The notes under the pieces are model-generated. The model was not told the DNA's origin, searched no databases, and saw only the letters and a program-made list of their open reading frames with translations. This document shows, in pieces, positions 1 to 44,199 of a stretch of 44,199 nucleotides of DNA. Source of the stretch: Silicimonas sp. (GTDB taxonomy: Bacteria > Pseudomonadota > Alphaproteobacteria > Rhodobacterales > Rhodobacteraceae). The position numbers and the translations under genes were made by a program. How positions within the stretch are numbered: the stretch's first letter is position 1; the number at the start of each line of letters is the position of its first letter. The stretch is from contig JAJEFO010000099.1 of the NCBI GenBank assembly GCA_022820365.1, positions 1-44,199 of the forward strand. The letters run 5' to 3'.

Positions 1-1562
1 TCCGCGCCCGCCGCCTGGAAACGGCCCAAGTTGCCGTAGAGCGCGCGCAGCATGATGCCGCGTGCGCCGTTTATGTCCCGGTCGTCGACGATGCTGCCGT
101 CCGAGACCGTCGTCGCGCCGCCGAGCTTCCGGTCGACAAAGCCGTCCCACGAGCGCGTCCTGCTCGTGTAGGCCTCGTTGGCGATGACGAGCCGCTTGCC
201 GTACTTGCGACACATCCACTCGAGCTTCCGCCTGAACCGGTAGTGGGCAAGGCCGAGCATGGAGCGTACGGTCCTCGTCCTGATCTTGCGGTCGGACTTC
301 GCGCTCATCTCCTTCGTCTCGAATGACGGCAGGAGGATCACGTCGAAGGCCTGCACGAGATCGTAGGCCACCCGCCGGTGCAGGTCGTCGACCAGGTTGC
401 GGACGCGGATGGCGAGCCTGTCGATGCGCTTCTGAAGGTGGCGCTTCCACTCCTTATGCCTCGCCTTCGCGCGCTGGCCGACAAGGCCGTCGAGCCTGAG
501 CAGGAGCGGAAACACCTTTTCGGCGTAAAAGCCGTCGCCGTAGCTTGCGGCGTGGTTCACCGAGCATGCGGTCACGAATGTCCGCACGCCGGGGTCGAGG
601 GCCACGACGGAGCGGACTTGGATTTCGTCCTGCCCCGTCGTGGCGATTTGCTTCTGAGCGCAGATGAACCACAGCCCCCGCTCAAGCACGATGGTCGTCA
701 GCTTCCTCCACGCCTCCTCGGGCATGGGTTCGGCCAGGTCGAAGTTCCGCGCGACGAACGCGCCCGACAGCTTCTGGACGACCAGGCGCTGCCGAATGTC
801 CTTGAAACTGCGAAAGGACAGGCGGCACCTTTCGCCCGCCTTGCGCTTCCCGATGACCGCGTCGCGGGACCTGAACGCCGCGTTGACCGCCTCGTCGCAG
901 TCGGCGGAGCGGAAGGTTCCGCCGCGCTCCTGGACCTCCGAGCGCACGAAGTCGCGGATCGTGGCGCGCAGGACGGTCTGCTTGAGATCGGGGTCCCTCG
1001 GGTCCACGAGGCCATCATCGACCTCCCGGAAGCAGGCGACGGCGAGGTTGTAGGCGCGGCGCTGCTGGCGGACCAGCTCATGCAGCAGTTCCGGGTCCTT
1101 CGGGTAGGCCCTGATCCTTCTCGTGGCCTTGACCAGAGCGCTCGCCATGACGGGAGTTGCGGAAGGAAGCGACAAGCGCAGCGAGGCGGCGGACGCCGGA
1201 CCGGCCGGCAGGATCGTCCTCTTCCAGAAGCTCGACGATTCCTCCCGGAAGTTCGACGACGCGGCCGAGGGACGGCCAGCCTCGCCTCGTGACACTGTAC
1301 GGTGCGGCAGCCACCACATGGACTGCCTCTCCGCGCAGCGCGCGTTCCAGTACGGCGACAGGGCCTCGTCGCCTGAAATCGACTCCGGATCCACCGTCAC
1401 GGACAGCACGCCCGTCCCGAGGCCGTCGAAGCGGCGTCCGCCCTTGGGAGCCGGGCGAGGATTCTCGTCTCGCGCCGCAGACCCGGCAACGGCGGCCGGT
1501 GCCGGGTTCGAGGGGAACCCCGGCCCTGCAAAGCCCTCCGGGCATCCGCTCATGTCGTTCAT
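1..1562 (-). CDS. tnpB: TnpB RNA-guided nuclease, Fanzor-like/IS607-type branch, 3' end cut by window edge
   Basis: Encodes 520 residues before the left edge. TnpB proteins are omega-RNA-guided RuvC-type DNA nucleases carried by insertion sequences. An N-terminal extension holds SPYWNARC (69-76) and MWWLPHRT (82-89), resembling the tryptophan-rich extension I recall from Fanzor-like/IS607-type TnpB; the usual TnpB start (RRIRAYP) begins only at about residue 148. The RuvC residues are all present: D323 in VALDPGVRTF, E463 in NEAYTS and D496 in DDRDINGARG. The zinc-ribbon cysteines are absent: the first CxxC site reads TRSWDG (469-474), and the second segment has no Cys either. The frame is open throughout, so this looks like a branch property rather than decay. 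The start at 1562 follows a full Shine-Dalgarno AAGGAGGA (complement of 1567-1574). No serine recombinase (IS607 TnpA) is seen upstream; the guide RNA would lie off the left edge. Confidence 0.85.
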   Translation of the reverse strand, partial: MNDMSGCPEGFAGPGFPSNPAPAAVAGSAARDENPRPAPKGGRRFDGLGTGVLSVTVDPESISGDEALSPYWNARCAERQSMWWLPHRTVSRGEAGRPSAASSNFREESSSFWKRTILPAGPASAASLRLSLPSATPVMASALVKATRRIRAYPKDPELLHELVRQQRRAYNLAVACFREVDDGLVDPRDPDLKQTVLRATIRDFVRSEVQERGGTFRSADCDEAVNAAFRSRDAVIGKRKAGERCRLSFRSFKDIRQRLVVQKLSGAFVARNFDLAEPMPEEAWRKLTTIVLERGLWFICAQKQIATTGQDEIQVRSVVALDPGVRTFVTACSVNHAASYGDGFYAEKVFPLLLRLDGLVGQRAKARHKEWKRHLQKRIDRLAIRVRNLVDDLHRRVAYDLVQAFDVILLPSFETKEMSAKSDRKIRTRTVRSMLGLAHYRFRRKLEWMCRKYGKRLVIANEAYTSRTRSWDGFVDRKLGGATTVSDGSIVDDRDINGARGIMLRALYGNLGRFQAAGA

Positions 1563-2028
1563 GGCGTCCTCCTTGCATCCGGTGCGGCATGGATTGCGTC
1601 GTGGCCTTCACGCGTCCCGACAGACGCATCGCTGCCATCCACGCAACGGAGCCTACGCGATGTTCCCGGATTGTTCAAGCCTGAATGTTGCGTTGGTTGC
1701 TCGATCGTGTGGCAGACAGTCTGTCGATCTGGCGCCATGCTGTCGGCGGCCATCTGTCCCGGAGGCGCAATTCCACCTGGGGCGTCTTCTATCGGCCCAG
1801 TCCTGGACGGTTGGCAATATCTGGGTTGGCGGGGTTGCTGGACGCATCGGACTGGAAGCCGAAGCGGGTGTCATGGCAATCACAGCGACCGACCCGTGTC
1901 TTTGCAACTTGTCTAGTGCAATTCCGTTCTCGTTCTGACGGCACGCAGGTTTGACGCATTTTGCCACGTGATGTTACGTCGCTTCGCACCCGGACAAAGT
2001 CCCGCGGCATCAAGTTTGCGAGCAGCGC
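1563..2028. other. Intergenic region between tnpB start and FAD oxidoreductase stop
   Basis: About 466 bases with only short, overlapping, unconvincing ORFs on both strands. It should contain the promoter of the minus-strand tnpB, whose Shine-Dalgarno is at 1567-1574, and the 3' end of the FAD oxidoreductase transcript. I see no serine recombinase, no inverted-repeat end related to the element at 25857-27209, and no clear terminator. Confidence 0.5.
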
Positions 2029-3606
2029 TCATTTCAGCCGCTTGTAATCCTTGAGTATCTCCCGCGCAGCATTGTGACCAGGAACGGCTGAGACCGAACC
2101 GCCCGGGTGCGTGGAGGAACCGCACTGATAGAGACCGCAGATTGGGCTGCGGTAGTTGGCAAAATGTGGTGCCGACCGCTTGAAGAACAGTTGGTCAAGC
2201 GAGACGTCGCCGTGCAATTCGTGCCCGCGCGGCATGCCCAGCACCTCTTCGAGGTCCATGGGCAGGTACAGCGAATATCCAAGCACGCTGTCGCTGAATC
2301 CCGGTGCGAACTCGTCCATGACGGAAAACACGTTTCTTACCACGTTGTCACGTTCCTGTGCCCACTCGCCGCCTTTCAACTCGTACGGTGTATGTCCGCC
2401 AGACAGCAGGACCACGTGTTTCCCTTCCGGCGAAAGGGTCTCATCAATGTAGCTCGGAACGATTGGAGAGACGAAGGGTTTCTCTGAATACCAGCCCTTG
2501 CGAGCATCATCAAAGGCTCGTTCCATGTAGTCGATGGACGGGCAGACATGGGCATAGGAGGGGTAATCCACACCGGCCTGCCCTGGAGTGAATCCGCGAT
2601 AGACCGGCAAGCGGTCGACCGCCACGTTAATCTTGAACGCCTGGCCGGTGCCGTGCCAGCCGTCGATTGCTTTCATGAACTCTTCAGGCAATTCTTCTCG
2701 GGGCACCATGCGACCGAAAGTGACGGGGGCGGCAACATTGGCAGCGACCAGCCGAGCGCTGAACTCGCGTCCATCGGTTGTGATAACACCGGTCGCCCGA
2801 CCGTCCTTGGTCACGATCTTGTCGACTGCTGCTTCGGTGATGATCTCCATCCCGTGATTGCGACCTGATGCGGCAATGGCTTCGGAAATTGCCCCCATTC
2901 CGCCCTTGGAAAACCCGAGCCCGTTTTCTCCGCAAAGGTGAAACATTATCGAATATGCGGTGCCTGGAGTGTGAACCCCCCTGAAGAAGCCGATCGCGGC
3001 CCAGTAGCCAAAAAGGACCTTCACCTCTTCGCTTTCAAACCAGCGTGACAGAAAGTCATAGGCACTCATCGTGAGGGAGTCGAATATCTCGTAAAACTCT
3101 CGATGGAAGCCCTGGTAACGCCAGGCGAACCGGGCCAGGTCCTTCAAGCCAGCCAAACTGCGGTCGCCCGGGTCAATCGGCGTTTCGAGAAGCAGCCGGC
3201 GCATGATCTGAATCGTGCGCGACATGTCCTGGAAGAATCTTGGGTAAATTTCCGCGTCTTTTTTCGAGAACCGTGCGATCTCGGACTGGGAGACCTTGAC
3301 GTCCGTCGACCAGATTATGCTGTCATCGCCGTCCAGAGGGTGCACGACTTCCGGGACCTTCAGGTGTTCGAGGCCATATTGTTCCAGCTCCAGCTCACGG
3401 ATCACCTTTGGGTGCATGTGGCCCATAATGTAACTGAAAGTCGAGGCACGGAAACCGGGGTGGAATTCTTCGGTCGCAGCTGCACCGCCGATGATGTGCC
3501 GGCGCTCCAAGACCAGCGTGCTCAGTCCAGCTTTGGCCAGATAGGCACCGCAAGTCAGCCCGTTATGGCCGCCGCCGACGATGATGGCATCGTAGCTCGT
3601 GGTCAT
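2029..3606 (-). CDS. Phytoene desaturase-like FAD-dependent oxidoreductase (PYROXD2-type)
   Basis: A 525-residue flavin oxidoreductase of the carotenoid-desaturase/amine-oxidase superfamily. Close to the N terminus is the FAD dinucleotide-binding motif IIVGGGHNGLTCGAYLAKAG, followed by the ERR and IGGAA segments usual in this family. The C terminus has LYQCGSSTHPGGSVSAVPGHNAA, split here by the family FAD-binding turn GSSTHPGG, as in bacterial proteins related to human PYROXD2. No carotenoid biosynthesis genes are nearby, so the substrate is unknown. The start at 3606 is preferred over an upstream in-frame ATG at 3753 because the fold starts at once and AAGGG precedes it. It is divergent from the TRAP transporter at 4505, hinting at processing of the same compound, which is only an inference. 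Confidence 0.85.
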   Translation of the reverse strand: MTTSYDAIIVGGGHNGLTCGAYLAKAGLSTLVLERRHIIGGAAATEEFHPGFRASTFSYIMGHMHPKVIRELELEQYGLEHLKVPEVVHPLDGDDSIIWSTDVKVSQSEIARFSKKDAEIYPRFFQDMSRTIQIMRRLLLETPIDPGDRSLAGLKDLARFAWRYQGFHREFYEIFDSLTMSAYDFLSRWFESEEVKVLFGYWAAIGFFRGVHTPGTAYSIMFHLCGENGLGFSKGGMGAISEAIAASGRNHGMEIITEAAVDKIVTKDGRATGVITTDGREFSARLVAANVAAPVTFGRMVPREELPEEFMKAIDGWHGTGQAFKINVAVDRLPVYRGFTPGQAGVDYPSYAHVCPSIDYMERAFDDARKGWYSEKPFVSPIVPSYIDETLSPEGKHVVLLSGGHTPYELKGGEWAQERDNVVRNVFSVMDEFAPGFSDSVLGYSLYLPMDLEEVLGMPRGHELHGDVSLDQLFFKRSAPHFANYRSPICGLYQCGSSTHPGGSVSAVPGHNAAREILKDYKRLK

Positions 3607-3777
3607 GTACCCTTGAACCTCGGTTTGCGCCTTCTGACAAGAGAACCTCGCCTGCAAGCACTCGTTCAGGCGTTTTGTCTTGTGCTGGAACTCGCTCGCC
3701 GCTCGAATGTCCTGGTTGGCCGGAGAAGTGATCAGGTCTGCAGCCCGCAGCATATGGTGGAACGATTAACCTAAGGC

Positions 3778-3846
3778 ATGAAACTGCGTCACTTCGAGAT
3801 GCTGGCCACCCACCCGGTGACGTCAGCATTCCTGATCGAAGAATGA
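3778..3846 (+). pseudogene. Possible N-terminal remnant of a LysR-type regulator
   Basis: A 22-codon reading frame begins MKLRHFEMLA, which resembles the opening of LysR-family regulators (typically MKLRHFE...), and stops at 3844-3846. Nothing recognisable as the rest of a helix-turn-helix follows in any frame. It lies in the divergent region between the FAD oxidoreductase and the TRAP operon, where a regulator would be expected. The resemblance is short and could be chance. Confidence 0.25.
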
Positions 3847-4504
3847 TCCATTGACGTCCGACGGACGCGATCTCGCTACAGGAATGACCCCGAGACACGA
3901 CTGGAGGCAAGGCGATGGTTTTCCATAGGCATCCGCGCCCAACTCATCCACAGCCACCTCTTTGTTCGTCCCTGGTTCTCCGGACATGCGAGAAGTGTTT
4001 GCGTTGGCAACCTCCACTGACCCGTCAATTTTGCGGCGTTGTGCATCGGCATGGCGATGTTTGGGCGTTCGAGAGACCGAGCAGGATGATAGCAGATCTG
4101 CATCCCGTGTGATTCTCCACACGACAAGTCCACATGCTTCGGGCTTGTGCCCCCAAGCCTTGATCAGCTGGACACTTCCCGAGTGTCAACCACTGGAAAT
4201 GAGACCCCAAATTCGCAGTTGAACGGTCCCGATCAGTTCATTCGAGCAATGCAGGAGCGAATTTTCTTGATTTTTGCCCACAATCGGCCCACTAGTCTTA
4301 ATTGGGGCCGGTGCTCACGCACGGAGGGGTGTATCAATGCCCTGATGCGTGTTCGTAACTTGCTTGCAAGAGAATCGCGCGGGCAATTCTGCAGGTGACT
4401 CAGCAACACCCCGCGAGCCGCGCAAGACCAGGAACAATGGCAAGAATTACACGTACAGGAGAATTCCATCGGGCATCGGAAGATCTACACACAGGAAAGA
4501 ACCG
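3847..4504. other. Intergenic region upstream of the TRAP operon
   Basis: About 650 bases with no convincing gene; the ORFs present overlap one another and match nothing I recognise. It must hold the promoter for dctP. A TTGATT at about 4268-4273 in an AT-richer stretch is a candidate -35, but no clear matching -10 was found. A GGCCC...GGGGCC inverted pair near 4287-4310 could be an operator or an attenuator stem. Confidence 0.4.
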
Positions 4505-5503
4505 ATGAAACCAAGCAAGATACTCAGAAGATCAGCCATCGCCGCAATGCTGGCGATACTGCCGCTACCGTCGGCCGCCGCTGAAACGCTGCGTCTGGTG
4601 ACCAATTGGAGTACGAGTTCTTACTCCGTGGCACGCACTTTGCAATTCGTCGAGGACTTCAATGCCAGCGAGGCAGCCAAGGCCGCCGACATCGAGATCG
4701 TTCATTTGGGCGGTCCTGAGGTTACGCCTGCCACCGAACAGCTTACGGCATTGTCCAACGGCGTGTTCGACATGCTCTTCGGCGCAGCTGGATACTATGT
4801 CGGCACGGTTCCGGAATCCCGGGCGCTCTACGGCACAGCGATTACGCCTATGCAGGCGCGTGAGACCGGCGCGACAGAACTTCTCAACACGATTTACGAA
4901 GATAAGGCAAATGCACACGTGCTGGGCTGGGTGGCGGCCGGAGTCGGCTATCACATCTGGCTGCGCGATGAGCCGAAGCTCGACGAAAACGGCCTGCCGG
5001 TACTAGACAACGTGAAAATCCGCTCTTCCGGATTCTATAACGCCTGGCTTGGGAAGTATGGTGCCACAACGGTGACCGTGCCCGCTCCCGATATCTATAA
5101 CGCCTTGGAGCGCGGAGTGGTCGACGGTGCGGCGTGGCCTGGTCTCGGGATCACGGACTACGGTTGGGAAAAGTTCGTCGGATACCGCATCGACCCGCCG
5201 GTCTGGCAGTTCGACAACCTGATTTGGGTCAACAAGGACAAGTGGATGAGCCTTACCGATGCTCAACGTGCCGCACTTTCCGACGCGGTATTCGCTTATG
5301 AGCCCGTTGCACATGAATTTTATGCGAATCTGCGCAAGGAAGAGGATGTCGAGGTGGCTGCTGCGGGCGTAAAGTCCTTCAGGATGAGCCCGGATGCCGA
5401 AGCCGCCTTTGTGGCGCATGCCCGGTCAGTGCAGTGGGACAAGCTGCAGGAGGCGGACTCGCCCTATTGGGATCAGCTACGCGCCGCGCTGCCAGCTGAA
5501 TAG
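4505..5503 (+). CDS. dctP: TRAP transporter periplasmic solute-binding protein, DctP family
   Basis: A 332-residue periplasmic binding protein that captures an organic acid-type ligand and hands it to the DctQM membrane complex. Residues 1-27 form a signal peptide: a basic start MKPSKILRRS, a hydrophobic core and an Ala-rich cleavage site before ETLRLVTNW. The body has the length and pattern of DctP proteins, including the conserved RSSGFYNAW-type ligand-loop segment and a GVVDGAAWPG segment. The start at 4505 follows an AGGAAAG Shine-Dalgarno; an upstream in-frame ATG at 4349 would bury the signal peptide. It is the first gene of the dctP-dctQ-dctM-gst operon. The ligand cannot be told from sequence alone. 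Confidence 0.9.
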   Translation: MKPSKILRRSAIAAMLAILPLPSAAAETLRLVTNWSTSSYSVARTLQFVEDFNASEAAKAADIEIVHLGGPEVTPATEQLTALSNGVFDMLFGAAGYYVGTVPESRALYGTAITPMQARETGATELLNTIYEDKANAHVLGWVAAGVGYHIWLRDEPKLDENGLPVLDNVKIRSSGFYNAWLGKYGATTVTVPAPDIYNALERGVVDGAAWPGLGITDYGWEKFVGYRIDPPVWQFDNLIWVNKDKWMSLTDAQRAALSDAVFAYEPVAHEFYANLRKEEDVEVAAAGVKSFRMSPDAEAAFVAHARSVQWDKLQEADSPYWDQLRAALPAE

Positions 5504-5516
5504 GACCACGCGAGGC

Positions 5517-6041
5517 ATGACCGAGGTCATCCGCCTCTATGACCGCATGATCTTGATGCTCGCGCTCGTCGCGAGCATCATCGTCGGCGCGGTATTTGTC
5601 TTGATCGTCGTCGACGTCAGCATGCGTACGGCTGGCATGCGCCCTCCGGTTTTCTCCAGCGCCGTTTCGGAATATTCGCTATTGTATGTTACGATGATGG
5701 CCGCACCTTGGTTGGTAAGGGAGCGCGGCCATGTGCGGATCGACAGTTTCCTGACCTTCCTTCCCGGCTACGCCAGGCTGTTTCTCGAACGTGCGCTCAT
5801 CGTGGTCTGCGTTGCGCTCTGCCTGACGGCGACCTGGCTCAGCGCTGACTTCGCCATTGAGTTTTGGCGAAGAGGAGAGATCGATGTTCGCTCCATCGAA
5901 ATCCCGCGCGCGCTGCTCTTCGTGCCGCTGGTATTCGGGTTTTTTCTTTGCGCTGTCGAATTCGCGCGTCTGCTGCTGATCGGAGAGTCGCTCTCGGCAC
6001 CCGGCGGAGACGGTCAGTCTCCTTTCGAGGGCGAAATTTGA
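5517..6041 (+). CDS. dctQ: TRAP transporter small permease, DctQ family
   Basis: A 174-residue integral membrane protein with four predicted hydrophobic helices (about residues 10-34, 50-68, 86-110 and 128-150), matching the four-helix DctQ architecture. The segment RERGHVRIDSF between helices 2 and 3 is a DctQ signature (family pattern RxxxHVRVD). It starts 13 bases after the dctP stop, so translation is probably sequential. The Shine-Dalgarno is weak (GCGAGG). DctQ pairs with DctM to form the sodium-driven transporter. Confidence 0.9.
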   Translation: MTEVIRLYDRMILMLALVASIIVGAVFVLIVVDVSMRTAGMRPPVFSSAVSEYSLLYVTMMAAPWLVRERGHVRIDSFLTFLPGYARLFLERALIVVCVALCLTATWLSADFAIEFWRRGEIDVRSIEIPRALLFVPLVFGFFLCAVEFARLLLIGESLSAPGGDGQSPFEGEI

Positions 6042-6068
6042 TGACCACATTGCCCAAGAGCCGTGGCC

Positions 6069-7385
6069 ATGCCTGAATGGTATGTCTCGGGTGGCATGGC
6101 ATTGGGAGCGATCCTGTTCCTGATGTTCCTGTCCATGCCGGTGGCATTTGCCTTTCTGCTGGTCAGTTTCGGCGGAATGTACTGGCTGGCGGGCATGCCG
6201 GGCGTAAGCCAGGTGATTGCCAATGCCAGCGTCTCAATCACCCATTTCGTCTTCCTGCCGATCCCGCTGTTCTTGCTCATGGGCGAGTTGTTCTTCAACG
6301 CCGGGGTCGCCCAAAAGGTGTTCGATGCCGTCGACACCCTCATTGGACGAATGCGTGGTCGCCTGTCTTATGTCACGATCTTCGGCGGCACGACATTCGC
6401 CGCGCTTACGGGCACCTCGATGGGCAACACCGCGATGCTCGGCTCCCTGCTCGTTCCTGAGATGAGCCGCCGCGGTTACAAGAAGCACATGGCGATGGGT
6501 CCCATTCTCGGCGTGGGCGGGCTGGCGATCCTGATCCCGCCTTCGGGTCTCGGCGTACTCTTGGGCAGTCTTGCAAAGATCGACATTGGGCGGCTGCTGA
6601 TCGCCGGCGTCCTGCCCGGGCTGCTGCTGGCGCTGCTGTACCTGATCCTGATCTGGGTAATGATCCGGCTCGACCCGACATCGGTGCCTGAAGACACGCC
6701 CGTACGCCACTCTCTCTCTACCAAGGTCCGGGTCATCGTTACCCATATCCTGCCGTTGTCGGTGATCATATTCATGGTGATCGGCTTGATTCTCCTGGGT
6801 GTCGCAACACCTACTGAAAGCGCCGCCTTTGGCGTTCTGGGCGTGCTGATCATCGCCTGGGCGTTCGGCGGACTCACCTGGCCTGCTATCCTCAAGTCTC
6901 TCAAGGGCACCGTTAAGGTCACGACCATGATCCTGCTGATCGTCGCCGCCTCTTCGACCTTTTCCCAGGTTCTGGCCTTTTCAGGCGCAACGTCCGGCAT
7001 GATCCGGGCGGTCAGCGCGGTGGAGTTCTCGCCCGTTATGGTCGTCGTTGTGATGTTCGCTATCCTTCTGTTCATGGGCATGTTCATGGACCAGGCCTCG
7101 ATCATGATGCTGACCATTCCGATCTTCTTTCCCATCGCTCAGGCGCAAGGCTTCGATCTGATCTGGTTCGGTATCGTCATGTTGCTGGCACTGGAAATGA
7201 GCGGCGTCACGCCTCCCTTCGGTCTGAATCTCTTTGTCATGCTCGGCGTTGCGCCCAAAGGGACAACGATGGCGGAAGTGGCGAAGTCCGGCCTGCCGTA
7301 TCTGGGATGCGGACTGTTGCTCTTTGTGCTGATGGTGTTCGAGCCCGACGTGGCGCTCTATTTGCCGTCGCTAATGAACCGATGA
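6069..7385 (+). CDS. dctM: TRAP transporter large permease, DctM family
   Basis: A 438-residue, highly hydrophobic permease of the DctM/SiaM family, which carries the sodium-coupled transport pathway with about 12 membrane segments. Recognisable family features are the N-terminal MPVAFAFLLVSFGG, the TGTSMGNTAMLGS segment and the IPPSGLGVLLGS segment. A GTG at 6063 gives two more residues and is an alternative start; ATG 6069 was chosen because homologues usually begin close to the first helix. Its stop overlaps the start of the following GST (ATGA at 7382-7385), which makes that GST part of this operon. Confidence 0.9.
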   Translation: MPEWYVSGGMALGAILFLMFLSMPVAFAFLLVSFGGMYWLAGMPGVSQVIANASVSITHFVFLPIPLFLLMGELFFNAGVAQKVFDAVDTLIGRMRGRLSYVTIFGGTTFAALTGTSMGNTAMLGSLLVPEMSRRGYKKHMAMGPILGVGGLAILIPPSGLGVLLGSLAKIDIGRLLIAGVLPGLLLALLYLILIWVMIRLDPTSVPEDTPVRHSLSTKVRVIVTHILPLSVIIFMVIGLILLGVATPTESAAFGVLGVLIIAWAFGGLTWPAILKSLKGTVKVTTMILLIVAASSTFSQVLAFSGATSGMIRAVSAVEFSPVMVVVVMFAILLFMGMFMDQASIMMLTIPIFFPIAQAQGFDLIWFGIVMLLALEMSGVTPPFGLNLFVMLGVAPKGTTMAEVAKSGLPYLGCGLLLFVLMVFEPDVALYLPSLMNR

Positions 7386-8197
7386 ACCAAGATGGCCTGA
7401 TTCTCTATCACCACAACTCTTCGGTCTGCGCAGCCAAGATTCGTGTCGCGCTGGCTGAAAAGGCCCTGGATTTCGAAAGCCGCCTCCTCCGCCTCGATGG
7501 CGATCAATTCCGCCCCGATTACCTCGCGCTGAACCCGAATGCCGTCGTTCCGACGCTGGTTCATCAAGGCCGGGCCGTCATCGAATCGAACATCATTCTG
7601 GAATACCTGGAGGACGCTTTTCCCGCACCGCCGCTCCGCCCGGCCGACCCTCATTCCCGAGCTGGCGCTCGGCGATGGATGGCGAAACTCGACGGCGACG
7701 GCGGCATTCATCACGCTGCCTCGGTCGCCACCTACGCCATCGCTTACCGGCACCACTTGATCGCCAAGGCCGGTGGCACGGACCGGGAAGCACTTCTGGC
7801 TGCCGTCAACGCCAGCATGAATCCAAAGAGCCGCTCCTGGTTGCAGAACGTGGTATTCCAAGGCATCGAATCCGCCGACTTTCGCAAGGCGCTCTCCCGG
7901 TTCGACAGGTTGTTCGCAGAACTTGAGACGCAACTTGGGTCGGCGACGTGGTTGGCGGGTGAAGCCTATTCCGTCGCGGATGTGGCGTTCACACCCTATC
8001 TGATTCGCCTGGACCTTCTCGGACTCGATCACTTCTGGCAAGCACGCCCCGCCACCCGAAATTGGTATGCGCGGCTCAGAGGGCGAGAAAGTGCCGCAAT
8101 GGTACTCGACTGGTACGACCCCAAAAACATCGAATTGCTGACAACACGAGGTCGAGCGGCGACCGTGCAGGTGAAGGCGATGCTGGCAGAGATTTGA
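7382..8197 (+). CDS. Glutathione S-transferase family protein coupled to a TRAP operon
   Basis: A 271-residue protein with an N-terminal thioredoxin-fold GST domain (LILYHHNSSVCAAKIRVAL, then the cis-proline PNAVVPTL and the glutathione-binding IESNIILEYLED) and an all-helical C-terminal domain ending around AGEAYSVADVAFTPYL. It is longer than the common 200-residue GSTs and resembles the larger beta-etherase-like branch. The start ATG at 7382 overlaps the dctM stop by four bases, implying co-translation. Coupling to a TRAP transporter suggests glutathione-dependent processing of the imported solute; that is inference. The serine or cysteine of SSVC is the likely glutathione-activating position. 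Confidence 0.85.
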   Translation: MNQDGLILYHHNSSVCAAKIRVALAEKALDFESRLLRLDGDQFRPDYLALNPNAVVPTLVHQGRAVIESNIILEYLEDAFPAPPLRPADPHSRAGARRWMAKLDGDGGIHHAASVATYAIAYRHHLIAKAGGTDREALLAAVNASMNPKSRSWLQNVVFQGIESADFRKALSRFDRLFAELETQLGSATWLAGEAYSVADVAFTPYLIRLDLLGLDHFWQARPATRNWYARLRGRESAAMVLDWYDPKNIELLTTRGRAATVQVKAMLAEI

Positions 8198-8331
8198 GGA
8201 GGGCTTGGACGTCGCCTTCGGCGGCATGGTTCAGATGCCTGAGAGCGGCCTGTCGCTTGCTCTCGTGGTCGCACATGTCGCAGTCGACCGGAATGCGGTC
8301 GTTGAGCCGGTACAGCGTCCGATTCTTTGGG

Positions 8332-8359
8332 TTGAAGCCCGCCCGCACCCGTGTATAAG
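8332..8359 (+). promoter_or_regulatory. Sigma-70-like promoter for rpsF-rpsR-rplI
   Basis: TTGAAG at 8332-8337 and TATAAG at 8354-8359 are separated by 16 bases, close to the sigma-70 optimum, and stand about 100 bases upstream of the rpsF start. This leaves a leader of roughly 90 bases. No other comparably good pair was noticed in the GST-rpsF gap. Confidence 0.55.
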
Positions 8360-8460
8360 CCCGCCACTCGCCGCAAGTCATGCCATTGGCGCAACCTCTC
8401 GTGGAAGGGCGCGGCGACATTGCCCCTCCTTTGAAGTGCGCCCGAAAGAACGGAGAAGAC

Positions 8461-8814
8461 ATGCCGCTTTATGAGCATGTGATCATTGCGCGCCAGGATC
8501 TGTCCGGCGCGCAGGCTGAAGGTCTTGTCGAACACTTCGGAACGGTTCTCGCGGACAACGGCGGAAAGGTCGTCGGCAACGAGTACTGGGGCGTCAAGAC
8601 CATGGCCTACAGGATCAACAAGAATCGAAAGGGCCATTACGCTTTCATCAAGACTGACGCGCCAGCACCGGCCGTGCACGAGATGGAACGCCTGATGCGC
8701 CTTCATGATGACGTCGTGCGGGTCCTGACCATCAAGGTCGACGAGCACGAAGAAGGCCCTTCGGTCCAGATGCGCAGGGCCGAAGAGCGCGAATCCCGCC
8801 GCGAGCGGCGGTAG
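8461..8814 (+). CDS. rpsF: 30S ribosomal protein S6
   Basis: A 117-residue S6 protein that binds S18 and 16S rRNA in the platform of the small subunit. It shows the S6 opening [13 protein letters not shown], the central [19 protein letters not shown] segment and the [19 protein letters not shown] segment, with a short basic/acidic tail. The start at 8461 follows GGAGAAG; the upstream in-frame ATG at 8380 would add a foreign extension. It is the first gene of the conserved rpsF-rpsR-rplI operon, 14 bases from rpsR. Confidence 0.97.
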
Positions 8815-8828
8815 GAGGAGAAAGTCTC

Positions 8829-9056
8829 ATGGCAACGAAACCTTTTTTCCGCCGCCGCAAGGTCTGTCCTTTCTCCGGCGAAAACTCTCCAAGGATCGAC
8901 TACAAGGACACCAAGCTCCTGCAGCGCTACATGTCGGAGCGAGGCAAGATCGTGCCATCGCGGATCACCGCCGTGTCTTCTCGCAAGCAACGCGAGCTGG
9001 CGCGTGCAATCAAGCGCGCGCGATTCCTCGCGCTTCTTCCCTATGCAGTGAAGTGA
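8829..9056 (+). CDS. rpsR: 30S ribosomal protein S18
   Basis: A 75-residue S18 with the full family pattern: [13 protein letters not shown], then [25 protein letters not shown] and the C-terminal [18 protein letters not shown]. It partners with S6 in the 30S platform. A strong Shine-Dalgarno (GGAGGAG) sits in the short gap after rpsF. Length and sequence are entirely ordinary. Confidence 0.98.
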
Positions 9057-9068
9057 GGACGGAAACCA

Positions 9069-9797
9069 ATGCAAGTCATCCTTCTTGAACGCATCGCGAA
9101 GCTTGGCCAGATGGGCGACATTGTCTCGGTCAAGGACGGCTATGCACGCAACTTCCTGCTGCCGCAGAAAAAGGCGCTCTGGGCTTCCGAAGCCAACATC
9201 AAGCAGTTCGAGGAACAGAAGGTCCAGCTTGAAGCGCGGAACATCGAGACCCGCAAGGAAGCTGACGCGCTTGCCGGCAGGCTCGACGGCAAGCAGTTCA
9301 TCCTGATTCGACAAGCCTCCGACGGCGGCTCCCTCTACGGTTCGGTCTCGCCCCGTGATGCGGTTGAAGTCGTGGCGGAGGCCGGCTTTTCGCTCGACAG
9401 GCGCCAGGTGGCAATTGATGCGCCGATCAAGGAACTAGGCGTGCACAGCGTGGCCATCTCGCTTCATCCGGAAGTGGAGGTTCAGATCCAGTTGAACGTG
9501 GCCCGATCCGAGGGCGAAGCCGAACTCCAGGCCAAGGGCATCGACATCGCCGAGCGGGCGGCCCTGGACGAGGCCGAGGTCGAGCTCGAAATTTCTGAAC
9601 TCTTTGACGAAATCGGCACCGCCGAGCTCGACGAGTTGCAGAATATGGGCGATCCCGAAGCCGAGGAAGAGCCGAAAGCAGCTGCTTCCGAGGCAACCGG
9701 GCCGGAACCGGGTGCAACCGGCGGCACCCCTGCGGACGATTCAGCGGGCAGCGAACAGGAAGCCGGCGCCGACGAGGGCAAGGCAGCGGGAAGCTGA
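9069..9797 (+). CDS. rplI: 50S ribosomal protein L9 with a long acidic C-terminal tail
   Basis: A 242-residue L9, clearly longer than the usual 150 or so. The N-terminal rRNA-binding domain is typical ([17 protein letters not shown], then [18 protein letters not shown]), followed by the connecting helix and the C-terminal domain with [15 protein letters not shown] and the [17 protein letters not shown] strand, ending near residue 150. About 90 further residues are rich in Glu, Asp, Ala and Gly and probably disordered. Many alphaproteobacterial L9 proteins carry acidic tails, and this one is at the long end. It ends the ribosomal operon; no clear intrinsic terminator was seen in the next 135 bases. 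Confidence 0.96.
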
Positions 9798-9932
9798 AGA
9801 TCCGTGCTGGGAAGATCGGGAACCGGCGACTGATCCGGAAGGCCTGATTCCGCATTGCTGGCGCAGGGCGCCTGGATTTGCGGTCCGCGAGGGCCGATTG
9901 CATGGCGCGAGGCTTCAGCATAGCCTTCCGCC

Positions 9933-10607
9933 ATGTGCGGACGGTTCGCCCTGACCCTGCCCCATGAGGCCATGGCCGACCTTTTCCGTGCTGTTCCGGC
10001 GAATGATCTTCCGGAAACACCGAACTACAACGTCTGCCCGTCCGACAGCATACATGCTGTCACGCTGGAATACGGAATCAGGCGCCTCAGGCCGCTGCGA
10101 TGGGGCTTCCTTCCTCGTTGGTACAAGACGCCAACCGACGGGCCACTGCTCATCAACGCCCGCGCGGAATCCATTGCGCAAAAACCTGCCTTCAGGGAAG
10201 CGTGCCGCAGTCGTCGATGCCTCGTTCCGGCGACCGGATTTTATGAATGGACACGAGATTCGGACAACAACCGCCGGCCATGGTACATCTACCCGAAGTC
10301 AAATGGCGCGATGACATTCGCCGGCGTTTGGCAGGTTTGGGAACGAGGCGAATCGCCGATCGCCTCTTGCGCGATTGTCACGACATCCGCCAACAGGACG
10401 CTGTCCGGGATCCATCATCGCATGCCTGTCATTCTGAATGCGCAGGCCTGGCCGCTCTGGCTTGGGGAGGCCGGGAAGGGCGCTGCCGCAGCGATGAAGC
10501 CCGCGCCAGATGACGCCCTCCAGTTCCACAGGGTGGACACCAAGGTGAACTCCAGCCGCGCCAGCGGGGCAGAACTCATCCAGCCTGCTCCGGCGACCCC
10601 TCCCTGA
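9933..10607 (+). CDS. yedK: SOS response-associated peptidase family protein (SRAP, YedK/HMCES type)
   Basis: A 224-residue SRAP protein. Members shield abasic sites in single-stranded DNA by forming a covalent thiazolidine link through Cys2 after removal of the initiator methionine. All key residues are visible: C2 in MCGRFAL, N75 in LINARAES, E105 in TGFYEW and the His of the IHHRMP motif (about 161). The start is fixed because the catalytic Cys must be residue 2. The Shine-Dalgarno is poor. It stands alone between rplI and the convergent irr gene; no LexA-type site was noticed directly upstream. Confidence 0.93.
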   Translation: MCGRFALTLPHEAMADLFRAVPANDLPETPNYNVCPSDSIHAVTLEYGIRRLRPLRWGFLPRWYKTPTDGPLLINARAESIAQKPAFREACRSRRCLVPATGFYEWTRDSDNNRRPWYIYPKSNGAMTFAGVWQVWERGESPIASCAIVTTSANRTLSGIHHRMPVILNAQAWPLWLGEAGKGAAAAMKPAPDDALQFHRVDTKVNSSRASGAELIQPAPATPP

Positions 10608-10678
10608 AGGAACGTACTGGCGGGCGGCCCGGTGAACTTGCCAACCCGTTTGCGGTCCGGTGCCCGAACCCGGTGCGT

Positions 10679-11089
10679 TCAGGTCTTGCGAAGCCTGATG
10701 ACGACATCCACCTTCGATATCTCGGCGCCATGCGGCGCTCCGGGCAGACGGCGGATTTCCAGTTCATCCGCCGGCGCGTCCGAGAGGCGTCCTTCGTCTT
10801 CCCAGTAGAAATGCGGGTGGTCGTCGGTACGCGTGTCAAAGTAGCTCTTTGTGCCGTCGACCGTGATTTCCTGAAGCAGCCCGGCGTCACAGAACGCCCG
10901 AAGCGTATTGTAGACAGTTGCCAAAGACACTGCCTCACCGGCACTCCGCGCCGCTGAATGCAGGCTCTCGGCAGTGACGTGCCGGTTCTGGCCGTCGCCA
11001 ACAAGAAGTTCGGCCAGCACGGCCCGTTGCCGCGTCGGCCTGAGCCCCGCCTTGCCAAGCCACTCCGAACTGAGTTCGTGGAGCTTCAT
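10679..11089 (-). CDS. irr: Irr-type Fur-family iron/heme-responsive transcriptional regulator
   Basis: A 136-residue Fur-superfamily regulator. The winged-helix DNA-binding domain has LRPTRQRAVLAELLVGDGQ, HVTAESL and the recognition region SLATVYNTLRAFCDAGLLQEI. The C-terminal part keeps the Irr-type HPHFYWEDEG histidine motif but lacks the extra CxxC zinc sites of many Fur proteins. In Rhizobiales and Rhodobacterales Irr controls iron and heme genes, and irr often lies beside fabA as here, divergently. The start at 11089 (MKLHELSSEW) suits the family length; an in-frame ATG at 11149 would add 20 residues. A full-length Fur is unlikely given the size. Confidence 0.88.
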   Translation of the reverse strand: MKLHELSSEWLGKAGLRPTRQRAVLAELLVGDGQNRHVTAESLHSAARSAGEAVSLATVYNTLRAFCDAGLLQEITVDGTKSYFDTRTDDHPHFYWEDEGRLSDAPADELEIRRLPGAPHGAEISKVDVVIRLRKT

Positions 11090-11231
11090 GCCCGTCGTTC
11101 CAGTTCTCGCTTCCTCCTGAACATAGTAGAAGATCCCGTCCCTGTTCAATCGGATTCAGGCACCGTCACGACTTTACCCGCCGCCGCCGCCCTCGCATGA
11201 TCGGAGAATCATAAACGAACAAGGAGGTGTC

Positions 11232-11277
11232 TGTGGATAAGTTGAGCGCGGATTCCTGTGGAAAGGGATGTGGATAA
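11232..11277 (+). promoter_or_regulatory. Cluster of DnaA-box-like sites in the irr-fabA intergenic region
   Basis: TGTGGATAA, the exact complement of the consensus DnaA box TTATCCACA, occurs at 11232-11240 and again at 11269-11277, with a near copy TGTGGAAAG at 11257-11265, all in the same orientation. Two perfect 9-mers within 46 bases of GC-rich DNA are unlikely by chance. They could be DnaA-binding sites controlling fabA or irr, or titrating DnaA. No strongly AT-rich unwinding region adjoins them, so a replication origin is not supported. Confidence 0.4.
11233..11277 (+). CDS. Possible 14-residue leader peptide upstream of fabA
   Basis: A GTG at 11233 is preceded at five bases by a near-perfect Shine-Dalgarno AAGGAGG (11221-11227) and opens a frame [14 protein letters not shown] that stops at 11275-11277. 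The ribosome binding site is better than that of fabA itself, which starts with GTG at 11417. It overlaps the DnaA-box-like repeats exactly, so the repeats and the ORF may be alternative readings of one signal. No transcription evidence is available. Confidence 0.25.
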
Positions 11278-11416
11278 CCCGGATCGAGATCACCAAAGAA
11301 CCGCCGAAAGGACTGAATCCCCGCTTGACCTGAAACATGGATGCTTGCGCCACAATCATTGCCCCTGTTATTGGGCGGAACAAGTGATCGGCATCAATGT
11401 CAGGGGCAGTGCAAAC

Positions 11417-11926
11417 GTGACGGACTATCCGACATCTTTCGACAAAGAGGGCCTTTTGGCCTGCGCACGGGGCGAGCTATTTGGCCCCGGAAACGCGCAG
11501 TTGCCTGCGCCTCCGATGCTCATGATGGACCGGATCAACGAAATCAGCGGCGACGGCGGATCGCACGGCATGGGCCATGTCGTTGCCGAGTTCGACATCG
11601 GCCCCGATCTCTGGTTCTTCGACTGTCATTTCCCAGGCAACCCGATCATGCCAGGCTGCCTCGGCCTCGACGGTCTTTGGCAGTTGACGGGCTTCAACCT
11701 CGGATGGCGCGGATGGAAAGGCCGCGGATATGCGCTAGGCGTCGGCTCGGTCAAGCTCACCGGCATGGTGCGACCGGATCGCAAGCTGCTGAGGTACTTC
11801 GTTGACTTTACCAAGGCCGTGCAGACGCGTCGCCTGACCATGGGGGTTGCCGATGGCCGGGTGGAAGCGGACGGCGAGACGATATATGAAACGAAGGACA
11901 TGAAGGTTGCTCTTTCCGAGAGTTGA
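11417..11926 (+). CDS. fabA: 3-hydroxydecanoyl-ACP dehydratase/isomerase FabA
   Basis: A 169-residue FabA, the bifunctional enzyme that dehydrates 3-hydroxydecanoyl-ACP and isomerises the trans-2 to the cis-3 product, creating the double bond of unsaturated fatty acids. The active-site residues are H71 in [13 protein letters not shown] and D85 in CLGLDGLWQ. Family length is about 170. The start is a GTG at 11417 ([14 protein letters not shown]), which gives the standard length; the frame is open upstream to 11258 but that extension looks non-coding. It is followed 17 bases later by fabB, an arrangement typical of alphaproteobacteria. Confidence 0.96.
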
Positions 11927-11943
11927 CCAAGGGAGAAGCGCGC

Positions 11944-13164
11944 ATGCGTCGAGTCGTGATTACTGGCCTCGGCATTGTCTGCCCGATCGGCAACGACTGC
12001 ACCGAGGTTGCCGCCAGCCTGCGGGCTGGCCGGTCCGGAATCGCCTTTCAGCCGGACTATGCCGAGCATGGGTTCCGGAGCCAGGTTGCCGGCATACCGG
12101 ACATCGTGCTTGCGGACGTGATCGACAAACGCCAGTTGCGATTCATGGGGCCGACTGCCGCCTACGCCTATCTTGCCATGGAACAGGCAATCGCCGACAG
12201 CGGGCTTGAAGACGGCGACGTCTCCAACGAACGAACGGGGCTAGTTGCCGGTTCGGGAGGCCCTTCGACATCCAACTTCTTCACCGCGCACCAGACCGTT
12301 GTCGAAAAGGGCGCGCCTAAGCGGATGGGCCCGTTCATGGTGACCCGCTGCATGTCTTCGACCGTATCCGCCTGCCTCGCAACGCCGTTCAAGATCAAGG
12401 GGCTGAACTACTCGATCACGTCCGCGTGCTCCACCACGCTCCACTGCATCGGCAACGGCACCGAGCAGATCCAGTTGGGCAAGCAGGACATCGTCTTCGC
12501 CGGTGGCGGCGAGGAGGTCGACTGGACGCTCTCGTGCCTGTTCGACGCCATGGGCGCGATGAGCTCGAAGTATAACGACGTGCCAACCGAAGCCGCCCGC
12601 GCATTCGACGAATCCCGGGACGGTTTCGTCATTGGCGGCGGCGGCGGGATGATCGTTCTTGAGGAACTGGAGCACGCCAAGGCTCGCGGCGCCAGAATTT
12701 ATGCCGAAGTGACAGGGTACGGTGCAACGTCCGACGGCTTCGACATGGTCGCGCCGAGTGGCGAAGGCGGTGAACGGTCGATGCGAATTGCAACCTCGAC
12801 ATTGGGCGATCGCAAGGTGGACTACATCAATGCCCACGGCACATCGACGCCTGTCGGGGACGTGATCGAGGTCGAAGCGATTCGGCGTGTGTTCGGAGAG
12901 GATCACGCCCCGATCTCGTCGACCAAGTCGATGACAGGCCACTCGCTCGGCGCCGCTGGCGTGCACGAAGCCATCTATTCCCTTCTGATGATGGAAGGTG
13001 GCTTCATTGCGCCGTCAATCAACGTCAAGACGCTTGATCCGGCGCTCCGGCCCGCAGAGATCGTCACCCAAACGACGGAAACCGAGATTGACACAATTCT
13101 CTCGAACAGCTTTGGCTTCGGCGGCACGAACGCCTCCGTGGCGCTGAGCAAGTTTCACGGGTGA
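11944..13164 (+). CDS. fabB: Beta-ketoacyl-ACP synthase I FabB
   Basis: A 406-residue condensing enzyme that elongates the cis-3-decenoyl-ACP made by FabA. The Cys-His-His triad is visible: C162 in [13 protein letters not shown]298 in [11 protein letters not shown] and H333 in [11 protein letters not shown]. The C terminus has the [11 protein letters not shown] loop of this family. The ATG at 11944 follows GGGAGAAG and gives the standard opening [10 protein letters not shown]. The stop overlaps the GTG start of fabI (GTGA at 13161-13164), so the two are translationally coupled. Confidence 0.97.
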
Positions 13165-13967
13165 ATGCCGTGCCCGGACTGATGCAGGGAAAGCGCGGCC
13201 TGGTCATGGGCGTTGCAAACGACCGGTCGATCGCCTGGGGCATCGCAAGTGCGCTGGCAAACGAGGGCGCGGAGCTTGCGTTCTCCTACCAGGGAGAGGC
13301 CTTCGGCAGGCGGGTCGAGCCCCTCGCAGAAAGCGTCGGATCGGACATCCTGATCGATGTCGAGGTCACGGACGCGACCTCGGTCGAGGCGTGCTTTCGG
13401 ACGCTGCGGGAACGCTGGGGGCGGCTTGATTTCCTGGTCCATGCCATTGCCTATTCCGACAAGGCCGAGCTTTCCGGGCGATTCGTCGACACGAGCCGGG
13501 AAAACTTCCTGAATTCGCTGAACATTTCCTGCTACTCCTTTATCGAGATCGCCCGGCAGGCCGAAGTCCTGATGACGGGCGGAGGCACGCTTGTCACGCT
13601 GACGTACATGGGCTCGAACCGAGTCCAGCCGAACTACAACGTGATGGGAGTCGCCAAAGCGGCCCTTGAATCCGCTGTTCGCTACCTCGCGAACGATCTC
13701 GGACCCAAGGGCATAAGAGTCAACGCGATCAGTCCGGGTCCGATGAAGACTCTGGCCGGCGCAGCGATCGCGGGCGCGCGAAAGACCTACAAGACGATAG
13801 AGGCCAATGCGCCCCTGCGCGCGAACGCAACGCTTGAAGCGGTTGGCGGGACGGCGGTCTACCTTTGCTCTGACCAGGGCGCGTCAACGACCGGCGAGAT
13901 CATCCGCGTCGACGGCGGCTATCACGTGCTTGGAATGTACCAGGCCGACGGTGCGCAGGCCATGTAG
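13161..13967 (+). CDS. fabI: Enoyl-ACP reductase (NADH) FabI
   Basis: A 268-residue SDR-fold enoyl-ACP reductase completing the elongation cycle. The nucleotide-binding glycines are in [13 protein letters not shown], and the FabI catalytic pattern Tyr-x6-Lys is present as Y159-N-V-M-G-V-A-K166, with Y149 before it. The C terminus has [11 protein letters not shown] and [12 protein letters not shown]. The GTG start at 13161 overlaps the fabB stop; an ATG at 13182 is the alternative and would remove only seven residues. It ends the fabA-fabB-fabI operon. Confidence 0.96.
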
Positions 13968-14126
13968 CACGGAAGGCCCTGACCCGGACCAGATCTTCAA
14001 AGTGCCGGAATCGGCGTCGGGGACCCTGACCATTGAATCCCCGAACCGACCGAGAATCTGCACATCGGCAAATGGTCAGCCAGCTTCCTGATCACGACGA
14101 GCGACGGCAACCAGGGGAGAGAGACA

Positions 14127-14146
14127 GGACGCCCAACGGGCGTTCC
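14127..14146. terminator. Possible terminator or stem-loop after fabI
   Basis: GGACGCCC and GGGCGTTCC flank a three-base loop and form a strong stem with one bulged base. It lies between the convergent fabI and the small membrane protein gene. There is no T-run on either side, so it may be a stabilising 3' hairpin rather than a true intrinsic terminator. Confidence 0.35.
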
Positions 14147-14215
14147 CGCTGGAAGACCTGCGATTGTAGCGACAGGACTGCCTGCCGGGATCCTCTCCTC
14201 AGCCGGGCCCTCGAC

Positions 14216-14401
14216 CTATGAACGACCGCCGATTTCCGAGGCGCCTTGCGCCACGATGTAGACCAAAATCGGCAGCACGATCATCTGCACGTCACTGCCG
14301 GACACGTTGGTGAAGTGGCCAATGAGCGCAATGATCAGGGCGATGATTGCGGCGACGCCTTTCTTCGACTTGAGCATGTCGGCGATTGGGGTGACGATCA
14401 T
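14216..14401 (-). CDS. Small two-helix membrane protein, holin-like
   Basis: A 61-residue protein with two hydrophobic stretches (about residues 14-29 and 38-53) linked by a short polar turn HFTNVSGSDVQ and a charged SKKG before helix 1. The start at 14401 is preceded by GAAAGGA. I do not recognise a named family with certainty; the size and layout resemble small holin-like or phage-derived membrane proteins seen in Rhodobacterales. No lysin or other phage gene is next to it. It is convergent with fabI. Confidence 0.6.
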   Translation of the reverse strand: MIVTPIADMLKSKKGVAAIIALIIALIGHFTNVSGSDVQMIVLPILVYIVAQGASEIGGRS

Positions 14402-14753
14402 GGCATTATCCTTTCTGATTCAAGCTTGACTCAGTCGGCGAACTGGCAACACTCGACAGAACGAACCTGCACTGAATCTAACGCCTAACGCCTCCTGCGT
14501 CTTCTTCTGCCACTCTGCGGATGCTCAAAACACACCTGTCTATCCGCAAGCACTGGTATTGAGGTGCTACAATTGCACAAGATGTGGATTCAGTCAAGAT
14601 CATAAGTAACGGTTTCAAGACACTGTTCGAAACCGTGGCAGACGTGACGCAAAGCGCCGAACACGTAGGGGAAGGGCGCTTGCGCGCAGACAGGCGAAGC
14701 GTCGGATTCGAAGTAGATTCCGAGACAAGCGTGTGTCCGAACTGCCCTGCTGA
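14402..14753. other. Intergenic region with no recognisable gene
   Basis: About 350 bases between the small membrane protein start and the truncated ORF. Short frames exist but none has convincing codon pattern or a ribosome binding site. It may contain the decayed 5' part of the following ORF and the promoter of the small membrane protein gene. Confidence 0.4.
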
Positions 14754-15056
14754 ACCCGGTCATTTGACGCACTCGGGACCAGACAGTGGATCGAGAATCT
14801 GAATGAATGCCACCCTGACGCGCTTGGCGGGAAGGTGCACTGTCTGCTATCGGCGACGAGTCAGGATTGGGTGCGCAAGGAATTTACGCGGGAGGACGCG
14901 GTGTTCTACAAACTCGAGGAATTTGCCATCGCGATCGCGGGTACCATTGAATACCCGTTCGCGTCAGAGCAGATGGTCCACAATGGCGAAGTGCTTGAAG
15001 CCATCACCCGTCCGACCGAGGATCGGTGCTCCATAGAGATCACCGAAAACGCATGA
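14754..15056 (+). pseudogene. 5'-truncated ORF coupled to the BKACE gene
   Basis: The frame is open from just after a stop at 14751-14753 to the TGA at 15054-15056, about 100 codons, and looks coding (for example WVRKEFTREDAVFYKLEEFA and IEYPFASEQMVHNGEVLEA). The only usual start codons in frame are a GTG at 14835 and none near the beginning, so the N terminus appears lost or frameshifted. I do not recognise the protein. Its stop overlaps the BKACE start (ATGA at 15053-15056), which suggests that an intact ancestor formed an operon with that gene. If GTG 14835 is real, it would be a functional 73-residue protein. Confidence 0.45.
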
Positions 15057-15886
15057 CACTGTCACGCCCCTTGCCCCTTCTGATGGTCGCGCCGAATGGC
15101 GCGCGGCGGGGCAAGGCAGACCACGAGGCGTTGCCGATCACGCTAGAGGAAACCGTTGAGACGGCCGTGGCTTGCCAAAAGGCCGGGGCGGACGGCTTGC
15201 ACCTGCATGTGCGCGACAAGGAAGGTAAGCACAGTCTCGACACGGGGCTGTACCGAGAGGCGATCTCTGCCCTCGAACACGCGGTGCCAAGCCTGTTCCT
15301 TCAGGTGACGAGCGAGGCGGCAGGTCGATACAGCGCCGACGCACAGCGAGCAATGATCCGCGAGTTGCGGCCACCCTCGGCATCCGTCGCACTTCGCGAG
15401 ATGCTCTGTGCCAGCACCGAAGTTGACAACGCGCGGGCATTCTACTCATGGGCCCAGGACAATGGGGTCGACGTGCAACACATTGTGTACACGGCGGAGG
15501 AGTTGCGCTGGCTGCTAGAATGCATCGACCAAGAGGTGGTTCCAGGCACGCATCACCAGTTGCAACTCGTGCTCGGATCGTACGCAGGATCAGTGCTTCC
15601 TCGCCCATGCGATCTTGAAGCCTATCTGGCACCGCTGAACGCACGAAGTGCCGATCTGACACTCGACTGGATGGTTTGCGCCTTCGGTTCGACTGAAACG
15701 GCCTGCCTGGCGCATGCTGCAGCCCTTGGTGGCAAGGTGCGTGTCGGGTTCGAGAACTCGCTCTGGAATGCAGACGGAACCTTGGCGCGTGACAATGCCG
15801 CACGCGTGGCGGAGGTTTGTGCCGTGCTTGACGAAATTGCGTCAGTCCACAAGGCGGGTCAGACCTTGTCCCCCGGCGACAGATGA
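15053..15886 (+). CDS. Beta-keto acid cleavage enzyme family protein (BKACE, DUF849)
   Basis: A 277-residue TIM-barrel protein of the BKACE family, zinc enzymes that condense a beta-keto acid with acetyl-CoA and cleave it to acetoacetate and a CoA ester. The metal-binding HxH is H50-L-H52 in GLHLHVRD, with R54 beside it; a late conserved glutamate is E234 in VGFENSLWNADG. The start at 15053 overlaps the preceding ORF stop. The substrate among BKACE types (beta-ketoadipate, dehydrocarnitine, 3-keto-5-aminohexanoate and others) cannot be decided. The 3' end overlaps the convergent cupin gene by 28 bases. Confidence 0.85.
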   Translation: MTLSRPLPLLMVAPNGARRGKADHEALPITLEETVETAVACQKAGADGLHLHVRDKEGKHSLDTGLYREAISALEHAVPSLFLQVTSEAAGRYSADAQRAMIRELRPPSASVALREMLCASTEVDNARAFYSWAQDNGVDVQHIVYTAEELRWLLECIDQEVVPGTHHQLQLVLGSYAGSVLPRPCDLEAYLAPLNARSADLTLDWMVCAFGSTETACLAHAAALGGKVRVGFENSLWNADGTLARDNAARVAEVCAVLDEIASVHKAGQTLSPGDR

Positions 15887-16332
15887 GGAACGGTCCTGCC
15901 CGCATCCGTGAATGGCAGTGTGACCTCAACTGCGGCATGGAACCACAGTATCTTCAGATGACATCCACGGATGTTCACAATGCGACGGGGCGAACAGGCC
16001 GGAATGAAGCGGGTGACCATGGGTTCCGGTTCGGACTGAACTACGGCGCCTTCGACCAAGACCCGGCCTTCGAGGATCGTGACTTGTTTGCCGCAGTTGT
16101 GGCGGTGCATGGGTGGCGCGGAGCCGGCTGGAATCGCGATCGCGACCGTCGCGAACGGCGGAGCCTCCACGCGCTCGCTTCCGACAGTCGGTCTGGTCTC
16201 GACACCGTCGTCCTGTGCAAAGTGCAGGATCGACGCATAAGGAACGATAGCTGCTTCGGAAGTGGAGATGTTCGTGCGTGGAAATCTCGTGCACGAGACT
16301 GCAGTGACATGGCGGTTAGTCGAGCCATGCAT
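15859..16332 (-). CDS. Cupin-domain protein with a degenerate second metal motif
   Basis: A 157-residue protein whose second half is a single cupin barrel. Motif 1 reads APPMHRHNCGKQVTILEG, with H76, H78 and Q83 where Glu is usual. Motif 2 reads IPACSPRRIVN, with Arg116 where the metal-binding His normally stands. It may therefore bind metal weakly or act as a sensor or binding protein. The first 55 residues show no known domain; no later ATG lies before the barrel, so the start at 16332 is kept, with GGGGG upstream. It is divergent from the AEC permease, and a shared promoter region of about 40 bases makes a functional link plausible. Confidence 0.65.
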   Translation of the reverse strand: MHGSTNRHVTAVSCTRFPRTNISTSEAAIVPYASILHFAQDDGVETRPTVGSERVEAPPFATVAIAIPAGSAPPMHRHNCGKQVTILEGRVLVEGAVVQSEPEPMVTRFIPACSPRRIVNIRGCHLKILWFHAAVEVTLPFTDAGRTVPHLSPGDKV

Positions 16333-16373
16333 GGAACCCCCAAAGGCAGCGAAACAACCGGAAGCGGGATCAG

Positions 16374-17264
16374 GTGCCAGGCGAGATCTTGAACATCATC
16401 GCCCCGGTCCTCGCAATTGCCGGGATTGGGTTTCTCCTGGAATTTCGCGGCATCGGATTCCATTCCGAAACGCTCACCCGGCTTTCAATGCTGATCGGAA
16501 CGCCGTCCTTGGTGTTCTCGTCCTTGACAAGCACTGCCCTGCCCGATGATTCGCTTGGCCGCATCTTGGCGATCAGTTCAGCTGCGTTTCTTGTGGCCGG
16601 TGCGCTGGCCATGGCTGCGCTTCTTGTCCTGCGCCTGAATTGGCGGACATTTCTGTCGCCCCTGTCGATTCCCAATGCTGGAAATGCCGGGCTGCCAATC
16701 GTCTTTTTCGCCTTTGCCGAACCGGGACTGGCGATCGCTGCGGCATTCTACTTCGTGGCCACGCTGGTGCAGTACACGGTTGTCCCCGCCGTCGTAACAG
16801 GCGATCCAGGCCTTCGGAAACCGCTGCGCCTGCCGTTGGTTTGGGCAGTCGTGGCGGTGCTCCTGTTCCGAATCACCGATCTGCCGATCCCGGCTGTCGT
16901 CGCCGACGTGACCGCGCTTCTCGGCGGAATCATGATCCCGGTGATGCTGATCTTGCTCGGGAGTGCTCTGGCGCGGCTGAAGGTCGACGATATCGGAAAG
17001 TCGACATTGCTTGCAGGCGTAAGACTTGCGGTCGGCATAGCTACCGGTCTGACGCTGATCGCTGTCTTCAACCTCGAAGGCGTGGAAGCTGGCGCGATCT
17101 TTCTGCTGTCCGCCATGCCCTCTGCGCTGATCACCTACGTGATCGCCGAACACTATGGCCGCGACCCAGAGCGTGTGGCCGGGCTTGTTGTCAGCTCCAC
17201 CGTTTTGAATTTCGCATGCCTGCCGTTACTGATTGCGGCCGCGATCCGACTTGCCGGAATGTAG
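16374..17264 (+). CDS. AEC family transporter (auxin efflux carrier-like permease)
   Basis: A 296-residue polytopic membrane protein with about ten hydrophobic segments arranged as two five-helix halves. The AEC signatures are visible: PNAGNAGLPIVFFAFAEPG in the first half and the GGIMIPVMLILLGSALARL segment opening the second. Bacterial AEC proteins export or import small organic anions such as malonate or malate. The start is GTG 16374 (MPGEILNIIAPVL), since the first helix begins immediately. It lies among BKACE, cupin and DapA-like genes, suggesting a role in keto-acid or organic-acid traffic; that is inference. Confidence 0.85.
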   Translation: MPGEILNIIAPVLAIAGIGFLLEFRGIGFHSETLTRLSMLIGTPSLVFSSLTSTALPDDSLGRILAISSAAFLVAGALAMAALLVLRLNWRTFLSPLSIPNAGNAGLPIVFFAFAEPGLAIAAAFYFVATLVQYTVVPAVVTGDPGLRKPLRLPLVWAVVAVLLFRITDLPIPAVVADVTALLGGIMIPVMLILLGSALARLKVDDIGKSTLLAGVRLAVGIATGLTLIAVFNLEGVEAGAIFLLSAMPSALITYVIAEHYGRDPERVAGLVVSSTVLNFACLPLLIAAAIRLAGM

Positions 17265-17684
17265 ATTCATGCCTTCGCCATGCGCGAAGCGGCGAATGAA
17301 ACGGCGGAATCTCCGATATCACTGTGCCCGCCTGTTCGGCGCTCTCCACCATTTCGAAATTGCGATTGACCATCGGCATGTTCCCGTGCCCGTGGCATGA
17401 CGCCATCTCGCGGATCGGATTGAATTACCTTTCGGGTCGGGCGAACCGGTCACGCGGCGCGAAGTCGTGCGCGACCGCCATCGGCCTTTTTGCGTACATC
17501 ACATCGGACCGTGCCGCAGAAGGCAACGCCTGTTGCAAGGGGTCGGTTCATCTTGTTCTGCCATGGCTGATGCTGAACCAGATTCAGCATTCCCCTTGCC
17601 AAATCACGACCTGGCCCAAAGGTCTGTCTCGGCGCCTCCTCGCCCAGTCTGCGCATCGCGCCGGTCGCCTTGCCCCAGCCATCG
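17265..17684. other. Gap with no recognisable gene
   Basis: About 420 bases between the AEC permease and the convergent DapA-like gene. Several short frames overlap on both strands without family resemblance. A short inverted element GCTGAA...TTCAGC lies near 17571-17586. It may be decayed coding sequence, but I cannot assign it. Confidence 0.4.
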
Positions 17685-18608
17685 TTACCGGCCCGCCGGT
17701 GCCAGAGCCTTAAGGTCCTCGAGATCCGCCTTGAGGCGGGCCTTCTGTTCGGCACTCAGCGGCACGAGCGGCGGTGCCATGCGTGTCCAACTGTCGTCAC
17801 CGCTGCGCCAGGCTTCCATCTGTTTCATGGCCGCCATCAACGGATGTTTCGATGCCACCGCGCGGGCTGCCTTCACCAATGCGAACGCATCGCTGTCAGG
17901 TCCTTCAGCCGCGACCATCGCGGCACGCGAGTAGGCCCCGAACGCGTTCGTCGATCCCGAGATGATGCCGGCGCAACCACCAGCCAACCCATCGAACAGG
18001 AACGCCTCGCTTGAAGGATAGACGTCAAAGCCCGCATCCACCCCGCCAGTGGCATCTGCGAATGCGAGCGATTGCGACAGATCTCCACTTGAGTCCTTAA
18101 TGCCCGCAATCTGTGGTCCAAAGGCTTGCTTCAGTCGAACAACGACATCGACCGGGATCGGCGTCATCGACATCTGCGGAAAGTGGTAGAGATAGACCCG
18201 TAACCGGTCATCGCCGACCTTCTCGACAAGCCGTGAGAAATAGGCGTAAAGGCCCTCGTCGCTAGGATCCTTGTAGTAGAACGGCGGCAGTGCAAGCACG
18301 TTCACGAACCCGGCGGACATCGCCGCAGAGGTCAGATCGATAGCATCCTGCGTCGCACAGGATCCGGTTCCAAATATCACCCGGCTCGGATCGAACCCAG
18401 CGTCGGCGAAGGCGGCGGGAAGCGTCATGCGCTCGCGATGTGAGATCGAGTTTCCCTCGCCCGTCGTTCCGGTCGGTGCCACGCCATCACAACCTCCCGC
18501 CGTGATCAGGTGCTGACAATAGGCGACGAGCTTTTGGACATGGAGTGTGCCGTCCTCCCGAAACGGTGAAACGGCGGCCGCATAGATCCCTCGTTTGGCC
18601 TTTGACAT
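17685..18608 (-). CDS. Dihydrodipicolinate synthase/N-acetylneuraminate lyase family protein
   Basis: A 307-residue class I aldolase of the DapA/NanA family. The Schiff-base lysine is K171 in AGIKDSSGD, the proton-relay tyrosine Y141 in VYLYHFPQ, and the carboxylate-binding loop PTGTTGEG spans 46-52. True DapA would be expected in a lysine gene context; here the neighbours are catabolic, so a lyase for a sugar acid or keto acid is more likely. The start at 18608 (MSKAKRGIYAAAVSPF) aligns with family starts and is preceded by GGGAGCGACGGGA; the 90-codon in-frame extension upstream is probably non-coding. Confidence 0.85.
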   Translation of the reverse strand: MSKAKRGIYAAAVSPFREDGTLHVQKLVAYCQHLITAGGCDGVAPTGTTGEGNSISHRERMTLPAAFADAGFDPSRVIFGTGSCATQDAIDLTSAAMSAGFVNVLALPPFYYKDPSDEGLYAYFSRLVEKVGDDRLRVYLYHFPQMSMTPIPVDVVVRLKQAFGPQIAGIKDSSGDLSQSLAFADATGGVDAGFDVYPSSEAFLFDGLAGGCAGIISGSTNAFGAYSRAAMVAAEGPDSDAFALVKAARAVASKHPLMAAMKQMEAWRSGDDSWTRMAPPLVPLSAEQKARLKADLEDLKALAPAGR

Positions 18609-18957
18609 TTCCCGTCGCTCCCTTTTGCAACTGCAAAGCCGGAATTGCCGTCGCGCATGGCAAAAGGCGATTGGCAACTCCCGCAACGGGACATTGTGCG
18701 TGCTAACCTTCGTCGCGTCGACGCGCCTTTCGGTCATGAACGCACTCGCCCTATGGCCGGATAGCCTGCCCTCGCCCCGAATGCCGTACAGGCAGACGTT
18801 GTTGACGGCAAGTCCGACCTTGCCGCCTCGGGGGTCATGTGCACGGACGAGAAGCGTAGGCGTCAGCCACGTCGACAACCCGTGAAATCAAGGCTTGCGG
18901 CGGCCTGACGGTCAGTTAAGTCAATCATATACTTCCCTTCTGAAGGACGACTTGCAC
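18609..18957. other. Divergent intergenic region
   Basis: About 350 bases between the DapA-like gene and the GST. It should contain both promoters. Only implausible short frames are seen, including the in-frame upstream extension of the DapA-like gene. No clear operator was recognised. Confidence 0.4.
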
Positions 18958-19596
18958 ATGATCGACCTATACACCTGGACGACTCCGAACGGCCGCAAGG
19001 TCTCGATCATGCTCGAAGAGCTTGGCATCGAATACACCGTGCACGCCATCGACATCTCGAAGGGCGAGCAATTCGCGCCCGAATTCCTGAGAATCGCCCC
19101 CAACAACCGCATTCCGGCCATCGTCGATCGCGACACCGGCGTCCAGATGATGGAGTCAGGAGCGATCATGCTCTATCTCGCCGAAAAATTCGGTCGTTTC
19201 CTGCCAAAGGGCGGCGAGCGCTGGCCGGCAATCGAATGGCTCATGTGGCAGATGGGCGGTGTCGGCCCGATGTTCGGACAGGTCCACCACTTCGTAAAGT
19301 TCAACGCTGGCAAGTCCGCCTATGCGGAAGAGCGCTACTCAAAGGAGACAAGGCGCCTTTACGGCGTTCTCGACAAGCGGCTCGAAGGGCGCGACTACAT
19401 CGCGGGCGCAGGTCGCGGCGAGTATTCGATCACCGACATGGCCACCTGGCCGTGGGTCTCCCGCTATGACTGGCAGGAAATCGATCTGCAAGAATTTCCC
19501 AACGTTCGTGACTGGTACGTCCGCATTGCCGATCGGCCGGCAGTGCAGCGCGGCTACCAGATACCAAAGTACGTGAGCGACGTTCCCCGGCCCTGA
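18958..19596 (+). CDS. Glutathione S-transferase, YfcG/YghU-like
   Basis: A 212-residue GST close to the disulfide-bond oxidoreductase branch (YfcG/YghU, Ure2-like). It opens MIDLYTWTTPNGRKVSIMLEE, where TPNGRKV is the characteristic active-site loop with Thr and Asn in place of the usual Ser or Tyr. It then has the cis-proline NNRIPAIVD and ESGAIMLYLAEKF, and in the helical domain MWQMGGVGPMFGQVHHF. The start at 18958 follows AAGGA; the upstream in-frame codon at 18895 has no such site. It stands as a single gene. Confidence 0.9.
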   Translation: MIDLYTWTTPNGRKVSIMLEELGIEYTVHAIDISKGEQFAPEFLRIAPNNRIPAIVDRDTGVQMMESGAIMLYLAEKFGRFLPKGGERWPAIEWLMWQMGGVGPMFGQVHHFVKFNAGKSAYAEERYSKETRRLYGVLDKRLEGRDYIAGAGRGEYSITDMATWPWVSRYDWQEIDLQEFPNVRDWYVRIADRPAVQRGYQIPKYVSDVPRP

Positions 19597-19694
19597 TCCG
19601 CAATTATGTATTCAACTCGGGCAATGCTCGCAGCTTCATCTCGGGCTGCCGCTTCCCTGATCACATCCCATCGAAGACCTGAAACGGTCGTTCC

Positions 19695-19928
19695 AGGAAC
19701 TACAACCTGCATGAGGATGTTGGCATGGCCGTGGTCTTGTCGGAAGAACTTGGCAGCCCTCTGCGGACCGGCCACCAGACCTTGGCCAGAATCCAGGCAG
19801 CAATGGATGCAGGTGCGGAGGACAAGGATTTCACGCGCATCCACCCCGAGATGGACAGCCCGGCAGGAATACCGCACCGAAGCGCTCGTTCCAGCCGCTC
19901 CGAATCTGGCGCACCAGACAGTCGGTGA
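19695..19928 (+). pseudogene. Possible C-terminal relic of a 3-hydroxyisobutyrate dehydrogenase-type enzyme
   Basis: The frame reads NYNLHEDVGMAVVLSEELG, then SPLRTGHQTLARIQAAMDAG and AEDKDFTRI, which follows the pattern of the C-terminal helical domain of beta-hydroxyacid dehydrogenases (KDL.LAL..A.ELG.PLP......L...A...G..D.DFS). The N-terminal Rossmann domain is missing. The remainder of the 530-base gap before metG shows no gene. The call rests on a pattern I recall, not an alignment. Confidence 0.35.
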
Positions 19929-20129
19929 ATGATCCGCATTGGTCCGTTCATGCCAACGCCTTGACCCGACTTTGTGCACCTTTCCGAAACGCATGGCGGC
20001 AGTACGCATTTGGTCGCGAGGCTATTGGCCGCAGCGTCTCAATTATGTCCGGCACCAGGAGCATGGAACATGGGGTGACGCCCGCCTAGGGCTGGGCTAA
20101 AGAGCGCTTCGAACCGAAGGAGCCATCCG

Positions 20130-21848
20130 ATGGACCGCATCCTTATCACCAGCGCCATTCCCTACATCAACGGGATCAAGCACCTTGGCAATCTCGTCGG
20201 ATCGCAGCTTCCTGCGGACCTGTATGCCCGCTACATGCGCGCCCGGGGACACGAAGTCCTCTTCCTCTGTGCCACCGACGAGCATGGCACTCCTGCGGAG
20301 CTCGCGGCGGCCAAGGCGGGCAAACCCGTAGCGGAATACTGCGCGGAAATGTGGGCCGTCCAGAGAGACCTTGCGGACGGATTCGCCCTCTCGTTCGACA
20401 AGTACGGCAGGTCGTCGAGCGTGCAAAACCACAGGCTGACGCAGCATCTCGCGGGAAAGCTCGCCGAGGCCGGGCTGATCGAGGAAGTCACCGAAAATCA
20501 ACTCTATTCCAAAACGGATGATCGCTTCCTGCCCGACCGGTATGTCGAAGGCACCTGCCCAAATTGCGGCTATGAACGCGCGCGCGGGGACCAGTGCGAA
20601 AACTGCACCAAGCAGCTCGACCCGATCGATCTCATCGAGCCTCGTTCCGCGATTTCCGGCTCGACCGACCTCGAGATGCGAGAGACCAAGCACCTCTACC
20701 TCAAGCAGCGCAATCTGCGGCAGCAGCTGTCCGACTGGATCGACAGCAAGACAGACTGGCCGATTCTGACGACCTCGATCGCCCGAAAGTGGCTGAATGA
20801 CGGCGACGGTCTGCAGGATCGAGGCATCACCCGCGATCTCGACTGGGGCGTCCCGGTAAGACGCGGCGCCGAACCCTGGCCCGGCATGGAAGACAAGGTC
20901 TTCTATGTCTGGTTCGATGCGCCGATCGAGTACATTGCGTGCGCCAAGGAGTGGACGGACGGGCGCGGAGCCGAGGATGCGGAATGGGAGCGATGGTGGC
21001 GAACCGACAAGGGCGCGGAGGACGTCCGCTATGTCCAGTTCATGGGCAAGGACAACGTGCCCTTCCACACGCTCAGCTTCCCGGCGACGATCATTGGATC
21101 GGGCGAGCCCTGGAAGCTCGTGGATTACATCAAGTCGTTCAACTACCTGAACTACGATGGCGGACAGTTCTCGACCTCCCTCGGCCGCGGGGTCTTCATG
21201 GATCAGGCGCTTGACATCCTTCCGGCCGACTACTGGCGCTGGTGGCTCCTGAGCCATGCCCCCGAAAACTCGGACAGCGAATTCACTTGGGACAACTTCC
21301 AGGCGAGCGTGAACAAGGATCTGGCCGACGTTCTCGGCAACTTCGTGAGCAGGGTGACCAAGTTCTGCAGGTCGCGCTTTGGCGGCACCGTGCCTTCAGG
21401 GGGGACCTTCGGGGCAGACGAAGAGGCGCTGATCGCGCGTCTCGCAAGCGGCCTCAAGGCCTACGAGACCCATATGGGAGCAATCGAGATCCGGAAATCT
21501 GCCGCTGAACTGCGCGCTCTCTGGGCGGCCGGCAACGAGTATCTGCAGGCTGCCGCCCCATGGACGGCCTACGGCGAAGATCCGGATCGTGCGGCGGTCG
21601 CCGTTCGCCTCGCGATCAACCTGATTCGCTTCTATGCCGTGATCTCCGCCCCGTTCATTCCGGACGCGTCGGCCCGAATGCTTGACGCGATGAACACATC
21701 CGACACTGCATGGCCATCAGACATGGGCGACGCGCTTTCGGTGCTGCAGCCGGGGCACGCCATTGACGTTCCGGACATGCTCTTCCGAAAGATCACGGAC
21801 GACGAGCGGGAAACTTGGCGGGTGCAATTTGCCGGAACGCGGGACTGA
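20130..21848 (+). CDS. metG: Methionyl-tRNA synthetase
   Basis: A 572-residue class I synthetase that charges tRNA-Met. The HIGH-like motif is H18-L-G-N21 in [12 protein letters not shown] CxxC...CxxC zinc knuckle (C143, C146, C156, C159) follows the MetG1-type connective peptide. The KMSKS position reads [15 protein letters not shown], the serine-rich form found in this branch. The length fits synthetases without the C-terminal beta-barrel appendix. It is read together with the Nudix gene 10 bases downstream. The start at 20130 follows a GAAGGAG Shine-Dalgarno. Confidence 0.96.
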
Positions 21849-21858
21849 ACTGCCCGAA

Positions 21859-22518
21859 ATGTCCGTTCCAGTCCAAGACGCGGCAACCGTCATCCTCGTC
21901 AGGGATCCCCAAGACGCGCCCCGAATCCTGATGGGACAACGGGGAAGGGCCGCAGCCTTCATGCCCGAGAAGTTCGTCTTTCCGGGAGGCGCCGTCGACG
22001 AGGCCGACGAAGCGGTGCCGTGCCCCACACTTGACCCGGTCTGCAGGGAGAGGTTGCTGGCCGAAACGACAGCGACCGATCCCGACCGGTTTGCCGCCGC
22101 CGCGATTCGCGAACTCTGGGAGGAAACCGGCCAGTGCCTGGGACGCACGGGAAACTGGCCGAACCCGCCCGTGCCATGGCGCGACTTTGCCGAGCGAGGC
22201 TTGCTGCCTGATGCCAGCCCCCTGAGCTTCTTCTTTCGCGCCCTTACGCCACCCGGGCATTCGCGCCGCTACGATGCACGGTTTTTCCTGGCCGATGCAA
22301 CCGCGCTTCGGTTCGACGCTGACGATTTCTCTCGGGCCGAATCCGAACTCAGTCACATTCAGTGGGTGCCGGTCGACCGGGCTCGCGAACTCGACCTGCC
22401 ATTTATCACGCAGCTCGTCCTGACGGAACTTCAGCGCCACCTTCCGCGCACCGACGCTCCGGACCAGGTGCCTTACCTATGCAACGACGAGACGGGAAGC
22501 CGAGTAATCTGGCTCTAG
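21859..22518 (+). CDS. Nudix hydrolase, NUDT19/NUDT8-like
   Basis: A 219-residue Nudix protein hydrolysing an X-linked nucleoside diphosphate. The Nudix box is split by an insertion: FPGGAVDEAD comes first, and the catalytic helix AAIRELWEETGQCLG follows about 40 residues later, as in the NUDT19-like group that acts on CoA-type substrates. The start at 21859 (MSVPVQDAATVILV) fits the fold; the in-frame upstream extension overlaps metG. Its stop TAG at 22516-22518 overlaps the stop of the convergent EamA gene within a CTAG. Confidence 0.85.
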   Translation: MSVPVQDAATVILVRDPQDAPRILMGQRGRAAAFMPEKFVFPGGAVDEADEAVPCPTLDPVCRERLLAETTATDPDRFAAAAIRELWEETGQCLGRTGNWPNPPVPWRDFAERGLLPDASPLSFFFRALTPPGHSRRYDARFFLADATALRFDADDFSRAESELSHIQWVPVDRARELDLPFITQLVLTELQRHLPRTDAPDQVPYLCNDETGSRVIWL

Positions 22519-23402
22519 ACCAAGAATGCAATCGCAAGAATCGATGTCGCCAGAACGCTGATTCCGAGCAATTCGCGCGGCCTGAGCGTTTCGCGAAACC
22601 AGAACGCACCAATCAGGATCGAAAAGATCAGTTCGATCTGCCCCACTGCAAAGACATAGGCGGCGTTCATCAGGGAGAACGCGGCGAACCAGCTCCAGCT
22701 TCCAACCAGGGAGAAGACACTGACGATCGAGGTTTGACGCCAGGCGGCAAGAGTGGCGACGATCTGGCCCGGTTCCTTCAGCCAAAGCCAGACTCCCAGC
22801 GCCAGTGTCTGCCAGAGCACGACGACGGCCAAAGTCACGCCACCGGTTAGAACCGGGTCCCCGGACGAAAGCGCCAGCGTTGCGCCCCGATAGGTCACGG
22901 CCGAGAGCGCGAACAGGATGCCTGACAGGATTCCGATTCCCGCCGCCTTGTTGAAGATGCTGCCGCCTTCGGGCGGATCGGACAGGAGCAGCACACCGAC
23001 AAATCCGAAGGCAATGGCGGCAGCCCCCGGACCCGAAATCATGTCGCCCAAGATGACGAAACCGGCGAGAGCAGTCAGCATGACTTCGGTTTTCTTGAAC
23101 GTGATGCCTACCGCGAAGGCCCGCATCGAGAACAGGCTGACAGTGCAGACCGTGGCCAGGATCTGGAACGCCCCTCCCAGGATCGCATAGATCAGGAACG
23201 TGGGCGTGAGCTCCGGAAATTCGACTCCGGTTGCAGCACCATACGCGAATGCCAGCGCAACCGCGAGGGGCCATGACCAGAGAAACCTCGCCCATGTCGC
23301 TGCTGCGGGGCTGAGCGCCGCGCCGACAAGGACCTTCTGGACCGCAAAGCGCATGGTCTGCGCCGCCGCCGCGAGCACCGAAAAGAGGACCCAAGGCTCC
23401 AT
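22515..23402 (-). CDS. EamA/DMT superfamily transporter
   Basis: A 295-residue membrane protein with about ten hydrophobic helices forming two EamA repeats, the drug/metabolite transporter layout. Features include the opening MEPWVLFSVLAAAAQTMRFA, a GGAFQILATVCTVSLFSMRA stretch and, in the second repeat, FSLVGSWSWFAAFSLMNA. The substrate is unknown. The start at 23402 is immediately before the first helix. It is convergent with the Nudix gene and divergent from the hypothetical ORF at 23423. Confidence 0.88.
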   Translation of the reverse strand: MEPWVLFSVLAAAAQTMRFAVQKVLVGAALSPAAATWARFLWSWPLAVALAFAYGAATGVEFPELTPTFLIYAILGGAFQILATVCTVSLFSMRAFAVGITFKKTEVMLTALAGFVILGDMISGPGAAAIAFGFVGVLLLSDPPEGGSIFNKAAGIGILSGILFALSAVTYRGATLALSSGDPVLTGGVTLAVVVLWQTLALGVWLWLKEPGQIVATLAAWRQTSIVSVFSLVGSWSWFAAFSLMNAAYVFAVGQIELIFSILIGAFWFRETLRPRELLGISVLATSILAIAFLV

Positions 23403-23422
23403 GCCCCGGCGCTCTGCCTGTC

Positions 23423-23863
23423 ATGGCACCAAAAGACAAGACCGCTCAGCCACCCTTCGTTTCGACGTCATCGCGCGCGCCTTTGCAATGGTGGATGAGC
23501 CACCGAATCCTTGCGGGCAAGGAAATATCGGCAGAAGAGCTCTCCGTGGGAGCCGACCTGGTACCTGTCGCTTGCGCCCGGAAACCACTCCCAGTCTGCG
23601 CGAATGAGCTTCGGAAGCTCGTATCAAGGTACCGTCGGACGCGCGCATTGGAACACCTGCAGGTTGTTGCGGAGGAAGAGAAGCGTCGGGAAACCAGGAT
23701 TTTCCGCGAAATCGCTGGGCTCGCACGGCGGGTCGTGCGGACGATGCTCGAGGTGGGTGCGGATGCGAAGCAGGTGATATCGAAACGCAGCGAGCATCAA
23801 GATGGGCCCGGTACGACATCGGCGATGCAAGCACCTTCGCGACCGCCGCCAACAATGCCGTGA
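23423..23863 (+). CDS. Hypothetical protein, doubtful
   Basis: A 146-codon frame whose middle (about residues 60-110) is charged and helix-prone, for example NELRKLVSRYRRTRALEHLQ and EEEKRRETRIFREIAGLARR. No domain is recognised and no Shine-Dalgarno precedes the ATG. A 233-codon minus-strand frame covers the same DNA and cannot be excluded, but it reads as low-complexity Arg/Ser/Pro. The segment 23403-24072 may equally be a decayed gene. Confidence 0.3.
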   Translation: MAPKDKTAQPPFVSTSSRAPLQWWMSHRILAGKEISAEELSVGADLVPVACARKPLPVCANELRKLVSRYRRTRALEHLQVVAEEEKRRETRIFREIAGLARRVVRTMLEVGADAKQVISKRSEHQDGPGTTSAMQAPSRPPPTMP

Positions 23864-24072
23864 TGTGCCATAGCGTGCCCGCCTTCACTGGCAAATGCGT
23901 CCGGTTGCGCCAGTCGGGAGCGAGAAAATGCGCGGTCCCAACGCCCAGGCCATGGCTGAATGCGCATCGGTACTTGGTGTCGCGGGCGACTGGATGCGGG
24001 AAACGCTTGTCCGGCGAGTGAGACATCTTCGGCAGTGTTTCCTGACCGGTTCTTTGTTGATTCCAGGGTTGA

Positions 24073-24087
24073 GAACATAAAGCGAAC
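24073..24087. promoter_or_regulatory. LexA binding site (SOS box) upstream of the imuA-like gene
   Basis: GAACATAAAGCGAAC matches GAAC-N7-GAAC, the complement of the direct-repeat GTTC-N7-GTTC LexA site of alphaproteobacteria. It ends 17 bases before the ATG at 24105, where bound repressor would block transcription or initiation. The gene downstream is a known SOS family, which supports the assignment. Confidence 0.75.
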
Positions 24088-24104
24088 ACTCTATTGTTCT
24101 CCTC

Positions 24105-24722
24105 ATGCCTGATGCTGCCCACCTCCTAGTCCGGAAAAGCCACCGACGCCACGCCGCGTCCGAAGTGACATTCCTTCGCGGCCTGTCATTGAACCGTGGC
24201 CGCGTGCACGAGTTCTGCGGGATTGCCAGGCGTCGACTGGCACTGATGGCTGCAGGCGCGATGCAGGGACCGGTCTTCTGGATTCACCCTGCGTGGATGC
24301 CCGTGAATCTGAACCCCGACGGAATGCTGCATCTCGCCAACCCCTCGCGATTCATCTTCATCCGGCCGAAGCGGTCCGAAGACCTGCTCTGGACAATGGA
24401 GGAAACGCTGCGTGCGGGAATTGTGCCCTTGGTCGTGGCCGACCTGCTGGAGCCACCCGGTCTCATTCCCGTCAGGCGGCTGCAACTGGCGACCGAGACC
24501 GGAGTCGCAGAGGGAAGCTGTACGCCCCTGGGACTAATCCTGACTCCGGGAACCGGGGGTGCGCCCGGCGTCGAAACCCGGTGGAGCATGACGCCCGCTC
24601 ATGGAACAGGAAAGCAGGAAACCTGGCAGCTTGACCGACTCCGCGCAAGGACGGAACCGGTGAAGCGCTGGCACCTCAGTGGCGGAAAGGCCGGGCCGGG
24701 AATCGATCTGGCCAGGATCTGA
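24105..24722 (+). CDS. ImuA-like protein (RecA/SulA-related), orphan
   Basis: A 205-residue member of the ImuA family, RecA-like proteins of the translesion mutasome. It shows the family line RGRVHEFCGIARRRLAL, then GPVFWIHPAW, a RFIFIRPKRSEDLLWTMEETL segment, VPLVVADLLEPPGL and TPVRRLQLA-type motif at PVRRLQLATE. The Walker A loop is absent, as usual for ImuA. The partners ImuB and DnaE2, normally downstream, are not here; an IalB gene follows instead on the other strand. The LexA site at 24073-24087 indicates SOS control. Whether it still works in mutagenesis without local partners is unknown. Confidence 0.8.
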   Translation: MPDAAHLLVRKSHRRHAASEVTFLRGLSLNRGRVHEFCGIARRRLALMAAGAMQGPVFWIHPAWMPVNLNPDGMLHLANPSRFIFIRPKRSEDLLWTMEETLRAGIVPLVVADLLEPPGLIPVRRLQLATETGVAEGSCTPLGLILTPGTGGAPGVETRWSMTPAHGTGKQETWQLDRLRARTEPVKRWHLSGGKAGPGIDLARI

Positions 24723-24728
24723 GGCAGA

Positions 24729-25325
24729 TCACTCGGCTGCCGCCTTGTCGTTTTCAACCAGTGCGTTCCAGCCGGCAGTGAACCCGCTCAGCGACATCTC
24801 AAGATCAACCATCCTGTCAGGCGCCGCCGCAGGAACGATCGTCACTGTCGCAGCCGCCCCTCGCTTAAACCGGTCAATCTCGTCATCGGTCAGCCCAAGC
24901 TGCACGAAACACCCTATCGAGCGGCAGAAAAGAAACCGATAGATGCGGGCCTCACCGCCATCCACCGCGAGACGGAGATTTGCCGTAAGCAAGGTCTCGA
25001 GCGGCGTCACGATCGTCGCTCCAGCCACGACCTGAGGATCGTCGGGGACGGCAAACAAGGTGATCTCCGCCACCGAATTCCCGTCTTGATCGCGAAGGAG
25101 CTGGTAGAGTTCGCATGGATCCTGCCTGTCCGCGACCCTGATGCAGATAAGCTGCCAATCGCCGAACCTGTCCTTGGCGTAGACATCGGCCTCTCCCTTC
25201 GGAATCCCGAGAGACAATTCGGCATTCGGGGCGTCCTCTCCGGCCGTCGAGGACTGGGCGACTGCCTCGAAGGGCAGCACCGTGAAGGCCAACGCCAACG
25301 CAAGTTTTCTGATCATAAGGTTCAT
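24729..25325 (-). CDS. Invasion-associated locus B (IalB) family secreted protein
   Basis: A 198-residue exported protein. Residues 1-24 form a signal peptide (MNLMIRKLALALAFTVLPFEAVAQS). The mature part has the IalB pattern: DRFGDWQLICIRVADRQDPCELYQLL, a central beta region and FLFCRSIGCFVQLGLTDDEI, with four cysteines that can form two disulfides. IalB proteins are common in alphaproteobacteria, including free-living ones, and their molecular function is not established. The start at 25325 gives the best signal peptide; 25316 (MIRK) is an alternative. It is convergent with the imuA-like gene, with six bases between stops. Confidence 0.85.
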   Translation of the reverse strand: MNLMIRKLALALAFTVLPFEAVAQSSTAGEDAPNAELSLGIPKGEADVYAKDRFGDWQLICIRVADRQDPCELYQLLRDQDGNSVAEITLFAVPDDPQVVAGATIVTPLETLLTANLRLAVDGGEARIYRFLFCRSIGCFVQLGLTDDEIDRFKRGAAATVTIVPAAAPDRMVDLEMSLSGFTAGWNALVENDKAAAE

Positions 25326-25780
25326 TCCGCGCTCACATACTACCGGGTTGCCATGCATCAGTGTCCTGTAACTGCAGTTGACACGGAAAAACAAGCGACA
25401 ACATCATGGAAGCAAGCGGCGCGAATACCGCCGAGGCGCAGGTGCTGCCCGCAAACGCCAATCCGACCACCACCGCACACTACGAAAAACCACCCCTGCA
25501 AGCCGTGCTGCCAAACCGCGCAGCCGGTGCAGGTGCCCGTCACGAGCGAATTGACGCTGGCGACGGCCGATCAATGACATGCGGCGGAGAATCCCGCGCG
25601 CGACATTTCGTTCGCTTCATGTTGTTTGCATCATGTCTCCGCATTCATCCCCATCAGCAGGAAATGGCGACGCGACGCCGTCAATTCTGAGATCGACGCG
25701 GCTTGTTCCAGCAGTCAGGCTGTCTTGTCTGTCTGGTGGCGGAAGCGTACAGCGATGCTGAGTTTCTGACGGAAGCAACC
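25326..25780. other. Intergenic region upstream of the broken VOC gene
   Basis: About 455 bases containing the promoters for the minus-strand ialB and for the former VOC gene. A plus-strand frame at 25406-25690 is rich in Ala, Pro and Thr and not convincing. No repeat related to the neighbouring element was seen. Confidence 0.4.
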
Positions 25781-25855
25781 ATGACGGAGCGCGGCTTCCG
25801 CGTCCGCGGCCTTGGCGAGATCGCCATTCGCTGCGATGATCTCGAGCGAATGACA
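25781..25855 (+). pseudogene. N-terminal fragment of a VOC-superfamily (glyoxalase-like) gene
   Basis: The 25 codons from ATG 25781 read MTERGFRVRGLGEIAIRCDD followed by LERMT, the opening strand and helix of a vicinal-oxygen-chelate domain (compare LGEIAIRVDDLERM...FY). GGAAG precedes the ATG. The frame is cut by the inverted-repeat element that begins at 25857. The matching C-terminal fragment is at 27210-27368. Confidence 0.6.
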
Positions 25856-25856
25856 T

Positions 25857-25882
25857 GGGAATTACATACTTGCCTAACCATC
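25857..25882. repeat. Left terminal inverted repeat of the tnpB element
   Basis: It starts GGGAATTACATAC and ends CTAACCATC. It pairs with the complement of 27184-27209 (22 of 26 identical). The core ATTACATACTT recurs at the left end of the mini-element (31626-31636). Confidence 0.7.
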
Positions 25883-25979
25883 GGGCCAGAAAGATGTTGC
25901 AGTTTTGTTCCATATGTGCATTGTGTGTGAGAACGCGGACAACGCCTTATCCCCAGACGCCATTCACGGGAGCGACCAC

Positions 25980-27185
25980 ATGACACGCGAAGCGTGGGCT
26001 TCGGCCGAAGCCAGGCGCATCAGGACAGTGACCAGCACGGCGTCGATCAGCGCGGCGACGCATTGTCGGCTGGACGCATTCCTCCGGCAGCAGACTGTTC
26101 TATGGAACGCCGCGCTCGAAGAACGCATCGACTGCTACCGAAAGACGGGGAAGACCATCACAGCCTTCGACCAGATGAAGTCCCTTACCGTCATTCGCGG
26201 CGAAGACGGGGGCTTCCGGCAATTCAATGTCGGACCGCAACGCTCCGTCCTGCGCCGCGTCGACCGCGCCTTCCAGGCGTTCTTTCGCCGCGCAAGGGCC
26301 GGGGGGAAGCCCGGCTTTCCGCGCTTCAAGGCCAGGCACAGAGGCATCCGCTCGTTCGACATCCCCGATCCCGTGATCCGAGACGGCTCGCTCCGGCTCA
26401 AGGGCATCGGGCGCTTCCGCCTTCCGTCAGTGCCGGCCGGCAGGATACTACAGGCGCGGGTGGTCAAGACGCCGCTCCGGGTCGTGGTCCAGTTCGCCGT
26501 GGAGGGGGAAGTGCCTGACGCCAGGCCGTCCGAACCCGTGGGCATCGATCTGGGCGTCAAGGACCGCGCCATCCTCTCGACGGGCGAGACGGTGCCCGCC
26601 GTCAGCATCGACCGCCGACCGCTCAGGCGGGCGCAGCGCGCCGTGTCGCGGGCGAGGAAGGGGTCGGCGTCCCGCCGGAAGAAGGTCAACGCGCTTCGCC
26701 GGGAGTGGGAGCGGACGAGGATGCGGGAGCGCAACGCGCTCCACAGGATTTCGGCATCGATCGTGAAGAGCCGCAACCGGATCGCCATCGAGGACCTGCA
26801 GGTCTCGAACATGATGCGCAATCCGACGCTGGCGCGGTCGATCGCCGAACAGCAGTGGGGGAGACTCGCGGAGCAACTGGTCTACAAGGCTGAAAGCGCC
26901 GGTGGGTCAGTGGTGCGGGTCGACCCCAAGCACACGAGCACGGACTGCCATGCCTGCGGGCACAGGCAGCCCATGCCATTGGGTGTGCGCGAGTTTGCCT
27001 GCGGCGGCTGCGGTCTGGTGACGGACCGCGATGTCAACGCGGCACGGAACATTCTCCAGCGCGGGATCGCGCTGGCCGGGTGGGACATCGGCCCCTTGGG
27101 TCGTCCCGGCGCGTCCGAGAGTGTTCATGAACCACATGTCGCCGGGTTGCCGGGGCAGGACGCGGAACGGTGTACGGCTGACTGA
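25980..27185 (+). CDS. tnpB: TnpB RNA-guided nuclease (IS1341-type, no transposase)
   Basis: A 401-residue TnpB of usual length. RuvC residues are D190 in PVGIDLGVKDRA, E271 in IAIEDLQVSNMM and D351 in TDRDVNAARNIL. The zinc ribbon is complete, with C323, C326, C341 and C344 (CHACGH...FACGGCG). The helical N-terminal part contains the family segments GGKPGFPRFKARH and SFDIPDP. All features needed for guided DNA cleavage are present. The start at 25980 (MTREAWASAEARR) is preferred; an in-frame ATG at 25905 lies in the left end of the element. The stop at 27183-27185 is inside or next to the right inverted repeat, so the guide RNA overlaps the 3' end of the gene, as is usual for TnpB. Confidence 0.9.
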   Translation: MTREAWASAEARRIRTVTSTASISAATHCRLDAFLRQQTVLWNAALEERIDCYRKTGKTITAFDQMKSLTVIRGEDGGFRQFNVGPQRSVLRRVDRAFQAFFRRARAGGKPGFPRFKARHRGIRSFDIPDPVIRDGSLRLKGIGRFRLPSVPAGRILQARVVKTPLRVVVQFAVEGEVPDARPSEPVGIDLGVKDRAILSTGETVPAVSIDRRPLRRAQRAVSRARKGSASRRKKVNALRREWERTRMRERNALHRISASIVKSRNRIAIEDLQVSNMMRNPTLARSIAEQQWGRLAEQLVYKAESAGGSVVRVDPKHTSTDCHACGHRQPMPLGVREFACGGCGLVTDRDVNAARNILQRGIALAGWDIGPLGRPGASESVHEPHVAGLPGQDAERCTAD

Positions 27186-27209
27186 TGGTTAGTCATGTAT
27201 ATAAATCCC
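27040..27209 (+). ncRNA. Predicted omega/reRNA scaffold of the tnpB element
   Basis: In TnpB systems the guide RNA scaffold overlaps the 3' end of tnpB and runs to the right end, with the guide taken from flanking DNA. Here CCCGGC (27105-27110) can pair with GCCGGG (27141-27146) and GCGTCC (27111-27116) with GGACGC (27158-27163), an a-b-a'-b' order that makes a pseudoknot. CCGG-GTTG-CCGG (27142-27153) is a competing local hairpin. The same pairings survive in the mini-element with one G-U change. The 5' limit given is a guess. The guide would begin at 27210. Confidence 0.45.
27184..27209. repeat. Right terminal inverted repeat of the tnpB element
   Basis: It begins GATGGTTAG and ends ATAAATCCC. 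It is the inverted partner of 25857-25882. Its GTCATGTATAT core matches GTCATATATAT at the right end of the mini-element (31943-31953). Confidence 0.7.
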
Positions 27210-27368
27210 ATGAGTTGGTACGAGGCAAATGAGCTGCCCTATCGGGTCGAGACCTTTGGCTGGGTCGGCTGGTGCGGAGTGTTCACCGAGGACCCCGAAG
27301 GCAACACTGTCGAACTCGTGGCCTATGATGATTCGATCAAGGTCGCATCAGAGCTCGATTCACGCTGA
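27210..27368 (+). pseudogene. C-terminal fragment of the VOC-superfamily gene
   Basis: In frame from 27210 the DNA encodes 52 residues: MSWYEANELPYRVETFGWVG and then WCGVFTEDPEGNTVELVAYD, a clear VOC/glyoxalase C-terminal strand pair with the metal-ligand glutamate in EGNTVELVAY. Together with the 25-codon piece at 25781 it accounts for only about 77 of the usual 125-135 residues, so about 50 codons were lost with or after insertion of the element. The ATG at 27210 comes from the junction and need not be a start. Confidence 0.65.
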
Positions 27369-27412
27369 AAGCAGTATCGACTTCCGCAAAGGGCTTGGCT
27401 TGCAGAAAGGAG

Positions 27413-27440
27413 AAAGAGACCCATCGGGTCCCTTTCAACT
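27413..27440 (+). terminator. Probable intrinsic terminator after the VOC remnant
   Basis: AAGAGACCC and GGGTCCCTT flank the loop ATC, giving a nine-pair stem with one mismatch, followed by a T-rich stretch (TTTCAACTTT). Its position 45 bases after the VOC stop suits the original gene. Confidence 0.55.
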
Positions 27441-27679
27441 TTCCTCCCTGCCGGATTGACCGGTCTTGATTCTTCGGGGACTTATGCAGAGATCCGAGGG
27501 CCGTCAACCAAGATTCGTCTGCACGTCTTTGCTTCCCGCGGCTGGGAGAACTCCTGTTTCGCAGGGATGGCAGTGCACCGGCCTGCCAGGACAAAGCAGA
27601 ACGCAAAACGGCGGCACATCCTCTGGCGAGCTCCGGCAAAATATGCGATCACTCCGGAGACCTGCACCGGGAAAAAGGC

Positions 27680-30475
27680 ATGGCATTCGGCAAGGGACAT
27701 CATCTCAGCCTGATCGACGGCTCCGCATTCGTCTTCCGTGCCTTTCATGCGCTTCCGCCGCTCACGAGAAGGTCCGACGGCCTGCCCGTCGGAGCGGTTT
27801 CGGGCTTTGTCAACATGCTCTGGAAGATGCTGGAGGACAACAAGGGTCCGGATGCCCCGACCCATATGGCCGTCGTCTTTGACAAGGGCTCGCATACGTT
27901 CAGAAACGACCTCTACAAACTGTACAAGGCGAACCGAGAGGAAACGCCCGAGGACCTGCGACCCCAAATCCCGCTGACACGCGATGCCACCCGGGCCTTC
28001 AACATCGCCTGCCTCGAAGAAGAGGGTTACGAGGCCGATGACATCATTGCCACGCTCGCTCGAACGGCCCGCGAAGCCGGCGGACGTGTCACGATCGTGT
28101 CTTCCGACAAGGATCTCATGCAACTCGTCGGAGACGGCGTGGAAATGCATGACGCCATGAAGAACGTCAGGATCGACGCCGAGGGCGTCGAGGAAAGGTT
28201 CGGCGTCAGTCCGAACAAGGTAATCGATGTTCAATCACTGGCCGGCGACAGCGTTGACAACATTCCTGGCGCACCCGGAATCGGCGTCAAGACGGCCGCA
28301 CTCCTGATCAATGAATTCGGCGACCTCGACACCCTTCTCTCAAGGGCAGACGAGATCAAGCAGGAGAAGCGCCGACAGACCCTTATCGAACACAAGGACC
28401 AGATCCTCCTGTCGCGGAAGCTGGTGACGCTGGTCCAGGACATGGACCTGCCCTGTTCCTTGGATTCCCTAGAGGTCAAGGAACCCGCGGCCGATGACCT
28501 TCTGGCCTTCCTGACATCAATGGAATTCCGAACCATTACCGGACGGGTGGCCAAGGCGCTTGGAAGAGAAGTTCCTGCTGCGCAGGAGACCGCTGCCCCG
28601 CAACAGGAGGGCAAGGCAACCGAAACGCCGTCAATTGACCACGACAGCTATGTGCGGATCAGCGACGCTGCGGCGCTCGATGCCTGGGGCGCCGATGCAC
28701 GGGCCGTGGGCCGTATCGCCATCGACACCGAAACAACCGGTCTCGATGAAATGAGGGCCGAACTGGTGGGAATCTCGCTTGCGGTCTGGCCGGGCAAGGC
28801 ATGCTACGTGCCGCTGATCCACAAGACATCGGCCGGGGACGACCTCTTCGAAACCGGCGAGCTTGCCGAAGGCCAGATGAAGGCGGAAGACGCGCTCGCG
28901 ATCCTGAAGCCGATTCTTGAAGACCCCGCCATTCTCAAGATCGGGCAAAACCTGAAATACGACGCGAAAATCCTCGCGCGCCACGGAATGCGGATTACCC
29001 CATTCGACGACACGCTCCTGATGTCCTATGCCATGAATGCCGGCCTTCACGGTCACGGCATGGACACGCTCTCCGAGCGCTACCTCAGCCACCGACCGAT
29101 CGAGATCAAGTCGCTGCTGGGCACCGGCAAGAGCCAGATCACCTTTGACAGGGTCCCGATCGAAGAAGCGGTCAAGTATGCATCCGAGGACGCCGACATT
29201 ACGCTTAGGCTCTGGCAGCAGTTCAAGCCCGAACTGCACAGGAAGAAGGTGACGACAGTCTACGAGACACTGGAGCGTCCGCTTGTACCGGTCTTGGCAC
29301 AAATGGAGATGCACGGCATCAAGGTGGATGCCGGCACGCTTGCACGCATGTCGAACACCTTCGCGCAGAAGATGGCTGAGCTTGAGGCCGCGATTCATGC
29401 GCTCGCAGGCACAAAGTTCAATGTCGGCAGCCCCAGCCAGGTAGGCGACATCCTCTTTGACCGGATGGGCATTGCCGGGGGCAAGAAGGGAAAGACCGGG
29501 AAATACGCCACGCCCGCCGACGTGCTTGAAGATCTGGCTATGGAACACGAACTTCCGGGCCGGGTGCTGGACTGGCGGCAGCTCCAGAAACTCAAATCGA
29601 CATACACCGACTCGTTGCAGGATCATGTCAATCCGGACACCGGCCGCGTTCACACGTCCTACTCCATCGCGGGTGCAAATACGGGACGCCTAGCTTCGAC
29701 CGATCCCAATCTTCAGAACATCCCGGTGCGCACCGAGGAGGGTCGCCGAATCCGCGAAGCGTTCGTCGCCGAGGACGGACATAGCCTTGTCAGTCTCGAC
29801 TACTCGCAGATCGAACTGCGCATTCTTGCCCATGTCGCCGACATCGAGGCGCTGAAGGAGGCATTTCGCGACGGGCAGGACATCCATGCGGCCACGGCGT
29901 CCGAGATGTTCGGCGTACCGCTGGACGAGATGACCGCGGAGGTGAGGCGACAGGCCAAGGCGATTAACTTTGGCGTGATCTACGGTATTTCCGGCTTCGG
30001 CCTGGCGCGAAACCTCCGCATTCCGCGAGCTGAGGCGCAGGGCTTCATTGATCGCTATTTCGAGCGTTTTCCCGGAATACGCGACTACATGGACGAAACG
30101 GTCGCCTTCGCGAAGAAGCATGAACATGTCGAGACGCTCTTCGGGCGCCGCATCAACACACCGGAAATCAACAAGCGCGGTCCGCACGCCGGGTTTGCGC
30201 GACGCGCCGCCATCAACGCTCCCATCCAGGGCACGGCCGCAGACGTCATTCGTCGCGCAATGATCAGAATGCCGGACGCCATCGCCAAGCTTCCTGCAAG
30301 GATGCTCCTGCAAGTGCACGACGAACTCCTCTTCGAGGTCGAAGACTCTGCCGTCGACGACCTGATCGGAATTGCGCGTGACGTCATGGAAGGCGCTGCC
30401 GACCCAGCGGTCCATCTTGATGTCCCGCTGATCGTAGACGCCGGCCAGGGCAGGCACTGGGCTGAGGCGCATTGA
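27680..30475 (+). CDS. polA: DNA polymerase I
   Basis: A 931-residue three-domain Pol I for repair and Okazaki-fragment processing. The 5'-3' nuclease domain covers about residues 1-300 (LSLIDGSAFVFRAFHALPPL, EADDIIATLA, SSDKDLMQLV). The proofreading domain is intact, with D349 and E351 in AIDTETTGLDE and D in GQNLKYDAKIL. In the polymerase domain, D707 lies in motif A (SLDYSQIELRILAH) and D881 in motif C (LQVHDELLFEVE), with the finger-helix segment RRQAKAINFGVIYG between them. The start at 27680 follows GGGAAAAAGG at very short spacing. Proofreading retention is worth noting because several bacterial Pol I enzymes lose it. Confidence 0.97.
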   Translation: MAFGKGHHLSLIDGSAFVFRAFHALPPLTRRSDGLPVGAVSGFVNMLWKMLEDNKGPDAPTHMAVVFDKGSHTFRNDLYKLYKANREETPEDLRPQIPLTRDATRAFNIACLEEEGYEADDIIATLARTAREAGGRVTIVSSDKDLMQLVGDGVEMHDAMKNVRIDAEGVEERFGVSPNKVIDVQSLAGDSVDNIPGAPGIGVKTAALLINEFGDLDTLLSRADEIKQEKRRQTLIEHKDQILLSRKLVTLVQDMDLPCSLDSLEVKEPAADDLLAFLTSMEFRTITGRVAKALGREVPAAQETAAPQQEGKATETPSIDHDSYVRISDAAALDAWGADARAVGRIAIDTETTGLDEMRAELVGISLAVWPGKACYVPLIHKTSAGDDLFETGELAEGQMKAEDALAILKPILEDPAILKIGQNLKYDAKILARHGMRITPFDDTLLMSYAMNAGLHGHGMDTLSERYLSHRPIEIKSLLGTGKSQITFDRVPIEEAVKYASEDADITLRLWQQFKPELHRKKVTTVYETLERPLVPVLAQMEMHGIKVDAGTLARMSNTFAQKMAELEAAIHALAGTKFNVGSPSQVGDILFDRMGIAGGKKGKTGKYATPADVLEDLAMEHELPGRVLDWRQLQKLKSTYTDSLQDHVNPDTGRVHTSYSIAGANTGRLASTDPNLQNIPVRTEEGRRIREAFVAEDGHSLVSLDYSQIELRILAHVADIEALKEAFRDGQDIHAATASEMFGVPLDEMTAEVRRQAKAINFGVIYGISGFGLARNLRIPRAEAQGFIDRYFERFPGIRDYMDETVAFAKKHEHVETLFGRRINTPEINKRGPHAGFARRAAINAPIQGTAADVIRRAMIRMPDAIAKLPARMLLQVHDELLFEVEDSAVDDLIGIARDVMEGAADPAVHLDVPLIVDAGQGRHWAEAH

Positions 30476-30491
30476 ACCGGGCCTGAACGTG

Positions 30492-30926
30492 ATGGCGAGG
30501 AGAGACGCGGCGGACCCGATCAAGGACACAAGGAGGATGATTGCCGAGATGCAACCACGCCTGCATCCTGGAAAGTACGTTTTCTGTTCGGGCATCAGGG
30601 ACGATCTTGCAGTAGACGCCGCGAAAGTGGCCAAGGGCAGCTTCGTCGAGGACGAGGGACTGTCGTTCATCATCCCACAGGAGGAAACGGGCCGACTCGG
30701 AATCGTCGGCGGAATCCCGATGAGGCAAATCACGCTGATGGTCCGGTCCGCGCTCGACGGGGTTGGCTTGACGGCGGCAGTCTCGTCCGCCCTCGCCGCA
30801 CAGGGGATACCGGCGAACGTCGTCGCGGCAGCCCTACACGACCACGTCTTCGTGCCGGCAGATCAGGCGGAAGAAGCCTTGGCCGTCCTGATCGCACGGC
30901 AGGCAGAAGCGCAGGTCGGATCATGA
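30492..30926 (+). CDS. ACT domain-containing protein
   Basis: A 144-residue protein with the ACT_3-type pattern (DUF2241-related): IAEMQPRLHPGKYVFCSG near the start and a C-terminal ACT-like fold ITLMVRSALDGVGLTAAVSS followed by NVVAAALHDHVFVPADQAEE. ACT domains bind amino acids and regulate enzymes or transcription; this family's ligand is unknown. ATG 30492 is preferred to the adjacent GTG 30489. The stop overlaps the start of the YdeI-like gene (ATGA at 30923-30926), so the two are coupled, and both may be read through from polA 16 bases upstream. Confidence 0.8.
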   Translation: MARRDAADPIKDTRRMIAEMQPRLHPGKYVFCSGIRDDLAVDAAKVAKGSFVEDEGLSFIIPQEETGRLGIVGGIPMRQITLMVRSALDGVGLTAAVSSALAAQGIPANVVAAALHDHVFVPADQAEEALAVLIARQAEAQVGS

Positions 30927-31495
30927 GCACGGCAGCGAACAAGCCTCATGTCGAGATACGCTCCTTGAACGAACTCGGGGCGTGGCTAGCAGACAACCAC
31001 GATTCGCCGGAGTCGGTCTGGCTGGTAACCTACAAGAAGGTACACGACGCTCACGTTCCCTGGGGTGACGTGGTTGAAGAGTTGATCGCGTGGGGCTGGA
31101 TTGACAGCGCGGTTCGTTCAGTTGACGAGACACGCTACAAGCACTTGATCTCCCCTCGGAAGGACCGTTCGGCTTGGTCTGCCGCAAGCAAGGGCATCGT
31201 TGAACGGCTCCGAACTGAAGGACGCATGCAGCCGTCGGGCGAAGCACGGATCGCCGTCGCGAAGAAGAACGGCATGTGGACATTCCTTGATGACGTCGAG
31301 CGGCTCGTGGTGCCGGATGATCTGGCCGAGGCGCTTGGCCCGGCACGCTCGACTTTCGAAGAGTGGTCCCGGTCGATCAAGCGCGCTTGGCTCGAAAAGA
31401 TCAAGTGGGCGAAGACCGATCCTACGCGCGCCAAGCGCATCGCCGAATGCGCTGGGGCTGCGAGAGAGAATCTCAAGAACGGAGGCCTTGCCTGA
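30923..31495 (+). CDS. YdeI/OmpD-associated family protein
   Basis: A 190-residue protein of the YdeI family, linked in enteric bacteria to resistance to antimicrobial peptides through the outer membrane. Family features include ESVWLVTYKKVHDAHVPWGD, the following EELIAWGWIDSAVRSVDETRY with TRYKHLISPRK, SAWSAASKGIVERLRTEGRM and, at the C terminus, WLEKIKWAKTDPTRAKRIAE. The length is normal. It is coupled to the ACT gene by a four-base overlap. Its role here is unknown. Confidence 0.85.
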   Translation: MSTAANKPHVEIRSLNELGAWLADNHDSPESVWLVTYKKVHDAHVPWGDVVEELIAWGWIDSAVRSVDETRYKHLISPRKDRSAWSAASKGIVERLRTEGRMQPSGEARIAVAKKNGMWTFLDDVERLVVPDDLAEALGPARSTFEEWSRSIKRAWLEKIKWAKTDPTRAKRIAECAGAARENLKNGGLA

Positions 31496-31613
31496 GAGGG
31501 TATGCCCGGGGCCCAGGCCGACGGTACGCCGCGGAACCAGCGCGGAATTCTTGTCAACCGCCGGCTGCCCCTTTCCTCTGCCCGCCCCCTCTTCTATTAG
31601 TGCGGCAACCTTG

Positions 31614-31621
31614 AAGGGAAA
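31614..31621. repeat. Left copy of direct repeat flanking the mini-element
   Basis: AAGGGAAA recurs exactly at 31961-31968. If the GGA that follows is counted, 11 bases are identical (31614-31624 and 31961-31971), although GGA may belong to the left inverted repeat. It is best read as a target-site duplication of the purL Shine-Dalgarno region. Confidence 0.6.
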
Positions 31622-31960
31622 GGAGATTACATACTTTACTGAAAGGCATGGAGGAAAAGTGCTGCGCTTTCGTTCTGCCCGTGCATTATGCGCGGGAGAG
31701 GGTCAGGTGCGTTCAACAACTGAACCGCAGGGCTGCGAGTGCCGGCGGGAATGTAGCGCACAAGGTCCACAAAGTTGCCGCGATGTCAGTGCGGCACGGA
31801 ACATTCTCCATCGCCTTGTGGCGGAGGCCAGGTGGGTCATCGGCTCCAAGAGTCGTCCCGGTGCGTCCGAGAGTGTTCTTGAAGACTATCGCGCCGGGTT
31901 GCCGGACGAGGACGCGGAACGGTATACGGCTGAAGGATTTCAGTCATATATATGAGCCCC
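31622..31960 (+). mobile_element. Non-autonomous mini-element derived from the tnpB element
   Basis: This 339-bp sequence keeps both ends and the 3' part of the tnpB element but lacks most of tnpB. The left end shares ATTACATACTT (31626-31636) and carries a strong hairpin CCCGTGCATTATGCGCGGG (31678-31696). From about 31770 it follows the tnpB 3' end, including CGGCACGGAACATTCTCCA, TGCGTCCGAGAGTGTTC and GACGCGGAACGGT. The right end has CTGAA/TTCAG in place of TGACT/AGTCA, so the stem is kept by compensating changes. The inverted ends match at about 16 of 23 positions. It is flanked by an 8-11 bp direct repeat. It resembles MITE/PATE-type derivatives. Confidence 0.75.
31780..31960 (+). ncRNA. 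Predicted orphan omega/reRNA-like scaffold upstream of purL
   Basis: The pseudoknot pairings of the full element are retained: CCCGGT (31857-31862) with GCCGGG (31893-31898), using a G-U pair, and GCGTCC (31863-31868) with GGACGC (31910-31915). The CCGG-GTTG-CCGG hairpin is also kept. A guide beginning at 31961 would read through the purL Shine-Dalgarno and start codon. Expression is not shown. The coding capacity here is only a degenerate TnpB tail (RDVSAARNILHRLVAEARW). Confidence 0.35.
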
Positions 31961-31968
31961 AAGGGAAA
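31961..31968. repeat. Right copy of direct repeat; supplies the purL ribosome binding site
   Basis: AAGGGAAA, with GGA following, sits immediately before the purL ATG at 31973 and acts as its Shine-Dalgarno. It is identical to 31614-31621 on the other side of the mini-element. Confidence 0.6.
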
Positions 31969-31972
31969 GGAC

Positions 31973-34144
31973 ATGCAGGAACCCGAGATCACCGAGGATC
32001 TGGTCGCCGCCCACGGGTTCACTCCTGAGGAATACCAGGAAGTTCTCCGCATACTGAACCGAGAGCCGACCTTTACCGAGCTCGGCATATTTTCCGCAAT
32101 GTGGAACGAGCATTGCTCTTACAAGTCATCGAAGAAATGGCTGAAGGCCCTTCCGACGTCTGGACCGCAGGTCATCTGCGGTCCGGGCGAAAACGCCGGC
32201 ATCGTCGACATCGGGGACGGCCAGGCCGTGGTCTTCAAGATGGAAAGCCACAACCATCCTTCGTATATCGAGCCCTATCAGGGAGCGGCGACCGGGGTTG
32301 GAGGCATACTCCGCGACATCTTCACCATGGGCGCAAGACCGGTTGCCGCGATGAACGCGCTCTCCTTCGGCGCGCCCGGCCATCCGAGGACCAAGCGGCT
32401 CGTGTCAGGAGTCGTCGAGGGAATCGGTGGCTACGGCAATGCCTTCGGCGTGCCGACGACAGGAGGCGAAGTGCGGCTTCACAGCAGCTACAACGGAAAC
32501 TGTCTCGTGAACGCCTTTGCCGCCGGCATCGTGGATGCAGACAAGATCTTCTACTCCGCCGCGAGCGGTGTCGGCATGCCGGTTGTCTATCTTGGCGCGA
32601 AGACTGGACGCGACGGCGTGGGAGGCGCCACGATGGCCTCGGCGGAGTTCGACGAAGACAACGAGGACAAGCGACCCACCGTTCAGGTTGGCGATCCATT
32701 CACCGAAAAGCGTCTGCTCGAAGCCTGCCTCGAACTGATGGCCACCGGTGCGGTGATCTCGATCCAAGACATGGGGGCCGCAGGCCTCACCTGCTCTGCG
32801 GTGGAAATGGGCGACAAGGGCGGCCTCGGCGTCAGACTAAATCTTGATGCCGTGCCGCAACGCGAAGACGCCATGACAGCCTACGAAATGATGCTCAGCG
32901 AGAGCCAAGAACGGATGCTGATGGTGCTCAAGCCCGCGTACGAAACAGAGGCAAAGGCGATTTTCGAGAAGTGGGATCTCGACTTCGCGATCGTGGGCGA
33001 GACCATGGAGGAAGACCGCTTCCTCGTCATGCACCAAGGCGAAACCAAGGCGGACCTGCCGCTTTCGCATCTTTCTTCCAGCGCGCCCGAATACGACCGT
33101 CCGTGGGTCGAGACGTCCCCTCCCGCCCCGCTTTCGGACGTACCCGAAATCGACCCGATCGAGGGATTGAAGGCATTGGTCGGTTCGCCAAACTACGCAC
33201 GCAAGCAATGGGTTTGGGAACAGTACGACAGCCAGGTCATGGCCAACACCGTGCGCACACCTGGTCGCGGCCCGGGCATCGTCCGGGACAACGAAACCGG
33301 GAAGATGCTGGCTTTCACTTCTGACGTGACACCCAGGTACGTGAAGGCAAGTCCGTTCGAGGGCGGAAAGCAGGCCGCGGCGGAGGCCTATCGGAACCTG
33401 ACGGCCACTGGAGCCAGGCCGCTTGCAGCAACCGACAACCTGAATTTCGGCAACCCGGAAAAGCCACAGATCATGGGCCAGTTCGTTGGCGCCATCAAGG
33501 GAATTGCAGAGGCCTGCACCGTGCTGGACATGCCGATCGTTTCCGGCAACGTCTCGTTCTACAACGAGACCGACGGCCAGCCGATCCTGCCAACGCCGAC
33601 AATCGGTGCCGTCGGCCTGATCCTGCCAGGGGAAACTCTCGTGGCGAACGAAGTCCAGGACGGTGACTGGGCGCTCGTGGTCGGGAAATCGACAGGATGG
33701 CTTGGGCAATCCGCGCTGCTGGCCGAGGCCTTCGGCCGCGAGGAGGGGGAAGCCCCGGCAGTCGACCTGGCCGCCGAGCGCGCCCACGGCGAATTTGTCA
33801 GGGAACACGTCGCCCTGATTCACGCCGCGACCGACCTGTCAGACGGCGGCCTTGCGCTTGCGGCTTTCGAATTGGCGGATGCGGCTGGCCTCGGCATCAC
33901 CCTTGACACGGATGAAGTTGGCGCCCTGTTCGGCGAGGACCAGGCCCGCTACCTGATTGCCTGCGGCTTCGACCAGGCCGAAGCCATAATGGCAGCGGCA
34001 TCCCGTGCCGGCATTCCCGTCAGCCAAGTCGGACGCTTCGGTGGAAACCAGATCTCGTTCGGCGGTGCTTCGGCACCGCTCGCCGAACTCTCCGAACTTT
34101 ACCGCAGCGCCTTTGCCGACGTGCTTTCGTTGCATGATGGCTAG
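31973..34144 (+). CDS. purL: Phosphoribosylformylglycinamidine synthase subunit PurL (small type)
   Basis: A 723-residue PurL of the small, three-component type that works with PurQ and PurS in purine synthesis, turning FGAR into FGAM with ATP and glutamine-derived ammonia. The catalytic His is H47 in [14 protein letters not shown]; the substrate and ATP segments [25 protein letters not shown] and [10 protein letters not shown] follow. The second half repeats the fold ([29 protein letters not shown]). The start at 31973 fits the family and follows AAGGGAAAGGA. An in-frame ATG at 31952 lies in the mini-element and would add seven foreign residues. The insertion puts at least 339 bases between any older promoter and the gene. 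Confidence 0.96.
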
Positions 34145-34729
34145 ACACGGCCAACCGTCGGGAGTCGGCCGCGCTGGAAGAAATTCCGGACGCCGGAAAT
34201 GACAGAAGCCTCAATTGCAGGATGGTTGCAACGCTTGCATTGCAATCCGCTGTACCATTGCTGTCATTGAACATGTTCCTGTCGTCTCTGGACATACTGG
34301 CGTGCGATTTCAAAGTTCCCCACGACACCATGGCATGGGCAATTTCCGAAATTTGCTGCGCCGTGTCAGAGGTGAACCTGATGCTGTCGACGGTAATTTG
34401 CCAGCCTAGTGGCTTCGGTTTGGATGTCCTTTGAAGTCGGAGAGTACATTGCTGAAGATTGATGAAATTCCCGCAAATTCAAACGTCTATGTGCATATGG
34501 CAGGCAGTTGCAGGATTGTTGGCGTTCGGTCGCGAGGCGAAAGCGATCCGTCTTGGCGTAAATCCGGTCGCTGCTGCATCGGTGACGACTACATGACGCC
34601 AGCGTGTTATCGCGCCAATCATTGGTCGACTTGCGCCTTTCGGCCCAAGAAATGCGATCACAAGACGGTCACTGTAGCTTCATGTAACCGCCGCGAAATT
34701 GCGGGATCGAATGCGTTCACAGGTCAAAT
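34145..34729. other. Gap between purL and the sulfatase, no recognisable gene
   Basis: About 585 bases, noticeably lower in GC than its neighbours around 34200-34500. Short frames on both strands (for example 34222-34434 plus and 34479-34661 minus) match nothing I know. It is the junction between the purL side and the minus-strand catabolic operon and may hold scars of its insertion. No inverted or direct repeat of note was seen. Confidence 0.45.
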
Positions 34730-36256
34730 TCAGGGCTCAGATGAGGTTCGATCCCCGACTCCCAAGAAGGCATCTGCCTCGACCTCCACGGTCCACTTGC
34801 CGGCACGCACATATTGCCGACTGGCGTCCGTGAAGGGCTGGAAGTCCCAATTGGGCGGTTTGCCCACTTGATGGCTCCGATGGATCAGCCTGCGCCGATT
34901 TTGGTCCATGACGATCCGGGCCTTCAGCGACCGGGCGTCCCAAAGGTCCCGAGCCGCGCTGACCAGCTCAGAAAGCGTCGCGGCATGACGCGGTTCGTTT
35001 GCAAGATTCACCAACTCGTCGGGATCCGTTTCCAGATCAAACAAGAGCGGCGGATCCGTCTCGCTGCAAAACAGCTTCATGCGTCCCTTCAGCAGCATGA
35101 AGGTTGGTTCAAATACTCCCTCGGACAGGAATTCCCCCGGAACCAACCTGGGCTGGATCGATCCGCCTCCGAGAAGTGGAACGAGTGAGGTCCCGTCAGT
35201 TTCCACCACTTCTCCGGACACTCCCCCAAGGTCTGCAATCGTGGGCAAGATGTCCAGAAGAGAAACGGTTTCGCTGATCCTGGCAGGATCCAGCCGTCCT
35301 GGCGCCCAGAAAATCAGGGGAACCCGGGCAGACCATTCAAAGAATGTCTTTTTGTAGTAGAGACCGCGCTCGCCCATCATGTCGCCATGGTCCGATGCAA
35401 AGATCACGATGGTGTCTTCGACGAGGCCGGTTTCCTCCAAAACACGCAAGATTTCCGCAATCTTGCTGTCAACATACTCGATCGAGGCATAGTATCCATG
35501 CCGGGCACTTCGGATGACGTCGTCGCTCACTTCTGCTTCACCGATGGAATAATGTGCATGGATGCGAGCACTGTGGGCGTCCATCTCTTCAACCTTGATT
35601 GGGGGGACCCCTGGCAAATCAATGTCGTCACGCGAGTACATTGACCAGAACTCAGGCCTTGCAACATACGGGTCATGCGGTGAGGTGAAAGAGACCGTCA
35701 GCAAGAAGGACTGCGGATTGCTGTCTCGTGCGCGGTCATAAAGCCACCGCACCGCCTGCGTGTTGACATCATCGTCGTAGTCGATCTGCAGCGACCTCAG
35801 GCAGGGTCCAGTCTCAAGCACGTTCTGCATGTCCTGAAACCGCACGTTGGCCGCCGGTTCCGCCCAGTTCGGTGTCCACCCGAAGTCAGATGGATAGATG
35901 TCGGTGGTCAGGCGCTCCTCAAATCCGTGAAGCTGATCCGGGCCCGTGAAGTGCATCTTGCCGGACAGACACGTCCGGTACCCCGCCAACCGCAAATAGT
36001 GGGCGAAGGTGGGAATCGCGGCAGAGAAATCGTGAGCGTTGTCAAATCCACCAGCCTTCGACGGCAACAGGCCCGACATCATCGAGGTCCGCGACGGCCC
36101 GCATAGCGGCGAGTTGCAATAGGCGCTTTCAAACACCACCCCCTCTGCCGCTAGCCGCGACAGCGTGGATGCCTTGACCACTGGATGCCCGTAGAACGGC
36201 AGTGCCTTGGCGGACAACTGATCCGCCATGACGAAGACAATGTTGGGCTTTTCCAT
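34730..36256 (-). CDS. Sulfatase, choline-sulfatase (BetC)-like
   Basis: A 508-residue arylsulfatase-fold hydrolase. The formylglycine site is C52 in SPLCGPSRTSMM, which fits the Cys-x-Pro-Ser-Arg motif matured by formylglycine-generating enzyme. Metal ligands are in NIVFVMADQLS and IFASDHGDMMGERG; GYRTCLSGKMHFTGPDQLHG is also typical. The C terminus WDFQPFTDASRQYVR matches the choline-sulfatase C-terminal tail. No betA or betB is nearby, so the sulfate ester may be something other than choline-O-sulfate. No signal peptide is seen, so it is probably cytoplasmic. It is the last gene of the six-gene minus-strand operon, 82 bases after the SDR, with its own GGAG site. Confidence 0.85.
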   Translation of the reverse strand: MEKPNIVFVMADQLSAKALPFYGHPVVKASTLSRLAAEGVVFESAYCNSPLCGPSRTSMMSGLLPSKAGGFDNAHDFSAAIPTFAHYLRLAGYRTCLSGKMHFTGPDQLHGFEERLTTDIYPSDFGWTPNWAEPAANVRFQDMQNVLETGPCLRSLQIDYDDDVNTQAVRWLYDRARDSNPQSFLLTVSFTSPHDPYVARPEFWSMYSRDDIDLPGVPPIKVEEMDAHSARIHAHYSIGEAEVSDDVIRSARHGYYASIEYVDSKIAEILRVLEETGLVEDTIVIFASDHGDMMGERGLYYKKTFFEWSARVPLIFWAPGRLDPARISETVSLLDILPTIADLGGVSGEVVETDGTSLVPLLGGGSIQPRLVPGEFLSEGVFEPTFMLLKGRMKLFCSETDPPLLFDLETDPDELVNLANEPRHAATLSELVSAARDLWDARSLKARIVMDQNRRRLIHRSHQVGKPPNWDFQPFTDASRQYVRAGKWTVEVEADAFLGVGDRTSSEP

Positions 36257-36338
36257 CGAATTCTCCGTTGCTGGCCCGATTCCGCAGATCCCGGAACACC
36301 GTCACGCAGCACCATCACCAAACAACCGAACGGATGCT

Positions 36339-37040
36339 TCAGACCGATCGCGTGATCCCGCCGTCAACGCGGATGTTCTGGCCCGTTATGTATGCTCCGG
36401 CCTTCGAGGCGAGGAAAGTCACGACCCCGCCGATCTCCGTGAGCGACTTTCCGTAACGCCGCATCGGGATCTTCTCCCGAAACTCGTCCTTTTCTGGGAG
36501 ACTGTCTATGAAGCCCGGCAGGATGTTGTTCATCCGGATGTTCTCTGCCGCATATCTGTCAGAAAATAGCTTGCAGAACGACGCCAGACCGGCCCGCATG
36601 ACACCGCTTGTAGGGAACACCGGACTCGGCTCGAACGCGGCAAAAGTCGAGATATTGATGATGATGCCGCCGCCCTGGGCCTGCATGATCGGCGTCACGA
36701 GCCGCGTCGGGCGAACCGCGCTCAGGAAATAGACCTCCATGCCCTCGTGCCAGTCGCCGTCAGTCAGTTCAAGGATGTCCGCGCGTGGCCCGTGGCCTGC
36801 CGAGTTCACCAGCACGTCGATGCGGCCCCACTCGTTCATGGCGGCATCGACGAGCCGCTGCAGGTCGGCGTCCTCGCGGTTCGATCCCGTCACCCCAATG
36901 CCATTGAGCTCCTTCGCAAGCGCCTCGCCCCTTCCTGATGAAGAGAGAATCCCCACGTTGAATCCGCTTGCGGCCAGGGCGCGAGCGCTGTCCGCGCCCA
37001 TGCCGCTGCCACCGGCTGTGATAAGGGCAGTTTTTGTCAT
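36339..37040 (-). CDS. SDR-family protein lacking the usual catalytic Tyr and Lys
   Basis: A 233-residue short-chain dehydrogenase/reductase fold. The nucleotide loop is TAGGSGMGADSARAL, NSAG spans 79-82 and the catalytic-type Ser is S131 in INISTFAAF. The Tyr-x3-Lys motif is replaced: F142-P-T-S-G146, with an Arg three residues later (R149). I recall an SDR subgroup with a PTSxVMRAG pattern at this site, so this is probably a lineage feature rather than a broken gene. The C terminus has the usual NNILPGF and GQNIRVDGGI. It overlaps the aldolase stop by four bases and has AAGGAG upstream. Its reaction is unknown. Confidence 0.8.
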   Translation of the reverse strand: MTKTALITAGGSGMGADSARALAASGFNVGILSSSGRGEALAKELNGIGVTGSNREDADLQRLVDAAMNEWGRIDVLVNSAGHGPRADILELTDGDWHEGMEVYFLSAVRPTRLVTPIMQAQGGGIIINISTFAAFEPSPVFPTSGVMRAGLASFCKLFSDRYAAENIRMNNILPGFIDSLPEKDEFREKIPMRRYGKSLTEIGGVVTFLASKAGAYITGQNIRVDGGITRSV

Positions 37041-37828
37041 TGCAATCTCCTTGGTCTGTCAATTCCATCCTTCACTGCGGCAAGAAGCCCGTCAGCGCCG
37101 CGAGCAAGGACCGATGTGTCCGTTCCACAGGCCACGAAGGTGAAGCCCTCGTTCAGGAGATTCGCGGCAAGCCGCGCATCCAGAACCAGAGTGCCAGCAG
37201 GCTTGCCGACCTCCCGCACGGCACCAGCGGCCGCACGGACCAGTTCCCAGACTTCCGGAGCCATCGGCTGCCCCAACTTGCCGATATCCGCCGCAATGTC
37301 GGCGGGCCCGAAGAAAATGCCGGAGACACCGTCGATTTGCGCGATTTCGGCGGCCTGTTCCATCGCCGCACGTGTTTCCAGCTGGAGAAGAACCGTAGTT
37401 TCGGCCTCGACGCGCTGGACATAGTTCGTTACGCGTCCGTACTTCGTTGCGCGGGTTGATCCCGCGACACCGCGTACGCCGCGCGGCGGATAGCGGGTCG
37501 CGGCGACTGCCTGGCGCGCCTCCTTGACGGACTGGATCATCGGGAAGAGGAGGCCCGGCGCGCCAATGTCAAGCATCCGCTTCACGGCCACCGGGTCGTT
37601 CCATTCCACGCGAACGATCGGAGTGGTCTCGTACGGCGCAAACGCCTGCAGCTGGCCGAGAACGCTGAAATAGTCACCTGGGCTGTGCTCCGTGTCGATC
37701 AGTGCCCAGTCATAGCCCGAGGGAGCCACGACCTCGGCAGCAAGATTGCTTCCCAAGGTGATCCAGATCCCGACCTGCTTCTCGCCGGCCTCAATCGCGT
37801 GCGTGAACCGGTTTCGCTCAAACTCCAT
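37037..37828 (-). CDS. HpcH/HpaI-type class II aldolase
   Basis: A 263-residue member of the HpcH/HpaI aldolase/citrate lyase family, divalent-metal enzymes that cleave 2-keto-3-deoxy or 4-hydroxy-2-keto acids to pyruvate or a related acid and an aldehyde. Family features are GIWITLGSNLAAEVVAPSGY, DWALIDTEHSP, the metal glutamate in LLQLETRAAMEQ and FFGPADIAADIG, and RYPPRGVRGV. Length is normal. The start codon directly follows the stop of the FAD oxidoreductase (TGAATG), and the stop overlaps the SDR start, so it is locked into the operon. The substrate is not evident. Confidence 0.88.
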   Translation of the reverse strand: MEFERNRFTHAIEAGEKQVGIWITLGSNLAAEVVAPSGYDWALIDTEHSPGDYFSVLGQLQAFAPYETTPIVRVEWNDPVAVKRMLDIGAPGLLFPMIQSVKEARQAVAATRYPPRGVRGVAGSTRATKYGRVTNYVQRVEAETTVLLQLETRAAMEQAAEIAQIDGVSGIFFGPADIAADIGKLGQPMAPEVWELVRAAAGAVREVGKPAGTLVLDARLAANLLNEGFTFVACGTDTSVLARGADGLLAAVKDGIDRPRRLQ

Positions 37829-39040
37829 TCAGATCACCGCCCTTTCCACAATCGGGACATTCTTCACGATCCGCTCGTAGTTGAATAGTGCCAGATCCAG
37901 CGCCCTGTACTCCCCGTAGGTCAGCCACTCCGCCGTGCCGCGACCCATTGCCGGCGACTGCTGCAGCCCGTGGCCCGAGAACCCGTTCAGGAAGATGAAG
38001 TTGCCGACTTCGGGATGCGGACCCATGATCGCGTTCTGGTCAAACGTGTTGTAGGCGTAGTGACCTGCCCATTCACTCGTGACCTTGATGGCCTCGAACC
38101 GCGGAATGCGGGTCGCCAGCGTGGGCCAGACGAAATCCTGCCACAGTGAATGATCCATCGTGTAATCGTCGTAATCCACCGCAGGATCATGATCGGAGTG
38201 TCCTCCGGCCAGATACGTGCCGCCGCCGTTTTCGCGTACGTGAATGCCCGACGGGTCAATGGTCAGCGGCAGTTCCTGTTCCAGCGGCCTCTCGGCGGAG
38301 AATATCCAGGAGAAGCGCTTTCGCGGCTCTACCGGCACTCCGAGGCCGGCCATGGCCGCGGTTCGCGAGGCCCGCGGCCCTGATGCGTTCACGACCTGCC
38401 CGCAGCCAACCACCTCGCCCGAATTCAGCGTGACGCTCTCGATGCGTCCACCTGATCGCGTCATTGCGACGACTTCGTTCTCGACGTACTCGACGCCTCG
38501 TTCGCGCGCGCTCCGACGAAGCCAGTCGAAGACCGTCGGTCCGTCCCAATAGCCCTCGTCGACCGTGTTGATCGATCCAAGCACGATGTCATCGACATTG
38601 TAGAAGGGATAGGTCGCCTTGATTTCGTCGGCGGTCATCAGGACAGTCCCGGCGCCCGCCGCACGCTGAACCTCGAGATTTGCCCGAAGAACATCGGCGA
38701 ATCCCTCGGTATCGGCGAGATACATGTAGCCGTGGCTGCGCAGCAGGATCTCCGGCACCCGCTCGTCGCCCCCCAGGTAGTTCCGGAAGTTCTTCACGAA
38801 CTTTGCCGCGAACTGGCTGATCCGAACGTTCAGTTCCTCCGAGAATTGCTGGCGCATGCAGGAGTTGGTGTGCGCGGTCGAGCAGGCTTCGAAGGTCGTG
38901 TCGCGCTCGACCACGAGAACGCGGCCGTCAAAGTCCGGGCATGCGGTCAGGAACCAGGCAGTGGACGACCCCATCATCGCCCCGCCGACGATCACGACGT
39001 CATAGGCTGAATGCGCCGGCACCTCTGCAATTGCGGCCAC
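37829..39040 (-). CDS. FAD-dependent oxidoreductase, DAO/sarcosine oxidase-like
   Basis: A 403-residue DAO-fold flavoprotein. The FAD motif is DVVIVGGAMMGSSTAWFL, the ribose-binding acid is in VLVVERDTTF, and the C-terminal FAD loop is FIFLNGFSGHGLQQSPAMGR. Enzymes of this fold oxidise secondary or primary amines of amino acids such as sarcosine or glycine. The start is GTG 39040, directly after the hyuB stop (TGAGTG). An N-methylhydantoinase-like pair upstream makes sarcosine or another N-methyl amino acid a reasonable guess, but no carbamoylase is present, so this remains inference. Confidence 0.85.
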   Translation of the reverse strand: MAAIAEVPAHSAYDVVIVGGAMMGSSTAWFLTACPDFDGRVLVVERDTTFEACSTAHTNSCMRQQFSEELNVRISQFAAKFVKNFRNYLGGDERVPEILLRSHGYMYLADTEGFADVLRANLEVQRAAGAGTVLMTADEIKATYPFYNVDDIVLGSINTVDEGYWDGPTVFDWLRRSARERGVEYVENEVVAMTRSGGRIESVTLNSGEVVGCGQVVNASGPRASRTAAMAGLGVPVEPRKRFSWIFSAERPLEQELPLTIDPSGIHVRENGGGTYLAGGHSDHDPAVDYDDYTMDHSLWQDFVWPTLATRIPRFEAIKVTSEWAGHYAYNTFDQNAIMGPHPEVGNFIFLNGFSGHGLQQSPAMGRGTAEWLTYGEYRALDLALFNYERIVKNVPIVERAVI

Positions 39041-40744
39041 TCAGAAGGCCTCCCCTTTGCGTGCGGCCTCTTCGACCGCCCGAATGTCCTCGACCGAAAG
39101 GCCGTAGTCATGCGCGGCAGTCTCGGCGGAAATGTAGCCTCGCGCGAGGTCGCGCTTCACGAGGGCCGGATCCCTGTCCGAAGGCTCGCCGTATCCACCT
39201 CCTCCCGGAAATGCCAGCATCACCTTGCGGCCGTTCGGAACGAACTGCTTTCCCTTGCCGCGCATCGGAGTGCCGTCGTCGCGAGAAATTGTCGTCGGCG
39301 CACCGGGCTGACCTCCGTTGCGGCCGCGCGCCGGATGATGGATCCGATCGAACATGGCCTGAAAGTCGAATTCGTGACCCTCTGTGGCACCAATTTCCAT
39401 GTACTGGCCCAGGCCGCCCCGTTGTCGACCGGCACCGCCGGAATCTGGGCGAAGCTCCTTCCGCCAGATGATCACGGGCCCGGTGTGCTCGGTCGCCTCA
39501 ACAGGCATGGTCATGACACCAGACGGAAAGGCGGTGGCATTCAACCCGTCATGTTCAGGGCGCGCTCCCGATCCGCCGGAATTGAATGTCAACACCTCCC
39601 CACGCCTTGCGGCACCCGTGGCAGGTGCGCCCGGGCTCGGCCTCAGCGAAAGCTGGAAATTGCAAAGGCATCCGGCTCCCTCGGCGGGAACGACGCCGGG
39701 CAGAATCTGGTCAAGAGCACTATAGACGGCGTCTGGAACGAAGTGCCCGATGATGTGCCGCAGCGCGACGGGGGCCGGGTGCACGGCGTTCACGATCGTG
39801 CCTTCCGGGGCCACGACCTCGAATGGCTCAAGCGATGCATGGTTGTTCGGGATTTCCGGCGCGATGGCGCACTTGAGGGCATAGCAGGCATAGGCCCTCG
39901 CGTAGACGAACGGGCAGTTGATGCCCTTCCTGTCGGTGCCGCTCGTGCCCTCGAAATCGACCAGGATCCGGTCGCTCTTGATTGATAGCCTGACCGCGAG
40001 AGTGATCGGGATATCGAAGCCGTCCACAGTCATCGAGCCGCTGGCTTCCTTTCGCGGCAGCGCGGCAATCCTCTCGACGGTCGCGCGGCGCGAGTTCTCC
40101 AGAATGAAGCCAGCGATGCCTTCCAGATTCTCGAGCCGGAACTCGTCCATCATGTCCGATAGGCGACGATGCCCGACCTCGTTGCATGTAGCGAGAGCAT
40201 ACATGTCCCCGATCAGCTGATCCGGTTCTCGCACGTTTCCGCGCACGATGCGCAGGAGGGTTTCGTCCACTTCACCGCGCTCCGCGAACTTCATGATCGG
40301 GATGTACAGGCCTTCCTCGTAGACGCTGTGGGCGTCGGCGCCGAAGCCCCGCCCTCCGATGTCGACGATATGGGCCGTGCAGGCGAGGAAGCCCACGAGC
40401 ACGCCGTCGTGAAAGGACGGTGTCACCATGGTGATGTCATGCAGATGCCCGGTGCCTTCCCAAGGATCGTTGGTGATGTAGATGTCGCCCTCGAAAATGT
40501 CCTGCCGCCCGATCCTGCGAATGAAATGCGCCACCGCATCCGCCATGGCGTTCACATGGCCTGGCGTGCCGGTCACGGCTTGGGCCAGCATACGACCCTG
40601 TGCGTCGTAGACGCCCGCCGACAGATCACCGGCTTCGCGGACGCTTGTGGAAAAGGCCGTGCGCACCAGGGCCTGCGCCTGTTCCTCGACAACAGAAATC
40701 AGGCGGTTCCACATTACCTGGAAGGAAACGTTCGAGGGCTCCAT
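39041..40744 (-). CDS. hyuB: Hydantoinase B/oxoprolinase-family subunit
   Basis: A 567-residue HyuB subunit of ATP-dependent hydantoinase/oxoprolinase/acetone carboxylase-type enzymes. Features include MWNRLISVVEEQAQALVRTAFSTSVRE, here given as the opening MWNRLISVVEE, then GDLSAGVYDAQGRMLAQAVTGT as GDLSAGVYDAQGRM, NDPWEGTGHLHDI, VDFEGTSGTDRKG and the late GGQPGAPTTI and FPGGGGYGEP. It is expected to act with HyuA on a cyclic amide or imide. The ATG at 40744 lies three bases after the hyuA stop and has GAAGGGG upstream. Length and motifs are normal. Confidence 0.92.
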   Translation of the reverse strand: MEPSNVSFQVMWNRLISVVEEQAQALVRTAFSTSVREAGDLSAGVYDAQGRMLAQAVTGTPGHVNAMADAVAHFIRRIGRQDIFEGDIYITNDPWEGTGHLHDITMVTPSFHDGVLVGFLACTAHIVDIGGRGFGADAHSVYEEGLYIPIMKFAERGEVDETLLRIVRGNVREPDQLIGDMYALATCNEVGHRRLSDMMDEFRLENLEGIAGFILENSRRATVERIAALPRKEASGSMTVDGFDIPITLAVRLSIKSDRILVDFEGTSGTDRKGINCPFVYARAYACYALKCAIAPEIPNNHASLEPFEVVAPEGTIVNAVHPAPVALRHIIGHFVPDAVYSALDQILPGVVPAEGAGCLCNFQLSLRPSPGAPATGAARRGEVLTFNSGGSGARPEHDGLNATAFPSGVMTMPVEATEHTGPVIIWRKELRPDSGGAGRQRGGLGQYMEIGATEGHEFDFQAMFDRIHHPARGRNGGQPGAPTTISRDDGTPMRGKGKQFVPNGRKVMLAFPGGGGYGEPSDRDPALVKRDLARGYISAETAAHDYGLSVEDIRAVEEAARKGEAF

Positions 40745-40747
40745 GAA

Positions 40748-42826
40748 CTACCCCTTCACCTGGATGTCGATGCAACCGTCGGGCTGGCAGATCGCCTTGC
40801 TGCCGACCGGCACGATGATCGTCGTTTCGCCCTCGGTGACAGCCCCGGGTCCGACGACATGCTCTCCGGGCGACATGGTGCTCCTCGCGACCGTGACGGC
40901 ATCCTGAAGCCGGCCACTCGCGGGATCGACAATGCCCCGCCTTCCGGACTCTCTTGCCTTCTCTCCGGCCGGCATCAGGCTCACCGGCTCCACCGCTTCC
41001 ACAGGCGTTGACGCCCTGACGGACCAGACGGTGATTTCCACATCCAGTCCCGCAACAGGGCGCCCGAAGAGTCTCGTGTAGTCCTCCTCGAACCGCTTCA
41101 GGTACGTCGCCGCATCCGGCTCTCTTGCCTGCACATGGGACAGCTGGATCGGGATCTCCCAGCCCTGCCCCGAATATCGCATGTAGACCTTGAACTCGGA
41201 GATGATCTCGCTGACTGCATCGCAGGTCCGGACAAAGCCGGTCGCGTCCTTCTCCAGTTCGGCAAACAGTTCCTTTCCCCGTGTCGCATCGAAATCCGAG
41301 AGCCTCATGTAGATCGAACGGTTGGCCTCAAAGCTGAACGGCGCGCGCAGGAACCCGATCGCCGAGCCGACGCTTGCGGCAGGCGGCACGATCAGCCGCT
41401 CAATGCCAAGTTTCCCGGCCACCCGTCCGGCATGCAGCGGCGCGGCGCCTCCGAACGCGATCATCGTGTACTCGCTCAGGTCTTCGCCGTTTTCCACGGC
41501 ATGGACGCGAGCCGCGTTTGCCATGCTTTCGTCCACGACTTCCGATACGCAGAGGGCTGCCTCGTCCAGCGCCATGTCAAGCGCATTGCCAACATGTGTC
41601 GCGAGCGCCGCTTCCGAAAGGCCGGGCCGAAGCTTGATTGATCCGCCGGCAAAGTTGTCCGGGTCGATCCTGCCCAGCACCAGATCCGCATCCGTCACGC
41701 CGGGACGCTCGCCGCCCCTGCCGTAGCACGCAGGTCCCGGCTCCGAGCCTGCGCTTTCAGGTCCGACCCGGATCTGTCGCATCGCATCCACACGGGCGAG
41801 GCTGCCGCCTCCAGCGCCTATCTCGACCATGTCGATCACGGGGATCGAGATCGGCATGCCCGAGCCCTTCTTGAACCGATAGGTTCGGGCCACCTCGAAG
41901 ACCCGGGATGTCCTAGGGGTCTGGTCCTTAATGAGACAGATCTTTGCGGTTGTCCCACCCATGTCGAAGCTCAGCACCTTCCCGATTCCCTGGCGTGCCG
42001 CTACATGCGCAGCATAGACCGCACCGCCAGCCGGTCCGGATTCGACCAGGCGGACAGGAAATTCGGCAGCATTCTCCAGCGAGATGATCCCGCCGCCGGA
42101 GTGCATCAGGAAGATCTCGCAGCGCACGCCTTCCGCACTGAGACGGTCTTCGAGGCGGCTGAGATAGGAATTCATGAGCGGCTTGATGTAGGCATTGGCC
42201 AGCACGGTATTGAAACGTTCGTATTCGCGCATCTGCGGGCTGACCTCGGACGATAGCGACACCATGGCATCCGGCATCCGTTCGGCCAGAACCTCTCGCA
42301 CCATCACCTCATGCGCATCGTTGACATAGGAGTGGATGAAACCGACGGCGACGCTCTCAATGCCAGCCTCGGCGACACGGTCAATCGTGGCCTCGATCTC
42401 GCCCCGGTCCAATGCAACCAGCACATCGCCTCTCGCGCTCACGCGTTCGCGAACGGTGAATCTCATCTGCCGTGGCGCAAGCGGCTCGGGCAGATTCAGG
42501 TTCAGGTCATATTGTTCGAACCGAGATTCAGTGCGCATTTCGATGACATCACGAAATCCCTCGGTCGTGATCAGCGCCGTCTTCGCCCCCCGTCGCTCGA
42601 TAAGGGCATTTGTCGCCAAAGTCGTGCCATGAATGATCTGCCCGATCTCGCCGGGACGTATCCCCGCCTTGCCGCATGCTAGATGCATGCCGTCGACAAT
42701 AGCGTCTTCGGGGGCCGCGTAGGTGGTAAGAACCTTGGCCAGGAACTGTTCGCCGTCGCGCTCCAGCACGATGTCGGTAAAGGTCCCGCCGATATCAACG
42801 CCGAGTCGGATGGAGCCAGAAAGCAA
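40748..42826 (-). CDS. hyuA: Hydantoinase A/oxoprolinase-family ATP-dependent subunit
   Basis: A 692-residue HyuA subunit, the ATP-binding partner of HyuB. The N-terminal phosphate loop is GVDIGGTFTDIVLE, followed by HGTTLATNALIERRGAK, the second phosphate loop in VLSFDMGGTTAKICLI and the glycine-rich EIGAGGGSLARVD and GPACYGRGG. The C terminus has IAFGGAAPLHAGRVA. I place the start at TTG 42826 because AGGGGA stands eight bases upstream and the sequence then runs directly into LSGSIRLGVDIGG. The longer frame, also from a TTG, begins at 42910. First gene of the six-gene operon. N-methylhydantoinase, oxoprolinase or another cyclic amidase activity is possible. Confidence 0.9.
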   Translation of the reverse strand: MLSGSIRLGVDIGGTFTDIVLERDGEQFLAKVLTTYAAPEDAIVDGMHLACGKAGIRPGEIGQIIHGTTLATNALIERRGAKTALITTEGFRDVIEMRTESRFEQYDLNLNLPEPLAPRQMRFTVRERVSARGDVLVALDRGEIEATIDRVAEAGIESVAVGFIHSYVNDAHEVMVREVLAERMPDAMVSLSSEVSPQMREYERFNTVLANAYIKPLMNSYLSRLEDRLSAEGVRCEIFLMHSGGGIISLENAAEFPVRLVESGPAGGAVYAAHVAARQGIGKVLSFDMGGTTAKICLIKDQTPRTSRVFEVARTYRFKKGSGMPISIPVIDMVEIGAGGGSLARVDAMRQIRVGPESAGSEPGPACYGRGGERPGVTDADLVLGRIDPDNFAGGSIKLRPGLSEAALATHVGNALDMALDEAALCVSEVVDESMANAARVHAVENGEDLSEYTMIAFGGAAPLHAGRVAGKLGIERLIVPPAASVGSAIGFLRAPFSFEANRSIYMRLSDFDATRGKELFAELEKDATGFVRTCDAVSEIISEFKVYMRYSGQGWEIPIQLSHVQAREPDAATYLKRFEEDYTRLFGRPVAGLDVEITVWSVRASTPVEAVEPVSLMPAGEKARESGRRGIVDPASGRLQDAVTVARSTMSPGEHVVGPGAVTEGETTIIVPVGSKAICQPDGCIDIQVKG

Positions 42827-43113
42827 GTTGTCGGTCCCCTCAGAATTTCGGAAAGTTCCCGGAATCACCTGCGCATGTCTCAAGCGAACGAAGAGAAAAC
42901 GCAAACCCAAATTTGAACCCAGGACGATCCTCGCTCGAGCCTTCGATCAACTTGTTCGCCCGAACGGCAAGCCTGCCGGCCAGGGAATGGTCCGCCGCTT
43001 CCCGGATGCCGGTTGGAGTGAACGGAGAACTCGTGGGCCTGACAGCAACGTGCAGCTTGCAGGGCCTGCTCTTGCACCATAGATTCACAGCAGACATTGC
43101 GAGGGATCGACCC
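42827..43113. promoter_or_regulatory. Divergent promoter region between the hyuA operon and bolA
   Basis: About 287 bases that must serve both the minus-strand catabolic operon and the plus-strand bolA-glutaredoxin genes. I could not assign confident -35/-10 pairs or an operator. No regulator gene is next to it. Confidence 0.4.
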
Positions 43114-43350
43114 ATGCCGATGCAGGCTCACGAAATCGAGGCGCTCCTGCGAGAGCGCTTCCCGAACGCAACAATACAGATCGGCGGCGATGACGGCGTC
43201 CACATGTCGGCGATGGTGATTGACGAGAGCTTTCGGGGCATGAACCGCGTTGAGCAGCAGCGCGCGGTCTATGCCGCGCTGAAGGGCGGGATGGACGGAC
43301 CGGACGGCGAGCTGCACGCGCTGGCGCTGACCACCAGGGCTCCGGAATAG
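43114..43350 (+). CDS. bolA: BolA/IbaG family protein
   Basis: A 78-residue BolA-fold protein. It has the pattern IEALLRERFPNATIQI, then DDGVHMSAMVIDESFRGMNR with the conserved helix-loop containing RVEQQRAVYAAL, and ends ELHALALTT. BolA proteins form [2Fe-2S]-bridged heterodimers with CGFS glutaredoxins, and the partner gene follows at 43456. The start at 43114 has GAGGGA at seven bases; a second ATG lies two codons on. The 67-codon upstream extension of the frame is not coding. In related bacteria bolA and grx usually follow purL closely; here about 9 kb separates them. Confidence 0.93.
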   Translation: MPMQAHEIEALLRERFPNATIQIGGDDGVHMSAMVIDESFRGMNRVEQQRAVYAALKGGMDGPDGELHALALTTRAPE

Positions 43351-43455
43351 CCCGCTGCTGGGACAGTCATCCCGATAGAAGCCTCGGACGCTTTGCAATT
43401 CGGGCAATCGCGGACTATCTGTCAGGAACATGGCCGCGAGTTCAGAGAGATTGAC

Positions 43456-43818
43456 ATGACTGCGCAGGAACAGATCAAGGATACCGTCGACGCCAATGAC
43501 GTGGTGCTCTTCATGAAAGGCACCAAGGCGATGCCGCAATGCGGGTTTTCGAGCCGCGTGGTCGGCGTGCTGAATTTCATGGGCGTCGAGTACAGGGACG
43601 TGAACGTCCTCGCCGATGAAGAGATTCGTCAGGGCATCAAGGACTACTCGGACTGGCCGACGATTCCACAGCTCTACGTCAAGGGCGAGTTCGTCGGCGG
43701 CTGCGACATCATCACCGAGATGACCCTTTCGGGTGAACTGGACCAGCTCTTTGACAAGGAGGGGGTTGCCTACGACAAGGACGCCGCTGACAAGATCCGG
43801 GAGCACAACAGCGAATAG
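43456..43818 (+). CDS. grxD: Monothiol glutaredoxin, Grx4/GrxD family (CGFS)
   Basis: A 120-residue monothiol glutaredoxin for iron-sulfur cluster transfer. The active site is C29-G-F-S in KAMPQCGFSSRVV; the glutathione-binding elements are KGTKAMP, DWPTIPQLYVKGEFVGG and GGCDIITEM. The start at 43456 follows GAGAGA. It is 105 bases after bolA and almost certainly works with it. A short charged C-terminal tail after residue 105 is usual in alphaproteobacteria. Confidence 0.96.
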   Translation: MTAQEQIKDTVDANDVVLFMKGTKAMPQCGFSSRVVGVLNFMGVEYRDVNVLADEEIRQGIKDYSDWPTIPQLYVKGEFVGGCDIITEMTLSGELDQLFDKEGVAYDKDAADKIREHNSE

Positions 43819-44050
43819 GCCCCGGCGAATCATGCTGTCAGCGCCCGTAGCAGGCACGGCCGGGACTCGATGCCGCTGCTCCGAGGCAAATCCTCGTCAG
43901 CCGAACTGGATACTGTCGACATTCGACTTGCCGGATTCCGCCGAAAGCGCCCGGCATGGCTGAATTCTTGATTGCGCCGCAATGAATTCCTTGTTGCCAT
44001 TGCCACGCGCGCACCCTTTGATCAGTCCACTGACCAGAACAGGGCAACTC

Positions 44051-44199
44051 GTGCGGAGCAAGTACCTGATCATGGCCACTGCACTGCTGACGGCGACAGC
44101 GCTGGAGGCAGGTGCCGAAACGCTGCGCTGGGCGCGGGCGGGTGACTCGCTGACGCTGGACCCGCACGCGCAGAACGAAGGCCCGACTTCCGCGCTGGC
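44051..44199 (+). CDS. Peptide/nickel-type ABC transporter substrate-binding protein, 5' end only
   Basis: The frame opens with GTG 44051 and encodes a signal peptide (VRSKYLIMATALLTATALEA, cleavage near AGA-ETLR), then ETLRWARAGDSLTLDPHAQN and EGPTSAL before the edge. The segment DSLTLDPHAQNEG is typical of family 5 (DppA/OppA-like) binding proteins, where TLDPH follows the first strand. The gene continues beyond the window. An AGGGCAAC precedes the GTG; ATG 44072-region alternatives would cut the signal peptide short. Confidence 0.7.
   Translation, partial: MRSKYLIMATALLTATALEAGAETLRWARAGDSLTLDPHAQNEGPTSAL

Follow-up and report, generated by a model that had tools for sequence, protein, structure and literature searches.

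Directly upstream of purL in this Silicimonas sp. contig lies a 339-bp element that resembles a tnpB transposon stripped of nearly the whole gene, and its position raises the question of whether it acts on purL, serves a TnpB encoded nearby or simply landed there. The stretch of DNA analyzed, hereafter the window, spans 44,199 nt, and all oriented features described below lie on its plus strand. An earlier note on the window had taken the element to retain a TnpB guide-RNA scaffold whose guide would cover the purL start, and had suggested a trans-acting guide, a cis-acting leader of purL or an early stage of exaptation.

The mini-element occupies positions 31622 to 31960, and its length and ends recur in dispersed copies, confirming the length of 339 bp given previously; 8-bp direct repeats bound it. 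These repeats, AAGGGAAA, are identical on the left (31614 to 31621) and the right (31961 to 31968), and occur singly in the empty purL sites of six relatives, as expected of a target-site duplication. The purL site is empty (CCTTGAAGGGAAGGGACATGCAGG or a close form) in six of the seven other genomes of the genus, while the remaining one, G004, has the same insertion. The left terminal inverted repeat, GGAGATTACATACTTTACTGAAA (23 bp, 31622 to 31644; GGGGATTACATAC at the start of the other copies), resembles both the reverse-complemented right end and the left ends found beside IS1595-family transposases, and the right terminal inverted repeat, TTTCAGTCATATATATGAGCCCC (23 bp, 31938 to 31960), when reverse-complemented, likewise approximates IS1595-family left ends, for example GGGGCTTATATACTTGACTGAAA in locus L187. 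TnpB is usually tied to IS605 or IS607 mobility, where the target site doubles as a recognition motif. The 23-bp inverted repeats and 8-bp target duplications, both foreign to IS200/IS605 and IS607 elements with their Y1 or serine transposases, rule out such an element, and with it an IS605-like identity. Alignment further identified a left-end block common to the mini-element and full tnpB elements (31653 to 31698), which is possibly a promoter for tnpB and the scaffold; no sigma-70 consensus site in the left end passed a promoter scan, leaving a conserved promoter unconfirmed. Neither of the two overlapping open reading frames of the mini-element had a Pfam match at E up to 1. The purL gene itself extends from 31973 to 34144, encodes AIRS domains, and was assigned its ATG start from relatives, this codon being present in six of them and in G004.

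The element is short, dispersed and free of any intact gene, as befits a MITE: copies were found at nine insertion sites in four of the eight genus genomes (G004, G005, G006 and the element's own genome, G000, with three sites). Over the part held, eight sites are 88-96% identical and one (G005:C132) is 78% identical. Two of the three sites in G000 are split across contig ends (C94/C70 with AAAGAAAT and C84/C69 with AATTTGTG), and the copy at G006:C47 is 339 bp long with the exact duplication AATGCATT. A search of 198 sampled family genomes with the mini-element DNA returned its own genome and three others, the latter over about 30 bp only. Among 13 scaffold-bearing elements with both ends located on one contig, eight have an exact 8-bp duplication (the purL copy, G006:C47, G005:C123, G004:C209:98729, L103, L102, L064 and L137), one (L153) matches at 7 of 8 positions, and four (the window's full copy, L037, L044 and L152) have no matching duplication. 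L064 had surfaced through the protein scan.

Positions 31796 to 31960 of the mini-element hold a complete scaffold of the TnpB reRNA (omega RNA) type, 165 nt long, which scored 176.5 bits with covariance model R1. TnpB reRNAs are transcribed, carry 16-20 nt of flank at their end and are bound by TnpB. The location of the scaffold is that of the tnpB 3' end plus the right end, as in the window's full tnpB copy (27044 to 27209). The model was built on an alignment of 42 of 48 right ends, including both scaffolds of the window, six having been omitted for unrelated or altered 5' parts. The proposed fold comprises 42 pairs in seven helices, two of which cross as a pseudoknot. Across the 42 right ends, 94.7% of cells are paired, compared to 34-47% when one side is slid, and 65 cells have changed on both sides. 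None of 500 shuffles matched the paired percentage, the number of double-change cells, the pair types or the covariation score, and five of 500 matched the number of pairs with double changes; these covariation figures are inflated by relatedness, and the helices were drawn from the same sequences in which they were then counted. Helix P1 of the proposed pseudoknot (31799-31806 with 31871-31878) is paired in 94.2% of cells and has two pairs with double changes, and hairpin P2 (31808-31815 with 31820-31827) has three, along with one A-A mismatch in the purL copy. Four pairs with double changes fall in the last hairpin, P7 (31928 to 31945), the 3' strand of which lies inside the inverted repeat. 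According to this fold, the inverted repeat forms one strand of P7, and the non-repeat strand changes along with it between repeat subgroups. The earlier statement that pairings are conserved between the mini-element and the full copy, including a G-U change and a compensated right-end stem (CUGAA/UUCAG in the mini-element versus CUGAC/GUUAG in the full copy), was borne out apart from the one broken P2 pair of the purL copy, and the note was also right in seeing a tnpB-derived element with a retained guide-RNA scaffold, which covaries with those of the full copies.

The evidence for the scaffold is its covariation, not its energy: the single-sequence folding energy of the mini scaffold is not unusually stable (z = -0.84; 0.59 for L137). 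Rfam yielded no match at the gathering score in the window, nor at E up to 1 in 31780-31990. A covariance scan of 394 family genomes matched 11, including G000, G007 and G021. The match in G021, from one further genus, scored 66 bits, and tblastn detected a stretch of tnpB in this genome (46% over 85 residues). The remaining eight (three with E of 2e-6 to 4e-5, five with E of 3e-4 to 9e-4) were judged to be chance matches on reading their sequences. One of these weak matches (L220, in G393) has a TnpB-like stretch approximately 0.8 kb downstream (30% over 91 residues, E = 0.01).

The window's full tnpB element (25857 to 27209) is flanked by the IS1595-type repeats GGGAATTACATAC...GTATATAAATCCC (a 29-nt inverted repeat at 86%; 20/24 bp), with differing 8-mers on its two sides. 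It encodes a TnpB of 401 aa (25980 to 27185) that matched NCBIfam guided_TnpB at 215.5 bits (cut-off 100), and its scaffold, overlapping the tnpB 3' end, scored 199.2 bits with the covariance model. In an alignment with ISDra2 TnpB (8bf8, E = 3.7e-39), the D, E and D residues and the zinc-finger cysteines are all aligned. The E and one D we take to be active-site residues of the ISDra2 protein. The other, D191, is named as an active-site residue in the accessible text of the ISDra2 study (PMC8612924). Over the first 340 codons, dN/dS was 0.24 and 0.26 in comparisons with L102 and L103, indicating that this intact TnpB has evolved under purifying selection. The presence of an intact TnpB near the mini-element, as claimed in the earlier note, is thus upheld, but the distance of 6 kb given there is not, as the reading frame ends 4.4 kb away.

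To which transposase the ends belong is suggested by other elements of the genus. A search of the eight genomes with the left repeat found it at 33 places, compared to two hits for a reversed-pattern control. One of these elements, L172 (G004:C116), is 2.4 kb long, has GGGAATTATATACTTGACTGAAA at one side and GGGGATTATATACCTGACTGAAA at the other, is flanked by the 8-bp duplication AAACTTTG, and carries an open frame for a 326-aa transposase (Pfam DDE_Tnp_IS1595, 131 bits; NCBIfam transpos_IS1595, 185.6 bits, cut-off 75). The Pfam domain, PF12762, was found in all eight genus genomes. Upstream of the DDE domain in IS1595-family loci, GGGGATTATATAC was found in 17 of 30 at up to two mismatches and 14 of 30 at up to one, compared to means of 0.1 and 0.0 per 30 loci for shuffled patterns. 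At three mismatches the count rises to 21 of 30, but shuffled patterns then match often (mean 3.0, up to 8), and the count was therefore taken at two or fewer; the remaining nine loci have no such repeat even when three mismatches are allowed. The inverted repeats are common to the MITE and the genus's autonomous element at both ends of L172, and at the left ends of L187 and L190. IS1595 elements make 8-bp duplications, and the duplication length agrees between L172 and the eight of 13 two-ended scaffold elements. Like the IS1595 family (NCBIfam NF033547, Pfam PF12762), the elements described here have the repeat GGGnnTTATATAC and reside in the same genomes; unlike that family, the mini-element and the tnpB elements examined carry no IS1595 transposase. 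Nor was an IS1595 transposase together with tnpB inside one repeat pair noticed among the elements encountered in this analysis. The mover of the mini-element, acting in trans, was most likely a DDE transposase of the IS1595 family, and because the repeats of the mini-element and those of the window's tnpB element match the repeats beside such transposases, the bacterial TnpB rides here in IS1595-type elements. Within the IS1595-type ends, the "TGACTGAAA" repeat subgroup fits the mini-element, and two loci at contig ends with no visible transposase (L184 and L166) carry variants resembling the "TTGCCTAACCATC" found in the window's full copy.

As judged from sequence, the occurrence of TnpB in IS1595-type elements extends beyond the window's TnpB family. 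A second TnpB subfamily, approximately 40% identical or less (L114, L115, L119, L120 and L125), lies between repeats of the same kind, with the exact duplication ATGAATTC at L120. Beyond the genus, exact duplications flank L232 (1359 bp, AAAACGGA) and L231 (2545 bp, AAAAAGAG), L243 has both repeats and no duplication, and in L239 and L242, which come from a different family of Alphaproteobacteria, both repeats are accompanied by imperfect duplications. Two open reading frames of L231 were scanned, one without a Pfam match and the other with a weak TnpB-type match below the cut-off, and no transposase was found. Four tnpB loci have one end only (L230, L233, L235 and L240), two have none (L110 and L241), and L111 has different ends (GGTAATGTATCACTTTGAC, 17/20) with the duplication GAAATCTT.

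To the extent that the sources are accessible, these elements resemble known systems in part. In the reRNA of ISDra2, an IS200/IS605 element (Karvelis 2021, PMC8612924), the scaffold likewise comprises the tnpB 3' end and the right end, the guide derives from the DNA beyond the right end, TnpB has a RuvC active site, and the RNA measures about 150 nt including the guide; unlike in ISDra2, the right end here is a 23-bp DDE-type inverted repeat followed by an 8-bp duplication, and the mini-element lacks tnpB. In the available text of Bao and Jurka (2013, PMC3627910), TnpB-only insertion sequences are described as lacking inverted repeats and duplications. Fanzor, a TnpB homologue, does occur in eukaryotic DDE transposons with inverted repeats and duplications (PMC3627910, PMC10711439), as TnpB does here, but Fanzor is eukaryotic or viral, whereas the protein here is a bacterial TnpB in IS1595-type elements. 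For Fanzor, a prediction places the inverted repeat and the duplication within the guide-RNA scaffold (NAR 2023, PMC10711439); here it is the inverted repeat, and by analogy its sharing with P7 would be the bacterial counterpart of that prediction. Fanzor1 reRNAs were reported in the same paper to have no pseudoknot, in contrast with the one proposed here. Among titles and abstract openings of the mainly open-access literature, we found no earlier description of a bacterial TnpB in a DDE transposon and recognized no paper on an association of TnpB with IS1595, and the portions available of PMC9956272 and PMC11870625 contained no such TnpB. A selected, intact TnpB in transposons with inverted repeats and 8-bp duplications would form a bacterial parallel to Fanzor transposons, and poses a testable question of recognition, namely how TnpB finds an empty site when the duplicated target separates the motif from the remainder of the guide.

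We compared selection on the scaffold between the tnpB group and the MITE families. Pair-keeping substitutions numbered 5 of 12 in the 339-bp family (mini339, 10 rows; null 5.3) and 14 of 40 in the approximately 222-bp type B (8 rows; null 12.5), whereas the remaining 24 rows had 45 of 72, including 22 double changes (null 26.2, P < 0.0002), under a null that fixes the partner base and thereby flatters this last group. A second test, in which the 3' letters were dealt anew inside each group, left the verdict unchanged: double-change cells numbered 0 versus 0.0 shuffled in mini339, 2 versus 1.2 in type B, and 19 versus 6.9 in the 24 non-MITE rows, in which 95.3% of cells are paired versus 93.1% shuffled, neither value being reached in 1000 shuffles. 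The chance-level pairing in the MITEs, set against the excess in the 24 rows, implies that the structure is selected in tnpB elements while single MITE copies drift. The earlier note had let its reading hang on conservation of the pairings among relatives, and this holds for the tnpB group but not inside either MITE family. In mini339, 13 changes fall at 84 paired sites and 25 at 81 unpaired sites (p = 0.026; p = 0.067 without the ends), and some constraint on its scaffold may conceivably be acting.

Taken together, we consider it very probable that the element is a non-autonomous IS1595-type MITE from a tnpB transposon, with an inherited scaffold that is now drifting and a purL guide that is a by-product. 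It would derive from a tnpB-bearing transposon with IS1595-type inverted repeats and an 8-bp target duplication, and would have kept a complete guide-RNA scaffold whose 3' end and the right inverted repeat are one and the same; selection acting in elements with tnpB would have shaped this scaffold before the MITE inherited it. The insertion in the purL leader would predate the split of the two species carrying it, and since the target duplication would have copied the Shine-Dalgarno sequence, purL would have remained translatable. Processing of the scaffold RNA would depend on TnpB, and the copy would have no present function. In its plainest form, which is not an exclusive rival and which we regard as somewhat more probable than its opposite, this would be an ordinary MITE with a scaffold that became inert at the first deletion event, and TnpB would at no time have contributed to the spread of the MITE. 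The chance-level pair keeping after amplification and the fact that the scaffold at purL has not diverged less than the sequence around it are consistent with such inertness, but the mini consensus is still an intact scaffold that pairs at 41 of 42 positions, and a P2 swap from G-C to C-G is found, among the 42 rows, only in the 10 mini copies.

The intact consensus, together with the intact TnpB, would also fit a selfish MITE whose RNA lets the TnpB of the full copy cut the unoccupied allele, so that the MITE is kept or copied, an alternative that we consider rather unlikely. It is possible that it applies to young copies, adding a function to them, while old copies follow the drifting-MITE explanation. 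Two further mini forms, of approximately 222 bp (L137) and 361 bp (L152), keep the whole scaffold and the left end, but the scaffold is 5'-truncated or replaced in five elements (L024, L027, L145, L156 and L159), pair keeping inside the MITE families is at the chance level given above, and, as the search design by itself partly ensures that the right end is retained, we dropped retention across independent mini forms as proof of selection. G|AA is also more frequent at the targets of scaffold elements, G|AANNNNNN, than at the targets of IS1595-type elements, a pattern that filtering by a TAM would produce: G precedes the duplication in 21 of 23 and AA starts it in 16 of 23, compared to 14 of 22 (no p computed) and 6 of 22 for IS1595-type left ends (AA contrast, p = 0.007), and the base after the right end is A in 40 of 48. 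However, the lists were compiled by hand and transposase lineages differ between the groups, so that the bias may belong to the lineage and is treated as a lead, and the motif was dropped as proof of a TAM because G is also common before IS1595-type duplications. More speculatively, and with considerable doubt, an IS1595-type DDE element may have captured a bacterial TnpB independently of Fanzor, recoding its repeat as a guide-RNA strand, the first bases of the duplication (G|AA) maybe being part of the recognition motif, and MITEs consisting of left end, scaffold and repeats may be trans-guide parasites, relying on a borrowed IS1595 transposase and a borrowed TnpB for spreading and for holding sites. 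These elements are a natural setting in which to ask whether MITEs that carry a guide alone can make use of TnpB in trans.

Returning to purL, the would-be guide is AAGGGAAAGGACATGCAG (31961 to 31978), the first 18 nt past the right end, and it does hold the purL Shine-Dalgarno sequence and the ATG at 31973, as the earlier note had said; its first 8 nt would be the right copy of the target duplication. Its sole exact match in the genome is its own site, with no second site at up to two mismatches and six at three, compared to two for a reversed-pattern control. Directly before the guide at the occupied site stands CCCC rather than the usual G; if the analogy with TAM rules holds, TnpB would spare the occupied allele, and a guide acting in trans would attack the empty purL allele instead. 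Comparison of G000 with G004 shows 13 differences in the 165 sites of the scaffold (7.9%) and 9 in the 174 sites of the remaining element (p = 0.38), with 5 of 118 differing in the intergenic surroundings, 36 of 609 at purL third codon positions and 9 of 573 in the upstream gene. The scaffold therefore diverges no more slowly than its surroundings, and nothing at purL points to function. Pairs are broken by one of two changes at paired sites in the window's own copy and by three of four in G004. The check proposed earlier, for scaffolds next to other start codons, showed no enrichment: an ATG that has a Shine-Dalgarno-like motif and a reading frame of at least 80 codons was found no more than 45 nt away from 4 of 46 right ends, two of which are the purL insertion itself, compared to 5.2% of background positions (p = 0.21). 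Unlike the nuclease-dead TldR proteins, TnpB-derived RNA-guided repressors whose scaffolds, in the accounts accessible to us, similarly lie near host genes, the TnpB here keeps the D, E and D aligned with ISDra2 TnpB, its guide has no close second site, and purL bears no sign of selection. Exapted control of purL, with the scaffold as a cis leader or an RNA-guided repressor, has in its favor the sense orientation, the position directly before the Shine-Dalgarno sequence and an insertion common to two species, but is highly improbable given the unslowed divergence, the broken pairs, the lack of enrichment at starts, the CCCC, the missing second guide site, the retained nuclease residues and the fact that purL is one of nine sites. 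The location of the mini-element at purL thus looks accidental, and the purL case itself is ordinary. An in-frame ATG created by the element at 31952 is missing in G004, while the ATG at 31973 is common to both.

The left flanks of scaffold-bearing elements, i.e., those carrying a TnpB reRNA-type scaffold, and of IS1595-type elements displayed a one-sided preference in the target duplication, G|AANNNNNN in element orientation. For an insertion of the symmetric DDE kind, this one-sidedness is odd.

IS1595-type inverted repeats were also observed to flank a second TnpB subfamily (loci L114, L115, L119, L120 and L125), as well as TnpBs of other genera and of another alphaproteobacterial family (L231, L232, L239, L242 and L243). 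Among these loci, exact 8-bp duplications were found at L120, L231 and L232. The TnpB at L111 (~42% identity; L111:1383-2637, reverse strand of the locus) is enclosed by different inverted repeats, GGTAATGTATCACTTTGAC, 17/20 matching, with an exact 8-bp duplication, GAAATCTT. The full tnpB copy of the window (25857-27209) has good inverted repeats and no matching target duplication, and therefore may be old or rearranged.

The IS1595-family element at L172:76-2254 has two passenger genes, one encoding an N6/N4 DNA methylase and the other a 170-aa product that has no Pfam match. A 277-bp MITE with IS1595-type ends (L180:2365-2641; duplication AAAGGAAA), its ends similar to those of the tnpB elements only within the repeat, could possibly serve as a control family. 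A separate MITE type of ~222 bp, in which a ~58-nt left end is fused directly to a complete scaffold, was observed at L137, with the exact duplication AAGGTCTG, and at L151, L154 and L019, where the left ends were identified by eye only.

At purL, the right end of the mini-element creates an in-frame upstream ATG at window position 31952, where gene callers may place the purL start; this ATG is absent from the compared genome G004.
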